64,000 bases of DNA. It comes from Hypericibacter terrae (GTDB taxonomy: Bacteria > Pseudomonadota > Alphaproteobacteria > Dongiales > Dongiaceae). The position numbers and the translations under genes are program-made. Each line of letters begins with the position of its first letter. Position 1 is the stretch's first letter. The notes below the pieces were generated by a model that worked only from the letters and a program-made list of their open reading frames with translations, had not been told where the DNA came from and did not search any database. This document shows positions 1 to 64,000 of the stretch, piece after piece. The stretch is taken from the NCBI RefSeq assembly GCF_008728855.1, contig NZ_CP042906.1:5609001-5673000 (forward strand), in the 5' to 3' direction.

Positions 1-1639
1 CCAGCTCGAGCCGGGCGAAGACACCGTCCCAGTCGCCGACCGAGGTCTGCCGGAACAGCCGCAGGTCCGGATACCAGCTCGACCGCTCCGGATCGAAATG
101 CCACATCCAGCCGGCGCGATGGGGCAGCAGCACCCAGCCCTCGGCCCCCAGGGCGCCCGCCAGATGCGCGACCGCCGTGTCGATGGTGATGACGAGATCG
201 AGCCGCGCGATCGCCGCCGCGGTGTCGGCGAAGTCGCGCACCAGCGGCGCCAGATCGACGATGCGGCCCTGCCCCTCGCGCGCGATGTCGGCCGCGGCCG
301 GCCCGATCTGGAGGCTGAAAAAGGAGAGATCGAAACGCTGCGCGAGCCGGACGAAACGATCGAGCGTCGTGCTGCGATGGGGATCGGGATGGCGGTTGCC
401 GACCCAGACGATGCCGATGCGGGGATAGAGCGCCGACTGCAGCTCGTTCCAGGGCGCGTCGGCATCGGGCGCCTTGAGATAGGGGATCGGGCCCGGCAGA
501 TCCTTCGCCTGGATGCCCAGCGCCAGGCCCAGATCGAGCAGCGGGTAGTGCGCGCCATAGGGCGGCAGGGTCGCCGCAAAATCGGCAACCTCACTTAAGC
601 CCGGCAGCCCGGCCAGCAGACGCAGCAGCGGCGCCTGGCAGGCCAGGATGAGATGCGGCGTGAGCCGGGCGACGGCCGGCAAATAGCGCGCGAACTGGAT
701 CACATTGCCATAGCCCTGCTCGCCCCAGATCAAGAGCGGCTTGCCGGTGGGCTTGCCGTCCCAGAGCGGGCCCGGCGGCGGCGGCACCCGTTGCGGGCGC
801 TCGAAGCGGCGCGCATAGCGCTGCCACCCCTCGGGCCAGCGCTGCAGCCGCATCAGCGAATGCGCCAGGTTCCAGGTGAGTGACGGATGGTTGGGAGCGG
901 CCACGGCCGCGCGCTCCAGCAGCGTCACCGCCTCGGCCTCGCGCGCGGGATCGCGGGCCGCGAGCACGGCCGCAAGGGTCAGCGAGGATTCGGGCACCTG
1001 CGGCGCGATCGCCAGCAGCCGGCGCGCCAAGGTCTCGGCTTCGGCCAGCGCGCCCTGCCGGCGCAGCAGCATCGCCAGATTGTTGAGCAGGGCCGGATGC
1101 TGCGGCGCCAGCGCCACGGCTGCACGCAGCGTCTGCTCCGCCTGCGCCAGATGTTCCGCCTCTTCCACCGGGTCGAGTTCGGCCCAGGCGATCTCGATCT
1201 CGGCCCGCGCGCGCAAGGCCGCCAGCCGCTCCGGTGGCGGCGTCGCCGCGCTCACATCTTCGAGCAGCGCCCGTGCGCGACGAAACTCGGCCTTGGCCGC
1301 GAGCAGCCGCGCCAGTTCGAGGCGCACCGGGACCGAGCCGGGCTCGAGCGAATGCGCCAGCTCGAGCGGCGCCAGGGCCGCGGCGCCATCGCCTTCGGCG
1401 AGGAATATGCGCGCCAGCATGAAATGCGTCGCGGCGTCGGCCTCGGGGCTGGCGATGAGCTCGACCAGCAGCGCCTTGGCTTCGGCGAAGGCGCGCCGTT
1501 CCAGCAGCAGCAGGGCCAGGTTATGGCGCGCCGAGCGCAGCTCGATGCCGGCCGCGATCGCCTGCCGGTAGAGCGCCTCGGCGGAAGCGGCCTGGCCGGC
1601 CTGATGCGCCCGAAGGGCTTGCTTGAAATAAGTGGTCAT
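1..1639 (-). CDS. TPR protein with C-terminal glycosyltransferase-like domain (partial, 3' end off the left edge)
   Basis: The reading frame starts at ATG 1637-1639 (minus) and stays open for about 545 codons to the window edge, so the C-terminus is missing or nearly so. Residues 1 to about 260 are Ala/Leu-rich helical TPR repeats (for example ALYRQAIAAGIELRSARHNL). From about residue 293 the sequence resembles the glycosyltransferase-9-like domains attached to TPR arrays in alphaproteobacteria, with LLIWGEQGYGNVIQFARYLP, IGIVWVGNRHPDPHRS and LVITIDTAVAHLAGALG. The family is thought to modify proteins or surface polysaccharide; the substrate is not predictable here. The bases before the start are pyrimidine-rich, so no Shine-Dalgarno supports it. 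It is divergent from comM. Confidence 0.75.
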   Translation of the reverse strand, partial: MTTYFKQALRAHQAGQAASAEALYRQAIAAGIELRSARHNLALLLLERRAFAEAKALLVELIASPEADAATHFMLARIFLAEGDGAAALAPLELAHSLEPGSVPVRLELARLLAAKAEFRRARALLEDVSAATPPPERLAALRARAEIEIAWAELDPVEEAEHLAQAEQTLRAAVALAPQHPALLNNLAMLLRRQGALAEAETLARRLLAIAPQVPESSLTLAAVLAARDPAREAEAVTLLERAAVAAPNHPSLTWNLAHSLMRLQRWPEGWQRYARRFERPQRVPPPPGPLWDGKPTGKPLLIWGEQGYGNVIQFARYLPAVARLTPHLILACQAPLLRLLAGLPGLSEVADFAATLPPYGAHYPLLDLGLALGIQAKDLPGPIPYLKAPDADAPWNELQSALYPRIGIVWVGNRHPDPHRSTTLDRFVRLAQRFDLSFFSLQIGPAAADIAREGQGRIVDLAPLVRDFADTAAAIARLDLVITIDTAVAHLAGALGAEGWVLLPHRAGWMWHFDPERSSWYPDLRLFRQTSVGDWDGVFARLEL

Positions 1640-1739
1640 GAAGGAGGAAGCCGCTTCGGGACATCGGTCGGACGGTCGGCCCATCTTCCCCAACCCGGCC
1701 GGCTTGGCAATGGCGGCTTGACAGGGAACAATCTATGAA

Positions 1740-1832
1740 CGAGTATCGATATTATAAATACTAATATAGGTTGTAGATGTCCGGGCATTGGAAGCTGCGA
1801 CATTCGAAGCAGCGGCATCGGGGGGAGCGGCG
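1740..1832. promoter_or_regulatory. AT-rich divergent promoter region between the TPR gene and comM
   Basis: The stretch 1741-1772 is strikingly AT-rich against its GC-rich surroundings, with TATCGATATTATAAATACTA at its core. It lies between two divergent genes and probably holds promoters for both. A GGGGGAG at 1821-1827 sits about 5 bases before ATG 1833 and is the likely ribosome binding site of comM. No promoter boxes were proven. Confidence 0.4.
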
Positions 1833-3443
1833 ATGGATGGCGCGGTGACGGCAGCCCCGGAGACCGGCCGCGCGCGACCGGCGGGATGGGGCGGGACGCT
1901 CAAGCCCGGCGGACGGATTGCCAGCGTGGCGTTCCATGGCATCGAGGTGCTGGGGGTCGATGTGCAGGTGCAGACCGCGAGCGGCCTCCCCGTCTTCGCC
2001 GTGGTCGGATTGCCGGACAAGGCGGTGGGCGAAAGCCGCGAGCGGGTGCGCGCCGCCCTGGCGTCGCTGGGCCTGGCACTGCCGCCCAAGCGCATCATCG
2101 TCAATCTGGCGCCGGCCGATCTCAACAAGGAAGGCAGTCATTTCGATCTGCCGATCGCGCTGGCGCTGCTGGCGACCATGGGCGTGCTGCCGGGCGCCGA
2201 GCTCAACCGCTATGCGGCCCTGGGCGAGCTGGGCCTCGACGGGCGGATCGCCGCCGTGGCGGGCGTGCTGCCGGCCGCCATCAGCGCCGCGCAGATGGGG
2301 CTGGGGCTCATCTGTCCCGCCGAGCAGGGCGGCGAGGCCGCCTGGGCCGGCGAGATCGAGGTGGTGGCGGCGCCGAGCCTCCTCGCCCTGATCAATCATT
2401 TTCGCGGCAGCCAGGTCTTGCGCCCGCCCGAGCCCAAGATCGCACTGCAGGAGGGTGCTGCCCTCGATCTCGCCGACATCAAGGGACAGGAGAGCGCCAA
2501 GCGCGCGCTCGAGATCGCCGCGGTCGGATCTCACAACCTGCTGATGATCGGCCCGCCGGGTTCGGGCAAATCGATGCTGGCGCAGCGCCTGCCCGGCATT
2601 CTGCCGCCGCTCGAGCCGGCCGAGGCGCTCGAGGTCAGCATGATCCATTCGGTCGCGGGCAGTCTCGCCGGCGGCCGCCTGCTGCGCCGCCGGCCATTCC
2701 GCGACCCTCATCATTCGGCGACGCTGGCCGCCCTCACCGGCGGCGGCCCGCGCGCCAAGCCCGGCGAGGTCTCGCTCGCCCATCTGGGCGTGCTGTTCCT
2801 GGACGAGTTGCCGGAGTTCCCGCGTAGCGCGCTCGAATCGCTGCGCCAGCCGCTGGAAAGCGGCCGCGTCACGGTCGCGCGGGCCGCGGCCCACGTCACC
2901 TATCCCGCGCGCTTCCAGCTCATCGCCGCGATGAATCCCTGCCGCTGCGGCCATCTTGGCGATATGACCCGCGGCTGCGGCCGCCAGCCCCGCTGCGGCC
3001 AGGATTACCAGGCGAAGCTGTCGGGTCCGCTGCTCGATCGCCTTGACCTCGCGATCGAGGTGCCCGCGGTCAGCGCCAGCGACCTGACCCTGCCGCCCTC
3101 GGCCGAGCGGAGCGCCGATGTCGCGGCCCGCGTCGCCACCGCGCGGGCGTTCCACCATGAGCGCGTCAAGCGCCTGGTCGACGGCACCGCCTCACCGACG
3201 TCCTCGGCGCCGCGCTGCAATGCCGAGCTCGACGGCCGCTGGCTCGAGGAGCTGGCCGCCCCCGACAGCGAAGGCCGCCGGCTTCTCGGCAACGCGGTCG
3301 AGCGCTTCCGCCTCTCGGCGCGGGGTTATCATCGAATTCTGAAATTGGCCCGCAGCCTCGCCGACCTCGAGGCCGAGCCGCAGATCCGCCGCGTCCATAT
3401 CGCCGAGGCGCTGTCCTACCGGCAGCTTCAGGCGGGGCCTTAG
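1833..3443 (+). CDS. comM: YifB/ComM family Mg chelatase-like AAA+ ATPase
   Basis: A 536-residue protein of the ComM family, a hexameric branch-migration helicase that helps integrate incoming single-stranded DNA during transformation in bacteria where it has been studied. It has an N-terminal Lon-protease-like domain (RIASVAFHGIEVLGVDVQVQ onward), a Walker A GPPGSGKS at about residues 240-247, a Walker B VLFLDELPEF near 318, and a Cys-rich CRCGHLGDMTRGCGRQPRCG segment followed by the C-terminal Mg-chelatase domain. ATG 1833 is chosen because it follows GGGGGAG; a TTG at 1788 in the same frame would add 15 residues. Length is slightly above the usual 500-510 because of a Gly/Ala-rich N-terminus. 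The gene looks intact. Confidence 0.93.
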   Translation: MDGAVTAAPETGRARPAGWGGTLKPGGRIASVAFHGIEVLGVDVQVQTASGLPVFAVVGLPDKAVGESRERVRAALASLGLALPPKRIIVNLAPADLNKEGSHFDLPIALALLATMGVLPGAELNRYAALGELGLDGRIAAVAGVLPAAISAAQMGLGLICPAEQGGEAAWAGEIEVVAAPSLLALINHFRGSQVLRPPEPKIALQEGAALDLADIKGQESAKRALEIAAVGSHNLLMIGPPGSGKSMLAQRLPGILPPLEPAEALEVSMIHSVAGSLAGGRLLRRRPFRDPHHSATLAALTGGGPRAKPGEVSLAHLGVLFLDELPEFPRSALESLRQPLESGRVTVARAAAHVTYPARFQLIAAMNPCRCGHLGDMTRGCGRQPRCGQDYQAKLSGPLLDRLDLAIEVPAVSASDLTLPPSAERSADVAARVATARAFHHERVKRLVDGTASPTSSAPRCNAELDGRWLEELAAPDSEGRRLLGNAVERFRLSARGYHRILKLARSLADLEAEPQIRRVHIAEALSYRQLQAGP

Positions 3444-3516
3444 TGCAATCAAGACCTGACTGTTCCCCATCGGCTTCGGCCTTGCGGTTACGCGTCAGGG
3501 CTGCTATTTAAATCGC

Positions 3517-3534
3517 GGCTCCTGGACAGGAGCC
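3517..3534. repeat. 18-base perfect palindrome downstream of comM
   Basis: GGCTCCTGGACAGGAGCC is an inverted repeat with 8-base arms and a 2-base centre. It lies between comM and the low-GC gene at 3638. No T-tract follows, so it is not a good intrinsic terminator. It could be an operator for the downstream gene or a recombination scar; neither is shown. Confidence 0.5.
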
Positions 3535-3637
3535 GGAATAGAAACCTGGACTGGTTTCGGATTGGCATTATCGCGGGAGCTGCGCTGCCGCACGTTCATC
3601 CCATCCGGGATCGGTCCTCTCACTTTTGGAGGACCAA

Positions 3638-5002
3638 ATGAAAAAATCGCTGACCGTCAAGATCAATCAATGCAGCGAGCAGGTCGTGGGGCCTGTTCGG
3701 AAGCTCTATGGCTTGCTGCCGGCAAAATCAGTCGTCCAACTGCTGGACACCGACGACCTCGCGGCAAATCCCCGCTCCGCAAAGAAGGGGTCTGTGACCG
3801 CTGACATCGAAGACAGCCTCAGATTATCTGTCGAGCTGTTTCCCGCGAAGACAAAAGGGATCTTGCTGGCATCCTCGTCATACAGGGCCCTTGACCGCGA
3901 CCGCTACCAGCTTAGCTTCCTCGATCCCGAGACTGAGGGCATCCTCGACGGCGGTCACAACGCACTTGCGGCGGGTAGGCACATCCTCCGCGAGGCTGGG
4001 GCTACGGAGCGTGAACTCAATCGCGTGAAGGATTGGGAAGCGTTTAGGAAGGCTTGGACCGAGAACAGAAACGCAATTGGGGAAATTGTCGATTTGCTGG
4101 ATTTCGAGATGCCAGTCGAAATCCAGGTCCCGGCTGAAATGCAAGATGAGAGCGTTGTAGAGACGTTCCGAAGTTCGCTCCTTGAGATCGGGGCAGCCAG
4201 GAACAATAACGTCCAATTGAGCGAAGAAACCAAGGCAAACAAGAAGGGCTTTTACGACGTCCTCAAGAAGGAACTGCCGAGCTCCCTGGCCGAAGCAGTT
4301 GAATGGAAGACCAACGACGGCGGCCGCATCAAGGTTCGAGACGTCATCGCCCTCTGCTGGATTGGTCTATCAAAGCTGGAGTTGCCTGGTGGTCTGCGTG
4401 TCAACCCGAACCAGATTTATCGCAACAAAGCCGTGTGTGTTGCTGCGTTCAATAAGCTGTTGGAGCACGCGGATGTTTCAACGCCGTCAGAGGGAGGGTA
4501 TACAGTCGGCATTCATAATGAGGCCGTCAAAAGCGCCATGAAAGTCGCTGGCGTCTTTCCCGAGCTCTATGACATTCTGTATGAGGAAATCCCGTCGGCA
4601 TACAATAAAGCTGGCGGCAGCTTCGGGAAGATCTCCGCGGTGAGGATCTACGACCCTGAGAAGGCTGCCGAGAAGAATCCCAAATACCTACGAGCCGAAC
4701 CAACCACGCCCTTCTTCCAGCGTCCGGTGAGCTACACATGTCCAGACGGCTTCATCGTGCCCCTGTTGTACGGCCTGCGGGCACTGCTGGATGTCGATAA
4801 GGACGGGTTGCTGGTCTGGAAGACGAATCCCCAGGCGTTCTTGAGTAGGTTCCTAGTCGAAATCATGAAGAACTATCGGTTCGTGTTCGAGATGGCGGTG
4901 TGGGATCCTCAGAAGGTGGGCAAAAACATCAGCGCCTACGAGTTTGCGGAGAGCGCCATCGCCGCCATTTATAGCGTTAACCGGGCCAAATCGGCCGCGT
5001 AA
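3638..5002 (+). CDS. AIPR/DGQHR-like protein in a low-GC patch (candidate phage-defence gene)
   Basis: A 454-residue protein I recognise only by motif. Residues 104-108 read DGGHN in the context EGILDGGHNALAAG, like the DGQHR/DGGH signature of DndB- and AIPR-type (abortive infection phage resistance) proteins. An RNNNVQLS segment at about 188-195 recalls the Asn-Gln signature of AIPR proteins. There is no signal peptide or membrane segment. The start ATG 3638 follows TTGGAGGA at 3626-3633, an excellent ribosome binding site. Base use differs from the neighbours: 31 of 60 bases are G or C in 4021-4080, against 42 of 60 in comM 2881-2940. It stands alone between comM and an OsmC gene and ends in its own hairpin, with no methylase, nuclease or integrase beside it. 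Family assignment is tentative; acquisition by transfer is likely. Confidence 0.6.
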   Translation: MKKSLTVKINQCSEQVVGPVRKLYGLLPAKSVVQLLDTDDLAANPRSAKKGSVTADIEDSLRLSVELFPAKTKGILLASSSYRALDRDRYQLSFLDPETEGILDGGHNALAAGRHILREAGATERELNRVKDWEAFRKAWTENRNAIGEIVDLLDFEMPVEIQVPAEMQDESVVETFRSSLLEIGAARNNNVQLSEETKANKKGFYDVLKKELPSSLAEAVEWKTNDGGRIKVRDVIALCWIGLSKLELPGGLRVNPNQIYRNKAVCVAAFNKLLEHADVSTPSEGGYTVGIHNEAVKSAMKVAGVFPELYDILYEEIPSAYNKAGGSFGKISAVRIYDPEKAAEKNPKYLRAEPTTPFFQRPVSYTCPDGFIVPLLYGLRALLDVDKDGLLVWKTNPQAFLSRFLVEIMKNYRFVFEMAVWDPQKVGKNISAYEFAESAIAAIYSVNRAKSAA

Positions 5003-5023
5003 CAGCGCTCGCTCATCATTGAC

Positions 5024-5049
5024 ATGGGCCGCTCGCAAGGGCGGCCCAT
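5024..5049 (+). terminator. Terminator hairpin after the AIPR-like gene
   Basis: ATGGGCCGC at 5024-5032 and GCGGCCCAT at 5041-5049 form a 9-base perfect stem with an 8-base loop, 22 bases after the stop codon. It is followed by a weak T-rich run (TTGCTCTTG). It probably ends transcription of the gene at 3638 and separates it from the convergent OsmC gene. Confidence 0.65.
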
Positions 5050-5223
5050 TGCTCTTGTAGATCGACCGGATTGGTCTGATTAAGCCAGCACGCTGCGACG
5101 TCACGAAGACAAGTACGGCGTGGGCCGCAGGCGCTCGTCGGAGGCGCTCTCTATTTCGGTACATGGCGCCGCTAGCGCGTCGCTGTCGGGTTAGAAGGAG
5201 CCCGGGAATCACCGCGGCCGAGA

Positions 5224-5733
5224 TCATGCAAAATTCAGCTCGGTCGTAATCTCGATCTTCGAAGCCAGCGTGCGGTGGACCGGGCATTTGTTGGCGATCT
5301 CGAGGAGCCGCGCGCGCTGGCTGTCGTCGAGCGCGCCGATCAGCTCGATGCGGCAGTCGATCTGGTCGATGCCGACATCCTTGTCGGCGCAGTCGCGGCA
5401 ATCCTCGCCATAGCGCTTCGCATGGCTGAGCCGCACCACGGTCCGCTCCAGCGGCCAATGCTTGCGCGAGGCATAGAGCCGCAAGGTCATCGAGGTGCAG
5501 GCGCCGAGCGCCATCAGCAACAGGTCGTAGGGTCCGGGCCCCGCATCGGCGCCGCCATCGGCCACCGGCTCGTCGGCGAGCGCGATATGGCGGCCGCTGA
5601 ACAGCAGCTGCTCGAACCTCCCGCGGCCGCTGTCGGTGACGATGACGCGATCCGGCCGGGTCTCGGCTTCGGTCTGGAGTGCCAGGCGATCGTGGTCATT
5701 GAGCAGCGGGGCGTGGGTCGGGGCGGGGCTCAT
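5224..5733 (-). CDS. OsmC family peroxiredoxin-like protein
   Basis: A 169-residue OsmC/Ohr-superfamily protein. The two cysteines of the family are in GACTSMTLRLYA and ANKCPVHRTL, where they would form the thiol pair that reduces organic hydroperoxides. Such proteins act in the cytoplasm as dimers. The frame starts at ATG 5731-5733 and length is close to the family norm, with a somewhat longer N-terminal arm. A Cys-rich insert (EDCRDCADKD) lies between the two active-site cysteines. It is convergent with the low-GC gene, and 119 bases separate it from the next upstream gene. Confidence 0.85.
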   Translation of the reverse strand: MSPAPTHAPLLNDHDRLALQTEAETRPDRVIVTDSGRGRFEQLLFSGRHIALADEPVADGGADAGPGPYDLLLMALGACTSMTLRLYASRKHWPLERTVVRLSHAKRYGEDCRDCADKDVGIDQIDCRIELIGALDDSQRARLLEIANKCPVHRTLASKIEITTELNFA

Positions 5734-5852
5734 GGCGGATCCTCCGAGACGGAGAGCAGCTCGACGGAGAATTCTCGCATGAGGAGGCGCGGGCGGCTGG
5801 TAGGAATCGCGCGCATCCTCGGTTGTCCTGCCATCGTCCCCGATCGGCGGCG

Positions 5853-6986
5853 TCAGCTGAAGGCGCCGCGCGCTTCGACCGGCCAGAGCGCCTCGACATG
5901 GCCGGCGCGGATTCCGACCAGCCAGTCATGGAGATTGACCGTCGGGTCGCAATGGCCCGGGATGAGGCGCAGCTGTTGACCCAGCTCGGGCAGCAGCACC
6001 TCAGGCGAGGCCGGGAAGATCTCGCCATGCTCGTCGCTGGGCCGGTCATAGAACAGATCGGGGCGACCCGCGATCGCCGGCATGCCGCTGTCGATGCTGT
6101 GCGTCTTATGCCCGGCATCGACCACGGCCTGGCGTGCACGCCGGCTCATCACCGTCGTCAGCAGGAACAGGCTGTTCTCGAAGCGCCCGGCTTCGGCCGC
6201 CCATTCATTGTCGCCATAATCGCGGTCCATGAAGACATAGGAGCCGGGCTGGATCTCGTCATAGGCCCCGCTCGCGGCCTCGAGATAGAAAGTCCCGGTG
6301 CCGGCGCCGGTCACCCTGAGCGCGCCGGCGCCGCGCTTCACGAGCGCCTCGCGCAAGCCCAGCACGCGCGCCACCGCGGCCTCGATCGCGGCTTTGCGTT
6401 CGGCGGGCTTGCGCAGATGCTGCGCCGAGCCCTGATAGGCCTGGATGCCCGCGAGCGAGAGATTTCGCGCGGCAGCGATCCGATCCATCAGTCGCAAGCC
6501 ATCCTCGATATGCTCGATGCCGCAGCGGCCGCCGCCGACATCGAGCTCGATATAGACATCGATCGGCCGCGCCGCCTCGGGCGCCGCCGCGATCAGCGCG
6601 TCCAGCCCCAGCGGATGATCGACGCAGATGCCGATCCGCGCCTGCGCCGTCAGGGCCGCGAGCCGGCGCAGCTTCGCCGGCGCGACGATCTCGTTCGACA
6701 CGAGCACATCCTCGATCCCGCCGGCGACAAAGGCCTCGGCCTCCGACACCTTCTGGCAGCAGACGCCGACGGCGCCCGCCTGCACTTGAGACCGCGCGAT
6801 CGTCGCGCATTTATGCGTCTTGCCATGCGGCCGCAACCGCACGCCCTTGGCTTTCGCGAACTGCGCCATGCGCGCGATGTTGCGCTCGAAGGCGTCGAGC
6901 TCGACCAGCAGCGCGGGCGTGTCGACGGCCTCGACAGGATCGCCGAAGATGGCGGGTGCGAGCCTGGCGATCCGTTGCTGGGTCAT
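5853..6986 (-). CDS. DSD1 family PLP-dependent enzyme (D-threonine aldolase / D-serine dehydratase-like)
   Basis: A 377-residue fold-type III PLP enzyme with an alanine-racemase-like N-terminal barrel. The PLP lysine is in RLRPHGKTHKCA. The C-terminal HCDPTVNLHD carries the metal-binding His/Asp cluster of D-threonine aldolase and eukaryotic-type D-serine dehydratase. It would cleave or dehydrate a beta-hydroxy D-amino acid; which substrate cannot be told from sequence. Length matches the family. It sits 47 bases downstream of the HIT gene on the same strand and may be read with it. Confidence 0.85.
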   Translation of the reverse strand: MTQQRIARLAPAIFGDPVEAVDTPALLVELDAFERNIARMAQFAKAKGVRLRPHGKTHKCATIARSQVQAGAVGVCCQKVSEAEAFVAGGIEDVLVSNEIVAPAKLRRLAALTAQARIGICVDHPLGLDALIAAAPEAARPIDVYIELDVGGGRCGIEHIEDGLRLMDRIAAARNLSLAGIQAYQGSAQHLRKPAERKAAIEAAVARVLGLREALVKRGAGALRVTGAGTGTFYLEAASGAYDEIQPGSYVFMDRDYGDNEWAAEAGRFENSLFLLTTVMSRRARQAVVDAGHKTHSIDSGMPAIAGRPDLFYDRPSDEHGEIFPASPEVLLPELGQQLRLIPGHCDPTVNLHDWLVGIRAGHVEALWPVEARGAFS

Positions 6987-7033
6987 GAGGGAGCTATTTC
7001 GATGACGCGACCGCGAGCGGAAAGCCCGGGGCT

Positions 7034-7420
7034 TCAGGCCTTGCGTTCGACCGCCAGCATCTTGCCCAGGGCCTGCCCGCCGAAGATATGCACGTGGAGA
7101 TGCGGCACTTCCTGATGCGAGTTCGGCCCGTGATTGGCGAGCAGCCGATAGCCGCTTTCGACCACGCCGAGGATCTCGGCGGTCTTGCCGACCGCGCGCA
7201 CGAAGCCGGCGATCTCCTTGTCGCTCGCCTGGGCGGAGAAATCCGCCATCGAGACATAGGCGCCTTTTGGGATCACCAGCACATGGATCTTCGCCTGCGG
7301 ATGGATGTCGTGGAAGGCGAGCGCATGCTCGTCCTCATAGACTTTCTTGCAGGGGATCTCGCCGCGCAGGATGCGCGCGAAGATATTGTTCCTGTCGTAA
7401 GCGGCGACCGCGGCGCTCAT
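7034..7420 (-). CDS. hinT: HIT family nucleotide-binding protein
   Basis: A 128-residue histidine-triad protein with the catalytic motif HLHVHIFGG near the C-terminus and an N-terminal IFARILRGEIPCKKVYEDEH typical of HinT/PKCI-type purine nucleoside phosphoramidases. These enzymes hydrolyse AMP-lysine and related aminoacyl-AMP adducts. Its ATG overlaps the hisE stop (ATGA, 7417-7420), so translation is coupled to hisE. The hisE-HIT pairing recurs in alphaproteobacteria. Confidence 0.9.
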   Translation of the reverse strand: MSAAVAAYDRNNIFARILRGEIPCKKVYEDEHALAFHDIHPQAKIHVLVIPKGAYVSMADFSAQASDKEIAGFVRAVGKTAEILGVVESGYRLLANHGPNSHQEVPHLHVHIFGGQALGKMLAVERKA

Positions 7421-7764
7421 TTGCTCTGACTTCTCGCCTTCTTCTCCGCGATGCCGGACACTCCTTCGCGGGCCGCCAGCGTGTCCCAGACATCCTGCGG
7501 CTTCAAGCCCCGGTCGGCCCAGAGCACAAGCAGGTGATAGAGCAGGTCGGCGCTTTCGAGGGCGAGATCCTTCTTCCGCCCGCGCACCCCTTCGATGACG
7601 GTCTCGACCGCTTCCTCGCCCACCTTCTGGGCAATCTTGTCGGTGCCCTTGGCGAACAGCCGGGCGGTGTTGGAGGTGGTCGGATCACCCCCCTTCCGGC
7701 TTTCGATGACTTTGTAGAGCTTGTCTAGAATCGTTCCATCTAGACTTGCGGGGGCCCGCGCCAT
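7417..7764 (-). CDS. hisE: Phosphoribosyl-ATP pyrophosphatase
   Basis: A 115-residue HisE: it removes pyrophosphate from phosphoribosyl-ATP, the second step of histidine synthesis. The MazG-like helical signature KIAQKVGEEAVETVIEGV with its Glu cluster binds the metal, and ESADLLYHLLVLWADRGL follows as usual. It is separate from hisI and about 2 kb downstream of hisF, not in the main his block. The first gene of a two-gene unit with HIT, it has a 105-base leader up to the MaoC gene that contains a C6/G6 hairpin. Confidence 0.93.
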   Translation of the reverse strand: MARAPASLDGTILDKLYKVIESRKGGDPTTSNTARLFAKGTDKIAQKVGEEAVETVIEGVRGRKKDLALESADLLYHLLVLWADRGLKPQDVWDTLAAREGVSGIAEKKARSQSK

Positions 7765-7805
7765 GCCCTCGATCCTCCCGGAAAACTGCGGGATTCCACC
7801 CTACA

Positions 7806-7823
7806 CCCCCCAGATGTGGGGGG
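7806..7823. other. C6/G6 hairpin upstream of hisE
   Basis: Six C at 7806-7811 and six G at 7818-7823 flank a six-base loop in the short gap between the MaoC stop and the hisE start. No U-tract follows on either strand. It may shape the end of the MaoC transcript or the hisE leader; function is not shown. Confidence 0.35.
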
Positions 7824-7869
7824 CAATGTCATGAAACTATCACAATTGGTGGGAGGGTCTGGGTGGCGG

Positions 7870-8370
7870 CTAAAGCCGCGCGGCGCCCTGCCGGGTGGGC
7901 AGGATCGCCACCCAGAGCTGGGACATGACCGGCTGGTCCTTCTGGTTCTTCGTGACCACCCGCATGACGACGATGCCGCGCTCGGGCCGGGTCTTGGAGG
8001 CGCGCCGCTCCAGCACCTCGCCCTCGGCATAGACCCGGTCGCCCGGCCGCACCGGGCGCTCGAACTTCATCTCCTTGATCTCGAGCCCAACCAGCGGCGT
8101 CGATCCCAGCGGCCTGGCATCGACCATCAGCCGGAAGGTGACGCAGGCGGTCTGCCAGCCGCTGGCGATGAGCTCGCCGAAGAAGCTCTTCGCGGCGGCT
8201 TCCTCGCTGAGATGCATCGGCTGCGGGTCATATTGCCGGGCGAAGGCGAAGATATTGTCGGGCGAAAACTCGAACCCGGCGCTGCGCACCCGCTCGCCCA
8301 CCTCGACATCGTCCCAGAAACGCGGCTGATCGCCGCCGATGGCGGCACCCGAAGACGCGGCTGGGGTCAT
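7870..8370 (-). CDS. MaoC family dehydratase
   Basis: A 166-residue hot-dog-fold protein of the MaoC/(R)-enoyl-CoA hydratase group. The hydratase signature is FARQYDPQPMHLSEEAA with the catalytic Asp and His, followed by SGWQTACVTFRLM. It would hydrate or dehydrate an acyl-CoA; the substrate is unknown. ATG 8368-8370 is chosen because AGGAG lies about seven bases upstream; the frame stays open to 8433. It is divergent from the HxlR regulator at 8454, which may control it. Confidence 0.87.
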   Translation of the reverse strand: MTPAASSGAAIGGDQPRFWDDVEVGERVRSAGFEFSPDNIFAFARQYDPQPMHLSEEAAAKSFFGELIASGWQTACVTFRLMVDARPLGSTPLVGLEIKEMKFERPVRPGDRVYAEGEVLERRASKTRPERGIVVMRVVTKNQKDQPVMSQLWVAILPTRQGAARL

Positions 8371-8453
8371 AAGGAAGCTCCTGGTTCGAGGGCCCGTGGC
8401 GCCCAGCCTAGCCTGCAACTCGACAGGCTTCAATTCTTGAAGTATGAAACCTC
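8371..8453. promoter_or_regulatory. Divergent intergenic region between MaoC and HxlR genes
   Basis: These 83 bases separate two divergent genes. HxlR regulators often bind such shared regions. A TTGAAGTATGAAACCTCATG stretch just before the HxlR start is the AT-richest part and may be promoter sequence. No clear inverted-repeat operator was found by eye. Confidence 0.3.
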
Positions 8454-8999
8454 ATGCGTGTTTCGGACATTGCCGCGGCCACCTGCTCGATCGCCCGGGC
8501 GCTGGGCGCGATCGGCGATCCCTGGACCCTGCTGATCCTACGCGAGCTGTTCCTGGGCCAGCGCCGGTTCGAGGAGTTTCAGGCCCAGACCGGGATGGCG
8601 CCTTATCTTTTGTCGCGCCGCCTCGCCAAGCTTGCGGCCCGGGACATCGTCGCCCGGGTGCCCTATCGCCAGCGTCCGGTGCGCTACGAATATCGCCTGA
8701 CCGAGAAGGGCCGCGACCTTCATGCCGTGGTGGTGGCGCTCGCCGGCTGGGGCGACCGCTGGGCATCGGGCCCCGAGGGCCCGCCGCTGACGCTGATCCA
8801 CAAGGCTTGCGGCCAGGAAACCCACCCGGTCCTCGCCTGCTCGGCCTGCGGCAAGCCCGTGGAGGCCCATGATCTGCGCGCCCGCATCGGCCCCGCCATG
8901 CAGGCGGAGCGCAGGCTCAATCGCGAGCGCTTCCGCGCCCGGACCCGGCGCGCCGCCAGGCCCGCCTCACCCGACACGACGGAGTCCGCGCCGAAATGA
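8454..8999 (+). CDS. HxlR family winged-helix transcriptional regulator
   Basis: A 181-residue regulator. Residues 10-100 hold the HxlR winged helix (CSIARALGAIGDPWTLLILR, then LSRRLAKLAARDIVARVPYR). Unlike minimal HxlR proteins it carries a C-terminal extension with a short Cys motif, KACGQETHPVLACSACGKPV, resembling a zinc ribbon, then a basic tail. HxlR proteins usually sense redox or electrophiles through cysteine. Its stop overlaps the start of the DUF2000 gene by four bases (ATGA), so the two are co-translated. Confidence 0.88.
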   Translation: MRVSDIAAATCSIARALGAIGDPWTLLILRELFLGQRRFEEFQAQTGMAPYLLSRRLAKLAARDIVARVPYRQRPVRYEYRLTEKGRDLHAVVVALAGWGDRWASGPEGPPLTLIHKACGQETHPVLACSACGKPVEAHDLRARIGPAMQAERRLNRERFRARTRRAARPASPDTTESAPK

Positions 9000-9412
9000 C
9001 GATGATCTTCGACACCAAGATCGCCGTGGTCCTGCGCGACGATCTCCCGGTCTGGCAGAAGCTCAATGTGACCGCCTTCACCGTCAGCGGTATCGCCGCG
9101 AAGGTCGAGGGCGTCACCGGGGAGCCCTATGAGGACGGCTCGGGCCATCGCTATCTGCCGATGTTCAAGCAGCCGGTGCTGGTCTTCAGCGCGGACGCGG
9201 GCGCGATCCGGCGCGCCTATGACCGCGCGCGCGAACGCAACCTGGTCTTCTCGCTCTTCACCGAGGAGCTCTTCGCTACCGGCAACGACATCGACAACCG
9301 CGCGGCGATGAAGGCCGTGCCGACGGAAGAGTTGCGCATCGTCGGCATGGCGCTGCGCGCGGAGAAAAAGACCGTCGACAAGGTGCTGAAAGGCCTGTCG
9401 CTGCATCGCTGA
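8996..9412 (+). CDS. DUF2000 family protein
   Basis: A 138-residue protein matching the DUF2000 family, which adopts a fold related to peptidyl-tRNA hydrolase II and has no assigned role. Features include the N-terminal KIAVVLRDDLPVWQKLNVTA and GHRYLPMFKQPVLVFSAD. The ATG overlaps the stop of the HxlR regulator, so it belongs to that two-gene operon. No catalytic residues can be named. Confidence 0.78.
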   Translation: MTMIFDTKIAVVLRDDLPVWQKLNVTAFTVSGIAAKVEGVTGEPYEDGSGHRYLPMFKQPVLVFSADAGAIRRAYDRARERNLVFSLFTEELFATGNDIDNRAAMKAVPTEELRIVGMALRAEKKTVDKVLKGLSLHR

Positions 9413-9543
9413 GCCTTGTGACCGCGAACGGGCATCACGAAGCCGCGGGCCGGAGGCGCTTCGCGAAATAGAGTCTCCCGGCCAGCCGTTCTCCTCTCGA
9501 AGCGCATCCTGGCGCTTTGCATCACCCGAGAGGACATCACCCC

Positions 9544-9753
9544 ATGACAAGCATCAAGAAGGCGGCGCTTGCCGCTGGCGCGCTCTCCATTCTGATGGCG
9601 CTGACCGCCGCTCCGGTCCGCTTCGACGGCGTCCGTCTGATCGACCAGGCCGCCTGGGCGAAGCATGGCGCCGATGACGGCGCCGGCCATGACGCCAATG
9701 ACGATCGCGGCCGCGGCGGCCATGGTCGCGACGACGGCGCCAATCACCGCTGA
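9544..9753 (+). CDS. Small exported His/Asp/Gly-rich protein
   Basis: A 69-residue protein that I do not recognise. Residues 1-23 look like a signal peptide (KKAALAAGALSILMALTAAP). The mature part ends in an Asp/His/Gly/Arg-rich tail (GHDANDDRGRGGHGRDDGAN) with low complexity that could bind metal; this is inference. A GAGAGG lies about eleven bases before ATG 9544. A strong hairpin follows the stop, which supports it as a separate transcription unit. Confidence 0.5.
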   Translation: MTSIKKAALAAGALSILMALTAAPVRFDGVRLIDQAAWAKHGADDGAGHDANDDRGRGGHGRDDGANHR

Positions 9754-9763
9754 GACGGTCGCG

Positions 9764-9794
9764 GATTCCCGGGTCGCAGAAAGGCCCGGGAATC
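9764..9794. terminator. Strong bidirectional terminator hairpin between the small exported gene and hisF
   Basis: GATTCCCGGG at 9764-9773 and CCCGGGAATC at 9785-9794 form a ten-base perfect stem with an 11-base loop between two convergent genes. T-runs on either side are weak, but position and stem strength suggest it ends both the small exported gene and hisF. Confidence 0.6.
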
Positions 9795-9816
9795 TATCGT
9801 CCCTGCTCTGTCGCCT

Positions 9817-10581
9817 TCAGCCGATCGGCCGGACAGGAACGCCGGCGGCGGCGAGCGCGGCCTTCGCCTGCGCGATCGAGTAGGTGCCGAAATGGAAGAT
9901 CGAGGCCGCCAGCAGGGCGCTGGCATGGCCCTCGCGCACGCCCGCCACCAGATGATCGAGCGTGCCGACGCCGCCGGACGCGATCACCGGCACCGGGACC
10001 GCGTCGCTGACCGCTCGCAGCAGGCCCAGATCGTAGCCCTGCTTGGTGCCGTCGCGATCCATCGAGGTCAGCAGGATCTCGCCCGCCCCTGACGACGCCA
10101 TGCGCCTCGCCCATTCGACCGCGTCGAGCCCGGTCGGCTTGCGCCCGCCATGGGTATAGACCTGCCACTTGCCGGTGCCCTCGGCCTTGGCGTCGATCGC
10201 GACCGTGACGCATTGCGCGCCGAATTTCTCGGCGGCCGCCGTGACCAGCGACGGATTCTCGACCGCCGCGGTGTTGACCGAGACCTTGTCGGCGCCGGCC
10301 AGCAGCAATTTGCGGAAATCCTCGACTTGGCGCACGCCGCCGCCGACCGTCAGTGGCATGAACACCTCCGAGGCCGTGCGCGCCACCACGTCGAGGATGA
10401 TCGCGCGCTCCTCATGGCTGGCCGTGATGTCGAGGAAGCAGAGCTCGTCGGCGCCGGCCTTGTCATAGGCGCGCGCCTGCTCGACCGGATCGCCGGCATC
10501 GACGAGGTCGAGGAACTTCACGCCCTTGACCACGCGGCCCGCATGCACGTCGAGACAGGGGATGATGCGGGTCTTCAGCAT
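9817..10581 (-). CDS. hisF: Imidazole glycerol phosphate synthase, cyclase subunit
   Basis: A 254-residue (beta/alpha)8 barrel that, with HisH, turns PRFAR plus ammonia into imidazole glycerol phosphate and AICAR. Catalytic Asp residues are in [11 protein letters not shown] near the N-terminus and in [11 protein letters not shown] mid-protein. Phosphate-binding loops VGGGVR and ASGGVGTLD are intact. It overlaps hisA by seven bases and is the last gene of the his block. Confidence 0.97.
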
Positions 10582-11342
10582 AATTGCGTCTTCCGGGGAT
10601 TTCGTTCGGGGGTTTGCGCGCGCGCCGAGGCCAGCAGCGCCAGCGCCTCCTCGAGGATCAGCCGCCCGTCATAGAGCGCACGGCCGGCGACCACGCCGGC
10701 GATGCCGCCGGCCGCCAGCAGCCGGCGCAGATCGTCGAGGCCCGCGACGCCGCCCGACGCGATCACCGGCGTCTTGATGCGCCGCGCCAAAGCGGCCGTC
10801 GCCTCGACATTGACGCCCTGCAGCAGCCCGTCGCGATCGATGTCGGTGTGGATGATCGCGGCGACGCCGGCATCCTCGAAGCGCAGGGCCAGTTCCTCGA
10901 CCGTGAGCTCGCTGGTCTCGGCCCAGCCTTCGACCGCGACCCGCCCGCCCTTGGCATCGATGCCGACCGCGACGCGACCCGGAAATTTGCGACAGGCCTG
11001 GCGCACCAGATCGGGATCGCGCACCGCGACGGTGCCGAGGATGACGCGCGAGATCCCGCGCAAGATCCAGGCCTCGATCGCGTCGAGATCGCGGATGCCG
11101 CCGCCGAGCTGACAGGGCTGGTTGGCCGCCGCCAGGATCGCCTCGACCGCGGCGCCATTGACCGCACGCCCCGCGAACGCGCCGTCGAGATCGACGACGT
11201 GAATCCATTCGGCACCCGCCGAAGCGAAGCGGCGCGCCTGGTCGGCGGGATCGCTGTTGAACACGGTCGCCTGCGCCATGTCACCCTGGCGCAGCCGCAC
11301 GCATTGCCCGCCCTTGAGATCGATCGCGGGATAGAGGATCAC
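10575..11342 (-). CDS. hisA: ProFAR isomerase (1-(5-phosphoribosyl)-5-[(5-phosphoribosylamino)methylideneamino]imidazole-4-carboxamide isomerase)
   Basis: A 255-residue barrel enzyme catalysing the Amadori rearrangement before HisF. The acid/base Asp residues are in [14 protein letters not shown] and [16 protein letters not shown] and [13 protein letters not shown] are the phosphate-binding loops. Translation is coupled to hisF through the overlap. About 230 bases of repeat-rich DNA separate it from the GNAT gene upstream, so it may have its own promoter. Confidence 0.97.
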
Positions 11343-11394
11343 AGGCGGCCTCGAGCCAAGGGGTTCGCGCCCGCCAAGCGATATGGGCTTTTTA

Positions 11395-11560
11395 CTTTCC
11401 TCTCCCCCTCCTCGGAGGGGGAGAGGGCAGGGTGAGGGGGATCGTCGCAGGAAAGAGCGACACCCTTCGACATCTCACGCGCTGTCAGACCCCCCTCGCC
11501 TTGATCCTCTCCCCCGGCTTTGCGGGTGGAGAGGAAAGGAAACGGGAGTGCGCGGGTATC
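11395..11560. repeat. Intergenic repeat element, purine/pyrimidine-rich family (copy 1)
   Basis: This stretch has CCCTCCTCGGAGGGGG-type hairpins, then GGTGAGGGGGATCGTCGCAG and a closing CTTGATCCTCTCCCCC. The same order of blocks recurs at 29039-29225, and related but diverged elements lie at 24228-24425 and 32885-33022. All are between genes. They look like a dispersed non-coding repeat family; their inverted repeats could also stop transcription. Confidence 0.6.
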
Positions 11561-11574
11561 GTTGAAGCCGGTGC

Positions 11575-12093
11575 TCACACCAGGTCCTTGTAATAGAACA
11601 GGCCGGCGACGCTCTTGCCCTGGACCTTGGCGTAATGGGGATGCGTGCCCCAATGCACATAGCCCAGCGACTGATAGAGCTGGATCGCGGCCTCCTGGCT
11701 TTCGCGCACGTCGAGATTGAGCACCTGCGCGCCGATCTCGCGCGCCGCCTCCTCGACCGCGACCAGGATCGCCTTGGCGAGGCCATGGCCGCGCGCCCAG
11801 GGCGCCACGAAATGCGTCGTCATGGTGGCCCAATGCGCCTGGGCCTCGTTGTTCTTGCCCGGCCGCAAAAGCTGGGCCGAGCCGACGATGGTGTTGTCGA
11901 GGCGGCCGACGAAGAGCCGGCGCTCGGGCACCAGCAGCACGCCCTTCCAATAGGTCTCCATCACGTCGCGCGTCGGCGGCGTCAGCCAGCCGAAGCCGCC
12001 GCCGGCGCGGATGCCGTCTTCGGCCGCGTCGCACAGATCGGCGAGATCCGTGCCGGAATATTTCTTCAGAAGCTCGACCACCGTCTTGGCCAT
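11575..12093 (-). CDS. GNAT family N-acetyltransferase
   Basis: A 172-residue acetyltransferase-like protein. The GNAT core runs from about residue 55 to 160, with the acetyl-CoA loop in HFVAPWARGHGLAKAILVAV and a typical ESQEAAIQLYQSLGYVHWGT end. The acceptor substrate is unknown. It lies 39 bases after hisH within the his block on the same strand and is probably co-transcribed with hisB-hisH, but nothing links it to histidine synthesis. Confidence 0.87.
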   Translation of the reverse strand: MAKTVVELLKKYSGTDLADLCDAAEDGIRAGGGFGWLTPPTRDVMETYWKGVLLVPERRLFVGRLDNTIVGSAQLLRPGKNNEAQAHWATMTTHFVAPWARGHGLAKAILVAVEEAAREIGAQVLNLDVRESQEAAIQLYQSLGYVHWGTHPHYAKVQGKSVAGLFYYKDLV

Positions 12094-12132
12094 GGCGATG
12101 TCCCCGAAGGGGCTCCCGCAAATGATTGTCGT

Positions 12133-12777
12133 TCAGGGCTTCCAGGCGAGAAAATTCGCCAGCAGCTTCAGACCCAGCGCCTGGCTCTTCTCCGGATGAA
12201 ACTGCGTGCCCACCATATTCGCGCGGGCCACCGCCGCCGTCACCGGGCCACCATAGTCGCAGGTGGCGAGCAGGTCGGCCGGGTCCTCGACCGCCAGATG
12301 ATAACTATGCACGAAGTAGGCGTGCGATCCGGTGACAAGGCCGTCGAACACCGGATGCGGGCGCAGCAGCTGCAGCTCGTTCCAGCCCATATGGGGAACC
12401 TTGAGCTTCATTCCATGGCGATCGGTGCCCGGCTCCAGCAGCCGCACCTCGCCGGCGATCCAGCCGAGGCCCGGCGTCACGCCGAACTCGCGGCCGCGCG
12501 CCGCCATGAGCTGCATGCCGACGCAGATGCCGAGGAAAGGCTTGCCCTCGCGCCGGACCGCGCGCTCGAGCGCGTCGAGCATCCCGGGCCGCGCCTCCAG
12601 GCCGCGCTTGCAGTCGGCGAAGGCGCCGACACCGGGCAGCACGATATGGCTGGCGTCGGCCAAAGATGCCGCGTCGGCCGAGACTTCGACAGACGCATCC
12701 GCCGGCGCGGCGCGCTCCAGGGCCTTGGCCGCCGATCGAAGGTTGCCCGAGCCGTAGTCGACGATGACGGCCTTCAC
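12133..12777 (-). CDS. hisH: Imidazole glycerol phosphate synthase, glutaminase subunit
   Basis: A 214-residue class I glutamine amidotransferase that feeds ammonia to HisF. The catalytic Cys is in [12 protein letters not shown] and the His-Glu pair in [11 protein letters not shown]. The N-terminal [12 protein letters not shown] is typical. It overlaps hisB by four bases, giving coupled translation. Confidence 0.97.
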
Positions 12778-13376
12778 GTGAGCGAGCCGCCCAACACGCC
12801 TTTGGTCGAGGGCACCTCACCGGCCTTGCGCGGATCGATCGCGATCGCGGCGCGCAGCGCGCGGGCCAGGCCCTTGAAGCAGCTCTCGACGATATGGTGG
12901 TTGTTCTCGCCGTAGAGATTCTCGATGTGGAGCGTGAGCCCCGCATTCTGCGCGAAGGCCTGGAACCACTCCTTGAAGAGCTCGGTATCCATCTCGCCCA
13001 GCTTCGGCTTGGAGAAGGCGACCTTCCAGATGAGATAGGGGCGGTTCGAGGCGTCGAGCGCCACGCGCGTCAGAGTCTCGTCCATCGGCACCGTGGCCTC
13101 GCCCCAGCGCGTGATGCCGCGCCGGTCGCCCAGCGCCTTCGCCACGGCCTCGCCCAGCACGATCCCGGAATCCTCGGTCGTGTGATGGAAATCGATATGG
13201 AGATCGCCTTTGGCCTTCAGCGTGATGTCCATCAGGCTGTGGCGGGCCAGCTGGTCCAGCATATGGTCGAGGAAGCCGATGCCGGTCGAGATGTCCGAGC
13301 GGCCCTGGCCGTCGAGTTCGATCTCGGCCTCGATCTGGGTTTCCTTGGTCTTACGCGAGACACTGGCGCGGCGCAT
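12774..13376 (-). CDS. hisB: Imidazoleglycerol-phosphate dehydratase
   Basis: A 200-residue monofunctional HisB (dehydratase only, no phosphatase domain). Manganese-binding His motifs are present: [27 protein letters not shown] and [16 protein letters not shown] 13374-13376 is chosen because AGGAGGTG lies seven bases upstream; an in-frame codon at 13403 has no such site. It is the first gene of the hisB-hisH-GNAT block, so its promoter should lie in 13377-13501. Confidence 0.96.
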
Positions 13377-13501
13377 GGGCCCCACCTCCTGGGCGATTGG
13401 CAAAGCGGCGCGCCGGCATTCCCATGAGAAGGAACCCGGCGCGAGCCGACTTTTACCAGTAACGCCCCCGGGGGGCTAGCGTGGGACCGGGACGGGCCCG
13501 G

Positions 13502-13759
13502 CTAGAACCGGGCGCCGCCGAAACCGGTGCCGTTCCCCTGGGCCGAAGGGCCCGAAAGCGGCCAATTCCCGGGGCCGACGGGATTGGCCGGCCGTCCAAT
13601 CCGGGCTTGCGCCGCGGAGAGGCCGATATCCCGCAGCAGCCGCTCGTCCAGCGCGCCGAGAGCCTCGGCCTGGCGCCACCGCGACTCCACCGAAGCCGCC
13701 AGGTAAAGCGCCGGCTCGCGCAGCCAGCCCATCATGCGTTCGCGCCAGAAACTCGTCAT
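13502..13759 (-). CDS. DUF1127 domain small protein
   Basis: An 85-residue basic protein. Residues 30-55 match the DUF1127 motif, with ALGALDERLLRDIGLSAAQA. Members of this family in other alphaproteobacteria bind RNA or influence phosphate and sRNA regulation and are usually stress-induced. The C-terminal 30 residues are Gly/Pro-rich and not conserved. It is divergent from the LysR gene. Confidence 0.75.
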   Translation of the reverse strand: MTSFWRERMMGWLREPALYLAASVESRWRQAEALGALDERLLRDIGLSAAQARIGRPANPVGPGNWPLSGPSAQGNGTGFGGARF

Positions 13760-13877
13760 GGTCCGGATCCTCGAAAGGGGCGGCCCGCCGGGGCCTGCCG
13801 TTACCGGGCAATTTGTGGCCTCGCGTTGAATAAGAGAAATTTGGAGATATTATACTTTCCATAAGGAAAACTTTGAC
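13760..13877. promoter_or_regulatory. Divergent DUF1127/LysR promoter region
   Basis: The 118 bases between the two starts are AT-rich at 13836-13873 (AGAAATTTGGAGATATTATA core). LysR proteins usually autoregulate from such shared regions. An ATAAGGAAAAC shortly before the LysR start may serve as its weak ribosome binding site. Confidence 0.4.
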
Positions 13878-14774
13878 ATGCGCGGGCTCAATCCGGACCA
13901 TCTCCATAGCTTCGCCGCCGTGATCGAGCATGGCAGCTTCTCGGTCGCCGCCGCTCATCTCCATCTGACGCAGCCGGCGGTGAGCCTGCAGATGAAGGAG
14001 CTCGAGCGGCGCCTCGGCGTGGCATTGATCGAGCGCGTGGGGCGGCGCGCGGCGCCGACCGCCGCGGGCACCGAACTGCTGGTCCATGTCCGGCGGATCG
14101 ACGGCGCGCTCGCCGATGCGCTCGAAGCCATGGCCGGCCATGCCACGACCGTCGGCGGCCGCGTGCGGCTCGGCACGGGCGGCACCGCCTGCACCTATCT
14201 GCTGCCGCCCCTGCTCAAGGATCTGCGGCGGCGCTTCCCCGCGCTCGAGATCGTGGTCTTCACGGGCAACACCGGCGACCATCTGAAGGCGCTCGAGGAC
14301 AATGCAATCGATGTCGGGCTGCTGACCCTGCCGGTGCCCGGCCGCGGCTTTCAGGTAACGCCCGTGCTCGAGGACGAGTTCGTGGCGGTCTTCGCCGCCG
14401 GCGAAGAGCGCATTCCCGCGGCCGCCATGCCCGCGGCGCTGGCCCAGTTGCCGGTCGTGCTGGAGGATCCCGGCGCCACCTCGCGCGACATCGTCGAGGC
14501 CTGGTTCCTGCGCGCCGGGCGGCGCGTCAAGCCGGTGATGGAGCTCGGCCATGTCGAGGCGATGAAGCGGCTGGTGAGCGCCGGGCTCGGCTGCAGCATC
14601 CTGCCGCGCATGGCCGTGACCGCCGACGGCAAGCGCGACGGTCTGGAGGTGAGGCCGCTGGTGCCGCGGCTGTCGCGCCGCCTGGGCGTCGTGCTGCGCC
14701 GCGACAAGCTGCTGCAGCGGGGCTTGCGCGAGCTGGTGAACGCGCTGCTGGCGATCGACACGAAGCCGCGTTAG
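13878..14774 (+). CDS. LysR family transcriptional regulator
   Basis: A 298-residue LTTR. The N-terminal winged helix (HSFAAVIEHGSFSVAAAHLH, then LTQPAVSLQMKELERRLG) is complete, followed by a linker helix and a two-lobed effector domain. The ligand cannot be predicted. The nearest divergent gene is the DUF1127 protein, which is an unusual partner, so the true targets may lie elsewhere. Confidence 0.93.
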   Translation: MRGLNPDHLHSFAAVIEHGSFSVAAAHLHLTQPAVSLQMKELERRLGVALIERVGRRAAPTAAGTELLVHVRRIDGALADALEAMAGHATTVGGRVRLGTGGTACTYLLPPLLKDLRRRFPALEIVVFTGNTGDHLKALEDNAIDVGLLTLPVPGRGFQVTPVLEDEFVAVFAAGEERIPAAAMPAALAQLPVVLEDPGATSRDIVEAWFLRAGRRVKPVMELGHVEAMKRLVSAGLGCSILPRMAVTADGKRDGLEVRPLVPRLSRRLGVVLRRDKLLQRGLRELVNALLAIDTKPR

Positions 14775-14826
14775 CGGGCCACCGGCCCCCGGAATCGTCC
14801 GTCGTGGGGTTCACCTCGCCATACGA

Positions 14827-16569
14827 TCACTCGGGCAGACCCGCCTTGCGCATGCCGTCGATCATATGGTCGAGATCGGCGCGCGACTTGTAGGGCTCCA
14901 CCAAGGCAAACTGGCGCAAGGAGAAGTCCGGGTCTCGCGTGAGCGCCTGGGCCACGATGGCATGCGCTTCATCGAGCTGGCCAAGCTGGGCGTGGCAGGC
15001 GGCGCGAAAACGATCGATATAGACCGGCCCCGAGGAAATGCGTTCGAAGGCCGATAAGGCATCGGCATAGCGTCTCAGGTGATAGAGCGCCAGGCCGCGG
15101 AGTTCCCAGTACCAGGTCCGCGGATTTGGGTTGAGCTGCACCGCCTGATCGAGCCAGGCAAGCGCTTCGTTCGGCCGGCCGGCGCAGAGTTCGAACCAAG
15201 CGCGATGAGCGACAAGCTCCGAATCGTTGGGGTTGAGCCGGGTTGCCATGCCGAGATGATAATCCGCGAGATCGAACGATCGCCGGCACAGATAGGCATG
15301 GGCCAGCGCCTGGTGGCATTGAGCATCGCTACTGTCGAGCGCCACCGCTTTTTTCCCGGCCTCGATGGCCTCATCCCGGAGAGTGCCGGCGCCGAGCATC
15401 CCGTAAGCCCTAGCCCAGTAGTCGTTGACCAGGACCATGGAGAGTTTGGCATAGGCCTGGGCAAAATCGGGGTCGAGGGCGATCGCATTCCGGAACATGA
15501 GGAGCGCCTGCTCGAGGCCGACGATGTCATAGCGGCTCATGCATTCGATGCCGTGCAGCAGGTAGTCGTAGGCGGCAAGATTCTCCGTGCGCTTGCGCCG
15601 CAGCAGGCCGATGCCAGCGGTCTCGACTTGCCCGACCATTCGCCCGATAATCGTCGTGACGACCTCGTCCTGGATGGCGAAGATGTCCTGCAGCTCCCGG
15701 TCATAGTGCTCCGCCCAGAGATGGCTCCCGGTCGCGGCGTCCACGAGTTGCGCCGTGATGCGAATGCGCGAGCCGATCTTTCGCACACTCCCTTCAACGA
15801 TATAGCGTGCGCCCAGCTCCCGCCCCACGCGCTTCACGTCGATCGCCTTGTCGCGATACTGGAACGAGGAATTGCGCGCGATAACGAGCAGACTGTGAAA
15901 GCGCGCAAGCTCGGTAATGATGTCTTCGGTGATGCCGTCGCTGAAATATTGCTGCTCCGGGTCGCCGGACATGTTGGTGAAGGGGAGCACGGCAATCGAC
16001 GGCTTTTCGCTTGCGGCCTTGGGTGCCGCCACGTCCGTAGCCAACGCAGCGACGCGATAGGTGCGAACCGGCTCCGTGATGTTCTTCAGGCTCTGTGGTC
16101 CCAGATCGTCAAAACCGGCCTTGATCTTGTTCTTGATGTGGTCGTAAGCGGTGCCGGACAGGAGGATGCTCCCCGGCTCAGCGATACCCTCGAGGCGCGC
16201 CGCGATATTCACAGCCTCCCCATAGAGGTCGGCGCCTTCGACCATGATGTCGCCCAAATTGATCCCTACGCGCAGGACAATCTGACGATCCTGCGAGACA
16301 TCGCTGTTTGCCGCCGCCATGCCCTGCTGGAGGTCGACCGCGCATTGCACCGCATTGACGGCGCTGGCGAACTCGATGAGCACACCATCGCCGACGACCT
16401 TGAAGATACGGCCTTGATAGTGAGCGACCAGAGGGTCCAGGAGACTGCGGCGGCGCGCTTTGAGCGTTGCCAATGTGCCGCTTTCGTCCTGCTCCATCAG
16501 CCGGCTGTAACCGACGATATCGGCGGCAAGGATCGCGGCAATACGGCGTTTAGGGCGTTCTCCAGCCAT
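14827..16569 (-). CDS. Class III adenylate/guanylate cyclase with TolB-like and TPR domains
   Basis: A 580-residue multi-domain signalling protein. Residues about 8-170 form a class III cyclase with both metal aspartates (LAADIVGYSRLM, VVGDGVLIEF), the base-selecting Lys in IFKVVGDG and the transition-state Asn/Arg in GEAVNIAARLE, so it should be active. Residues about 190-320 resemble the FlgO/TolB-N-like segment often found behind such cyclases (IAVLPFTNMSGDPEQQYFSD). The rest is a TPR array. No signal peptide or membrane helix is seen. ATG 16567-16569 is preferred over a TTG at 16599. It is convergent with the LysR gene. Confidence 0.9.
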   Translation of the reverse strand: MAGERPKRRIAAILAADIVGYSRLMEQDESGTLATLKARRRSLLDPLVAHYQGRIFKVVGDGVLIEFASAVNAVQCAVDLQQGMAAANSDVSQDRQIVLRVGINLGDIMVEGADLYGEAVNIAARLEGIAEPGSILLSGTAYDHIKNKIKAGFDDLGPQSLKNITEPVRTYRVAALATDVAAPKAASEKPSIAVLPFTNMSGDPEQQYFSDGITEDIITELARFHSLLVIARNSSFQYRDKAIDVKRVGRELGARYIVEGSVRKIGSRIRITAQLVDAATGSHLWAEHYDRELQDIFAIQDEVVTTIIGRMVGQVETAGIGLLRRKRTENLAAYDYLLHGIECMSRYDIVGLEQALLMFRNAIALDPDFAQAYAKLSMVLVNDYWARAYGMLGAGTLRDEAIEAGKKAVALDSSDAQCHQALAHAYLCRRSFDLADYHLGMATRLNPNDSELVAHRAWFELCAGRPNEALAWLDQAVQLNPNPRTWYWELRGLALYHLRRYADALSAFERISSGPVYIDRFRAACHAQLGQLDEAHAIVAQALTRDPDFSLRQFALVEPYKSRADLDHMIDGMRKAGLPE

Positions 16570-16712
16570 GCGCTGCCATCGCCTGTCGCCAGAACGCAAC
16601 GGCAGGGATTGTATGGCTTGTGGCTCGAACCGTCCACCCGGTCGCGTATCCGCGGCAGAGTCGGACCGGGAGGTTCTTGTGACGAAATCCTCTTCGCTCG
16701 CGACCTCGCGCC

Positions 16713-18290
16713 TCAGAACGACAGCGCCGTCGCCTGCACCACGTCGGGGATCTGGCGGATGCGCGCGAGGAGCGCGTCATCCAGCCGCTCATCCACCTCG
16801 ATCAGCGCGATCGCGTCCTCGCCGGGGCCCGAGCGGCCGAGATGGAAGGTCGCGATATTGACGCCCTCGGCGCCCAGCAGCGTGCCGAGCCGGCCGATGA
16901 AGCCGGGCTTGTCGCGGTTGGTGACATAGAGCATGTGGTGGCCGAGCTCGGCTTCGACCGCGATGCCCTTGATCTGCACCAGCCGCGGCTTGTCGCCGCC
17001 GAAGAGCGTGCCGGCCACGTCGCGGCTCTGCCGGTCCGTCGTCACGGTCAGCCGGATCAAAGTCTGATAGTCGCTGGGGCGGCTATGCTTGATCTCGCTC
17101 ACCTCGATATTGCGCTCGCGCGCGATCACGGGTGCGTTGACCATGTTGACGCTGTCGAGCAGCGGTCCCAGCAGCCCCGCCAGCGCGACGGCCGTCAGCG
17201 GCCGCGTGTTGAGCTCGGCCGCATGGCCCTCATATTCGATCTTCACGGCCTTCAGGCCGGAATGCGTCATCTGACCGGCGAAGGATCCGAGCTGCTGCGC
17301 CAGCGCCATATAGGGCCGCAGGCGCGGCGCCTCCTCGGCCGTGACCGAGGGCATGTTGAGCGCGTTGGTGACGGCGCCCGTGAGCAGGAAATCCGCCATC
17401 TGCTCGGCCACCTGAAGGGCCACCTTTTCCTGCGCCTCGGCGGTCGAGGCGCCCAGATGCGGCGTCGCCACCAGCTTGTCCGAGCCGAAGAGCAGGTTGC
17501 TCTTGGCGGGCTCGACCGCGAACACGTCGAGAGCGAGGCCGGCGACCTGGCCGGAGGCCAGCGCCGCCTTCAGATCCTCCTCGACCACCAGCTCGCCGCG
17601 CGCGCAATTGATGATGCGCACGCCGGGCTTCATCTTGGCGATGGCACCGGCGTTGATCATATGGCGGGTGCCGTCGGTCAGGGGCGTGTGCAGCGTGATG
17701 AAATCGGCGCGGGCGAAGAGCTGGTCGAGCGAGACCTTCTCGACATTGAGGTCCTTGGCACGGTCGTCGGAGAGATAGGGATCGAAGGCGATCACCTTCA
17801 TCTTCAGCCCCTGCGCGCGGTCGGCCACGATCGAGCCGATATTGCCGCAGCCGACGATGCCCAGCACCTTGCCCATCAGCTCGACGCCGACGAAGCGCGA
17901 CTTCTCCCATTTGCCGGCCTGGGTCGAGAGGTCGGCGGCCGGAATCTGGCGGGCGAGCGCGAACATCATGGCGATCGCATGTTCGGCCGTGGTGACCGAA
18001 TTGCCGTGGGGCGTGTTCATCACCACGATGCCGCGCTGGGTCGCGGCCGGGATGTCGACATTGTCGACGCCGATGCCGGCGCGCCCGATCACCTTGAGGC
18101 GGGTCGCGGCGGCGATGATCTTCGCGGTCGCCTTGGTGGCGGAGCGCACGGCGAGGCCGTCATAGCCGGCGATGATGGATTCGAGCTCGGCGGGCGAGAG
18201 CCCCACCTTGACATCGGCTTCGATGCCGCGCTCGCGGAAGATCTCGGCGGCGCGCGGGCTCAGATCGTCGGCAATCAATACGCGGGTCAT
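16713..18290 (-). CDS. serA: D-3-phosphoglycerate dehydrogenase
   Basis: A 525-residue long-form SerA, catalysing the first step of serine synthesis. It has an NAD-binding GKVLGIVGCGNIGS loop, the catalytic Arg in INCARGELVVEE and the catalytic His in VATPHLGASTAEAQEK, an intervening domain, and a C-terminal ACT domain (ALIEVDERLDDALLARIRQ) that usually gives serine feedback. ATG 18288-18290 has GAGGAG six bases upstream; the frame is open further, but that extension is out of family. It lies 32 bases after serC in one operon. Confidence 0.96.
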   Translation of the reverse strand: MTRVLIADDLSPRAAEIFRERGIEADVKVGLSPAELESIIAGYDGLAVRSATKATAKIIAAATRLKVIGRAGIGVDNVDIPAATQRGIVVMNTPHGNSVTTAEHAIAMMFALARQIPAADLSTQAGKWEKSRFVGVELMGKVLGIVGCGNIGSIVADRAQGLKMKVIAFDPYLSDDRAKDLNVEKVSLDQLFARADFITLHTPLTDGTRHMINAGAIAKMKPGVRIINCARGELVVEEDLKAALASGQVAGLALDVFAVEPAKSNLLFGSDKLVATPHLGASTAEAQEKVALQVAEQMADFLLTGAVTNALNMPSVTAEEAPRLRPYMALAQQLGSFAGQMTHSGLKAVKIEYEGHAAELNTRPLTAVALAGLLGPLLDSVNMVNAPVIARERNIEVSEIKHSRPSDYQTLIRLTVTTDRQSRDVAGTLFGGDKPRLVQIKGIAVEAELGHHMLYVTNRDKPGFIGRLGTLLGAEGVNIATFHLGRSGPGEDAIALIEVDERLDDALLARIRQIPDVVQATALSF

Positions 18291-18322
18291 AGGGACTCCT
18301 CGCGAATCAGGAGGGAAAGGGC

Positions 18323-19510
18323 TCAGCGCGCCTCGTTGCGCAAGGACTCGTAAGCCCAGTCGAGCCAGGGGAAGAGCGCCTCCAGGTCGGCGGTCTCGAC
18401 CGTGGCGCCGGCCCAGATGCGAAGGCCGGAGGGCGCGTCGCGATAGGCGCCGACATCGAAGGCGGCACCCTCGGCCTCGAGCCGGTCGGCCAGGGCCTTC
18501 GCGGTCTTCGCCTGCTGCTCGGCCTCGAGTTCCCAGAACCAGGGATCGACCAGCCGCAGGCAGACCGAGGTCGGCGAGCGGGTGGCCGGATCTTCGGCCA
18601 GGAAATCGACCCAGTCGCTGCGCTCGACCCAGCGCTCGATCGCGTTGAAGTTCGCTTGCGTGCGGATCATCAGCGCCTTGAGGCCGCCGATCTGCTCGGC
18701 CCATTTCAGGGAATCGATCGCATCCTCGGTCGCCAGCAGCGAGGGCGTGTTGATGGTGTCGCCCTTGAACAGGCCTTCGTTGAGCTTGCCCTTCGATGTC
18801 ATCTGGAAAAGCTTCGGCAGCGGCCAGGCGGGCTTGTAACTTTCGAGCCGCGCCACCGCGCGCGGGCTCACCACCAGCATGCCATGCGCGGCTTCGCCCC
18901 CCAGCACCTTCTGCCAGGACCAGGTCACGACATCGAGCTTCTCCCAGGGCAGCTCCATGGCGAACACGGCCGAGGTGGCGTCGCAGATCGCGAGCCCGTC
19001 ATGGCTGGCCGGAATCCAGTTGCCGTCCGGCACGCGCACGCCCGAGGTGGTGCCGTTCCAGGTGAAGATGACGTCGCGCGCGAAATCCACGCTGCGCAGA
19101 TCGGGGAGGCGTCCGTAAGGCGCCTCGAGCTTGCGCACATCGGTCAGCTTCAGCTGCTGCACCACGTCGGTGAGCCAGCCCTTGCCGAAGCTCTCCCAGG
19201 CCAGCATGTCGACGCCGCGCGCGCCCAGGAGCGACCAGAGCGCCATCTCGACGGCGCCGGTATCGGAGCCCGGCACGATCGCGATCCGGTAATCCTTGGG
19301 GATGCCGAGGATCGCGCGGCTGCGGTCGAGTACCTCGGCGAGCTTGGCCTTGCCGACCTTGGCGCGATGGGAGCGGCCGAGACAGGCCCCGGCCAGCGCC
19401 GCCGCCGACCAGCCCGGCCGCTTCACGCAAGGACCCGAGGAGAATTGCGGGCGCTGCGGCAGGCGGGAGGGTTTGGGCAAGGCAGGCAAGGGGGCGGGGG
19501 CGTTCGACAT
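18323..19510 (-). CDS. serC: Phosphoserine transaminase
   Basis: A 395-residue class V aminotransferase of the longer SerC type found in alphaproteobacteria and archaea. The PLP lysine is in [17 protein letters not shown]; the N-terminal [12 protein letters not shown] is characteristic. It converts 3-phosphohydroxypyruvate to phosphoserine. It is the first gene of the serC-serA operon, opposite in order to pathway direction, and serB follows upstream on the same strand. Confidence 0.95.
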
Positions 19511-19624
19511 CGGCTGCGCGGGTCCTCTTCGCTCGTTCGAGCGGCGCTCGCCGGTTCAGATCCTGCGAGGGCGCCGCCCGATCAGGGGCAGCGAGAGTAA
19601 CGCATCCTTCGCAGGTGCAAAGCG

Positions 19625-20518
19625 CTACTCGCGGAATTCATTCGCATGGTAGCCCTGCAGATAGAGCAAGCCCGTCAGGTCGGCATGATCGAGACGGAAT
19701 CGGGCGGCGGCCGCGACCGCGGGCTTGCCGCGAAAAGCGGCACCGAGCCCCGCGGTCAGCAGCATCGGGATGTCGTTGGCGCCGTCGCCGATCGCGGCTG
19801 CGTCGGCCGCCGCGATCCCGCGCGCCGCCGCGATCTCCAGCAGTGAATTTTTTTTCGCCGCAGGATCGAGAATGGGCTCGCTGACGCGGCCCGCGAGCCC
19901 CTCGCCATCGATCACCAGATGATTGGCGCGATCCTCGTCCATGCCGACAAGTTTGGCCGCAAGCCCGGTGAAGCAGTCGAAGCCGCCGGAGACGAGCGCG
20001 GTATAGGCGCCGTGGGCGCGCATGGTCTGCACCAGCGCGCGCGCACCCGGGGTCGGCTCGATCAGGGCGGCGACGCGGTCGAGCAGGGAGACGGGCAAGC
20101 CCTTGAGCAGCGCCACGCGCTCGCGCAGGGATTGCGCGAAATCGATTTCACCGCGCATCGAGCGCTCCGTGATCGGGATGATTTGGGGGCCGATCCCGGC
20201 GATGACCGCCAGCTCGTTCAGGAGCTCGCGCGTGATGATGGTCGATTCCATGTCGGCGACCAGCAGCCTCTTGCGCCGGTTCTGAGCCGGTTGCGCCGCG
20301 AGATCGAAGGCGGCGCCCGCGAAGCGCTCGCGCAGCGCGCGCTCGGCTTGAGCTGCTTCGACATTCTCGAACGGCAGGTCGAACGCCTGGCCCGGCGCCA
20401 GCCAGTCGGCGGCACCCACGCCGGCGCCAAGCCCGAGCAGAGCGTCGCGCGCGGCGGTGAGCGCGTCGTCACGAAGCGCGCCCGGGGTGGCGGCGATGAG
20501 GGTCAGAACGGATCGCAA
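19625..20518 (-). CDS. serB: Phosphoserine phosphatase
   Basis: A HAD-family phosphatase with an N-terminal ACT-like segment. The nucleophile motif reads VADMESTIITRELLNELA, so the second acidic residue of DxDxT is Glu rather than Asp. The other motifs are intact: LVSGGFDCFTG and AIGDGANDIPML. A TTG at 20516-20518 gives 297 residues, the usual family length, begins at the conserved RSVLTLIAAT and has GAGG upstream. An ATG at 20560 in frame would add 14 residues. It completes the serine pathway beside serC-serA, 114 bases upstream of serC. Confidence 0.92.
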   Translation of the reverse strand: MRSVLTLIAATPGALRDDALTAARDALLGLGAGVGAADWLAPGQAFDLPFENVEAAQAERALRERFAGAAFDLAAQPAQNRRKRLLVADMESTIITRELLNELAVIAGIGPQIIPITERSMRGEIDFAQSLRERVALLKGLPVSLLDRVAALIEPTPGARALVQTMRAHGAYTALVSGGFDCFTGLAAKLVGMDEDRANHLVIDGEGLAGRVSEPILDPAAKKNSLLEIAAARGIAAADAAAIGDGANDIPMLLTAGLGAAFRGKPAVAAAARFRLDHADLTGLLYLQGYHANEFRE

Positions 20519-20572
20519 GGGAGCCTCATTTCTATCTTCGTTGCCGCAGGCGGCACTCATCGTCACCGCATA

Positions 20573-20690
20573 CAACAACCGTCATCCCTTGTTCCTCCTG
20601 TCATCCCCGCGAAAGCGGGGACCCAACTCTAAGCTGGACGCCCTGGATCAAGATGGGTCCCCGCTTTCGCGGGGATGACGGTTGTTGGAT
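20573..20690. repeat. Palindromic repeat element with perfect 25-base arms (CCCCGCGAAAGCGGGG family, copy 1)
   Basis: Arms at 20601-20625 and 20654-20678 are perfect reverse complements, each containing CCCCGCGAAAGCGGGG or its complement, around a 28-base spacer. A second, outer inverted repeat joins 20573-20586 to 20674-20687. It lies between serB and the dCTP deaminase gene. The same core recurs inside the smr gene at 25185-25265. This is a known style of dispersed element in alphaproteobacteria. Confidence 0.8.
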
Positions 20691-20774
20691 GCGGGGATGA
20701 CAGGAGTAGCAAGCGACGACGAAAGAAGCTGAGGCAATGTCAGGAGAAAGAACGTCGCCCCGAGATCCTGTCCT

Positions 20775-21932
20775 TCACCGCCACGGCATGAAATGCTTGG
20801 CGAGCGTCAGCCCCTGGTTCTGGTAATGCGAGCCCAGGTCGCGGCCATAGAGCTTCTCGGGCTCGGCCATCAGCCGCTCATAGCGCAGCCAGCCGACGAT
20901 CTGCTCATGCTCGAGGATGAAGGGCACCTCGTGCGAGCGCACCTCGAGCACGGCCTTGGTGCCGCCGCCGCGCGCATTGTGGTAGCCGAAGCCCGGATCG
21001 AAGAAGCCGGCATAATGCACGCGGAACTCGCCCACCAGCGTGTCATAGGGCACCATCTCGGCCGCATGGTCGGGCGGGACGGTGACGCCTTCCTTGGTGG
21101 CGAGGATGTAGAAATCGTCGGGATTGAGGATGATGCCGCGGCTGGCCTTGTCCTTGCTGCGGGCATAGATCGGATCCCAAAAATCCTTTGGATCGAGCGC
21201 ACCCTTGCGATCGATGTCGATGACATCGGCATGGCGCTTGGCACGGAAGCCGACGAGGCCGGTCTCGGGATCGCCCGAGAGGTCGAGCGTCAGCCCGAGA
21301 TTGTCCTCGCGCAGGGTGACACGCTCGGGCGTGTCGACCAGCGGGACCTGCTCATGGAGCCGTCGCAGCGCGGCGCCGCTCGTCGGCGGCGAGCCGCGGC
21401 GCAGCCGGAGCTGGTTCAGCCGGGAGCCCTGGCGCACCAGCACCGAGAAGGTCTTGGGCGCGATCTCGGCATAGAGCGGCCCGCGATAACCGGGCTCGAT
21501 CCGGTCGAAGGCGACCGCACCGTCGACGATGAGACGGGTGAAGATGTCGAGGCGGCCCGTAGAACTCTTCGGATTGGCGAAGGCCGAGAGGCGCGAGCCC
21601 AGCGCCACATGCTCCTGGAGCGGCACGACATAGACGCAACCGCGTTCCAGCACCGCGCCGTCGCGCAGATCGATCGGATAGAGACCGAAGGCTTCGATCT
21701 TCGACATGACGGTCGCATCGGGACCCGGCAGGAAGGAGGCCGGCACGCGATAGGCAACCGCTCCCAGCCGCAGATCGAGGCTGGCCGGCTGCAGCTGGTC
21801 CTCGTCGATTCCGGCGAGCGCGTCGATCTCGCGATCGCGCACCAGCTCGCGGATCGACTGGTAGGGCAGGATGCCGGTGGAGAAGGCGGGTTTGCCGCCG
21901 GTCTCGGCCGGTTCGGCCTGAAACAGGGCCAT
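20775..21932 (-). CDS. 2'-deoxycytidine 5'-triphosphate deaminase, long form
   Basis: A 385-residue protein with two dCTP-deaminase/dUTPase-like halves, the long form typical of alphaproteobacteria. The first half has SLDLRLG, the active-site [14 protein letters not shown] and [10 protein letters not shown]; the second half has [20 protein letters not shown]. It would deaminate dCTP to dUTP, supplying dUMP for thymidylate. The start ATG 21930-21932 fits the family. It is divergent from hslV across a 370-base region. Confidence 0.88.
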
Positions 21933-22302
21933 GGCGCTCGTCGAACCTTTATCTATCCCGCCGCCTGGGGAGGTTCCGACCGGCGGCGACCGGGAAAACC
22001 CCGGCCTGGATGGTCGTTCGGGGCGGACACTAACAAGCGAATATGGGGTGGCCCAAGCGCGAAAACCGCCCCCGCAGCCCGCCGCTCTGCCCTCAGCTTT
22101 ATCCCCATGGCGATATCTTCCTATAGATTTGATATTGCTAATAAATATCTATTATCCCCGAGTCCGGGAACGGACGGTCGAAAGATTTTCCACAAGCGGT
22201 GCCGGACGGGTTCGCCCCGGAAAGCCCCTGTCGCCCGAATGGCGAGGGGTGCATAACCGCACCCGGCTTGCGGCCCCGAACCCAACCCCCCATTTGAGCG
22301 CC
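21933..22302. promoter_or_regulatory. 370-base intergenic region upstream of hslV with AT-rich core and DnaA-box-like sites
   Basis: The stretch 22113-22155 is strongly AT-rich (CGATATCTTCCTATAGATTT onward). Three sequences resemble the DnaA box TTATCCACA: TTATCCCCA at 22099-22107, TTATCCCCG at 22152-22160 and TTTTCCACA at 22186-22194, each with one or two mismatches. The region also has to hold the promoters of hslVU and, divergently, the dCTP deaminase gene. It could be an origin-like DnaA-binding region or just an AT-rich promoter. Confidence 0.4.
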
Positions 22303-22878
22303 ATGTCCTTCGACCCTTCCATGAATTCTCCCACCGCCTCTTCCTCGACGCTCTGGCACGGCACGACCATCCTCGCGGTCCGTAAAGGGAGCGAGATCGT
22401 GATCGGCGGCGACGGCCAGGTGAGCTTCGGCAACACCGTGATGAAGTCGAACGCCAAGAAAGTGCGCCGGCTCGGCCAGGGCAACGTGATCGCCGGCTTT
22501 GCCGGCGCGACTGCGGACGCCTTCACCCTGTTCGAGCGGCTCGAAGCCAAGCTCGAGCAGCATCCGGGCCAGCTGACGCGCGCCTGCGTCGAGCTCGCCA
22601 AGGATTGGCGCACGGATCGTTACCTGCGCCGGCTCGAGGCGATGATGGCGGTCGCCGACAAGAATGTGAGCCTGGTGCTGACCGGCAATGGCGACGTGCT
22701 CGAGCCCGAGGACGGCATCATCGGCATCGGCTCGGGCGGCAGCTTCGCGCTCGCCGCGGCGCGCGCGCTGTTCGATCGTCCGGAGCTGACGGCCGAGGCG
22801 ATCGTGCGCCGTTCCATGGAAATCGCGGCCGACATCTGCATCTACACCAACCGCAATCTGACGCTGGAACGGCTATGA
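22303..22878 (+). CDS. hslV: ATP-dependent protease peptidase subunit HslV
   Basis: The proteasome-like peptidase of the HslUV (ClpQY) complex, 191 residues from ATG 22303, or 185 from the in-frame ATG 22321. The mature protein should begin at the catalytic Thr in [15 protein letters not shown] after removal of a short propeptide. [10 protein letters not shown] and [15 protein letters not shown] are typical. Its stop overlaps the hslU start (ATGA), so the two subunits are made together. Confidence 0.95.
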
Positions 22879-24227
22879 ACGTGCAACCCACCGCCCGCAA
22901 ATCCGAGCCCGCCACGCCGGCCGCCGCGAATTTCAGCCCGCGCGAGATCGTCTCCGAGCTCGACCGCTATATCGTCGGCCAGCAGGAGGCCAAGCGCGCG
23001 GTCGCGATCGCGCTGCGCAATCGCTGGCGTCGCCAGCAGCTCGCCCCCGAGCTGCGCGAGGAAGTGCAGCCCAAGAACATCCTGATGATCGGGCCGACCG
23101 GCGTCGGCAAGACCGAGATCGCGCGCCGCCTGGCAAAGCTGGCGCAGGCGCCCTTCCTGAAAGTGGAGGCGACCAAGTTCACCGAGGTCGGCTATGTCGG
23201 CCGCGATGTCGAGCAGATCATCCGAGATCTGATCGAGATCGCCATCGCCATGACCAAGGAGCGCTTGCGCCGCGACGTCGCCGCCAAGGCCGAGATCCTG
23301 GCCGAGGAGCGCGTGCTGGACGCGCTCGTGGGCGAGGGCGCCTCGGCCGAGACGCGCACCAAGTTCCGCAAGATGCTGCGCGCGGGCGAGCTCAACGACC
23401 GCGAGATCGAGATCAAGGTGAAGGATTCCGGCGGCATGCCGACCTTCGAGATTCCGGGCATGCCGGGCGCCCAGGTCGGCATGGTCAATCTCGGCGACAT
23501 GCTGGGCCAGGCCTTCGGCGGCCGCGCCAAGAAGCGGAAATTGACCGTGGAAGAATCGCACGGGGTCCTGATGGCCGAGGAAAGCGACAATCTCCTGGAT
23601 CAGGAGAAGGTGGTGGCCGAGGCGATCCAGTCGGTCGAGCAGAACGGCATCGTGTTCCTCGACGAGATCGACAAGATCTCGGCGCGCTCCGAGCGCATGG
23701 GCGCCGATGTCAGCCGCGAGGGCGTGCAGCGCGACCTGCTGCCGCTGATCGAGGGCACCACCGTCACCACCAAGCATGGCGCGGTCCGCACCGACCATAT
23801 CCTCTTCATCGCGTCGGGCGCCTTCCATCTGGCGAAGCCCTCGGATCTGCTGCCCGAGCTGCAGGGCCGCCTGCCGATCCGCGTCGAGCTCAAGGCGCTC
23901 ACGCGCGACGACCTGAAGCGCATCCTGGTCGAGCCCGAAGCCAGCCTCATCAAGCAATATGTGGCGCTGCTCAAGACCGAGGAGGTCGAGCTCGATTTCA
24001 CCGAGGACGGCATCGACGCGCTGGCCGACCTCGCCGCCGAGATCAATGGCGCCGTCGAGAACATCGGCGCGCGGCGCCTCCACACCGTGATGGAGCGCGT
24101 GCTGGAAGAGATCAGCTTCACCGCCACCGACCATGCCGGCGCGGTGTTGCGGATCGATTCCGGCTACGTGCGCGACCGCCTGGCGCCGCTCGCGAAGAAC
24201 GCGGATCTGAGCAAGTTCATTCTGTAG
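22875..24227 (+). CDS. hslU: ATP-dependent protease ATPase subunit HslU
   Basis: A 450-residue AAA+ unfoldase that feeds HslV. It has the N-terminal [20 protein letters not shown], Walker [14 protein letters not shown], Walker [13 protein letters not shown] and the intermediate domain. The C-terminal tail ...LSKFIL is what docks into HslV. The ATG at 22875 overlaps the hslV stop; the frame is open further upstream but that part overlaps hslV and is not used. Confidence 0.97.
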
Positions 24228-24425
24228 TCCTCTTCCCTCCCCCTCATGAATGAGGGGGAGGGTTGCGCAGGCTTAGGCGAGACGAGGTCGAGCCTTAGCC
24301 GAAGCTGGGAGAGGGTGTTGCCGGCAAGAAGAGACCCACCTCTCCCAGCTTCGGCCAAGTCTCCGCTACGCTCCGACTAAGCCTTCGCAACCCTCTCCCC
24401 CCGCTCCGCGGGCGGAGAGGAAAGT
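24228..24425. repeat. Intergenic repeat with nested inverted repeats after hslU
   Basis: A 13-base hairpin (24235-24247 with 24250-24262) lies eight bases after the hslU stop and may end hslVU transcription. A second, longer inverted repeat pairs 24294-24314 with 24339-24359 with one mismatch. The element ends in CTCCGCGGGCGGAGAGGAAAG, much like the ends of the repeats at 11395-11560 and 29039-29225. It belongs to the same dispersed family but carries extra sequence. Confidence 0.6.
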
Positions 24426-24443
24426 GAAGCAGCGTCGTTGCCC

Positions 24444-24794
24444 TCACCCCTCCAATTTCTTCCGCAGCGCCGCGATCGTCACTTCGTCGAGATCGCCGAT
24501 GCGCTCCGCCAGCGTGTTGGCGAGTTCCGTCGCCGCCGGCGACAATCCCGAGGTGTCGATGGTCACGCGCGGATCGGAGATCAGCGCCAGACGCTTGAGC
24601 TCGTCGACATCGTCCCAGGCGAGGTTGAAATAAGCGGCGATCTGCTGCACCAGGCCTGACGAAGGTTTCCCGCGATGGCCATGCTCGAGGGCCGAGAGAT
24701 AGGCCGAGCTCACCTTCAGTACCGCCGCCATGTCTTTCAGCGTGCGCTTGCGCTCGGCGCGCAGCTCGCGCAGGCGCTGGCCGAAGGGCGTCAC
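24444..24794 (-). CDS. XRE family helix-turn-helix regulator
   Basis: A 116-residue protein with an N-terminal Cro/CI-type helix-turn-helix (FGQRLRELRAERKRTLKDMA, then VSSAYLSALEHGHRGKP). The rest is a helical tail ending DEVTIAALRKKLEG. It follows smr with a four-base overlap (ATGA), an arrangement conserved with mltA and smr in many alphaproteobacteria. Its targets are unknown. Confidence 0.88.
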   Translation of the reverse strand: MTPFGQRLRELRAERKRTLKDMAAVLKVSSAYLSALEHGHRGKPSSGLVQQIAAYFNLAWDDVDELKRLALISDPRVTIDTSGLSPAATELANTLAERIGDLDEVTIAALRKKLEG

Positions 24795-25384
24795 GGCTCG
24801 CGTTTCCGTTTCAGGAGCGCATAGAGCGCGCCCGCACCCCCATGGCGGGGCTGCGCCAGCGAGAAGGCCAGGAGATGGCGGCGCATCTCGGGCTCGTTCA
24901 GCCAGCGCGGCACGGCATCGCGCAGCACGCCCCAGCCGCCCGCACCTTTCCCGGTCACGATCAGCACGCAGCGCTTGCCGCCAGCAGCGGCCTTGGCGAG
25001 AAAGCCCTGCAGCTTGTCGTGAGCCTCGGCTTGGGTGAGCCCATGAAGATCGATCTTGGCGTCGATCGCCATCTCTCCGCGCTTGAAGCGTTCGCCGGTG
25101 CGCTTGTCGAGATCGGCGATGCGGCCCGCATCCAGCGGCGGCTTTGCCTTCGGCGCCGGCGCCACCGGGCTGCCCCTCCGTTTGTCGTCCCCGCGAAAGC
25201 GGGGATCCATGGGGCCGCCAGCGCTGTCGGCTGAGGCTTGGGCCCCCGCTTTCGCGGGGGTGACGGCAGGCGCGGTGTTGACGGCGGAGCTCGACACGCG
25301 CTTCTTGCGCGCAATCGGCTTGGCGCCCTGCATCGCCTCGCGGAACAGGGCCTGTTCGTCGGCGCTAGGCTTGCGCGTCGTCAT
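24791..25384 (-). CDS. Smr domain protein carrying an in-frame palindromic repeat
   Basis: A 197-residue protein with a C-terminal Smr (MutS2-related) domain: IDLHGLTQAEAHDKL and VLIVTGKGAGG are the DLHG and TGKG motifs of Smr nucleases. Residues about 41-67 are encoded by a copy of the palindromic repeat (25185-25265) and read VTPAKAGAQ...MDPRFRGDD, which is not part of the family. The insertion sits in the N-terminal linker and keeps the frame. ATG 25382-25384 is chosen; it overlaps the lutC stop by 20 bases. Confidence 0.88.
   Translation of the reverse strand: MTTRKPSADEQALFREAMQGAKPIARKKRVSSSAVNTAPAVTPAKAGAQASADSAGGPMDPRFRGDDKRRGSPVAPAPKAKPPLDAGRIADLDKRTGERFKRGEMAIDAKIDLHGLTQAEAHDKLQGFLAKAAAGGKRCVLIVTGKGAGGWGVLRDAVPRWLNEPEMRRHLLAFSLAQPRHGGAGALYALLKRKREP
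25185..25265. repeat. Palindromic repeat element inside the smr coding region (CCCCGCGAAAGCGGGG family, copy 2)
   Basis: Arms around CCCCGCGAAAGCGGGG (near 25189-25204) and its near complement (25242-25260) flank about 35 bases. The core matches the intergenic element at 20601-20678. Here it lies in frame within smr and adds about 27 residues. Confidence 0.8.
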
Positions 25385-26054
25385 CGACCAGCAGCACATG
25401 GATCCGGCGCGGGCCATGGGCGCCCAGCTGCGGCACCAGCCCGATATCGGCGCTGCGCGAGGGACCCGTCACCAGATTGACCGTGCGCGGCATCTGGCCG
25501 CCGCCGGTCGAAGCGCGCAGCTTCGCCCAGGCCTCCTCGAAGGGACCCACCAGCCGCGACAAGGGCAGCACCACGATATGATGGTCGGGCAGGAAATGGA
25601 GCGTGGTCGGCGTCTCGGCGCTCGAGGTCAGCATCAGCGTGCCGGTCTCCGCGACCGCGGCAAAGGCCGGCGTCAACGACACCAGATCGTTGCCGTCGCT
25701 GCGGCCCGACGAGAGCTCGATCATGGGCTGGCCCGACCAGTCGATCTGCGACAGCATCGGTGCCGGCGCCAGCTTGACCGCGGCCGGCAGGTTATGGCGG
25801 GCGAGATATTTCGCGACCGCCGCCGGTACGTCGTTCAGCGAACCCAGCCGCTCGACCGTGCCCGCCACGCCCTGCAGCTTGGTGCTGAAGAGCGCAATCA
25901 GCCCTTCACGATCCAGTTGGGTGCGGGCCGGAATGGGGCCGGGCGCATGGGCCGCCACCCGGGCTTCGATGCCGGAAGCGGCCTTGGCATCCAGGGCGTC
26001 GCGCTTGAGGGCGCGGCGCAACCGGCCCAGGATCTCGGCGCGTGCGTCGGTCAT
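25365..26054 (-). CDS. lutC: Lactate utilization protein C (LUD domain)
   Basis: A 229-residue LUD-domain protein of the LutC/YkgG family, the third subunit of the iron-sulphur L-lactate dehydrogenase LutABC. The signature is GTLMLTSSAETPTTLHFLPD with VTGPSRSADIG. The gene follows a DUF1036 gene instead of sitting directly beside lutB. It overlaps smr downstream by 20 bases, so smr and the XRE gene are likely read with it. Confidence 0.9.
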   Translation of the reverse strand: MTDARAEILGRLRRALKRDALDAKAASGIEARVAAHAPGPIPARTQLDREGLIALFSTKLQGVAGTVERLGSLNDVPAAVAKYLARHNLPAAVKLAPAPMLSQIDWSGQPMIELSSGRSDGNDLVSLTPAFAAVAETGTLMLTSSAETPTTLHFLPDHHIVVLPLSRLVGPFEEAWAKLRASTGGGQMPRTVNLVTGPSRSADIGLVPQLGAHGPRRIHVLLVDDDAQA

Positions 26055-26183
26055 CGCGATGACCGTGTGATCGGAATCAAACTCTGTACTCTCGCGGCGC
26101 GAGGCGCCGCCCTCGACGTCAATCCGAAGCCGAAAGGACGATGCGGATCGCCTGCCATCCAGACGATCCGCATCTCATCGATC

Positions 26184-26603
26184 TCAATCGACCAGGTCTT
26201 GCGTGAAATCGCGCTTGTCGCCCACTTCGACCTCGAAGAAGTCGACCGAGTAGTAACCGCGCGACTTGCACTCGGAATCGCCGACGATCGTGAACTCGTC
26301 ATCCGAGGCGCAGAACGGATATTTGCCCGACCAAGTGTAATCATGGTCGGTCGATTCCGCGTAGACGTAATATTTCTCCTGATCGAGATTCGGCTTGTAG
26401 ACGATCTGGCAGTCGCCCTTCTCGAGCGTCCACCAGCCCTCGGAGGTCCAGGCCTTGTCCTTGGCGCTCCAATAGCCGAACGCAACGAAGATCTTGTAGG
26501 AACTCTTGTTGCAGACCGAGAAATCCGCATGGGCTGGCGTCGCCGCAAAGGTCATCCACGCCGCCGCCACCGCAAGCCCCACCCACTTTATCCAACGCGT
26601 CAT
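26184..26603 (-). CDS. Exported DUF1036 family protein
   Basis: A 139-residue protein with an N-terminal signal peptide (WVGLAVAAAWMTFAATPAHA, cleaved about residue 26) and a DUF1036 domain beginning ADFSVCNKSSYKIFVAFGYW. Four to five cysteines in the mature part (VCNKSS, DCQIVY, FCASDD, ECKSRG) could form disulphides in the periplasm. ATG 26601-26603 follows GGGGGAGG. It lies between lutB and lutC on the same strand, which is an odd place for it. Function unknown. Confidence 0.82.
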   Translation of the reverse strand: MTRWIKWVGLAVAAAWMTFAATPAHADFSVCNKSSYKIFVAFGYWSAKDKAWTSEGWWTLEKGDCQIVYKPNLDQEKYYVYAESTDHDYTWSGKYPFCASDDEFTIVGDSECKSRGYYSVDFFEVEVGDKRDFTQDLVD

Positions 26604-26730
26604 TGTAATGCCTCCCCCACTCGCTTCGCCGCCGAAGCGTCCATGGACAATTTTCAACGAGTGCCGGGAGAAAAACAATCGCCTCCCCGATCATTTCGCG
26701 GAGAGGGAAGGGAACCGCCGCCGTTCCCGG

Positions 26731-28215
26731 TCAAGGACGGGCGCGCCGGCGCCATTGCTCTTGGAAGGTCCGCCCGGAGGCCGCCGGGAAGTCGCGGCCG
26801 GCGGTCCAGGCCCCGCCTAATGGGAGATGCCGGATCCGGCCTGTGGCCGGCCGGCGCAGCAACCGGGCGGCCAGGGCCATGGCCCCTCGGTAGATTTGCG
26901 GATGCCGGGCGAGCCAGGCCCAGGCTTTGATTCCCCAGCGCTCCCGTGCCGGGGCCAGATGGCGCTCGAAACTGCGCTCGCGCCATTGCCGCAGCATCTT
27001 GGGCAGGGGAATCTGCATCGGGCAGACGCTTTCGCAGCGCCCGCAGAGGGTCGAGGCGTTGGGCAGGTCCTTGGAATGCGCCAGCCCGAACAGGGCCGGG
27101 GTCAGCACCGCCCCGATCGGGCCCGGATAGACCGAGCCGTAAGCATGGCCGCCGATGGCGTGATAGACCGGGCAATGGTCCATGCAGGCGCCGCAGCGGA
27201 TGCAGCGCAGCATATCCTCGAACTCGGTGCCCAGGACGCCGCTGCGGCCGTTATCCAGCAGGATGACGTGATACTCGCCCGGCCCGTCCAGGTCGTGGGC
27301 CCGGCGGGGGCCGGTCGAGACCGTCGTATAGACCGACATCTCCTGGCCCGTGGCGGAGCGCGCCAGCACCCGGAAGATCGCGGTCGCGTCCTCGAGCGTC
27401 GGGACCACCTTCTCGATCCCGGCCAGCACGATATGGATCTTGGGCAGGGTCTGGGTCAGGTCGCCATTGCCCTCGTTGGTGACGATGACGCTGGAACCGG
27501 TCTCGGCGATGAGAAAATTGGCGCCGGTGATGCCGACATCCGCCGCCAGGAACCGGGCCCGGAGCTTTCCGCGGGCCTCGGCCAGCATGGCCGTGATCTC
27601 CGACAGGGGCCGCGCCGGGTCGAGGTCGGTATGGTGGGCGCGGAAGGTGTCGGCGACGCCCTCTTTGCTGACATGGATCGCCGGCGCGATGATGTGGCTC
27701 GGCGTCTCGCCCCGCAGCTGGATGATGTATTCGCCGAGGTCGGTCTCCACCGGGAGAATGCCGTTGGCTTCCAGATGGTGGTTGATGGCGATCTCCTCGC
27801 CCACCATCGTCTTGCCCTTGGTGACCGTGCGCGCACCCGCCGACCGGCAGATCGCCAGCACCTTGTCGCGCGCTTCGGCCGCATCGTTGCACCAATGCAC
27901 CTGGCCGCCGGCCGCCTTCACCTTGGCCTCGAACCGCTCCAGATAGTAGTCGAGGTTGGCCAGCACATGCTGCTTGATCGCCTTGGCATGGTCGCTGAGC
28001 GCCTGGAATTCCGGCAGGCCTTTGCGCGCCGCCTCGTTGCGGCCCTTGAAGCTCGAGCGCATCTCCGCCAGCGCCACCTGCAGCTTGGCGTCGCCCAGCG
28101 CCAGATCGGCATTGTGCTTGAACTGGTCGCTGACGCCGTGACCGACGGCCGAAGGGCTGCGCGGGCCTTGGGCAGGATCGGAGATACCGACGAAGGGAGC
28201 CGTGGGGGCGTTCAT
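26731..28215 (-). CDS. lutB: Lactate utilization iron-sulphur protein LutB
   Basis: A 494-residue protein with an N-terminal LUD-type domain and two 4Fe-4S motifs near residues 325 and 380: CIRCGACMDHCPVYH and CGRCESVCPMQIPLP. In LutABC it passes electrons from lactate. The C-terminal extension after about residue 400 is less conserved. It starts ten bases after lutA ends, so the two form one unit. Confidence 0.93.
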   Translation of the reverse strand: MNAPTAPFVGISDPAQGPRSPSAVGHGVSDQFKHNADLALGDAKLQVALAEMRSSFKGRNEAARKGLPEFQALSDHAKAIKQHVLANLDYYLERFEAKVKAAGGQVHWCNDAAEARDKVLAICRSAGARTVTKGKTMVGEEIAINHHLEANGILPVETDLGEYIIQLRGETPSHIIAPAIHVSKEGVADTFRAHHTDLDPARPLSEITAMLAEARGKLRARFLAADVGITGANFLIAETGSSVIVTNEGNGDLTQTLPKIHIVLAGIEKVVPTLEDATAIFRVLARSATGQEMSVYTTVSTGPRRAHDLDGPGEYHVILLDNGRSGVLGTEFEDMLRCIRCGACMDHCPVYHAIGGHAYGSVYPGPIGAVLTPALFGLAHSKDLPNASTLCGRCESVCPMQIPLPKMLRQWRERSFERHLAPARERWGIKAWAWLARHPQIYRGAMALAARLLRRPATGRIRHLPLGGAWTAGRDFPAASGRTFQEQWRRRARP

Positions 28216-28224
28216 GGCGCGATC

Positions 28225-29013
28225 CTACAACGGCTCGACCTGACCGCGCCCGATGGGCGGGCCGTCGGTCATGTCGGCCAGCACCTCGGCCACGTGGCGG
28301 CAATCGATCTTGTGGCCCTGGCGCGTGAGTTTCCCGGCCATGTTCATGAGACAGCCGAGATCGCCCGCCAGCAGCAGGTCGGCGCCGGTCGCGGCGATAT
28401 CGGCGGTCTTGTCGGCGACGATGCGATCGGAGATCGGGCCATATTTGACGCAGAAGGTGCCGCCGAAGCCGCAGCAGGCCTCGCTGCCCTCGAGTTCCTT
28501 GAGCGTCAGACCGGTCACGGTCTTCAGCAGCTGGCGCGGCTGCTCCCGGATCTTGAGCTCGCGCAAGCCCGAGCAGGAATCGTGATAGGTCGCGACGGCG
28601 TCGAGATGCGCCGGCACGCTGGTGACGCCGCGCTGATCAGTCAGGAACGAGACCAGCTCATGGGTCTTGGCGGCGACGGCCTCGGCGCGCGGGCGCCAGG
28701 CCGGATCGTCGGCGAAGAGCGCAGGGTAATGCGCATGAACCATGCCGGCACAGGAGCCCGACGGCACCACCACGTAATCGAAGGGCTCGAACGCGGCGAT
28801 GACCTGGCGCGCGATCGCCTGCGCATCGGCGCGATCGCCGGAGTTATAGGCCGGCTGGCCGCAGCAGGTCTGCGCCTCGGGCACCGAGACGCGGCAACCC
28901 GCCTGCTCCAGCAGCTTGACCGCGGCGAACCCGATCTCCGGTCGCATCAGATCCACCAGACAGGTGACCAGGAGCGCGACGTGGGGGCTATCTTGCATGC
29001 TTGCGTCCGTCAT
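28225..29013 (-). CDS. lutA: Lactate utilization (Fe-S) oxidoreductase subunit LutA
   Basis: A 262-residue protein with two CCG (heterodisulphide-reductase-like) domains: AQTCCGQPAYNSG and SEACCGFGGTFCVKYG. It begins with VALLVTCLVDLMRPEIGFAA. With LutB and LutC it should oxidise L-lactate to pyruvate at the membrane quinone pool. ATG 29011-29013 is taken; ATG 28998 is an alternative. It is the first gene of the lut set, and a repeat element lies directly upstream. Confidence 0.9.
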   Translation of the reverse strand: MTDASMQDSPHVALLVTCLVDLMRPEIGFAAVKLLEQAGCRVSVPEAQTCCGQPAYNSGDRADAQAIARQVIAAFEPFDYVVVPSGSCAGMVHAHYPALFADDPAWRPRAEAVAAKTHELVSFLTDQRGVTSVPAHLDAVATYHDSCSGLRELKIREQPRQLLKTVTGLTLKELEGSEACCGFGGTFCVKYGPISDRIVADKTADIAATGADLLLAGDLGCLMNMAGKLTRQGHKIDCRHVAEVLADMTDGPPIGRGQVEPL

Positions 29014-29038
29014 AAGCGGTTCCGCTGTTTCTTTCCTC

Positions 29039-29225
29039 GCCCCCACGACGTGGGGGAGAGGGACGCGTAGGCTTGGTTGAGGCGCAGCCGAAATCTAGCC
29101 GGAGCTGGGTGAGGGGGATGGTCGCAGGAAAGAACGCACCCTTCGGGAACTCGCATGTCATCGAGAGCCCCCTCACCTTGATCCTCTCCCCCTGCTTCGC
29201 GGATGGAGAGGAAAGAAAAGGAAGG
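29039..29225. repeat. Intergenic repeat element (copy 2) between mltA and lutA
   Basis: The element shows the same block order as 11395-11560: GGTGAGGGGGATGGTCGCAG, then AAAGAACGCACCCTTCGGGA, then CCTTGATCCTCTCCCCCTGC. The resemblance is too long for chance. It lies just where the lut genes meet the mltA gene. Confidence 0.6.
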
Positions 29226-29250
29226 AGCATGGCTTCCACGTCAACATTGT

Positions 29251-30459
29251 TCAGCTCGCCGCCGCGCGGCGTGAGGCGACTGCGCGCGGCAGCAAGAGAT
29301 AATAGCGTCCCGGCTGCTTCATGCGACCGGCATAGTCGAGCGCCTGCTCGCCCGAGCCGAAAAAGATGTCGCCGCGCACGGCACCCTTGATGGCGCCGCC
29401 GGTGTCCTGCGCCACCACGAGGCGCTGCAACGGCCGATCGGCCTCGGGCGTGTCGGCGGGCCAGGTGGTGTCGAGCCAGATCGGCGCGCCCAGCGGCATC
29501 AGCTTGGTATCGACCGCGAGGCTGCGCCCCGCCGTCAGCGCCACGCCTTGCGCGCCGATCGGGCCGTCGCCCTTGATCTCGCGATAGAAGATATAGGAGC
29601 GGTTCATATACATGATCGAGGCGGCGCGGTCGGGGTGCGTGCGCAGCCATTCCTTGATCGACTGCGTCGTGACCTGGCCCTTCTGCAGCTCGCCCTGGTC
29701 GAGCAGCGTCTTGCCGATGGCGACGAAGGGCTGGCCATTCTTCGCCGCATAGCCGACCTGCATCGAGCTGCCGTCGGCGAAGCGGATCAGCCCCGAGCCC
29801 TGGATATGGAGGAAGAAGGCGTCGATCGGATCGGCGACCCAGACCAGCTCGAGATCCTTGCCCTTGAGCGCACCTTCGTCGATCTCCTGATAGGTGTAGT
29901 AGGGCTTGAGCGTGCCGTCGATGACACGGCCCGCGATGGAATCGCCTTTCAGATCGGCGCGGAAGTCGCCGAGATTGACCAGGATCAGATCGTCGGGCCG
30001 CCGATAGAGCGGCACATTGTGGGTCGCGTCGGGGGCGCGTGACCCGGCAAGCTCCGGTTCGTAATAGCCGGTGAAGAGGCCTTGCGGATCCTTGCGGTCG
30101 GCCACGACGAAGGGCTGGAACGCGCCTTCGAAGAATCGCCGCGCGGCCTCGGCGTCGCCCGCCGGCAGCGACTTCGCGCTCTGGCAGGGACCCAGCCAAT
30201 CGGCGACGGTCCCGGCCATGCCGTCGGGCCCGACGGGCTTGTCCGCCGGCTGCTTCTCGAGCCGCGCGCAGCTGCGCAACAACGCCGGCAGCGCCTGGCT
30301 CTGATCGTCGCCATTCCAGCCCGAGAGCTTCGAGAATTCGACCGGCGCCAGAGTGAGCAGCGGTGCCGGCTTCTCGGACGGTTTCTCCGCGCAAGCCGCG
30401 AGCAACAGCAGAGCGAGGCCGATCCAGGACTGGCGCGGAATCGCCTTGATCGGAATCAT
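29251..30459 (-). CDS. mltA: Membrane-bound lytic murein transglycosylase A
   Basis: A 402-residue lipoprotein that cleaves peptidoglycan glycan strands with formation of 1,6-anhydro-muramic acid. Residues 10-22 end in a lipobox (LALLLLAACAEK, lipid-modified Cys). The MltA domain contains GLFTGYYEPELAGS, and the 3D domain has VVAQDTGGAIKGAVRGDIFF with the catalytic Asp. ATG 30457-30459 is chosen because it begins the signal sequence. It lies 20 bases after the Tim44 gene. Confidence 0.94.
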   Translation of the reverse strand: MIPIKAIPRQSWIGLALLLLAACAEKPSEKPAPLLTLAPVEFSKLSGWNGDDQSQALPALLRSCARLEKQPADKPVGPDGMAGTVADWLGPCQSAKSLPAGDAEAARRFFEGAFQPFVVADRKDPQGLFTGYYEPELAGSRAPDATHNVPLYRRPDDLILVNLGDFRADLKGDSIAGRVIDGTLKPYYTYQEIDEGALKGKDLELVWVADPIDAFFLHIQGSGLIRFADGSSMQVGYAAKNGQPFVAIGKTLLDQGELQKGQVTTQSIKEWLRTHPDRAASIMYMNRSYIFYREIKGDGPIGAQGVALTAGRSLAVDTKLMPLGAPIWLDTTWPADTPEADRPLQRLVVAQDTGGAIKGAVRGDIFFGSGEQALDYAGRMKQPGRYYLLLPRAVASRRAAAS

Positions 30460-30479
30460 GAAGGGCAGGGCTCGAACGA

Positions 30480-31205
30480 TCAGTTCGGGCTGCGGGTCGC
30501 AACCAGCGACCAGTTCGGGTCGCGCGTGCGGGTGTTGCGCGTGAAGGTCCAGATGTCGGTAACGGTCGTCACCTGCGACGCATCGCCATCGACCACCTTG
30601 CCGCCGGCGTCGGTCGTGACATTGACCTGCTCCGAGACGAATTTCACCGTCACGCTGGCGATGCGATCCTGCAGGCTTGCCTCGATGATCTCGGCGGATT
30701 TGATTCCGACCAGCGTGGTCGTGAGCGTCTCGCCCGCCTTGCGCCGCTGTTCGATGGCGCCCTTGAAGCGCTCGAAGACGTCGTTCGACAATAGCGGGCG
30801 CAGCGTGCCGACATCGCCGGCCGCATAGGCGCCCACGATCATCTCGAACGCCGCCTTGGCGCCGCCGAGGAAGCCGTCCTTGGAGAAGCCGGGATCGACC
30901 GCACGGATCTGCGCCAGCCCGAGCTCGAGCGGACCCGCCGGCGCCGCATCGGCCGCGGGCTCGCCCGCCGCAGCGGGCTTTGCGTTGCGATCGCCGGTGC
31001 GATCGGGCAACGCCACCACCTTGTCGTCGTCGCGCCTGACGTCGTTTGCCGGCTTCTCGGGGTTCAGCCGCTTGTCGGCATAGTCGCGCGCGTTCTTCTG
31101 CTCCGTGCCGACGCGCTTGCCCAGCACGCTGCGCAGGCGAAACACCAGGAACACCGCGATCGCAGCGAAGAACAGGATGTCGAGAAACTGGAAACCGCCG
31201 CCCAT
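30480..31205 (-). CDS. Tim44/TimA family membrane-anchored protein
   Basis: A 241-residue protein with one N-terminal membrane helix (LDILFFAAIAVFLVFRL), a charged linker, and a C-terminal Tim44-like domain (FEMIVGAYAAGDVGTLRPLL onward). It is the bacterial relative of the mitochondrial import protein Tim44; its role in bacteria is not well known. It is conserved next to mltA and secB in alphaproteobacteria and is co-oriented with mltA here. Confidence 0.9.
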   Translation of the reverse strand: MGGGFQFLDILFFAAIAVFLVFRLRSVLGKRVGTEQKNARDYADKRLNPEKPANDVRRDDDKVVALPDRTGDRNAKPAAAGEPAADAAPAGPLELGLAQIRAVDPGFSKDGFLGGAKAAFEMIVGAYAAGDVGTLRPLLSNDVFERFKGAIEQRRKAGETLTTTLVGIKSAEIIEASLQDRIASVTVKFVSEQVNVTTDAGGKVVDGDASQVTTVTDIWTFTRNTRTRDPNWSLVATRSPN

Positions 31206-31612
31206 GAAGCCCGCCTTGCTGGGCCAACCCTCGATCTCCGGTCGTCGAGACCGGCCGAGAAGCCGCCATTCGATCGATATTCGGGAGCCGCTGGACGGCG
31301 GCCCCAGCCTTGGGCTAGATCACGCCGCCTCGGCCGGGCGGAAAACCCGCGCCGGCACTCGCGCTCCGGCTTGATGCTATCCGGTCCGTGTCAGTTAGAT
31401 AGGAAAATCGCCGGCCCAGGGCAAGGCATGTTCCATGTCAATGGTTTGGCAAGTTAGGCTTTGGCCCTTGGGCGTACGACGCTCCGGGGGCCGATGGTCG
31501 GAAAAAGAGCAGGCCAGGACTTGAGGAACCGGAAACCGGCCAAGTGGTTCCTGAGGCGTCGGTTCATGGTGGGATCCGGCCATCCTTCGAGTGTCCGACG
31601 GGAGAGAGGGCG
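31206..31612. other. 407-base intergenic region between the Tim44 gene and the phosphatase gene
   Basis: This divergent region should hold the promoters of both flanking genes. A TTAGATAGGAAAATCG around 31395-31410 is its AT-richest part. A hairpin pairs AGGAACC (31524-31530) with GGTTCCT (31546-31552). The ribosome binding site GGAGAGAGGG of the downstream gene is at 31601-31610. I see no gene in it. Confidence 0.4.
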
Positions 31613-32173
31613 ATGATCCTGGTGCGACATGGCCAATCGGAATTCAACGTCGTCTACTCGAAAACCCGCGTCGATCCGGGCATCCATGACCCCCGTCTGA
31701 CAGAGGAGGGCCGGCGGCAGGCCCTGGCTGCGGCCGAACGCCTCGCCGGACAGAATCTGACACTGCTCTTGTCCAGTCCCTATACCCGCGCGCTCCAGAC
31801 CGCCCAGATCATCGCCGAGGCGCTCGACCTGCCCATCGCGATCGAGCCGATGGTGCGCGAGCATTGCAAATTCCACTGCGATGTCGGGACCCTGCGCAGC
31901 GAGCTGGCCCTGGCCTGGCCGGAGCTGGATTTCGGCACCCTGCCCGAGCGCTGGTGGCATGGCGCGCTGAACGAGACCGCGGAGGAGGTGGTCGAGCGCA
32001 GCCGGCATTTCCGCGAAAGAATGGCCGGGCACGAGGATTGGAGCCGGATCGGCGTGGTCACCCATTGGGGCTTCATCCGCAGCCTGACCGGAACCGAGGT
32101 CGTCAACGGCGAATTGCTGCGGTTCGATCCGATCCTGGGCAAGGCCTTCCCGCTGGCGGATCGAGCCCCGTAA
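31613..32173 (+). CDS. Histidine phosphatase family protein
   Basis: A 186-residue phosphoglycerate-mutase-superfamily protein. The phosphorylated His is in MILVRHGQSEFNVVY, with SSPYTRALQTAQIIAEAL and a second catalytic His in IGVVTHWGFIRSLTG. Its substrate is not known. GGAGAGAGGG just before ATG 31613 fixes the start. It sits between the Tim44 gene and secB, where many alphaproteobacteria have fxsA. Confidence 0.88.
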   Translation: MILVRHGQSEFNVVYSKTRVDPGIHDPRLTEEGRRQALAAAERLAGQNLTLLLSSPYTRALQTAQIIAEALDLPIAIEPMVREHCKFHCDVGTLRSELALAWPELDFGTLPERWWHGALNETAEEVVERSRHFRERMAGHEDWSRIGVVTHWGFIRSLTGTEVVNGELLRFDPILGKAFPLADRAP

Positions 32174-32182
32174 TCCCGGCGG

Positions 32183-32206
32183 GGCCGGCCGTCCGAGCCG
32201 GTTTTT
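32183..32206 (+). terminator. Intrinsic terminator after the histidine phosphatase gene
   Basis: CCGGC at 32185-32189 and GCCGG at 32197-32201 form a GC-rich stem with a seven-base loop, followed directly by TTTTT at 32202-32206, ten bases past the stop codon. This is the best U-tract terminator in the window. Confidence 0.65.
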
Positions 32207-32364
32207 GCGGCCGAGCCATCGGCCCCATTGAGCCCCGTGGCGCTTCCATGCTACCCCGCGCCCCATAAGCCGAACGAGGGCCCGAGGCTCGGGCCGGTCC
32301 GGCTTTCTCAACCCCTCGGCGTCCGTCCGGGCGCCCCAGACATCCTGCCGGAGAACTCCCAGCG

Positions 32365-32865
32365 ATGGCCGACGCGCCCTTTCAGCCCGTTTCCGATCCC
32401 TTTGCCGCGAACCAACCCCCGGCCGGCGCCCCCATTACCGTGATGGGGCAGTTCCTGAAGGACCTTTCCTTCGAGAGCCCGAACATGCCGGCCCTGATGG
32501 AGCAGGCGGGCCGCGTGCCGCAGGGCCTGATCAAGGTCGATGTGAAGGCGAGGAAACTGCCCCAGGCGGAGCAGCAATATGAGGTGATGCTGTCCTTGCG
32601 CGCCGAGGCGCGCCATCAGGACCAGGTCGCCTATATCGCCGAGCTGCAATATGGCGGCCTGTTCCAGGTCGGCCAGATCGGGACCCGCATGATCGAGCCC
32701 CTGCTGCTGATCGAAGCGCCCCGGCTGCTCTTCCCCTTCGCCCGCGAGATCATCGCCAACATCATCCAGCAGGCCGGGTTCCGCGCCATGCTGATCCACC
32801 CGATCGATTTCGCGATGCATTACCGCGAACAGAAGTCGCAGGGCGCAGCACCCGCGGTGGTGTGA
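32365..32865 (+). CDS. secB: Protein-export chaperone SecB
   Basis: A 166-residue SecB, the tetrameric cytosolic chaperone that keeps preproteins unfolded and hands them to SecA. Conserved parts include FLKDLSFESPNMPAL, YEVMLSLRAEAR, ELQYGGLFQVG and the C-terminal APRLLFPFAREIIANIIQQA. The Ala/Pro-rich N- and C-terminal tails are typical of alphaproteobacteria. A GGAGAA sits about nine bases before the ATG. It has its own promoter region after the terminator at 32183-32206. Confidence 0.96.
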   Translation: MADAPFQPVSDPFAANQPPAGAPITVMGQFLKDLSFESPNMPALMEQAGRVPQGLIKVDVKARKLPQAEQQYEVMLSLRAEARHQDQVAYIAELQYGGLFQVGQIGTRMIEPLLLIEAPRLLFPFAREIIANIIQQAGFRAMLIHPIDFAMHYREQKSQGAAPAVV

Positions 32866-32884
32866 GGAAGGTTTCGTGAAGTCC

Positions 32885-33022
32885 GTCCCCTCCCCCCTTG
32901 CGGGGGAGGGCTAGGGAGGGGGACGTCTCGGTCCAGGACACAGACTGAGAGCGGCCCCTCTGCCAGTGTCAGAAATCGCGTCAGCCCCCTCCCTAACCCT
33001 CCCCCTGAAGAAGGGAGAGGGG
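32885..33022. repeat. Purine/pyrimidine-rich inverted repeat between secB and dnaQ
   Basis: CCCTCCCCCCTTGCGGGGGA starts a hairpin, GGCTAGGGAGGGGGA follows, and a mirrored CCCCCTCCCTAACCCTCCCC appears near 32985-33004, giving a long imperfect inverted repeat. It lies between convergent genes and probably acts as a bidirectional terminator. It is similar in character to the elements at 11395, 24228 and 29039. Confidence 0.5.
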
Positions 33023-33037
33023 ATTACATCCAGCCCC

Positions 33038-33730
33038 TTACGCCTTCAGCCAGATCGGATCCGCCAGGCTCTTCACCAGCTCGGCATGGGCCGCGAGCTC
33101 TTCGGGGCTGGGCGCGAAATGGCGCGGCGGCCGCGCGGCCGTGGTGCGGCCGACCAGCTCGTGATCGCTCGACGCATCGGCGGCTGCACCGGATTCCGCC
33201 AGCAAGGCCAAGCCCGCCTGACGGCCGCCGACCAGTTCCAGATAGACCTCGGCCAGCAGCTCCACGTCGAGCAGCGCGCCATGCTTGGTGCGCGCCGAAT
33301 TGTCCACGCCGAAGCGCTTGCAGAGCGCATCGAGGCTGGCGGGCGCGCCCGGGAATTTGCGGCGTGCGATGGTGACCGTGTCGACCGCGCGGGTCGGGTC
33401 GAGGGGCGGGCGGCCGAGGCGCGCCAACTCGGCATTGATGAAGCCCATGTCGAACTCGGCATTGTGGATGACGAGCGGGCTGTCGGCGATAAATGCTTCG
33501 AGATCGGCCAGGATCTCGGCGAAACGCGGCTTGTCGGCGAGGAAGACGTCGGAGAGGCCGTGGATCGCGAACGCATCCGCCGAGACGCCGCGCTCGGGAT
33601 TGAGATAGCGCTGGAAATTGCGGCCGGTCGGGATGTGATTGAAGAGCTCGACGCAGGCGATCTCGATGATGCGGTCGCCGCCGACCGCGCTCAATCCCGT
33701 GGTTTCCGTATCGAGAACGATCTCGCGCAT
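33038..33730 (-). CDS. dnaQ: DNA polymerase III epsilon subunit
   Basis: A 230-residue DEDDh proofreading exonuclease. Exo I is in VLDTETTGL, Exo II in VIHNAEFDMGFIN, and Exo III in ARTKHGALLDVELLAEVYLE with the catalytic His and Asp. IHGLSDVFLADKP is also conserved. ATG 33728-33730 is chosen for family alignment. It heads no visible operon; coaE lies further upstream past the MerR-type gene on the other strand. The usual coaE-dnaQ adjacency is broken by that gene. Confidence 0.95.
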   Translation of the reverse strand: MREIVLDTETTGLSAVGGDRIIEIACVELFNHIPTGRNFQRYLNPERGVSADAFAIHGLSDVFLADKPRFAEILADLEAFIADSPLVIHNAEFDMGFINAELARLGRPPLDPTRAVDTVTIARRKFPGAPASLDALCKRFGVDNSARTKHGALLDVELLAEVYLELVGGRQAGLALLAESGAAADASSDHELVGRTTAARPPRHFAPSPEELAAHAELVKSLADPIWLKA

Positions 33731-33927
33731 GGTCCTTCTTCGTCTCCGCTCTCCGTTCAGGTGCAACAGAATCGCACACTGCGCCCGCCCGGACGAAGCT
33801 GAAAACGCCGCCCCCTCCGGCCAACTTCTGCCGCGGATGAAAACACCGGATGCCGCGAATAACCCGTTGACCCGGCCCCTGGGACCGGCCCGATAAGGGG
33901 AGCGGTCAGCGAACAGCGAGGTGAGTC

Positions 33928-34965
33928 GTGAGCTCCTCCGCCCGATTTCTGAGCCCTGCCGAAGCGGCCCGGCGGCTCGGCGTCTCCGCCAAAGCCCTGC
34001 GCCTCTATGAGCGGCGCGGCCTGGTCGCTCCCGGCCGCAACGCGGCCGGGTGGCGGGTCTATGGTCCCGACGAGATGGCCCGCGCCGCCGGAATCGTGGC
34101 GCTGCGGGCGCTCGGTCTCAGCCTCGCCCAGGTGGCCCGCGCGCTGGGCGGCGATCCCGGGGCCCTGGAGCCGGCCCTGGCCACGCATCAGGCGACGCTC
34201 GAAAACCGGATGCGCCAGCTCGGCGGTGCGATCGAGAAGGTTCGCGGTCTTCGGGCCGATCTCGCCCGGGGCCAGGCCCCTTCCGCCGGAGAGCTGGCCC
34301 GCCTGCTCGGGCCCGCCGCTGGGCTCAGCGTCGCCTTCGAGCTTCCCTGGCCCTGGGGCGGCGAGCGGTTCGAGTTGAACGACATCCGGACGCTGAATTA
34401 CATCATCGGCCCGCTCGGCAGCGGCAAGACAAGGCTGGCCATGCGCCTGGCGGAGACTCTGCCGAACGCCGTCTTCCTCGGCCTGAATCGGTTGGCGGAC
34501 GGGGCGGCAGCGGCGCAGGCGCGGCTGGATGGCGATCCGGCGCTTAAATCGCGCGTCGATCGGGCCCTGGCCTGGCTCCTCGATGAAGGCGCCACGGAGT
34601 CGGCGGCGCTGCGGGCCCTGCTCGTTGGCCTGGAGACCGAAGGTCCGGACATCCTGGTCGTCGATATGGTGGAACAGGGGCTGGATCACGCCACCCAGGA
34701 AGCCCTGATCGCGCAGTTGCGCCAGCGCGGCAGCGGTGCGCGCCCGCTCTTCCTGATGACGCGCTCCTCCGCAATCCTCGACCTGGGCGCCATGGGTTCG
34801 GACGAAGCGATCATCCTCTGCCCCGCCAATCACAGCCCGCCGACCCGCGTCGCCCCCTATCCCGGCGCCCCCGGCTACGAGGCCGTCGCCACCTGTCTGG
34901 CCTCGCCCGAAGTGCGGGCGCGGACGGAAGGCGTCATCGCCTGGCGTGCCGGCGCAGCTTCATGA
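33928..34965 (+). CDS. MerR-type helix-turn-helix fused to a P-loop ATPase-like domain
   Basis: A 345-residue protein with two parts. Residues about 5-75 are a MerR winged helix (RRLGVSAKALRLYERRGLVA and GWRVYGPDEMARA). From about 150 there is an ABC/AAA-like nucleotide-binding fold: Walker A GPLGSGKTRLA at about 161-171 and a Walker-B-like DILVVDMVEQGLDHA at about 241-255. A GTG start is used, with GAGGTGA just upstream. It splits the dnaQ-coaE neighbourhood and its end overlaps coaE by 32 bases, tail to tail. The role of a MerR domain joined to an ATPase is not known to me. Confidence 0.78.
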   Translation: MSSSARFLSPAEAARRLGVSAKALRLYERRGLVAPGRNAAGWRVYGPDEMARAAGIVALRALGLSLAQVARALGGDPGALEPALATHQATLENRMRQLGGAIEKVRGLRADLARGQAPSAGELARLLGPAAGLSVAFELPWPWGGERFELNDIRTLNYIIGPLGSGKTRLAMRLAETLPNAVFLGLNRLADGAAAAQARLDGDPALKSRVDRALAWLLDEGATESAALRALLVGLETEGPDILVVDMVEQGLDHATQEALIAQLRQRGSGARPLFLMTRSSAILDLGAMGSDEAIILCPANHSPPTRVAPYPGAPGYEAVATCLASPEVRARTEGVIAWRAGAAS

Positions 34966-35533
34966 CCGCCCGGCGGATCGCCTGCAGGCTGTGACGCCGG
35001 CCCAGGCCGGTGTCGATCACGGTGTCGGCCCGCGCCCGTTTCAGGAGATCGGGAAGCTGGCGCGCCTCGATGCCGGCAAGCCGCTCGCGCGTCATGCCGG
35101 GCCGGCGCATCACCCGGGCGAGTTGCACGCGCCGCGGCGCCGAGACCACCATCACATGGTCGCAGCGCTGCTCGCCATGGGTCTCGAACAGCAGCGGAAT
35201 GTCGAGCGCCACCAGCTTGCGGCGATGGGCGCGCGCCTGGGCGATGAATTTCTGCTCCTCGCGGCGCACCAGCGGATGAAGGATCGCCTCGAGCTTCTTC
35301 AAGGCCGCCTTGTCGGCGAAGACCACGCGGCCCAGCGCCTGGCGGTCGACCTTGCCCTCCTTGACCGTGCCGGGAAAGGCCGCGGCAATGGGGGCGACCG
35401 CGGCACCGCCTGGGGCCTGAAGCCGATGCACGGCGGCGTCCGCGTCATGGACCGGAATCCCCAGCCGGCGCAGCAGGGCCGCGGCCGTGCTCTTGCCCAT
35501 GCCGATCGACCCGGTGAGCCCGAGGACGATCAT
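34934..35533 (-). CDS. coaE: Dephospho-CoA kinase
   Basis: A 199-residue P-loop kinase for the last step of coenzyme A synthesis. The N-terminal GLTGSIGMGKSTAAALLRRL is followed by VHDADAAVHRL and ALDIPLLFETHGEQRCDHVM. Its start overlaps the aroE stop by four bases. It is part of the PPSR-maf-aroE-coaE operon on the minus strand. Confidence 0.95.
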   Translation of the reverse strand: MIVLGLTGSIGMGKSTAAALLRRLGIPVHDADAAVHRLQAPGGAAVAPIAAAFPGTVKEGKVDRQALGRVVFADKAALKKLEAILHPLVRREEQKFIAQARAHRRKLVALDIPLLFETHGEQRCDHVMVVSAPRRVQLARVMRRPGMTRERLAGIEARQLPDLLKRARADTVIDTGLGRRHSLQAIRRAVMKLRRHARR

Positions 35534-36408
35534 GGCTGCCGCAGGACATAGGTCCGCAAGGCCGGCGTGACCTTGGGCTCGATGCCGAACCAGGCGGCGA
35601 AACCGAGCCGCGCCTGATGCAGCAGCATGCCGAGCCCGTCGACCACCGGATTGCCGCGCCGCCGCGCGGCCGCCAGCAGCGGCGTCTCCAGCGGCACATA
35701 AACGATGTCGTTCACCACCGCCTCGGGCGGCAGCCGGTCGAGCGCCAGGTCGAGCGGCGGCTGGCCGACCATGCCCTGTGTGGTGGCATTCACCAGCAGC
35801 CCGGCATTCTCCAGCGCCCGGGCACGGTCCTCCCAGTCCACCACCTCGATCGGGCCGCCGAGGCTGGTGGCGAGACCTTCCGCGCGGCTGGCATTTCGAT
35901 TGACCAGCCGGATCTCCGGCACGCCGGCATCCGCGAGCGCGACCAGCAGGGCCCGCGAGGCGCCGCCGGCGCCGACGACCACGGCCGGGCAGTCCTTTGC
36001 GCGCCAGAAGGGCGCTCCTTCCTTGAGATTCTCGATAAAGCCGAAGGCATCGGCGTTGCGGGCCTCGATCCGGCCCTGCCCGTCGACGACGAGGGTGTTG
36101 GCGGCACCGATCCGTCGGGCCTCGGGGCTGGCGGAATCGGCCAGGGCCAGCGCCGCCTCCTTATGCGGCAGGGTGACGTTGGCGCCCCGAAAGCCCAGGA
36201 CCGGCAGGGCGCGGAAGGCCCGTTCGAACTGCTCGGGCCGCACCGGCAGCGGCACATAGGCGCCGTCGATCCCATGCTCCGCCAGCCAATAGCCATGGAG
36301 CCGGGGCGAGAGCGAATGACCGACCGGCCAGCCCATCACGCCGGCCAGGCGGGCTTTTCCGGTGATGGCCGGATAGGGCTGGGCGGGATTGGGAGGGGTG
36401 CCGGTCAT
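35530..36408 (-). CDS. aroE: Shikimate dehydrogenase
   Basis: A 292-residue NADPH-dependent enzyme of aromatic amino acid synthesis. The substrate site has VMGWPVGHSLSPRLHGYWL, the catalytic Lys is in GANVTLPHKEAALALA and the Asp in ARNADAFGFIENL (Asn-Ala-Asp where Asn-Thr-Asp is usual). NADP loop: VVVGAGGASRALLVAL. ATG 36406-36408 overlaps the maf stop by four bases. The frame extends further upstream but overlaps maf. Confidence 0.94.
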   Translation of the reverse strand: MTGTPPNPAQPYPAITGKARLAGVMGWPVGHSLSPRLHGYWLAEHGIDGAYVPLPVRPEQFERAFRALPVLGFRGANVTLPHKEAALALADSASPEARRIGAANTLVVDGQGRIEARNADAFGFIENLKEGAPFWRAKDCPAVVVGAGGASRALLVALADAGVPEIRLVNRNASRAEGLATSLGGPIEVVDWEDRARALENAGLLVNATTQGMVGQPPLDLALDRLPPEAVVNDIVYVPLETPLLAAARRRGNPVVDGLGMLLHQARLGFAAWFGIEPKVTPALRTYVLRQP

Positions 36409-37028
36409 GCCGGAACCAGACCATGAGGCCGCAGGAAATCCAAGAGCGGCAGCAGCGGCAATCCAAGGATGGTGAAGTAGTCGCCTTCGATCCGGCTGAA
36501 GAGCTGGGCGCCCCGGGCCTCGAGCTGATAGGCGCCGACCGAACTCAGGATTCCGGGCATCGAGCGCGCCAGATACTCGTCGAGAAAGGCGGGGCTGAAG
36601 GGCCGCATGGTGAGCGTCGCGCGGTCGATGTGATGCCAGAGGCGCCGGCCGTCGCGCACCACGACCAGCGCGCTGATCAGTTGATGGGTGCGCCCGCGCA
36701 AGGCCATGAGTTGGGCCCTTGCCGCGGCCTCGTCGCGCGGCTTGTCGTAGCGCCGGCCCTCGCAATCGAGAACCTGGTCGGCGCCGATGACGAAGGCGCC
36801 GGGATGCCGGCGTGCCACGGCGACGGCCTTGAGCTCGGCCAGCGCTTCGGCGAGGGCCGGCCCGTCGGCCCCCTCGCCTTCGAGGGCGAGCTTGGCCTCC
36901 TCTTCGTCGATGGGGGCCGCCTCGGCCGAGAATTCGAGGCCGGCCTGCTCCAGCAGGCGCCGGCGCGTCGGGCTGGCCGAGGCCAGCAGCAATCGCGGCC
37001 GGATCGTCTCAGTCGCCGGTGCCGACAT
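36405..37028 (-). CDS. Maf-like nucleoside triphosphate pyrophosphatase
   Basis: A 207-residue Maf/YceF family protein that hydrolyses non-canonical or methylated NTPs. LLLASASPTRRRLLEQAGL, GADQVLDCEGRRYDKP and SSVGAYQLEARGAQLFSRIE are the family motifs. ATG 37026-37028 overlaps the PPSR end by 20 bases. It sits between PPSR and aroE as in many alphaproteobacteria. Confidence 0.92.
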   Translation of the reverse strand: MSAPATETIRPRLLLASASPTRRRLLEQAGLEFSAEAAPIDEEEAKLALEGEGADGPALAEALAELKAVAVARRHPGAFVIGADQVLDCEGRRYDKPRDEAAARAQLMALRGRTHQLISALVVVRDGRRLWHHIDRATLTMRPFSPAFLDEYLARSMPGILSSVGAYQLEARGAQLFSRIEGDYFTILGLPLLPLLDFLRPHGLVPA

Positions 37029-37851
37029 TCTCGCCGTTCCGGTGCTGCGACAGGAGCTGCACGATCGTCGCCGCCGTCTCCTCGATCGACCGGCGCGACA
37101 CGTCGATGATCGGCCAGCCATGCTCGCTGCAGAGCCGGCGCGCCTGGATCACCTCGCGGCGCACCATGTCGGGATCGACATAGTCGGTCTCCTCGTCCTG
37201 GGAGAGGAGCCGCAGGCGGTTGCGGCGCACCTGGACCAGCGAGGTCGGATCCTTGGTCAGTCCGACGATCAGGGGCTTGCGTGCCGCGAGCAGCTCGGGC
37301 GAGACCGGAAAATCCGGCACGATCGGCACGTTGGCAGCCTTGATACTGCGATTGGCCAGATAGATGCAGGTCGGCGTCTTCGAGGTCCGGGAGACGCCGA
37401 CCAGGATCACGTCGGCATCCTCGTAATCCCAGCTCGACTGGCCGTCGTCATGGGCGAGCGCGAAATTCATCGCATCGATGCGGCCGAAATATTCGGCATC
37501 CAACTCGTGCTGTCTTCCGGGCAGGCCGCGGCTCTGCCGCCCGAAGAAACTGCCGAGCGCGCCGATCACCGGATCCAGCACCGGGATGCAGGTGACCTGG
37601 AGCTTGCGGCATTCCTCGGTCAGCGTCGCACGCAGCTCCTCATTCACCAGCGTAAAGAGCACCAGGCCGGGATGTTCCTTGATACCCTCGAGCACCTTCT
37701 CCATCTGCCGCGCGGTCCGGATCAGGGTCCAGTTATGTTCGACCGGATCCGCATCCTCGAACTGGGCCAGGCAGGCGCGCGCGACCGAGGAGATCGTCTC
37801 GCCGGTCGCGTCGGAAACCAGGTGGAGATGATGGGTCAGGCCGTTCGCCAT
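37009..37851 (-). CDS. Pyruvate, phosphate/water dikinase regulatory protein (DUF299/PPSR)
   Basis: A 280-residue bifunctional kinase/phosphorylase that switches pyruvate phosphate dikinase or PEP synthase by phosphorylating a Thr with ADP. The N-terminus HLHLVSDATGETISSVARAC and the P-loop-like GVSRTSKTPTCIYLANR are diagnostic. Its gene borders hemE and the origin in Caulobacter and relatives; here an MFS gene lies between. It is the first gene of PPSR-maf-aroE-coaE. Confidence 0.94.
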   Translation of the reverse strand: MANGLTHHLHLVSDATGETISSVARACLAQFEDADPVEHNWTLIRTARQMEKVLEGIKEHPGLVLFTLVNEELRATLTEECRKLQVTCIPVLDPVIGALGSFFGRQSRGLPGRQHELDAEYFGRIDAMNFALAHDDGQSSWDYEDADVILVGVSRTSKTPTCIYLANRSIKAANVPIVPDFPVSPELLAARKPLIVGLTKDPTSLVQVRRNRLRLLSQDEETDYVDPDMVRREVIQARRLCSEHGWPIIDVSRRSIEETAATIVQLLSQHRNGENVGTGD

Positions 37852-37893
37852 GATCGGGATCGCCAGGTTCCTGAGTGAGGGGGGTCGACGCGG

Positions 37894-37913
37894 GCGGGCG
37901 CCCGCTTGTTTTT
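37894..37913 (+). terminator. Terminator-like palindrome plus T-run upstream of the MFS gene
   Basis: GCGGGCGCCCGC at 37894-37905 is followed by TTGTTTTT at 37906-37913. No plus-strand gene lies directly upstream, so it may act on a leader or antisense transcript reading towards the MFS gene. The loopless 12-base palindrome makes a weak hairpin. Confidence 0.3.
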
Positions 37914-38056
37914 AGGCTGCCCGCCGAGGGCCGGCAATGGGGCGCGGATCCAGGGGCAGTGCGAGCCCGTCCCCCGTTCGGCGGGGATCGCAGGAAGGAG
38001 CGGAGCGAAAGCGATGGACAGGCTCGAGGAATCCGGGGCATGGCTGGCCCCGCGCC

Positions 38057-39268
38057 ATGACCCCGATCGCGACCGATCCACCCGCCGAGACCAGACCCCC
38101 GCGCCGCCGCATGGCGGCCTTCGCGGTCATCGTCAGCGTCTCGGTCTTCGCGCTGACGCAAGGCCTGACCTATCCGCTCCTGGCGCTGATCCAGGATTCC
38201 ATGGGCCAATCCCGGGTCATGATCGGCGCCTCGACCGCCATGACCTTGCTGGCCATGCTTTTAACGGCGGGGCTGGTGCCGCGCCTCGCCGGGCGTTTCG
38301 GCGCCTGGAATCTGGCCGTGACAGGCATCCTGGGTGCCGTCTCCTGTTTCGTGCTGATCGGCCTGACGCGCGAGCCGCTGCTGTGGCTGCCGCTGCGCTT
38401 TCTGCTCGGCGGCTGCATCACCGCGACTTATGTCATCAGCGAGATGTGGATCAACCAGCTGGCCGACCCCGCCTCGCGCGGCCGGCTGATCGGGCTCTAT
38501 GGCACGGTGAATGCGGGCTGCTTCGCGCTGGGGCCGCTGATCGTGACGCTCACCGGTGCCCAGAGCTGGATTCCCTTCGCGATCGGCACGGCCATGGCGT
38601 TGAGCGCCCTGCTGCCGCTGTTGGCGAGCCGGCGCGATCTGCCTGTCGTCCGGTACAAGTCGCCGACCAGCGTCACGAGCTTCATCCGCTATGCGCCGGT
38701 TCTGTTCCTGACGGTGCTGGTGTTCGCGGCCTTCGACCAGATCGCGCTCTCGCTCCTGCCGATCTATGCGATCGATCATGGCTTGAGCGCGCCGATGGGC
38801 ACGTTCGTTCTCTCGCTGCTGACGATCGGCAATGTCGGGCTGCAATATCCGGCCGGCTGGCTGGCCGACAAGTTGACCGCCGCGCGGCTGGTGCGCATCG
38901 TCGCCTTCGCGGCGGCGGTCGGCGCCGTCCTGCTGCCGCTGGCCGCGGACTCCGCCCTCGCCTTGTCGATCCACTGCTTCCTCTGGGGCGGTCTCGTCGG
39001 CGTGCTCTACACTCTGACCCTGATCGAGCTCGGCCGGAATTTCCAAGGCGACCTGCTGCTCGCCGGCAATGCCGCCTTCACCGTCGGCTGGGGCCTCGGC
39101 GGCGTGCTGGGACCGCCGCTCGGCGGTGCCGCCATGCAGTTTCTCGGAGCCACCGGCCTGCCGGCGGTGCTGTTCTTCATCTTCGCCGCCCTCAGTCTCG
39201 CCTGGTGCTCGCCGCGCCTGCGCCGCTACGAAACGGCAGCCTTTGTTCACCGCCCGGCGGGGGATTGA
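38057..39268 (+). CDS. MFS transporter
   Basis: A 403-residue major facilitator with about twelve hydrophobic segments (for example FAVIVSVSVFALTQGLTYPL and APVLFLTVLVFAAFDQIALS). It resembles the YcaD-type family; the substrate is not known. ATG 38057 is chosen since residues upstream in this frame are Arg/Gly-rich and not membrane-like. It separates PPSR from hemE, which are adjacent to the origin in many alphaproteobacteria. Confidence 0.85.
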   Translation: MTPIATDPPAETRPPRRRMAAFAVIVSVSVFALTQGLTYPLLALIQDSMGQSRVMIGASTAMTLLAMLLTAGLVPRLAGRFGAWNLAVTGILGAVSCFVLIGLTREPLLWLPLRFLLGGCITATYVISEMWINQLADPASRGRLIGLYGTVNAGCFALGPLIVTLTGAQSWIPFAIGTAMALSALLPLLASRRDLPVVRYKSPTSVTSFIRYAPVLFLTVLVFAAFDQIALSLLPIYAIDHGLSAPMGTFVLSLLTIGNVGLQYPAGWLADKLTAARLVRIVAFAAAVGAVLLPLAADSALALSIHCFLWGGLVGVLYTLTLIELGRNFQGDLLLAGNAAFTVGWGLGGVLGPPLGGAAMQFLGATGLPAVLFFIFAALSLAWCSPRLRRYETAAFVHRPAGD

Positions 39269-39627
39269 ATCCATGCGAACGGGGACAAGTCGGGCTTTGC
39301 AGGAGTCAAGCGCCAATCGTCGCGCGTTCGAGCGATTCGCTGCGAGGAGTCCGGCATCGCGAAGGGCCGCGCGGCGAAATCGGGTATGACACGAAGGACA
39401 CCGTCCAATCCGTTCGCCATTCCCATGATTCACAGGGCGTCATTCCGCCGCTGAATCCTCGCGGGATGAAGCCTTATGATGGAGCTGTCCCCGGTTGGAG
39501 AAGCAATCCATCCCGCGCTGTTTGAATCGGGGATGGAGTGGGGACAAGTTCCAATCCCCATGTTGCACAGCCATCCACTACAACCACTCCTTACTAATCT
39601 ATAAATCTAAGAATAGAAGTAGAGGCC
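39269..39627. other. 359-base intergenic region upstream of hemE: candidate replication origin
   Basis: This non-coding stretch precedes hemE at the point where gene direction switches from mostly minus to mostly plus. It has an AT-rich end (ACTAATCTATAAATCTAAGA around 39592-39611) and DnaA-box-like sequences TGATTCACA at 39426-39434 and TGTTGCACA at 39561-39569. GGGGACA or its complement occurs three times (about 39281, 39486 and 39541). None is a perfect TTATCCACA box. The AT-rich end also serves as the hemE promoter. Confidence 0.45.
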
Positions 39628-40707
39628 ATGAACTCCCCGCCACGCGCCGGACGATCGACGAGCGACAAGCCGCTGCTGCGCGTGCTGGCCGGCGAACGGT
39701 TGAATCCGCCGCCCTTCTGGCTGATGCGCCAGGCCGGGCGTTACCTGCCCGAATACCGCTCGCTGCGCGCCAAGGCCGGGACCTTCCTCGATCTCTGCCT
39801 GACGCCCGATCTGGCAACGGAGGTGACGCTGCAGCCGATCCGACGCTATGGCATGGATGCGGCGATTCTGTTTTCCGACATCCTCGTCGTGCCGCTGGGC
39901 TTGGGCCAGGCGGTGAGTTTCGAGGAAGGACGCGGTCCCGTGCTCGAGCCGTTGCGCGATGCAAGCGAGCTTTCGCGGCTGCGGCTCGATGGCATGCGGG
40001 AGAAGCTGGCGCCGGTCTATCGAACCGTTCGCCAGGTCGTGGCCGCGCTGCCGGCGCCGGTGACGATGATCGGCTTTGCCGGCGCGCCCTGGACGGTGGC
40101 GAGCTACATGGTCGAGGGCGGTTCCAGCCGGGAGTTCGCCATCGCCAGGCGCTGGGCGAACGAAGATACCGATGGCTTTCAGCGGCTGATCGATCTCCTG
40201 GTGGAGGCCACGGTCGAGCATCTGTCGGCGCAAGTCGAGGCGGGGGCCGAAGCGCTGCAGATCTTCGACAGCTGGGCCAACGCCTGGGCCGCGGAGAAAA
40301 CTTCAGCCGCCTTGCGGCGCTGGTGTCTCGAACCCTGCCGGCGGATCATCGCGAAGCTCGAGGCCCGCCATCCGCATATCCCGGTCATCCTGTTTCCGCG
40401 CGCGGTGGGTCCGCATCTGTCGCTCTTCGCCAAGGAGAGCGGTGCTGCGGCGTTGTCGCTCGATGATAGCGTTCCGCTCGCCTGGGCCCGCGCGACCCTG
40501 CAGCCGATGCTGCCGCTGCAGGGCAATCTGCCGCCGCGAATCCTGGTCGAGGGCGGGCCGGCGCTGGCGATGCAGACGCGCCTGATCCTGAGCGAGTTGG
40601 GACAGGGACCGTTCGTCTTCAATCTCGGCCATGGGATCCTGCCCGAGACGCCGCTCGAGCATGTCGCGGAACTGGCGGCGCTGATCCGCGAAGGCGTGCC
40701 GGCATGA
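39628..40707 (+). CDS. hemE: Uroporphyrinogen decarboxylase
   Basis: A 359-residue enzyme that removes four acetate carboxyls to give coproporphyrinogen III. The signature PPFWLMRQAGRYLPEYRSLR near residue 25 and GFAGAPWTVASYMVEGGSS in mid-protein are complete. It is the first gene of hemE-hemH-hemJ, with a four-base overlap to hemH. Its upstream gap is the candidate origin. Confidence 0.97.
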   Translation: MNSPPRAGRSTSDKPLLRVLAGERLNPPPFWLMRQAGRYLPEYRSLRAKAGTFLDLCLTPDLATEVTLQPIRRYGMDAAILFSDILVVPLGLGQAVSFEEGRGPVLEPLRDASELSRLRLDGMREKLAPVYRTVRQVVAALPAPVTMIGFAGAPWTVASYMVEGGSSREFAIARRWANEDTDGFQRLIDLLVEATVEHLSAQVEAGAEALQIFDSWANAWAAEKTSAALRRWCLEPCRRIIAKLEARHPHIPVILFPRAVGPHLSLFAKESGAAALSLDDSVPLAWARATLQPMLPLQGNLPPRILVEGGPALAMQTRLILSELGQGPFVFNLGHGILPETPLEHVAELAALIREGVPA

Positions 40708-41696
40708 GAACCGCGATCGTGCTGTTCAATCTCGGCGGTCCCGACGGGCCGGATTCGGTCGAGCCCTTTCTGCGCAATCTCTTTTCCGATCCGGCGATCC
40801 TGCGCGTGCCGGGTCTTTTCCGTGGGCTGCTGGCCCGGCTGATCGCGCGCCGGCGGGCCCCGGTGGCGAAGGCCGTCTATGACAAGCTCGGGGGCGGTTC
40901 GCCCTTGTTGCCCAACACGCAAGCCCAGGCACGGGCGCTCGAAACCGAGCTCGAGGATCTGGGCGAGGTCCGCTGTTTCGTGACGATGCGCTATTGGAAG
41001 CCCTTCGCCGACGAAACCGCGCCCGAGGTGAAACGCTTCGCCCCCGACCGGATCATCCTGCTGCCGCTCTATCCGCAGTTCTCGACCACCACCACGGAAT
41101 CCGCCTTCGCCGATTGGAACCGCGCGGCCACCCTGGCCGGCGTCACGGCGCGGACCTTCACCATCCGCGACTATCCGGCGGAAGAGGGCTTCGTCGCCGC
41201 GGTCTCGCGGCTGACGGCCGAGATGCTGCCGCAGGCGCGCGCCGCGGGTCCGACCAAGATCCTGTTCTCGGCGCATGGGCTGCCGAAGAAGATCGTGCAG
41301 GCGGGCGACCCCTATGCGGACCAGGTCGGCAGCAGCGTGCGCGCGGTTGCTGCCAGGCTCGGTCTGACGCCGGAGGACTATGAGATCTGTTTCCAGAGCC
41401 GGGTCGGCCCGCTCGAATGGATCGGTCCCTATACCGACGAGGAGATCGTGCGCGCGGCCCAGGCCGGCCAGTCGATCCTGCTGGTGCCGATCGCCTTCGT
41501 CTCGGAACATTCGGAGACGCTGGTCGAGCTCGACATCGAATATCGTCATCTGGCCGAGAGGGAAGGCGCGGTCGGCTATTTCCGGGTACCGACCGTCGGT
41601 ACCGCGCCCGAATTCATCGCCGGCCTGGGCGGCCTGGTGCGACAGGCCCTCCAGCCCGGCGGCTCGTCGACCTCATCCTCGAGGATGCGCTCATGA
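40704..41696 (+). CDS. hemH: Ferrochelatase
   Basis: A 330-residue enzyme inserting Fe2+ into protoporphyrin IX. The catalytic His is in ILFSAHGLPKKIVQAGDPY, and the Glu-rich segment is VSEHSETLVELDIEYR. No C-terminal CAB or membrane tail. It overlaps hemE and hemJ by four bases on each side. Confidence 0.96.
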   Translation: MRTAIVLFNLGGPDGPDSVEPFLRNLFSDPAILRVPGLFRGLLARLIARRRAPVAKAVYDKLGGGSPLLPNTQAQARALETELEDLGEVRCFVTMRYWKPFADETAPEVKRFAPDRIILLPLYPQFSTTTTESAFADWNRAATLAGVTARTFTIRDYPAEEGFVAAVSRLTAEMLPQARAAGPTKILFSAHGLPKKIVQAGDPYADQVGSSVRAVAARLGLTPEDYEICFQSRVGPLEWIGPYTDEEIVRAAQAGQSILLVPIAFVSEHSETLVELDIEYRHLAEREGAVGYFRVPTVGTAPEFIAGLGGLVRQALQPGGSSTSSSRMRS

Positions 41697-42133
41697 ACAG
41701 TTTCGCCGATTGGCAGCCCTGGCTGCTCTCCCTCCATGTCATCGCGGTCATCGCCTGGATGGCGGGGATGCTCTATCTGCCCCGGCTCTACGTCTATCAC
41801 GCTGACGCCAAGGCGGGCTCGGAGCTCTCCGAAACCTTCAAGGTGATGGAGCGCCGCCTGCTGCGGGCGATTATCAACCCTGCCATGATCGCCGCCTGGA
41901 TCCTGGGACTGACGCTGGCGACCTGGGGCCATCATTGGGGCGAGGGCTGGCTTCATGCCAAGCTGGCGCTCCTGGTGCTGATGCAGATCGCCCATGCGGC
42001 CCTGTCGCGCTGGCGCCGGCAGTTCGCCCAGGATCGCAACCGCCATCCGGCCCGGTTCTACCGGGCGGTGAACGAGATTCCAACGGTCCTAATGATCGGG
42101 ATTGTCATCCTGGCGATCGTGCGGCCGTTCTGA
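41693..42133 (+). CDS. hemJ: Protoporphyrinogen oxidase HemJ
   Basis: A 146-residue integral membrane protein with about four helices (SLHVIAVIAWMAGMLYLPRL and PTVLMIGIVILAIVRPF). HemJ oxidises protoporphyrinogen IX in bacteria without HemG or HemY. The conserved HVIAVIAWMAGMLYLPRLYV includes the essential His. The ATG overlaps the hemH stop. Confidence 0.93.
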   Translation: MNSFADWQPWLLSLHVIAVIAWMAGMLYLPRLYVYHADAKAGSELSETFKVMERRLLRAIINPAMIAAWILGLTLATWGHHWGEGWLHAKLALLVLMQIAHAALSRWRRQFAQDRNRHPARFYRAVNEIPTVLMIGIVILAIVRPF

Positions 42134-42378
42134 CCGGCACGCGATTAGCCCTACCTAGACCATTGACTTGGCTGGGCACCTTCGTTAAAGATCGCCCCGT
42201 TCAATAGCGGTGGCTTTCTCCGAGCCCACCAACTCTCCGCACCAAAAACCGAACCTCTAGGGCCTTTTCAGGTCGGCTTCCGTCCGACCGCCGGTTCATC
42301 ACCGCCCGGCCCTTCCGCCCCTCGGTTTCCCCCAAGCTGACGCGTCCGCCGGTTACATCCCCTCCCTTCGGTTACATC
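42134..42378 (+). promoter_or_regulatory. Leader and promoter region of rho (245 bases)
   Basis: TTGACT at 42163-42168 and TTAAAG at 42185-42190 with a 16-base gap form a plausible sigma-70-type promoter. About 190 bases of mostly C-rich, G-poor untranslated leader follow up to ATG 42379, which resembles rut-like sequence. In other bacteria rho is autoregulated by attenuation in its leader. Confidence 0.4.
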
Positions 42379-43635
42379 ATGAATCTTCAGGAACTTAAGA
42401 AAAAAACCCCGCCGGAACTCCTGGCCTATGCCGAGGAGTTGCTGATCGAAAACGCGAGCAACCTGCGTCGGCAGGACATGATGTTCGCGATCCTCAAGCA
42501 GCTGGCCGAGAACGACACGGCGATCTTCGGCGACGGCGTGCTGGAGATCCTGCAGGACGGCTTCGGCTTCCTGCGCAGCCCCGAGGCGAACTATCTGCCG
42601 GGACCCGACGACATCTATGTCAGCCCCAGCCAGGTGCGTCGCTTCGGCCTCAGGACCGGCGACACGGTCGAGGGCCAGATCCGGTCGCCCAAGGAAGGCG
42701 AGCGCTATTTCGCGCTGCTCAAGGTCAACACCATCAATTTCGACAATCCGGACAAGGTTCGCCACCGGATCAACTTCGACAACCTGACGCCGCTCTATCC
42801 CGACGAGCGCCTCAAGCTGGAGCTGCAGGATCCGACCAAGAAGGACCTGACCACGCGCGTCATCGACCTGATCGCACCGCTCGGCAAGGGCCAGCGCGCG
42901 CTGATCGTGGCGCCGCCGCGCACCGGCAAGACCGTGATGCTGCAGAACATCGCGCATTCGATCTCCGCCAATCATCCGGAATGCTATCTGATCGTGCTGC
43001 TGATCGACGAGCGGCCCGAGGAAGTCACCGACATGGCCCGCTCGGTCAAGGGCGAGGTCGTGAGCTCGACCTTCGACGAGCCGGCGCAGCGCCATGTCCA
43101 GGTCGCCGAGATGGTGATCGAGAAGGCGAAGCGCCTGGTCGAGCATAAGCGCGACGTGGTGATCCTGCTGGATTCGATCACGCGCTTGGCGCGTGCGTAC
43201 AACACCGTCGTCCCGTCATCCGGCAAGGTGCTGACCGGCGGCGTCGACGCCAACGCGCTGCAGCGCCCCAAGCGCTTCTTCGGTGCCGCCCGCAATATCG
43301 AGGAGGGCGGCTCGCTCACCATCGTCGCGACCGCGCTGATCGATACCGGCAGCCGCATGGACGAGGTGATCTTCGAAGAGTTCAAGGGCACCGGTAACTC
43401 GGAAATCATCCTCGACCGCAAGCTCTCCGACAAGCGCACCTTCCCCTCGATCGACATCACCAAGTCCGGCACCCGCAAGGAAGAGCTCCTGGTGGACAAG
43501 GGTACGCTCTCCAAGATGTGGGTGCTGCGCCGCATCCTCATGCCGATGGGCGTGGTCGACGCGATGGAGTTCCTGGTCGAGAAGCTCAAGCAGGCCAAGA
43601 CCAACCACGATTTCTTCAGCTCGATGAATCAGTAG
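42379..43635 (+). CDS. rho: Transcription termination factor Rho
   Basis: A 418-residue hexameric RNA helicase. The N-terminal RNA-binding domain has [20 protein letters not shown]-type residues (here [15 protein letters not shown]); Walker A is [15 protein letters not shown], Walker [17 protein letters not shown], and the Q- and R-loops follow ([15 protein letters not shown]). The N-terminus lacks the long insertions of actinobacterial Rho. It is transcribed alone, with a repeat after its stop. Confidence 0.97.
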
Positions 43636-43981
43636 CAGGGCGGTTGCCACTCTTTCTTCCTTTCCTCTTTGAGGAGGAGGCAGGTGTGGGACTCTCTCGA
43701 CGCGTCGCGATACCCTTATTTCTGTCATCGCCGGGCCTGACCCGGCGATCCAGGGACGGCGTGGCTGGGTGCCCGGATCAAGTCCGGGCATGACAGGAAT
43801 GGTGGCATCGTCTCGCGGCGAGTGACTGACGCGATTCGACCCCACGCTCTCCGTCACGACGACAAGGGCAACGGCAATGGCCTTGTCCCTAGACCTAGCG
43901 CGGTCCTAGCATCCAAGGGCAGGGCGGTTGCCGGGTTCTTCCCGAGGCGGCGCCCGCCGATCCGGAAGGCTTGGCCCCGGC
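43636..43981. repeat. 346-base intergenic region after rho with a double-hairpin repeat
   Basis: At 43722-43797 an element with two hairpins (CGCCGGGCCTGACCCGGCG, then TGCCCGGATCAAGTCCGGGC) is bracketed by CTGTCAT and ATGACAG. It is a REP-like palindromic unit, distinct in core from the CCCCGCGAAAGCGGGG elements but with similar ends. A further hairpin pairs GACAAGG (43861-43867) with CCTTGTC (43881-43887). I see no gene here. Confidence 0.6.
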
Positions 43982-46900
43982 ATGGAATGTCCGCGTTGCC
44001 GAACCGAGAATCCCGCCAGCCACCGCTTCTGCAGCGGCTGTGGCCAGAAGCTGGCGCGTGCCTGTCCCGACTGCCAGTTCGAGAACAGCCTCGCGGCCGG
44101 ATTCTGCGGCGGCTGCGGCCGCGCCCTGGGCGCCCCAACGCCGAAACCGGCCGAGCCCGTCAGCGAGGGCGAGCGCCGGCCGGTCACGGTGCTCTTCGCC
44201 GACCTCGTCGGATTCACCGAGCTTTCGAGCCGCCTCGACGCCGAGGATCTCAAGGCCCATGTCGACAGCTTCTATGCCCGCACCGACCGGGTGATCGCGG
44301 ATTACGGCGGCACCGTCGACAAGCATATCGGCGATGCGGTCATGGCGCTCTTCGGCGCGCCGGTCGCCCATGGCGACGACAGCGAACGGGCGGTTCGGGC
44401 CGCCCTCGAAATTCATGCCGGTCTGGCGGAGGTCGGGCCCTCCGGTCCCGTGCAAGCGGTTCATATCGGCATCGCCGCCGGCGAGGTCGTGGCGGGCGGA
44501 TTCGCCCGCGGTTACACAGTGCTGGGCGAGAGCGTGAACCTGGCGTCGCGGCTGGTGGGCCTGGCCGGCGCCGGCGACACCGTGATCTCGGACGCTCTGC
44601 GCCAGGCCTTGGGGAGCCGCCTGGTCGCGACGCCCTTGCCGGCGCAGGCGCTCAAAGGCATCGACGGTCCCGTGCGCGCCTGGCGCGTCACCGGTCTGGC
44701 ACCGCCGGGTCGCGACGCCACGCCTTTCGTCGGCCGGGTGCATGATCGTCATCTCCTGGCCGGCATGATCAGCGCGACCCGGGCCAGCGGGCGCGGGCGG
44801 ATGATGGTGCTGCGGGGCGAGGCCGGCATCGGCAAGAGCCGGCTCCTGGACGAGACGGTCGCGGAAGCGGCCCGCGCCGGTTTCGCCGTTCATCGCGCCT
44901 TCGTGCTCGATTTCGGTGCCGGCAAGGGACAGGACGCGATACCGGCGCTGGCCCTGAGCCTCCTGGGCCTCGGCGCCGAGGGCGACCGGCCCGCGCGCGT
45001 CGCCGCCCTGGAGGCGGCGCTGGTACGCGGTCTCGTCGAAGCGGACGAGCAGGCGCTGCTCGAGGAGATCCTGGATCTGCCCAGTTCGGGCGAGCGGTGG
45101 CTGATCTATGCCGCCATGGACAACGCCACGCGGCTCGCCCGCAAGCAGGGCCTGCTGGCGGCAATGGCCCGGCGGGCGGCGGCAGAGGGGCCGCTCCTGA
45201 TCGCGATCGAGGATCTTCATTGGGCGGAGCCCGCGATGCTGGGCTCGGTCGCGGCGCTGGCCGAAGCGACCGCCCATAACCCGATCCTGCTGCTGGCCAC
45301 CACGCGTCCCGAGGGCGATCCGCTCGACCAGGCCTGGCAAGCCCGGCTGATCGAGGCCGAGGTCAATCGGCTCGATCTGGCGCCGCTGCGGCCGGCGGAT
45401 TCGGCCGCCCTCGCCGCCTCGCTCATCTCGGCCGGCGATGCCCGCATCGCCGCCTGCATCACGCGGGCACAGGGTAACCCGTTGTTCCTGGAACAATTGC
45501 TGCGCCATACGGCGGCGGATTCGGCCGACAGCGTGCCCGTCTCGGTGCAGAGCGTCGTGCTGGGCCGGCTCGACCGGCTGCCGCCCGAAGAGAAGGCGCT
45601 GCTGCAGGCGGCCTCGGCCCTGGGGCAGCGTTTCGCGCCCGAGCTGCTGGCTCATCTTCTGGAACGGCGGCAGGTTGAGGTGACGGGACTGATCGAAGCC
45701 CATCTGCTGAAGCCCAATGCCGCCGGCCTGGTCTTCGCCCATGCGCTCATCCGCGACGGGGTTTATGGCTCCCTCCTGAAGGCAAGGCGGCGCGCGCTCC
45801 ATCGCAAGGCGGCCGACTGGTTTCATGGTCGGGATGCCGGGCTCGAGGCCGAGCATCTCGACCGGGCGGACGATCCTGGCGCTCCAGCGGCCTATCTCGT
45901 CGCGGCGCGCGAGGCCTTGGCGCAGTTCCAGTTGGGCCGTGCGGACACTCTCGCGCGCCGGGGCGGCACGCTGGGCGATGAGCCTGCGACCAAGGGCGCC
46001 CTGGCGGCGGTGCAGGGCGAGGCGGCGCAAGGCTTGGGCGAAACCCTAGCGGCGCTTCAGGCCTTCGGGATTGCTTCCGCTTCTCTGCCGCCGGGCCCCG
46101 AGCGCCTCGCCGCGATGCTGGGGCAGGCCAACGCGCTCTCGGTGCTGGACCGGCTGGAGGAGGCGCTGGCGCTGCTGGACCAGGCCCAGGCGGAAGCGCA
46201 GCGCCTGAAGCTTCCGGTCCTGCTCGCCCGCATCCATGGTTTGCGCGGCAACTTCGTCTTTCCGCGCGGCGAGGTGGCGCGCTGCCTCGCCGAACATAGC
46301 CGCGCCCTCGAGCTGGCCGTCGAAGCCGGCGCGCCCGAGGAAGAGGCGCGGGCGCATGGCGGCTTGGGCGACGCCTATTACATGAGCGGGGACATGGCGA
46401 GCTCGATCCGGCATTACGAGCGCTGTGTGCGCGTCGCGGCGGCGCAGGGCTATCGGCGGATCGAGGTCGCGAACCGCTCGATGTATTCCCTCGGAAGCAT
46501 GTTCGATCTGGATTTTCCCGGTGCGCTCCGGGAGGCCGACGCGGCCGTGAAGCTGGCGATCCAGGTCGGACATCGCCGGGCGGAGATGATCGCCGAACAT
46601 ATGCGCTACTGGAATTCAATCGAGATGGGCGAGCTGGAGGGGGCCAGGAAGGCGGCCTTGCGCGCCATCGCCATCAGCCGGCAACTGAATGCGCGGCGCT
46701 TCGAGGCGGAAGGCCTGATGTTCCTGGGCGAATCGCTGGCGACCGCCGGCGACCCCAAGGGCGTCGTGTGGCTTCGCGAGGCCAATGTCATCGCGCGCGA
46801 AACCCCGAGCTATATGTTGCCGAGCGGTCTTGGCCTGTTGGCGATGTTGACGCCGGATCCGGACGAGCGGGAGGCAGCGCTGCAGGAAGGCGAAGCGCTG

Positions 46901-47194
46901 CTGGCGGCCGGTACGATCTGGCATAACCGCGTCTTCTTCAATCGCTATGCGATCGAGGCCGCCTGGCGCTCCGGCAATGCGGCGCGGATGCTGCGTTATG
47001 CGGAGGCGCTGGGGCAGGTCACGAGGGAGCCGACGCGCTATCTCGATTTTCTGGTACGCCGCGCCCGAGCGCTGGCGGCCCATCTCGAGGGGAACGGCGA
47101 TCGTGGCGCCCTGGCGGCGCTGCGCGACGAAGCCGCTTCGAGGCACTGGCAGGCGGTGTTGCCCGAACTCGAGACGGCCCTCGCGCGGGCCTGA
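43982..47194 (+). CDS. Large signalling protein: zinc ribbon, class III cyclase, AAA ATPase, TPR
   Basis: A 1070-residue protein. Residues 1-50 have Cys pairs (MECPRCRTENPASHRFCSGC, then RACPDCQ and GFCGGCGR) forming zinc-ribbon motifs. Residues about 70-240 are a class III cyclase with metal Asp in LFADLVGFTEL and HIGDAVMALFG, substrate Lys in VDKHIGD, and Asn/Arg in ESVNLASRL, so it should be active. An AAA/LuxR-like ATPase follows (Walker A GEAGIGKSRLL, Walker B LLIAIEDLHWAEP), then about 400 residues of TPR-like helices. ATG 43982 is chosen because it starts the zinc ribbon. Input signal unknown. Confidence 0.9.
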   Translation: MECPRCRTENPASHRFCSGCGQKLARACPDCQFENSLAAGFCGGCGRALGAPTPKPAEPVSEGERRPVTVLFADLVGFTELSSRLDAEDLKAHVDSFYARTDRVIADYGGTVDKHIGDAVMALFGAPVAHGDDSERAVRAALEIHAGLAEVGPSGPVQAVHIGIAAGEVVAGGFARGYTVLGESVNLASRLVGLAGAGDTVISDALRQALGSRLVATPLPAQALKGIDGPVRAWRVTGLAPPGRDATPFVGRVHDRHLLAGMISATRASGRGRMMVLRGEAGIGKSRLLDETVAEAARAGFAVHRAFVLDFGAGKGQDAIPALALSLLGLGAEGDRPARVAALEAALVRGLVEADEQALLEEILDLPSSGERWLIYAAMDNATRLARKQGLLAAMARRAAAEGPLLIAIEDLHWAEPAMLGSVAALAEATAHNPILLLATTRPEGDPLDQAWQARLIEAEVNRLDLAPLRPADSAALAASLISAGDARIAACITRAQGNPLFLEQLLRHTAADSADSVPVSVQSVVLGRLDRLPPEEKALLQAASALGQRFAPELLAHLLERRQVEVTGLIEAHLLKPNAAGLVFAHALIRDGVYGSLLKARRRALHRKAADWFHGRDAGLEAEHLDRADDPGAPAAYLVAAREALAQFQLGRADTLARRGGTLGDEPATKGALAAVQGEAAQGLGETLAALQAFGIASASLPPGPERLAAMLGQANALSVLDRLEEALALLDQAQAEAQRLKLPVLLARIHGLRGNFVFPRGEVARCLAEHSRALELAVEAGAPEEEARAHGGLGDAYYMSGDMASSIRHYERCVRVAAAQGYRRIEVANRSMYSLGSMFDLDFPGALREADAAVKLAIQVGHRRAEMIAEHMRYWNSIEMGELEGARKAALRAIAISRQLNARRFEAEGLMFLGESLATAGDPKGVVWLREANVIARETPSYMLPSGLGLLAMLTPDPDEREAALQEGEALLAAGTIWHNRVFFNRYAIEAAWRSGNAARMLRYAEALGQVTREPTRYLDFLVRRARALAAHLEGNGDRGALAALRDEAASRHWQAVLPELETALARA

Positions 47195-47197
47195 GCG

Positions 47198-47800
47198 CTA
47201 GCGCGGTGCCAAGCGGCGGAAGAGCTCGGGGTAGTCGAGGACGAGCCCGTCGGCGTCGAGCGGCAGGTCGGCCTTGAAGCCCGAGGGATAGCCCTCATAG
47301 GTGACGACGTGACGGCCCTTGCCCTGCTCGCGGCAGGTATAGCGCTGCGTCACCGGCTTCACCGCGAGCGCCGGTGCGGCGATGTAGGCCACCTTGATCT
47401 CGGCCGATTTGCCGGGTGCCAGCTCGAGCCGGCGCACCGGGAAGACGTTGGTGAAGGGCGTCACCGAAATGTCGATATCGAAGCAGCCCTCGAGCTCCGG
47501 CAGGGGCTCGCCCTGGTCGCCCTGCCAGTTGCCGCGCCCGTCGCTTTTCAGGCTGCGCTCGGCGAGGCCGGCCATGGTCTGGGCTTCCAGTGCCACCTTG
47601 CGGATGCGCCAGTTGCTGCCCCACTTGATCTTGTATTGGAGCCGGAAAGGCTCGCCGTCCTCGACGCCCATTACCAGACCGTGGGCGACGTTCTCGACCG
47701 GATCGAGCCGCAGGCGCAACTGCTCCACGCCGGGACCCGGGATCGACGCCCAGAAGTAATTGCGCTCGGGCGGCAGCAGGCTTCCGCCGGGGAGGGTCAT
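47198..47800 (-). CDS. Putative glycolipid-binding domain protein
   Basis: A 200-residue protein of the putative glycolipid-binding family (PF06475-like), which I recognise from RNYFWASIPGPGVEQLRLRL and VTYEGYPSGFKADLPLDADG. Function is not established. ATG 47798-47800 overlaps the stop of the oxidoreductase gene (ATGA), so the two are coupled. It is convergent with the large cyclase gene, with only three bases between the two stops. Confidence 0.78.
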   Translation of the reverse strand: MTLPGGSLLPPERNYFWASIPGPGVEQLRLRLDPVENVAHGLVMGVEDGEPFRLQYKIKWGSNWRIRKVALEAQTMAGLAERSLKSDGRGNWQGDQGEPLPELEGCFDIDISVTPFTNVFPVRRLELAPGKSAEIKVAYIAAPALAVKPVTQRYTCREQGKGRHVVTYEGYPSGFKADLPLDADGLVLDYPELFRRLAPR

Positions 47801-48777
47801 GGCAGCAGCACCGTCGAGCCGGTGGTCTTGCGGGCTTCGAGGTCGCGATGCGACTGCGCCGCGTCTTTCAGCGGATAGGTCTGGTTGACGCGGATCTTGA
47901 CCGCGCCCGACAGCACCACCTCGAACAGCGCCTTGGCGCTCTCGACCAGCTCCTCGCGGGTCGCCGTGTAGTTGCCGAGGGTGGGGCGGGTCAGGAACAG
48001 GGAGCCCTTCTGCAGCAGGGTGAGCGGCTCGACCGCCGGCGAGGGGCCCGAGGCATTGCCGAAGGTGACCATCATGCCGCGCGGGCTGAGGCAATCGAGC
48101 GACGCCAGGAAGACATCCTTGCCGACGCCGTCATAGACGACCGGCACGCCCTTGCCGCCGGTGATCTCCTTCACCCGCGCGACGAAATTCTCGCGGCGAT
48201 AATTGATGACATGGTGATAGCCATGCGCGCGCGCGAGCTTGGCCTTCTCATCCGAGCCGACGGTGCCGATGACCGTGACGCCCAGATGCGCGAGCCACTG
48301 GCCGGCGATGAGACCCGCGCCGCCCGCGGCGGCATGGAACAGGACCGTCTGGCCCTTCTTCACCGGATAGGTGCGGCGGATCAGATACTCGACCGTCATG
48401 CCGCGCAGCAGCATCGCCGCCGCGGTCGGATCGTCGATGCCGTCGGGCAGCTTCACCACCTTCGCTGCCGGATAGACGCGGCGCTGCGCATAGGCGCCGA
48501 TCGGGCCGGAATTATAGCCGACCCGGTCGCCGACCTTGAACTCGGTGACGCCGCTGCCGACCCCTTCGACCACGGCCGCAGCTTCGAGGCCGAGGCCCGA
48601 CGGCAAGGGGATCGGATAGAGGCCGCTGCGGTGATAGGTGTCGATGAAGTTCAATCCGCAGGCGGTCTGGCGCAGCAGCAGCTCGCCGGGGCCGGGAGCG
48701 GAAACGTCGATCTCCTGCCATTGCATCTTGTCGGGGCCGCCGAATTCGGCGATGCGGATCGCGTGGGTCTTGGCCAT
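47797..48777 (-). CDS. NADPH:quinone oxidoreductase (zinc-less alcohol dehydrogenase family)
   Basis: A 326-residue QOR-like medium-chain dehydrogenase. The N-terminal QTACGLNFIDTYHRSGLYPI, the glycine-rich HAAAGGAGLIAGQWLAHLG and the VGSDEKAKLARAHG NADP-binding region are typical. No structural zinc Cys cluster. ATG 48775-48777 has AAGGA about eight bases upstream. It lies 41 bases after ogt. Confidence 0.92.
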   Translation of the reverse strand: MAKTHAIRIAEFGGPDKMQWQEIDVSAPGPGELLLRQTACGLNFIDTYHRSGLYPIPLPSGLGLEAAAVVEGVGSGVTEFKVGDRVGYNSGPIGAYAQRRVYPAAKVVKLPDGIDDPTAAAMLLRGMTVEYLIRRTYPVKKGQTVLFHAAAGGAGLIAGQWLAHLGVTVIGTVGSDEKAKLARAHGYHHVINYRRENFVARVKEITGGKGVPVVYDGVGKDVFLASLDCLSPRGMMVTFGNASGPSPAVEPLTLLQKGSLFLTRPTLGNYTATREELVESAKALFEVVLSGAVKIRVNQTYPLKDAAQSHRDLEARKTTGSTVLLP

Positions 48778-48818
48778 GGTCGAATCCTTCGGGAGTGAGT
48801 CGTGAGAGAGGCTGGATT

Positions 48819-49315
48819 TCAAAGGAGGCGCAGAGGGCGGGCGCCCTCCAGTTCGAGCAGGAACGATTTCGATTCCGTGCCGCCGACGGCGGAGAAGCCG
48901 ACCAGGGCGCCGTTTTCCGCGAGCACGCGGTGGCAGGGAATGATGATCGGAATCGGATTGGCGCCGCAAGCCTGGCCGACCGCGCGCGCGACGCTGTCGA
49001 CCCGGCGCGCCAGGGCCGCATAGCTCCAGGTCTCGCCATAGGGAATCCGGCTCATGGCGTCCCAGACCTTCTGCTGGAAAGCGGTGCCGCGCGGTGCCAA
49101 TGGCAGATCGAAGGCGGGGCGATGGCCACGGAAATATTCGTCGAGCTGCGCCTCGGCCTGCTCGAGCAGGGCCGAGGATTCGGCGCCGGGGTCGATGCGG
49201 GAATGTTCCTCGCCGCCCCAGCTCAAGCGCGTGAGGCGGCCTTCCTCCTCGGTCAGTTGGATCGGGCCCAGCGGCGAGGCCATGACGCGCTGGCGCGACA
49301 GGAGGGCGGTTGCCG

Positions 49316-49319
<4 letters not shown>
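48819..49319 (-). CDS. ogt: Methylated-DNA--[protein]-cysteine S-methyltransferase
   Basis: A 166-residue suicide DNA-repair protein that removes O6-alkyl groups from guanine. The active-site Cys is in IPIIIPCHRVLAENG, preceded by the helix-turn-helix AALARRVDSVARAVGQACGA. Its start overlaps the stop of the YyaL-type gene by four bases. Confidence 0.94.
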
Positions 49320-51418
<2,099 letters not shown>

Positions 51419-51596
51419 AAGGGTGGCGAAACCTTTCGGCCGGCAGGATTTGCGGGCGTTGATCTTCGAGGGGTGATTTCGCCGATCGGGCCGTGGCGCC
51501 CCAAGGCGGATCGCGGATGCTATGCTTATATAGTCGGGTTGGCATCGCGGCGGCTCAAGCCCAATCTGGGCGACAGTCGGGTTTGTCGGAGGGCAT

Positions 51597-51839
51597 ATGA
51601 AAATCACAATCGATATTGACTGTTCGCCCGGCGAAGCCCGGGCTTTCCTGGGCTTGCCGGATGTGGCGCCGCTTCAGGATGCCGTGATGAAGGAAGCCGA
51701 GCAGCGGATGATGGCGGCCCTGAAAAGCATGGACGCCGAGGCCATGTTCAAGGCCTGGCTCCCGGGTGGGTTGGGCGGATTGGAAAAAATGCAGCGGGCC
51801 TTCTGGGAAGGCCTGGCGGGAAAGAAGACCGGAGAATGA
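51597..51839 (+). CDS. DUF6489-like small protein
   Basis: An 80-residue acidic protein beginning MKITIDIDCSPGEARAFLGL, with a repeated helical part (AEQRMMAALKSMDAEAMFKAW) and an amphipathic end. It matches, from memory, the DUF6489 family of alphaproteobacteria; no function is known. It overlaps the next gene by four bases (ATGA). An AT-rich TATGCTTATATAG at about 51519-51531 upstream may hold the promoter. Confidence 0.72.
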   Translation: MKITIDIDCSPGEARAFLGLPDVAPLQDAVMKEAEQRMMAALKSMDAEAMFKAWLPGGLGGLEKMQRAFWEGLAGKKTGE

Positions 51840-52237
51840 CGAAGATCGACCAGGAATCGCAAAGGGCCGGGGAGGAGCAGATCTCGGGCGACCCGGCCCT
51901 TTTCTATCGCGCCCATGTGTTTTGCTGCACCAATGAACGGCCGGCCGGCCACCCCCGCGGTTGCTGCAAGGAAAAGGGATCGGAAAAGCTGCGCGACTAT
52001 ATGAAGGCGCGGGCCAAGGAGTTGGGAATCGCCGGGGTGCGCATCAACAGCGCCGGCTGCCTCGACCGCTGCGAGCTGGGGCCGACCATGGTGATCTACC
52101 CCGAAGGGGTGTGGTATCGCGCCCGCACGCGGGAGGAGATCGACGAGGTGCTGCAAAAGCATCTGGTCGAGGGGGGACGAGTTCCGCATCTGATGCTGAA
52201 GCCGGGGGACGACCCGCCGATTGCCAAGAAGAAGTGA
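51836..52237 (+). CDS. Thioredoxin-like [2Fe-2S] ferredoxin domain protein
   Basis: A 133-residue protein of the (2Fe-2S) thioredoxin-like family. Cysteines in HVFCCTNERPAGHPRGCC and in SAGCLDRCELGPTMVIYPEG fit the cluster-binding pattern. Such proteins are usually single-domain electron carriers. It is coupled to the DUF6489-like gene and precedes mnmE by 48 bases. Confidence 0.87.
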   Translation: MTKIDQESQRAGEEQISGDPALFYRAHVFCCTNERPAGHPRGCCKEKGSEKLRDYMKARAKELGIAGVRINSAGCLDRCELGPTMVIYPEGVWYRARTREEIDEVLQKHLVEGGRVPHLMLKPGDDPPIAKKK

Positions 52238-52285
52238 CGGCGGCGGAAGGCCAGCGTGGTTCCTTGAGGTAACCGCCGGGAGCCG

Positions 52286-53620
52286 ATGACCGAGGATTCC
52301 ACCATCTACGCGCCGGCCACGGCGCCGGGCCGCTCGGGCTTGGCCGTCATCCGGCTGTCCGGCCCTGCGGCGGGGGACAGCCTGCGCCGCCTGACCGGGG
52401 AGCCATTGTCCGAAGCGCGTAGAATTGTGCGGCGCAGCATAAACCATCCGATCACCGGCGAGACGCTTGACCAGGGGATGGTCGCCTGGTTTCCGGCGCC
52501 GCGCAGCTTTACCGGCGAGGAGGGGGCCGAGCTTTATCTCCATGGCGGGCGGGCTGTGGTAGCGGCGGTTCTGGCGGCTCTGGCGCAGCTTCCGAATTTG
52601 AAGTTGGCTGAACCCGGCGAGTTTACGCGCCGGGCCTTCCTCAATGGCCGGTTGGACCTGACCGAGGTCGAAGGGTTCGCCGATCTGGTCGCCGCCGAGA
52701 CCGAGGCCCAGCGTCGCCAGGCGGTCCGGCAATTGGATGGGGTTCTGGGAGAGCTCTATGGCGGCTGGAGCGAGAGCCTGACCACGGCCCTGGCCCGGCT
52801 CGAAGCCGCGATCGACTTCCCCGATGAGGATCTGCCGGCAAATTTGATTGTTTCGGTAACGGAACAAGTCGCGCCGGTGGCCAAGGCCATCGCCGAGCAC
52901 CTCGCCGATGGCCATCGCGGCGAGCGGCTGCGGGAGGGGTTGTCGGTCGTCATCATGGGCCCGCCCAATGCTGGGAAATCGAGCCTATTCAATGCATTGG
53001 CGAGGCGCGAGGCGGCGATCGTATCGCCCCAGGAAGGCACCACGCGCGATGTGCTGGAGGTGGCGCTCGACCTTGGTGGCTACCCGGTTCTGCTGGCCGA
53101 CACCGCCGGATTGCGCCGCACCCGGAATGAAATCGAGGCCGAGGGCGTCCGGCGCGCCGAACGCCGCGCCGAGGATGCCGATCTGCGGATTTTCGTTCTG
53201 GATGCGGAACGAGTGGCCGATCAATTGCCGAACCTATTGAATCTCAAGCAGGATCGAGATCTGGTCCTGGCTAACAAGACGGATCTCCTGGCGGGTCGGC
53301 CCCTTCCGGAGGTCGGCCTCCCTTTGCTTCCGATTTCCGTTCGTTCCGGAGCCGGATTGAATGAGTTGGTGGCCCGGATCAGCCAGATCGCGGCCGAGAG
53401 CATGGATTCGGTCGGTTCGCCAGCCCTGACGCGAGCCCGACACCGCTCGGCCCTGGAAGAGGCGCTGGTGGCGCTGACCCGCAGCCGGGTCGCGCACGAT
53501 CCGGAATTGGTGGCCGAGGATCTGCGCCTCGCCGTACGGGCCCTCGGCCGCATTACCGGCCGGGTGGATGTCGAGGATCTCCTCGACCGGATTTTCTCCG
53601 AATTCTGCATCGGGAAATGA
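52286..53620 (+). CDS. mnmE: tRNA uridine-5-carboxymethylaminomethyl(34) synthesis GTPase MnmE
   Basis: A 444-residue dimerising GTPase that with MnmG modifies U34 of tRNAs. The N-terminal domain binds formyl-tetrahydrofolate; the G domain has G1 [10 protein letters not shown]2 EGTTRD, G3 DTAG and G4 NKTD. The C-terminal ...FCIGK carries the catalytic Cys. mnmG follows after a 110-base gap that holds a parS site. Confidence 0.97.
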
Positions 53621-53638
53621 TCCCTGCGGCGGCCCCGA

Positions 53639-53654
53639 TGTTTCACGTGAAACA
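53639..53654. other. parS site 1 (ParB binding site)
   Basis: TGTTTCACGTGAAACA is a perfect 16-base palindrome identical to the consensus parS. It lies in the gap between mnmE and mnmG. With parS site 2 and parA-parB downstream it makes a complete segregation locus. Confidence 0.93.
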
Positions 53655-53730
53655 TGGGCTGCGACCGACGATCCCAGGGGCCCCGAGAGCTTTTGACTCG
53701 GATCGGGGTCGAGGATTAAAGTCCCGCGCC

Positions 53731-55623
53731 ATGCGAGATTTCTACGATGTCGTTGTCGTCGGTGGAGGCCACGCCGGCTGCGAAGCCGCGGCTGCATCTG
53801 CGCGCATGGGCGCGGCAACGCTCCTTCTGACCCATCGACGGGACACCATCGGCGAGATGTCCTGCAACCCCGCCATCGGCGGCTTGGCCAAAGGTCACCT
53901 GGTCCGGGAAATCGACGCGCTCGACGGCCTCATGGCCCGGGCGATCGATCGCGGCGGCATCCAGTTCCGCGTCCTCAACCGGAGCAAAGGCCCGGCGGTT
54001 CAGGGGCCGCGGGCCCAGGCCGACCGGAAACTCTACAAGGCGGCGATTCAGGACCTGCTGGCCAACCAGCCCGACCTTGAGATTCTCGAAGAGGCGGCGG
54101 AAGGGATCGAGCTCGACCCGGCTGGCCATCTGGCGGCACTGATCACCAGGAGCGGCCGGCGGATCGGCGTTGCTGCCGTCGTCCTCACCACAGGGACCTT
54201 CCTGCGGGGCCTGATTCATATCGGCACGGAGACGCGGGCCGCAGGCCGGGTGGGCGAGGCGCCGGCAGTCGGATTGGCGGAAGCCCTGGAACGGGCCGGC
54301 TTCGCGATGGGGCGGCTCAAAACTGGGACCCCGCCGCGCCTCGACGGCGACACCATCGACTGGAGCGGCCTGGAGCGCCAGCCGGGCGACCGGCCGCCGC
54401 AGCCCATGTCCTTCCTGACGGGCCGGATCGAGACGCTGCAGATCGACTGCCATATCACGGCGACGAGCGCCGCCGGCCATGACGTGATCCGCCGGAATCT
54501 GCATCGCTCGGCGATGTATTCGGGCCGGATCAAAAGCACCGGCCCCCGTTATTGCCCCTCTATCGAGGACAAGATCGTCCGCTTCGCCGATCGCGAGCGC
54601 CACCAGATCTTCCTTGAGCCGGAAGGGCTCGACGATTCCACCGTTTACCCCAATGGGATATCGACCTCCTTGCCGGCGGAGGTGCAGGCGGAGTTCCTGG
54701 TAACGATTCCGGGGCTGGAGCAGGCTCGGATCCTCCGGCCCGGTTATGCCATCGAGTATGACTTCATCGATCCGCGTGAGCTGAACGCGACGCTGGAGAC
54801 GCGGCGGGTGCCGGGTCTCTTTCTCGCCGGCCAGATCAACGGCACGACCGGCTATGAAGAGGCGGCCGCGCAAGGGTTGATGGCCGGCATCAATGCCGCC
54901 CTCAAAGCCGGTGGGGGTGGCGCCTTCATCCTCGACCGGGCCGACGCCTATATCGGTGTCCTGATCGACGACCTGGTCACGAAAGGCACCGGCGAGCCCT
55001 ATCGCATGTTCACCTCGCGGGCCGAGTATCGGCTGATGCTGCGGGCCGATAATGCGGATCTCCGTCTGACCGAGAAGGGGATTGCGATCGGCGCCGTCGC
55101 CAGTGACCGAGCCCAGCGCTTTGCGGCCAAGAAGACAGCGCTCGATGAGGCGAGGGGCCGGATGGCCGCTCTCAAGGAGACCCCGAACCGCCTGAAGCAT
55201 CAGGGCTTCGCGATCAATCAGGATGGCGTCTGGCGGACCGCGTCGGAAATGCTGGGCTATCCGGGGGTCACTCTGGCGACCCTCGCCAAGGTCTGGCCGG
55301 AGCTCGCCGCCATTCCGGCCGAGATTGCCGAGCAGCTGGAGATCGAAAGCCGCTATGCGGGCTATCTCGAACGGCAGGAGGCCGACATCCGCGCCTTCCG
55401 TCGCGAGGAATCGCTCCAGCTTCCGGCCGATCTCGATTTCGCCGCGGTCGGGAGTCTCTCGACCGAGATCCGGGACAAGCTGACGCGCGTCCGGCCGGCG
55501 ACCCTTGGCCAGGCGGGACGGATCTCCGGCGTGACCCCGGCGGCGCTCACGGCGTTGCTGCGCCATCTCCGCTCCGGCGCTCCTCGTCGCCCGATCGAAA
55601 ATCCGGCCGTCGGCGAGGCCTGA
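53731..55623 (+). CDS. mnmG: tRNA uridine-5-carboxymethylaminomethyl(34) synthesis enzyme MnmG
   Basis: A 630-residue FAD enzyme, partner of MnmE. It begins [20 protein letters not shown] with the dinucleotide-binding loop, then [20 protein letters not shown] and [12 protein letters not shown] 53731 is taken; the frame extends to 53617 but that part runs through parS and is not conserved. rsmG follows closely. Confidence 0.96.
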
Positions 55624-55634
55624 TCCTCGTCGCC

Positions 55635-56273
55635 ATGACCGCACCTCTCACCCCCGAACGTTTCGCCGCCGAAACCGGTGTTTCACGTGAAACGCTCGCG
55701 AAGCTCGAGACGCTCTCCGAGCTCCTGGTCAAATGGCAGCGGGCCATCAATCTGGTCGCCGCCAATTCGCTCTCGGATCTTTGGCGCCGCCATATTTTGG
55801 ACTCCGCGCAGCTCTACCCTTTGCTGCCGCCCCACTGCCGCACCGTGATCGATATCGGCAGCGGGGCCGGGTTCCCCGGCCTGGTGCTGGCGGCCATGGG
55901 CGTGCCGGATGTTCATTCGGTCGAGTCGGACCAGAGAAAATGCGCCTTTCAACGGGAGGCGGCCCGAGTCGCGGGGCTCTCCGTCACGATTCACGCCCAG
56001 CGCGTCGAATCACTGCCAAAAATGCAAGCAGACGCAATTATTAGTAGGGCCTGTGCCGACCTCCCCCAATTACTTGAATATGCCTACCCTTTTGTGTCAC
56101 CCTCCAGCTGGTGCCTGTTCCTCAAGGGCCAGCAGGTCGAGCGCGAATTGACCGAGGCTGGCAAAGGCTGGAAGATGCAGACGGAGCGCTTTCCAAGCCG
56201 CACCGACCCCTCTGGAACCGTCCTGCGATTGAGCCATGTCGAACCTCTCCGACCTCACCGCGACGAACGATAA
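55635..56273 (+). CDS. rsmG: 16S rRNA (guanine(527)-N(7))-methyltransferase
   Basis: A 212-residue RsmG/GidB. The SAM-binding loop is VIDIGSGAGFPGLVLA. Residues near position 16 (GVSRETL) are encoded by the second parS, a constraint known in this gene. The 3' end overlaps parA by 38 bases. Confidence 0.95.
   Translation: MTAPLTPERFAAETGVSRETLAKLETLSELLVKWQRAINLVAANSLSDLWRRHILDSAQLYPLLPPHCRTVIDIGSGAGFPGLVLAAMGVPDVHSVESDQRKCAFQREAARVAGLSVTIHAQRVESLPKMQADAIISRACADLPQLLEYAYPFVSPSSWCLFLKGQQVERELTEAGKGWKMQTERFPSRTDPSGTVLRLSHVEPLRPHRDER
55679..55694. other. parS site 2, inside the rsmG coding region
   Basis: TGTTTCACGTGAAACG differs from the perfect consensus at only the last base. It encodes the VSRET stretch of RsmG. 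It lies about 2 kb from site 1 and 0.5 kb from parA. Confidence 0.9.
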
Positions 56274-57066
56274 TCCATTGAAAAGAGCCAAAGTTCTGGC
56301 GATGGCAAACCAGAAGGGCGGGGTCGGGAAAACCACGACCGCGATCAATCTGGCGACCGCACTGGCGGCTTGTGGGAAACAAGTCCTGATCGTGGATCTG
56401 GATCCCCAGGGCAATGCTTCCACCGGCCTCGGCATCGACCGCGCCCGACGGGTGGTGACCTCCTATGACCTCCTCGAAGGCGGCGCCAGCGCGCGGGAAG
56501 CGCTGCTGCCGACCCTGGTCCCGGGCATGTCGATCATCCCCGCGTCGGTCGATCTGTCCGGCGCCGAGATCGAGCTGGTGAGCGCCCTGAGGCGCGAGTT
56601 CCTGCTGCGCGAGGCGCTGAAGCCGATCCTGAATTCCTATGACTATGTTCTCATCGACTGCCCGCCCTCGCTCGGATTGCTGACCCTGAACGCGCTGGTC
56701 GCGGCCGATGCGGTGCTGGTGCCGCTGCAATGCGAGTTCCTGGCGCTCGAAGGTCTGAGCCATCTGATGATGACGATCCAGCGCATCAAGGAAGTGCTCA
56801 ATCCCTCCCTTGAGATACAAGGGGTGGTATTGACCATGTTCGACAAACGCAACAGCTTGAGCGACTTGGTCGCCGCCGATGTGCGCGGCCATCTCGGCCA
56901 CAAGGTCTATGACACGGTCATCCCGCGCAATGTGCGCATTTCCGAGGCGCCTTCGCATGGGAAGCCGGTCCTGCTCTATGATCTGAAATGCCCCGGGGCG
57001 CAGGCCTATATCCATCTCGCCAGTGAGATGCTGCGACGGGAGCGGATGGAGCCTGAGGCGGCTTGA
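56236..57066 (+). CDS. parA: Chromosome partitioning ATPase ParA (Soj)
   Basis: A 276-residue deviant Walker ATPase: ANQKGGVGKTTTAINLATAL, then VDLDPQGNASTGLG and DCPPSLGLLTLNAL. It drives movement of the ParB-parS complex. Its start lies within rsmG, and its stop overlaps the parB TTG start. Confidence 0.97.
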   Translation: MSNLSDLTATNDNPLKRAKVLAMANQKGGVGKTTTAINLATALAACGKQVLIVDLDPQGNASTGLGIDRARRVVTSYDLLEGGASAREALLPTLVPGMSIIPASVDLSGAEIELVSALRREFLLREALKPILNSYDYVLIDCPPSLGLLTLNALVAADAVLVPLQCEFLALEGLSHLMMTIQRIKEVLNPSLEIQGVVLTMFDKRNSLSDLVAADVRGHLGHKVYDTVIPRNVRISEAPSHGKPVLLYDLKCPGAQAYIHLASEMLRRERMEPEAA

Positions 57067-57977
57067 TCGACGACGGCAGCAAGAAACTCGGCCGCGGTCT
57101 GTCGGCACTGCTGGGAGCGGAAAGCGCCGACTACGCTTCGCTCGACCGGGTGCGTTTGTCCAAGATGGTGCCGATCGAGCAGCTCCAGCCGGGGCCGTTC
57201 CAGCCGCGCCGGCTGTTCGGCGACGAGGAGCTCGCGGCCCTCGCGGAATCGATCAAGGCGAACGGGATCCTGCAGCCGATCCTGGTGCGCCGCCGGCCGC
57301 AACAGCCCAACGCCTATGAAATCGTCGCCGGCGAACGCCGCTGGCGTGCGGCGCAGCGGGCGCAGCTTCATGAGGTCCCGGTCATCATTCGCGACCTCGC
57401 CGACCGCGAGGCGCTTGAGCTGGCGCTGGTCGAGAACCTGCAGCGCGAGAATCTGTCGGCCCTCGAGGAAGCCGAGGGCTATCGCCGCCTGCTCGAGGAA
57501 TTCAAGAACACGCAGGAAGACTTGGCGCAACATGTGGGGAAGAGCCGCTCCCACATCGCCAATATGTTGCGGTTGCTGGGGCTGCCCAGCCAGGTCAAGG
57601 CACTGCTCGACGAGGGCCAGCTGACGGCGGGCCATGCCCGCGTGCTGGTGACGGCGGCCGATCCGGTCGGGCTCGCCAAGCAGATCGTCGCCCAGGGGCT
57701 GAATGTGCGCCAGGCCGAGCGCATGGCCAGCGCCGCCAAGCCCACCGCGTCACGAAAGAGCGCCAGATCGAAGCCCGGCGCCGCGGTTCGCGATGCGGAC
57801 ACTTTGGCGCTCGAGCGCGACCTCTCCAACCTCCTGGGGCTCAAGGTCTCGATCAATTTCGACGGGCAGGGCAGCGGTGCGCTGACCATCCATTATAAGA
57901 GCCTCGACCAGCTGGACGACCTGCTGCAGCGCCTGACCCGCGCGGCGGGCGCCGCCGCCAAACCCGCTGAAGACTGA
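57063..57977 (+). CDS. parB: Chromosome partitioning CTPase ParB (Spo0J)
   Basis: A 304-residue parS-binding clamp. The nucleotide-binding and arginine-patch motif is IVAGERRWRAAQRAQLHEVP, followed by ALVENLQRENLSALEEAEGY and the helix-turn-helix HVGKSRSHIANMLRLLGLP. The start is a TTG that overlaps the parA stop; a GAGG lies just upstream. Confidence 0.96.
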   Translation: MIDDGSKKLGRGLSALLGAESADYASLDRVRLSKMVPIEQLQPGPFQPRRLFGDEELAALAESIKANGILQPILVRRRPQQPNAYEIVAGERRWRAAQRAQLHEVPVIIRDLADREALELALVENLQRENLSALEEAEGYRRLLEEFKNTQEDLAQHVGKSRSHIANMLRLLGLPSQVKALLDEGQLTAGHARVLVTAADPVGLAKQIVAQGLNVRQAERMASAAKPTASRKSARSKPGAAVRDADTLALERDLSNLLGLKVSINFDGQGSGALTIHYKSLDQLDDLLQRLTRAAGAAAKPAED

Positions 57978-57992
57978 TCCGGGACGGCCGGC

Positions 57993-58229
57993 CTAATCGT
58001 CCAGCCGCAATTTCCTGACGCCGATCGCCTCGAGGCATTGCAGCAGGAACACGGCCGTGAAGCTGTCGCGGGCGATCTTGTTGGCGATGTTCCGCTCGGT
58101 TTCCTTGACGCCCAGGGGCTCCAGCTTTTCCGCCAACTTGCGGTAGCTCACATTGCGGCGCTTGAGTTCAGCCTTCAGGATGCCCTTCGTCCGGGCGCCC
58201 CAATCGATCGCTTTGACATCCTTGGTCAT
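57993..58229 (-). CDS. DUF6471 family helix-turn-helix-like protein
   Basis: A 78-residue protein. The core RNVSYRKLAEKLEPLGVKET looks like a helix-turn-helix and matches, from memory, the DUF6471 domain. It ends FLLQCLEAIGVRKLRLDD. ATG 58227-58229 is chosen because GGAGAG precedes it closely; the frame is open further. It sits between parB and holA, which are normally adjacent in this neighbourhood, and is preceded by two repeat sets that may be its operators. A DNA-binding role is inference. Confidence 0.72.
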   Translation of the reverse strand: MTKDVKAIDWGARTKGILKAELKRRNVSYRKLAEKLEPLGVKETERNIANKIARDSFTAVFLLQCLEAIGVRKLRLDD

Positions 58230-58496
58230 CTCTCCGCGTCCCCATCTCGATAGAAACATCATCACATTTGATGATTTTACATCGAACAAGATCGCCGGAC
58301 CCATACTCTCGATATTTTTACATCGAATGTGACGATGTCGCCGGTCCTGGAGCGCGACTGGGCGGGACGCCGCGGACTGGAGCGCCCCGATCCGGTCCCA
58401 ATCTCCCCAGGGGTCAAAAAATGCTGCAGCCATGCTGCACCGATGCTGCGCAGCATCAGGGTCATGCTGCGCAGCAAAATCAGCGGGTTGGCGGGT
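58230..58496. promoter_or_regulatory. DUF6471 upstream region with two repeat sets
   Basis: TTTTACATCGAA occurs twice, at 58275-58286 and 58316-58327, 41 bases apart (about four helical turns), in the AT-rich DNA just before the DUF6471 start. Further out ATGCTGC occurs four times at 58421, 58432, 58443 and 58463, the first three spaced exactly eleven bases; two copies extend into the palindromes ATGCTGCGCAGCAT and TGCTGCGCAGCA. This lies after holA ends and looks like regulatory sequence. Confidence 0.5.
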
Positions 58497-59534
58497 TCAG
58501 CGCGCCGGCTTGATGGCCGCGATTTCCAGGAAGACCCGCCGGCAGAGGGTCTCTGCCGGGGAGCCGGAGCGCTTGCAGAGCTGCTCGGTCGCCAGGATGC
58601 GTTCCAGGGCGGTGGCGATGCCGCCGGACGACCAGCGTTTCGCGGCCGCCTTGAACCGATCCTCATATTTGAAGAAGACCGGGGGCCGGAGGCCGCGCAT
58701 CGCGCCTTCGATCCCGCCGCTCTGATCGGCCTTGCCGATCGCCCATTGCAACCGCAGGAAATGCCGTGCCGCGGCGCGCAACAGCGAGATCGGGGCCGCA
58801 CCCTCGCCCAGGCTGCGGGCGAGCCCGCGCTCGACCCCCGCCATGTCGCGGTCGCTCAAGGCATAGACCAGGTCGTCGACCGCATGCGCGGCGCTGTCGC
58901 CGACGGCGGCCTCGACATCGGCCAGCGCCACCGTCTTCCCGCTGCCGCCCATATAGAGTGCGAGCTTTTCGAGCTCCGAGAGCGTCACCGCGCGGTCGCC
59001 GCCGAGACGCGCCGAAAGATAGGAGAGGGCGTCCGGCGCGATTGCGAGCCCCTCCTGCTGCAGCTTGTCCTTGATGACGCCCGACAGGCTGGCGCCCTCG
59101 TCGCGATAGCAGGGCAGGGCGGCCGCCTGGTCGGCCGTCTCGCACAGCTTGCGCAAGGCCGAGCGGCTCGGCAGTTCCTCGGCCTCCAGCACGATCAGGC
59201 TGTCGGTGGCGGGCGAGGCCTTGGCACCCGCCAGGTAGGATTTGAGGATCGCGGCGACATCGTCGTCCGCATCCTCGATGCGTACCGCGCGGCGTCCGCC
59301 GGTGAGCGACATGGCCATCGCCTCGTCGGCGAGGCGCGCCGGATCTTCCTTGAGGGCCTTGCCGGTCAGGACCGCGACGCGGAAGGGATCGTCGAGGCTG
59401 CCGGCGGCGCCGCGCACCAGCTGATTGGCGCGCTCATGGACCAGGCCCGCATCGACGCCATAGACCAGCACCGCCATGATCTGCGGATCCGGCTTGGCGA
59501 GGAATCGCTCGATCGTCTTGCCGGTCAATTTCAT
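58497..59534 (-). CDS. holA: DNA polymerase III subunit delta
   Basis: A 345-residue clamp-loader subunit. Its N-terminal KLTGKTIERFLAKPDPQIMA, VLVYGVDAGLVHERANQLV and the mid-protein LIVLEAEELPSRSALRKLCE fit the family. It has no Walker A, as expected of delta. The order leuS-lptE-holA is typical in alphaproteobacteria. Confidence 0.93.
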   Translation of the reverse strand: MKLTGKTIERFLAKPDPQIMAVLVYGVDAGLVHERANQLVRGAAGSLDDPFRVAVLTGKALKEDPARLADEAMAMSLTGGRRAVRIEDADDDVAAILKSYLAGAKASPATDSLIVLEAEELPSRSALRKLCETADQAAALPCYRDEGASLSGVIKDKLQQEGLAIAPDALSYLSARLGGDRAVTLSELEKLALYMGGSGKTVALADVEAAVGDSAAHAVDDLVYALSDRDMAGVERGLARSLGEGAAPISLLRAAARHFLRLQWAIGKADQSGGIEGAMRGLRPPVFFKYEDRFKAAAKRWSSGGIATALERILATEQLCKRSGSPAETLCRRVFLEIAAIKPAR

Positions 59535-59558
59535 CGCGGCGGCGCGATCAGCCGGCGA

Positions 59559-60167
59559 TCAGGGCGAGGCCGGCGCCGCGGGTGCTGCCGGTGCTGCCGG
59601 TGCTGTCGGGGCCGGCGCCGCGGGTTGGGCGGCCGCGGCGGCCGCCTCCCCGCTCGAGAAGAACAAGGCGAGGCGCGTGCTGATATCGTCGCTCAGCTGC
59701 TTGGTGGCACGCCGGCGGACATCCTGCTCCGACGAGAGCGTCGCATACTGCGAGTTCTGGATGTCGTAGCTGAGGCTGCTGCGGCTCTGCGAGGTGAGCA
59801 GCGTGCTGCCGCTCTTGATGTCCCGCAGCTTGTAATGCGCCGTCAGGTCGAGGATCGTCCGCGACGCGGTGTTGTTCGGCTCGAGCAGCAGGTCCGCACC
59901 GCTTTCCACGATCACGACCTCGAGCACATAGACCGGCTCGGCCGGCTTGCCGGTCGGATTGAGACGGTCGCGCAGCTGATTATAGAGCAGCTGGCCGGTG
60001 CGATTGGCGATCGGCGCGATGCGGACATTGGCGAGATCGGCGTTGGTGTTCTGGCTGTCGCTGTGCGTGCCGTAGAGCGGATGGAAACCGCAGCCGCCGA
60101 GCGCGCCCGCGACGCCGAGCGCGGCGAGACCGAACAGCCAGCTTCGTCTGCTGTTAGAGAACGACAT
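59559..60167 (-). CDS. lptE: LPS assembly lipoprotein LptE
   Basis: A 202-residue outer-membrane lipoprotein that plugs the LptD barrel. It starts with a lipoprotein signal ending [12 protein letters not shown], the usual LptE beginning. The C-terminal 35 residues are Ala/Pro-rich low complexity ([20 protein letters not shown]). ATG 60165-60167 is chosen; its start overlaps the leuS end by 14 bases. Confidence 0.92.
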
Positions 60168-62721
60168 TGACGATCCGATTGGGCACAACGATCACTTTGC
60201 GCGGCGGCTTTCCCTCGAGCAAGCGGCGAATTCGCTCATCGGCCAACGCTTGCGATTCCGCCAGCGCCTTGTCGCAATCGCGCGGCAGCTCGATCGTGGC
60301 CCGCAGCTTGCCATTGACCTGGACCGCGACCGTGACGCTGTCCTCGCGCGTCAGATTCGCATCGGCTTTGGGCCAGGGCGCATCGCAGAGCAGGCCCTTG
60401 CCCCCCAGGACTTGCCAGATCTCCTCGGCCAGATGCGGCATCATCGGTCCGGCCAGCCGCGCCAGCGCATCATAGGCTTCGCGCAACGCCCAGGGCCTTC
60501 CGCCTTCCGGCGTCGCCGTGAAATCCTCCAGCGTGTTGGCGAACTCGTAGAGCCGGGCGACCGCCTTGTTGAAATGGAAAGCCTCGATATCCTGCGTCAC
60601 CGCGGCCACGGTCTTGTGGGTGGCGCGCCGCAGCGCCGTCGCCTCGTCGTCGAACGCATTCGGCGCAGGTCCCCCCGCCGCCATGCGAGGCAGCGCATCG
60701 CCGGTCATGCGCCAGAGCCGTTGTGCGAAGCGCCAGGCGCCCTGCACCCCGGCCTCGGTCCATTCGAGGTCGCGCTCGGGCGGGCTGTCGGAGAGCATGA
60801 ACCAGCGCGCGGTGTCGGCGCCGTAGGCGTCGATGATGTGGGTCGGATCGACCACGTTCTTCTTCGACTTGCTCATCTTCTCCGAGCGGCCGATCGCGAC
60901 GGGGTGGCCGTCGGCAACCGCCACGGCCTTGCCGCCTTCCTTGCGGACATCGCTCGGAAACAGCCATTCGCCGTCGACGTCGCGATAGGTCTCGTGACAG
61001 ACCATGCCTTGCGTGAAGAGCCCGTCGAACGGCTCGTCGATGCCGAGATAGCCGCAGCGCTTGAGCGCGCGGGTGAAGAAGCGCGAATAGAGCAGATGCA
61101 GGACCGCATGCTCGACGCCGCCGACATACTGGTCGACGGCGAGCCAATAATCGACATCCGGGCGCTCCATCGCCTGGTCCGAGCGCGGGCTGCAATAGCG
61201 CGCGAAATACCAGGAGGATTCGACGAAGGTGTCGAACGTGTCGGTCTCGCGCCGCCCCGGCTTGCCGCAAGTCGGGCAGGCGACATGCTTCCAGGTCGGA
61301 TGATGGTCGAGCGGATTGCCCGGCTTGTCGAAGGTGACGTCGTCGGGCAGAAGCACCGGCAGCTGGTCCTTCGGCACCGGCACGATGCCGCAGGCCCCGC
61401 AATGAATCACCGGGATCGGGCAGCCCCAATAACGCTGGCGCGAGACGCCCCAGTCGCGCAGGCGATAGGCGACCGTGCCCTCGCCCTGGCCCAGTGCCGT
61501 CAGCCTGGCGATCGCCGCCTTGAGCGCGCTCGGCACATCCATGCCGTCGAGGAAATCGGAATTGAACAGCGTGCCGTCGCCGACATAGGCCTCGTTGGCG
61601 ACCGCGAAGGCTTTGGGGTCCTCGCCCCTCGGCAGCACCACCGGCGTCACCGGCAGCTTGTATTTGCGCGCGAAGTCGAGATCGCGCTGGTCATGCGCCG
61701 GGCAGCCGAAGATGGCGCCGGAGCCATATTCCATCAGCACGAAATTCGCGACATAGACCGGCAGCGTCCAGCCCGGATCGAACGGATGGATCGCCTTGAG
61801 GCCGGTATCGAAGCCCTGCTTCTCCGCGGTCTCGAGCGTGGCCTCGCTGGTGCCCATGCGGTTGCACTCGGCGATGAAGGCAGCGAGCTTCTCGTTCTTC
61901 TTGGCCAGTTCCGCCGCCAGCGGATGGTTCGGCGAGAGCGCCACGAAGGAGGCGCCATAGAGCGTGTCGGGCCGGGTCGAGAACACCTCGATGCGCTCTT
62001 GCGAATTCTTCACCTTGAAGAAGAAGCGCGCGCCCTCGGAACGGCCGATCCAGTTCTCCTGCATCAGCCGGACCTTGGCGGGCCAGCGCTCGAGCTGGCC
62101 CAGCGCCGCCAGCAGCTCGTCGGAATAGGCCGTAATGCGGAAGAACCATTGCGACAAGGTGCGCTTCTCGACCAGCGCGCCCGAACGCCAGCCGCGCCCG
62201 TCGATCACCTGCTCGTTGGCGAGCACGGTCTGGTCGATCGGGTCCCAATTGACCATCGCTTCCTTGCGATAGGCCAGGCCCGCCTCGAGCATCTCGAGGA
62301 ACATGCGCTGCTCGTGCCGGTAATATTCGGGATGGCAGGTCGCGATCTCGCGATCCCAGTCGAGCGACAGCCCCATCGATTTGAGCTGGCCGCGCATGGT
62401 CGCGATGTTCTCGTAGGTCCATTTGGCCGGATGGACGTTCTGCGCGATGGCGGCGTTCTCGGCCGGCAGGCCGAACGCGTCCCAGCCCATCGGATGCAGC
62501 ACGTTGAAGCCTTGCGCGCGCTTATAGCGGGCGACCACGTCGCCCAGCGTGTAGTTGCGCACATGGCCCATATGGATGCGGCCCGACGGATAGGGAAACA
62601 TCTCGAGCACGTAGTATTTCGGGCGCTGGGGATCGCGCTTGGCGGCGAAGGATTTGCGCTCGTCCCAGCGCTGCTGCCACTTACGCTCGGTTTCCTTGAA
62701 ATTATATCGGGTGCTCGTCAT
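60154..62721 (-). CDS. leuS: Leucine--tRNA ligase
   Basis: An 855-residue class I synthetase. The HIGH-type motif is in [18 protein letters not shown], and KMSKS is in [17 protein letters not shown] zinc-ribbon-like [13 protein letters not shown] and [12 protein letters not shown] are in the insertion. The CP1 editing domain ([20 protein letters not shown]) is complete. It leads the leuS-lptE-holA operon. Confidence 0.98.
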
Positions 62722-62788
62722 GCCGGTCGGGAGAAGGAGAGGGGAAAACGGGGCCTAGCATTAGCGGAGGCCCCCAGGAATGACAAGC

Positions 62789-62810
62789 AAGGGCGCGGAA
62801 TTCCGCCCTT
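62789..62810 (-). terminator. Hairpin between the 2OG oxygenase gene and leuS
   Basis: AAGGGCG at 62789-62795 and CGCCCTT at 62804-62810 form a seven-base perfect stem with an eight-base loop, downstream of the oxygenase stop on the minus strand. The following minus-strand sequence (GCTTGTCATTCC) is only weakly T-rich. Confidence 0.45.
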
Positions 62811-62853
62811 CTGCGCGAGGGTGCCGGCGATCCGGGGCAGGGATCCTACGTCG

Positions 62854-63942
62854 TCAGCGGGCCGGAACCGACGGTTTCGAATCCAGGGTGAGGAAGAAGG
62901 TCAGAAGCGCGAAGCGGGTGCCGGCGGTGACCGGAAGCGCCTCATGCACCAGGGCGCAGGAGAACACCACGGCCCCGCCGCGCGGCGGCTTGTAGCGCTG
63001 CTGTCCATACTCCGGAAAGATCAGCTCGCCGCCCTCATATTCATCGCTGTTGAGATTGAGCGTCATGGCGAACATGCGATTGCCGGTACCGGGACCCTGG
63101 CTGTCGCGATGGCGCCGGAAATAGTCGCCGCGCCCGGCGTCGTAACAGGTGACCTTGAAGTTCTCGAAGCGGAAGCCCGCGGTGAAATGGAAGGCCTTGG
63201 CCATCTCCGGCGCCACGCGGCGGCCGATTGTCGTCGCCAGGACCTGGGTGAGGGCGTCGTCGCGAATGATATGGTCGCGCCGCTTCTTCAATGCCTCATA
63301 GACCTCATGGGTCTGTTCGCCCTTGACCCTGCCCGCGACGCGGCCCTCTTCATGGCCCTGTTCATGCCAACGCCGGATCAGCGCCTGGGTGGTCGCGCGG
63401 TCGAGCACATTGGGCACGATCAGCGCAGGCGCTGCCGAGCCGGCGGTCTCGGCGGAGGTCACGGGGACCGACCCCGCCAGACGCCGCAGCGCCGCATCGC
63501 TCGCCATGGCCCCAGGGCCGCTGTCGATCAGCCTTTGATTGGGATCGAGCAGCAGGAAGGCCGGTCCGGCCGGGAGGCCTGCCGCCCGGTAGAGGCCGGG
63601 CAGGATGCGGCCCGCGGCATCGCCCAGAAGGAGGAAGGGCAGGGCCAGCACGTTCGGGGTTTGCGCGCTGTCGCCCGGTACCAGCCCCAGGATATCGATG
63701 TCCGCCGCGAGAAAACCGCCATGGGCCGCTGCATAGGCGGCAAGCGTTTCCGGCTGGGGTGCCAGGAGCAGGGCCAGCGGCCGGCCCAGATTGCGTTCAT
63801 AGAAGGGCCGCATGGCGCCATGCTGATCGGCCGCCATGAAATTGGGAACGCGGTCGCCGGGGGCGAGTGCTGTCGGCGGCAGGCGGATCGGCTGCGATCC
63901 TTCGTTTCCCAGGGAATGAACCGGCTCGGTCACGGGTTGCAT
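62854..63942 (-). CDS. 2OG-Fe(II) oxygenase with N-terminal peroxiredoxin-like domain
   Basis: A 362-residue fusion. Residues about 25-155 resemble an AhpC/TSA-type domain (ALAPGDRVPNFMAADQHGAM) but contain no cysteine, so peroxidase activity is not expected. Residues about 260-355 form a prolyl-4-hydroxylase-like oxygenase: iron ligands in YFRRHRDSQG (His-x-Asp) and CALVHEALPV, and the 2-oxoglutarate Arg in TRFALLTFFL. The substrate is unknown. I see nothing in the last 58 bases of the window. Confidence 0.85.
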   Translation of the reverse strand: MQPVTEPVHSLGNEGSQPIRLPPTALAPGDRVPNFMAADQHGAMRPFYERNLGRPLALLLAPQPETLAAYAAAHGGFLAADIDILGLVPGDSAQTPNVLALPFLLLGDAAGRILPGLYRAAGLPAGPAFLLLDPNQRLIDSGPGAMASDAALRRLAGSVPVTSAETAGSAAPALIVPNVLDRATTQALIRRWHEQGHEEGRVAGRVKGEQTHEVYEALKKRRDHIIRDDALTQVLATTIGRRVAPEMAKAFHFTAGFRFENFKVTCYDAGRGDYFRRHRDSQGPGTGNRMFAMTLNLNSDEYEGGELIFPEYGQQRYKPPRGGAVVFSCALVHEALPVTAGTRFALLTFFLTLDSKPSVPAR

Positions 63943-64000
63943 CGGTGCCTCTGGCGTCTCGGCGTTATCGTGGCGTTATCGGGCCGGCCCGCCCGGCTCG

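Follow-up and report, generated by a model that had tools for sequence, protein, structure and literature searches.

The stretch analysed here (the window, 64,000 nucleotides of Hypericibacter terrae, contig NZ_CP042906.1, positions 5,609,001 to 5,673,000) carries a gene of low G+C content between comM, which lies upstream, and a convergent osmC downstream. A preliminary description, made from the letters alone, had proposed that this may be a stand-alone anti-phage or DNA-sensing gene acquired by transfer, which raises the question of where the gene comes from, what family its product belongs to and whether it really acts alone. The ORF (3638-5002, forward strand) was confirmed and encodes a protein of 454 aa that homology and predicted fold place as a divergent AIPR-type protein. 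AIPR stands for abortive infection phage resistance.

Origin and family of the comM-adjacent gene

The low G+C content noted earlier is borne out, with 55% in the gene where the other selected ORFs of the window average 67% (sd 3.4), and of 52 selected ORFs it departs furthest from the host in codon use. It had also been proposed to compare the locus downstream of comM among relatives, and this comparison reveals presence/absence variation: in the sister species (G001, the sole other genome of the genus searched) comM and osmC meet at an empty site without the AIPR gene, and blastn of the window against that comM region (L078) delimits an extra segment at 3437-5252, 1816 bp here vs 52 bp there. 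No relatives of the protein were found in 16 other family members searched, other genomes of a 385-genome sample of the class hold fragments only, and a search of 398 genomes of the phylum added two further full-length copies. Convincing att-type direct repeats were not found around the 1816-bp insert. Because of the low G+C content, the host-unlike codons, the empty sister site and the sparse distribution, the gene is judged to be accessory, and transfer, as had been suggested, is its most likely origin; the sister species could formally have lost it instead. The terminator previously ascribed to the gene is present as a 3' hairpin (ATGGGCCGC...GCGGCCCAT, 5024-5049, forward strand) that can be read from the sequence, but its U tail is weak and the terminator scan made no call, leaving a possible weak terminator.

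The protein had been likened to both AIPR and DGQHR/DndB proteins, and only the first kinship held. The DGGHN and RNNNVQ residues that had been pointed out lie at 104-108 and 188-193 and are invariant or nearly so in relatives, and the succession NPR...DGGHN...ARN is a likeness to AIPR proteins (PF10592; AbiU1/AIPR). The suggested profile check with PF10592 gave a match below the curated Pfam cut-off when applied directly (E=0.054, residues 42-107, 13.6 bits against 25 bits), but 10 of 11 subfamily members, its close relatives, match this profile (best E=6e-5). The bridge runs through Firmicutes plasmids, where tblastn matched annotated AIPR proteins over 85-90% of the length (best E 6e-10); hhalign aligned the subfamily with four of these plasmid proteins (L007-L010) over 336 columns, a full-length match (99.7% probability, E=1.9e-26), and members of this set match PF10592 with E-values down to 1.1e-32. 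Long AIPRs match the subfamily profile over 34 columns only. A structural match had been sought through structure prediction, and the AlphaFold2 model (pLDDT 84) retrieved a podovirus AIPR protein with E=2.5e-5 and probability 1.00, albeit with low TM-scores (0.38/0.45). Weak fold matches were to GmrSD and ParB-like proteins; the PDB fold search gave nothing significant beyond a weak ParB N-domain, the PDB sequence search gave no match, and PADLOC, PHROGs and NCBIfam hold no model for the protein. Taken together, transitive homology and predicted fold support its placement as a distant AIPR relative.

Membership of the DndB/DGQHR family (PF14072) was rejected on sequence. The window protein shares a DG-H motif with that family, however, there is no Pfam or NCBIfam match and no profile similarity beyond 26 columns (hhalign probability 0.1), and PF14072 found no match across the whole window genome. 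The N-terminus of DndB has been placed with AbiU1/AIPR (PMC3506569), and DndB has been assigned to the ParB superfamily, members of which have nuclease and NTPase activity (PMC10853773).

A structured leader RNA specific to one AIPR subfamily

The preliminary description saw no partner gene and took the gene to stand alone. This is correct for proteins, as only comM and the convergent osmC flank it, but a conserved, covarying RNA in the 5' leader (core at 3517-3588) had been overlooked. The window leader and ten relatives share a common layout of a promoter-like element, hairpins 1 and 2, usually a hairpin 3, and a variable stretch; all elements of the window copy described below lie on the forward strand. 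The core matches the covariance model R1, of which it is a seed member, with 54 bits (E 2.6e-12), and folds with z = -3.4. Hairpin 1 (GGCTCCT-GGAC-AGGAGCC, 3517-3534) shows compensatory changes at 6/6 pairs over 11 leaders, while hairpin 2 (GAAACC-TGGACT-GGTTTC, 3541-3558, followed by a conserved GG) is the most conserved element and shows them at 3/6; the loops of both are GGA or GAGA across leaders. The hairpin 3 region (3573-3591, predicted fold) differs here from that of the relatives, which has a GGA loop and 6/6 covarying pairs, and is degenerate in the window leader and in L002. A last hairpin over the Shine-Dalgarno sequence (SD) is present in the proteobacterial leaders.

Whole-leader MAFFT misplaced the hairpins, and pairing was assessed on two other alignments (A8 and the model-fitted A11). 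The seven-leader seed has 89.5% of its cells paired and compensatory changes at 13/18 pairs, whereas shuffled controls average 6.2 compensated pairs and none of 500 reaches 13; when partners are slid by 1 to 3 columns, pairing falls to 28-51%. Over all 11 leaders 15/18 pairs covary, in an alignment that was itself fitted to the structure. We are highly confident that the leader RNA is conserved.

R1, built from the seven-leader seed that includes the window leader, recovered four held-out leaders in 312 kb searched (L014, E 1.7e-7; L013, 1.9e-7; L004, 1.1e-5; L006, 0.0053), each directly upstream of an AIPR-type start codon, and gave nothing significant on 24 loci of other AIPR proteins. The comM-adjacent leader is the single significant RNA site in the window genome (E=4.8e-11, next best E 0.7). 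A second model, R2, gave strong matches in three of the 398 phylum genomes, exactly those with the full-length protein; since all three leaders had themselves contributed to R2, this result speaks for specificity and does not count as independent recall. A match in G481 (E 0.0023 in the 398 genomes) was dismissed as chance, being GC-rich sequence in a fetched stretch without an AIPR gene. When IMG/VR was scanned for the hairpin 2 pattern, 9 contigs came up, of which two are true and both AIPR-linked; the other seven are chance matches, mostly within coding sequence. R2 found no match on the most divergent homologue (L115) and the RNA sequence is therefore not universal in the family. The leader RNA precedes the same type of AIPR gene in bacteria, plasmids and phages, and these searches show it to be specific to the AIPR subfamily of the window gene.

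No Rfam family matched the leader at or above its gathering score, and the literature surveyed, with partial coverage of journals, reports no RNA with AIPR. The conserved RNA, absent from Rfam and tied to one AIPR subfamily, is probably undescribed. The mechanism of AIPR proteins is not described in the literature surveyed, and the RNA offers a direct handle on this subfamily, with a binding partner and a trigger that could be found by standard RNA methods. The covariance model built from the leaders can also be used to find more such loci.

The leader as a probable control element

A promoter-like element (TTGCGG-N17-TATTTA, 3482-3510) ends 6 nt before hairpin 1. It is weak alone and the promoter scan finds none here, but its placement is as in the relatives: across leaders the promoter-like hexamers stand at a set distance from hairpin 1, about 3-8 nt separating it from the end of the -10, and nine aligned leaders (A16) all have the TTG of the -35 at the matching position 5' of this hairpin. 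The summed placement score is 88; the best of 2000 random placements, a null drawn mostly from coding sequence, reaches 73. At the other end of the leader lies the strong ribosome binding site noted previously, GGAGG at 3628-3632. The site is real, but the label misses the point because the SD sits in a stable hairpin (GGTCCTC...GAGGACC, 3613-3635), in which its pairing probability is 0.99 for the isolated segment; over 11 leaders this value ranges from 0.57 to 1.00, and their final 45 nt have a mean z of -2.2. The transcript is predicted to start at hairpin 1 with the SD buried.

In the clostridial homologue from Subdoligranulum (L006) the order is TTGACA-17-TATCAT (7806-7834), hairpins, with hairpin 1 and the predicted RNA start at 7841, an intrinsic terminator with a U tract (7922-7945), SD and gene. 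The same order recurs in L115, with promoter, hairpins (z -4.5), a terminator with six U and the gene; in the window leader the terminator scan found none between RNA and gene. Folded alone, the window leader at minimum energy forms a long competing helix in place of hairpin 2 and the SD hairpin, which makes its working fold uncertain. The loop of hairpin 2 is complementary to the anti-SD arm over 5-6 bp in 8/10 leaders (permutation p 0.03; controls 0.51 for hairpin 1 and 0.07 for hairpin 3), a post hoc and weakly significant result. This complementarity and the competing helix both suggest, but do not prove, a switch. We consider it very likely that the leader RNA controls the AIPR gene.

We propose, as an explanation that we hold to be slightly better than an even bet, that the locus is an AIPR module, self-contained and gated by RNA, that was gained by lateral transfer. 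Transcription would start at hairpin 1, to judge from the placement of the promoter, and covariation shows that the tandem hairpins of the 5' leader are conserved with the gene. The leader would end in a predicted off-by-default element, an SD-hiding hairpin here and an intrinsic terminator in the clostridial homologue, which we infer keeps the AIPR gene off until needed. From family and neighbourhood, the likeliest role of the protein is that of an anti-phage effector of the abortive-infection type, and a defence role for the module is probable. In the mechanism we prefer, the leader RNA would bind the AIPR protein itself, expression and activity would then depend on how much protein or RNA is free, and takeover of the cell by a phage would relieve the block, as has been proposed for AbiF. 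The fuller version, in which an undescribed tandem-hairpin RNA acts as an antitoxin that binds and neutralises the AIPR effector as well as gating its expression, in a system unrelated to ToxIN and AbiF, can be put forward only tentatively.

The leader could instead be a cis-acting switch only, riboswitch-like or answering to some factor of host or phage, for instance an RNA-binding protein, with the AIPR protein unbound; we regard this as possible but doubtful. It would fit a conserved, sensor-like part with ends that differ (the SD hairpin in proteobacteria, the terminator in L006 and L115) and GGA loops reminiscent of CsrA sites, and pairing of the hairpin 2 loop with the anti-SD arm may free the ribosome binding site. 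The complementarity on which such pairing depends is, however, the post hoc result above, and the searches above found the RNA with no other gene, which would be unusual for a metabolite riboswitch. Alternatively, the short leader RNA may be a separate trans-acting antitoxin and AIPR its toxin, as in type III toxin-antitoxin systems (ToxIN, CptIN, TenpIN), an idea that we would not back without reserve and that is less than probable. The order of promoter, short RNA, terminator and gene in L006 and L115 resembles these systems, carriage on plasmids and phages agrees with it, and AbiF provides a precedent, with a toxic protein that is neutralised by the structured RNA upstream of its gene (PMC12373285). 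Against it, the window leader hides its SD and has no terminator call, the AIPR protein of about 450 aa has no known toxin domain and no ToxN family match, and the leader has hairpins, not near-identical sequence repeats.

A reading of the inverted repeats not as RNA but as DNA operators through which AIPR regulates its own gene, as claimed for DndB, is improbable. Weak ParB-like fold hints in the AIPR protein are in keeping with this, but the stem sequences change with compensation and the loops stay similar, while an operator would conserve sequence, not pairing; the elements also lie downstream of the inferred start, with one hairpin over the SD. Least credible of all is an ordinary solitary AIPR-like gene with a leader that folds by chance. 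GC-rich leaders do fold easily and there are 11 leaders only, but the slid and shuffled controls and the specificity of the RNA counter this reading, and the detection of held-out leaders largely refutes it.

The nearest precedent for the proposed RNA-AIPR module, by analogy, is AbiF. In both AbiF/AbiD with the abiF RNA (RF03085) and the module described here, a gene of abortive-infection type directly follows a structured RNA, both are carried on prophages and plasmids, and a terminator lies between RNA and gene in L006. Unlike AbiF, the window protein has no HEPN/Abi_2 match and its leader RNA does not match RF03085. If the RNA does control the AIPR gene, it would join the few cases, AbiF and type III toxin-antitoxin systems, of a structured RNA over a defence gene.

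Gene neighbourhoods and related loci

The window module stands alone; the genes of its relatives often adjoin restriction/helicase genes and integrases. Downstream of the L014 module lie a type IIG-like methylase and an HKD-SNF2 helicase, and downstream of the L004 module lies a remnant similar to the first part of that methylase. In L081 the module comes after a type ISP methylase and a helicase, and in L087 the AIPR gene and a following HKD-SNF2 helicase gene overlap at stop and start. Other neighbours are a small GIY-YIG-like/MUG113 gene 4 nt downstream (L002), a helix-turn-helix/RelE-like pair read from translations (L082) and a DprA-type gene (L115); L013 and L014 adjoin serine recombinases and L015 lies near a tyrosine integrase. 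The constant unit across these neighbourhoods is the RNA and the AIPR gene. Two distant loci, L015 (67-912) and L108 (8810-9670), share a gene of 281-285 aa directly upstream of the module, with a C-terminus that appears nuclease-like on reading its sequence and no match in Pfam or PADLOC.

The comM gene is itself interrupted in other genomes. In the sister species it is split by a 4-kb IS1595-type transposon (L078, 2595-6690) with an N4/N6 DNA methylase, which adjoins a 210-aa gene that is possibly its endonuclease; each of the two sister species thus has a defence-type gene at comM, though not in the same position. An IS1595-family element also splits comM in G020, from another family of the class (L079, 2283-4146), and in G005 and G019 comM is in two pieces on separate contigs. 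Elsewhere in the window, a 747-aa ORF (26827-29070) has low GC3 and no Pfam match in host-like surroundings, and may be an artefact of ORF selection.

The AIPR loci examined on Firmicutes plasmids differ from the window locus in their upstream region. In L007, L008, L009 and L010 an annotated, divergent HTH regulator gene lies directly upstream of AIPR, with no RNA leader and no significant match to the leader RNA of the window gene. HTH regulator and RNA leader are possibly two alternative controls of one effector.
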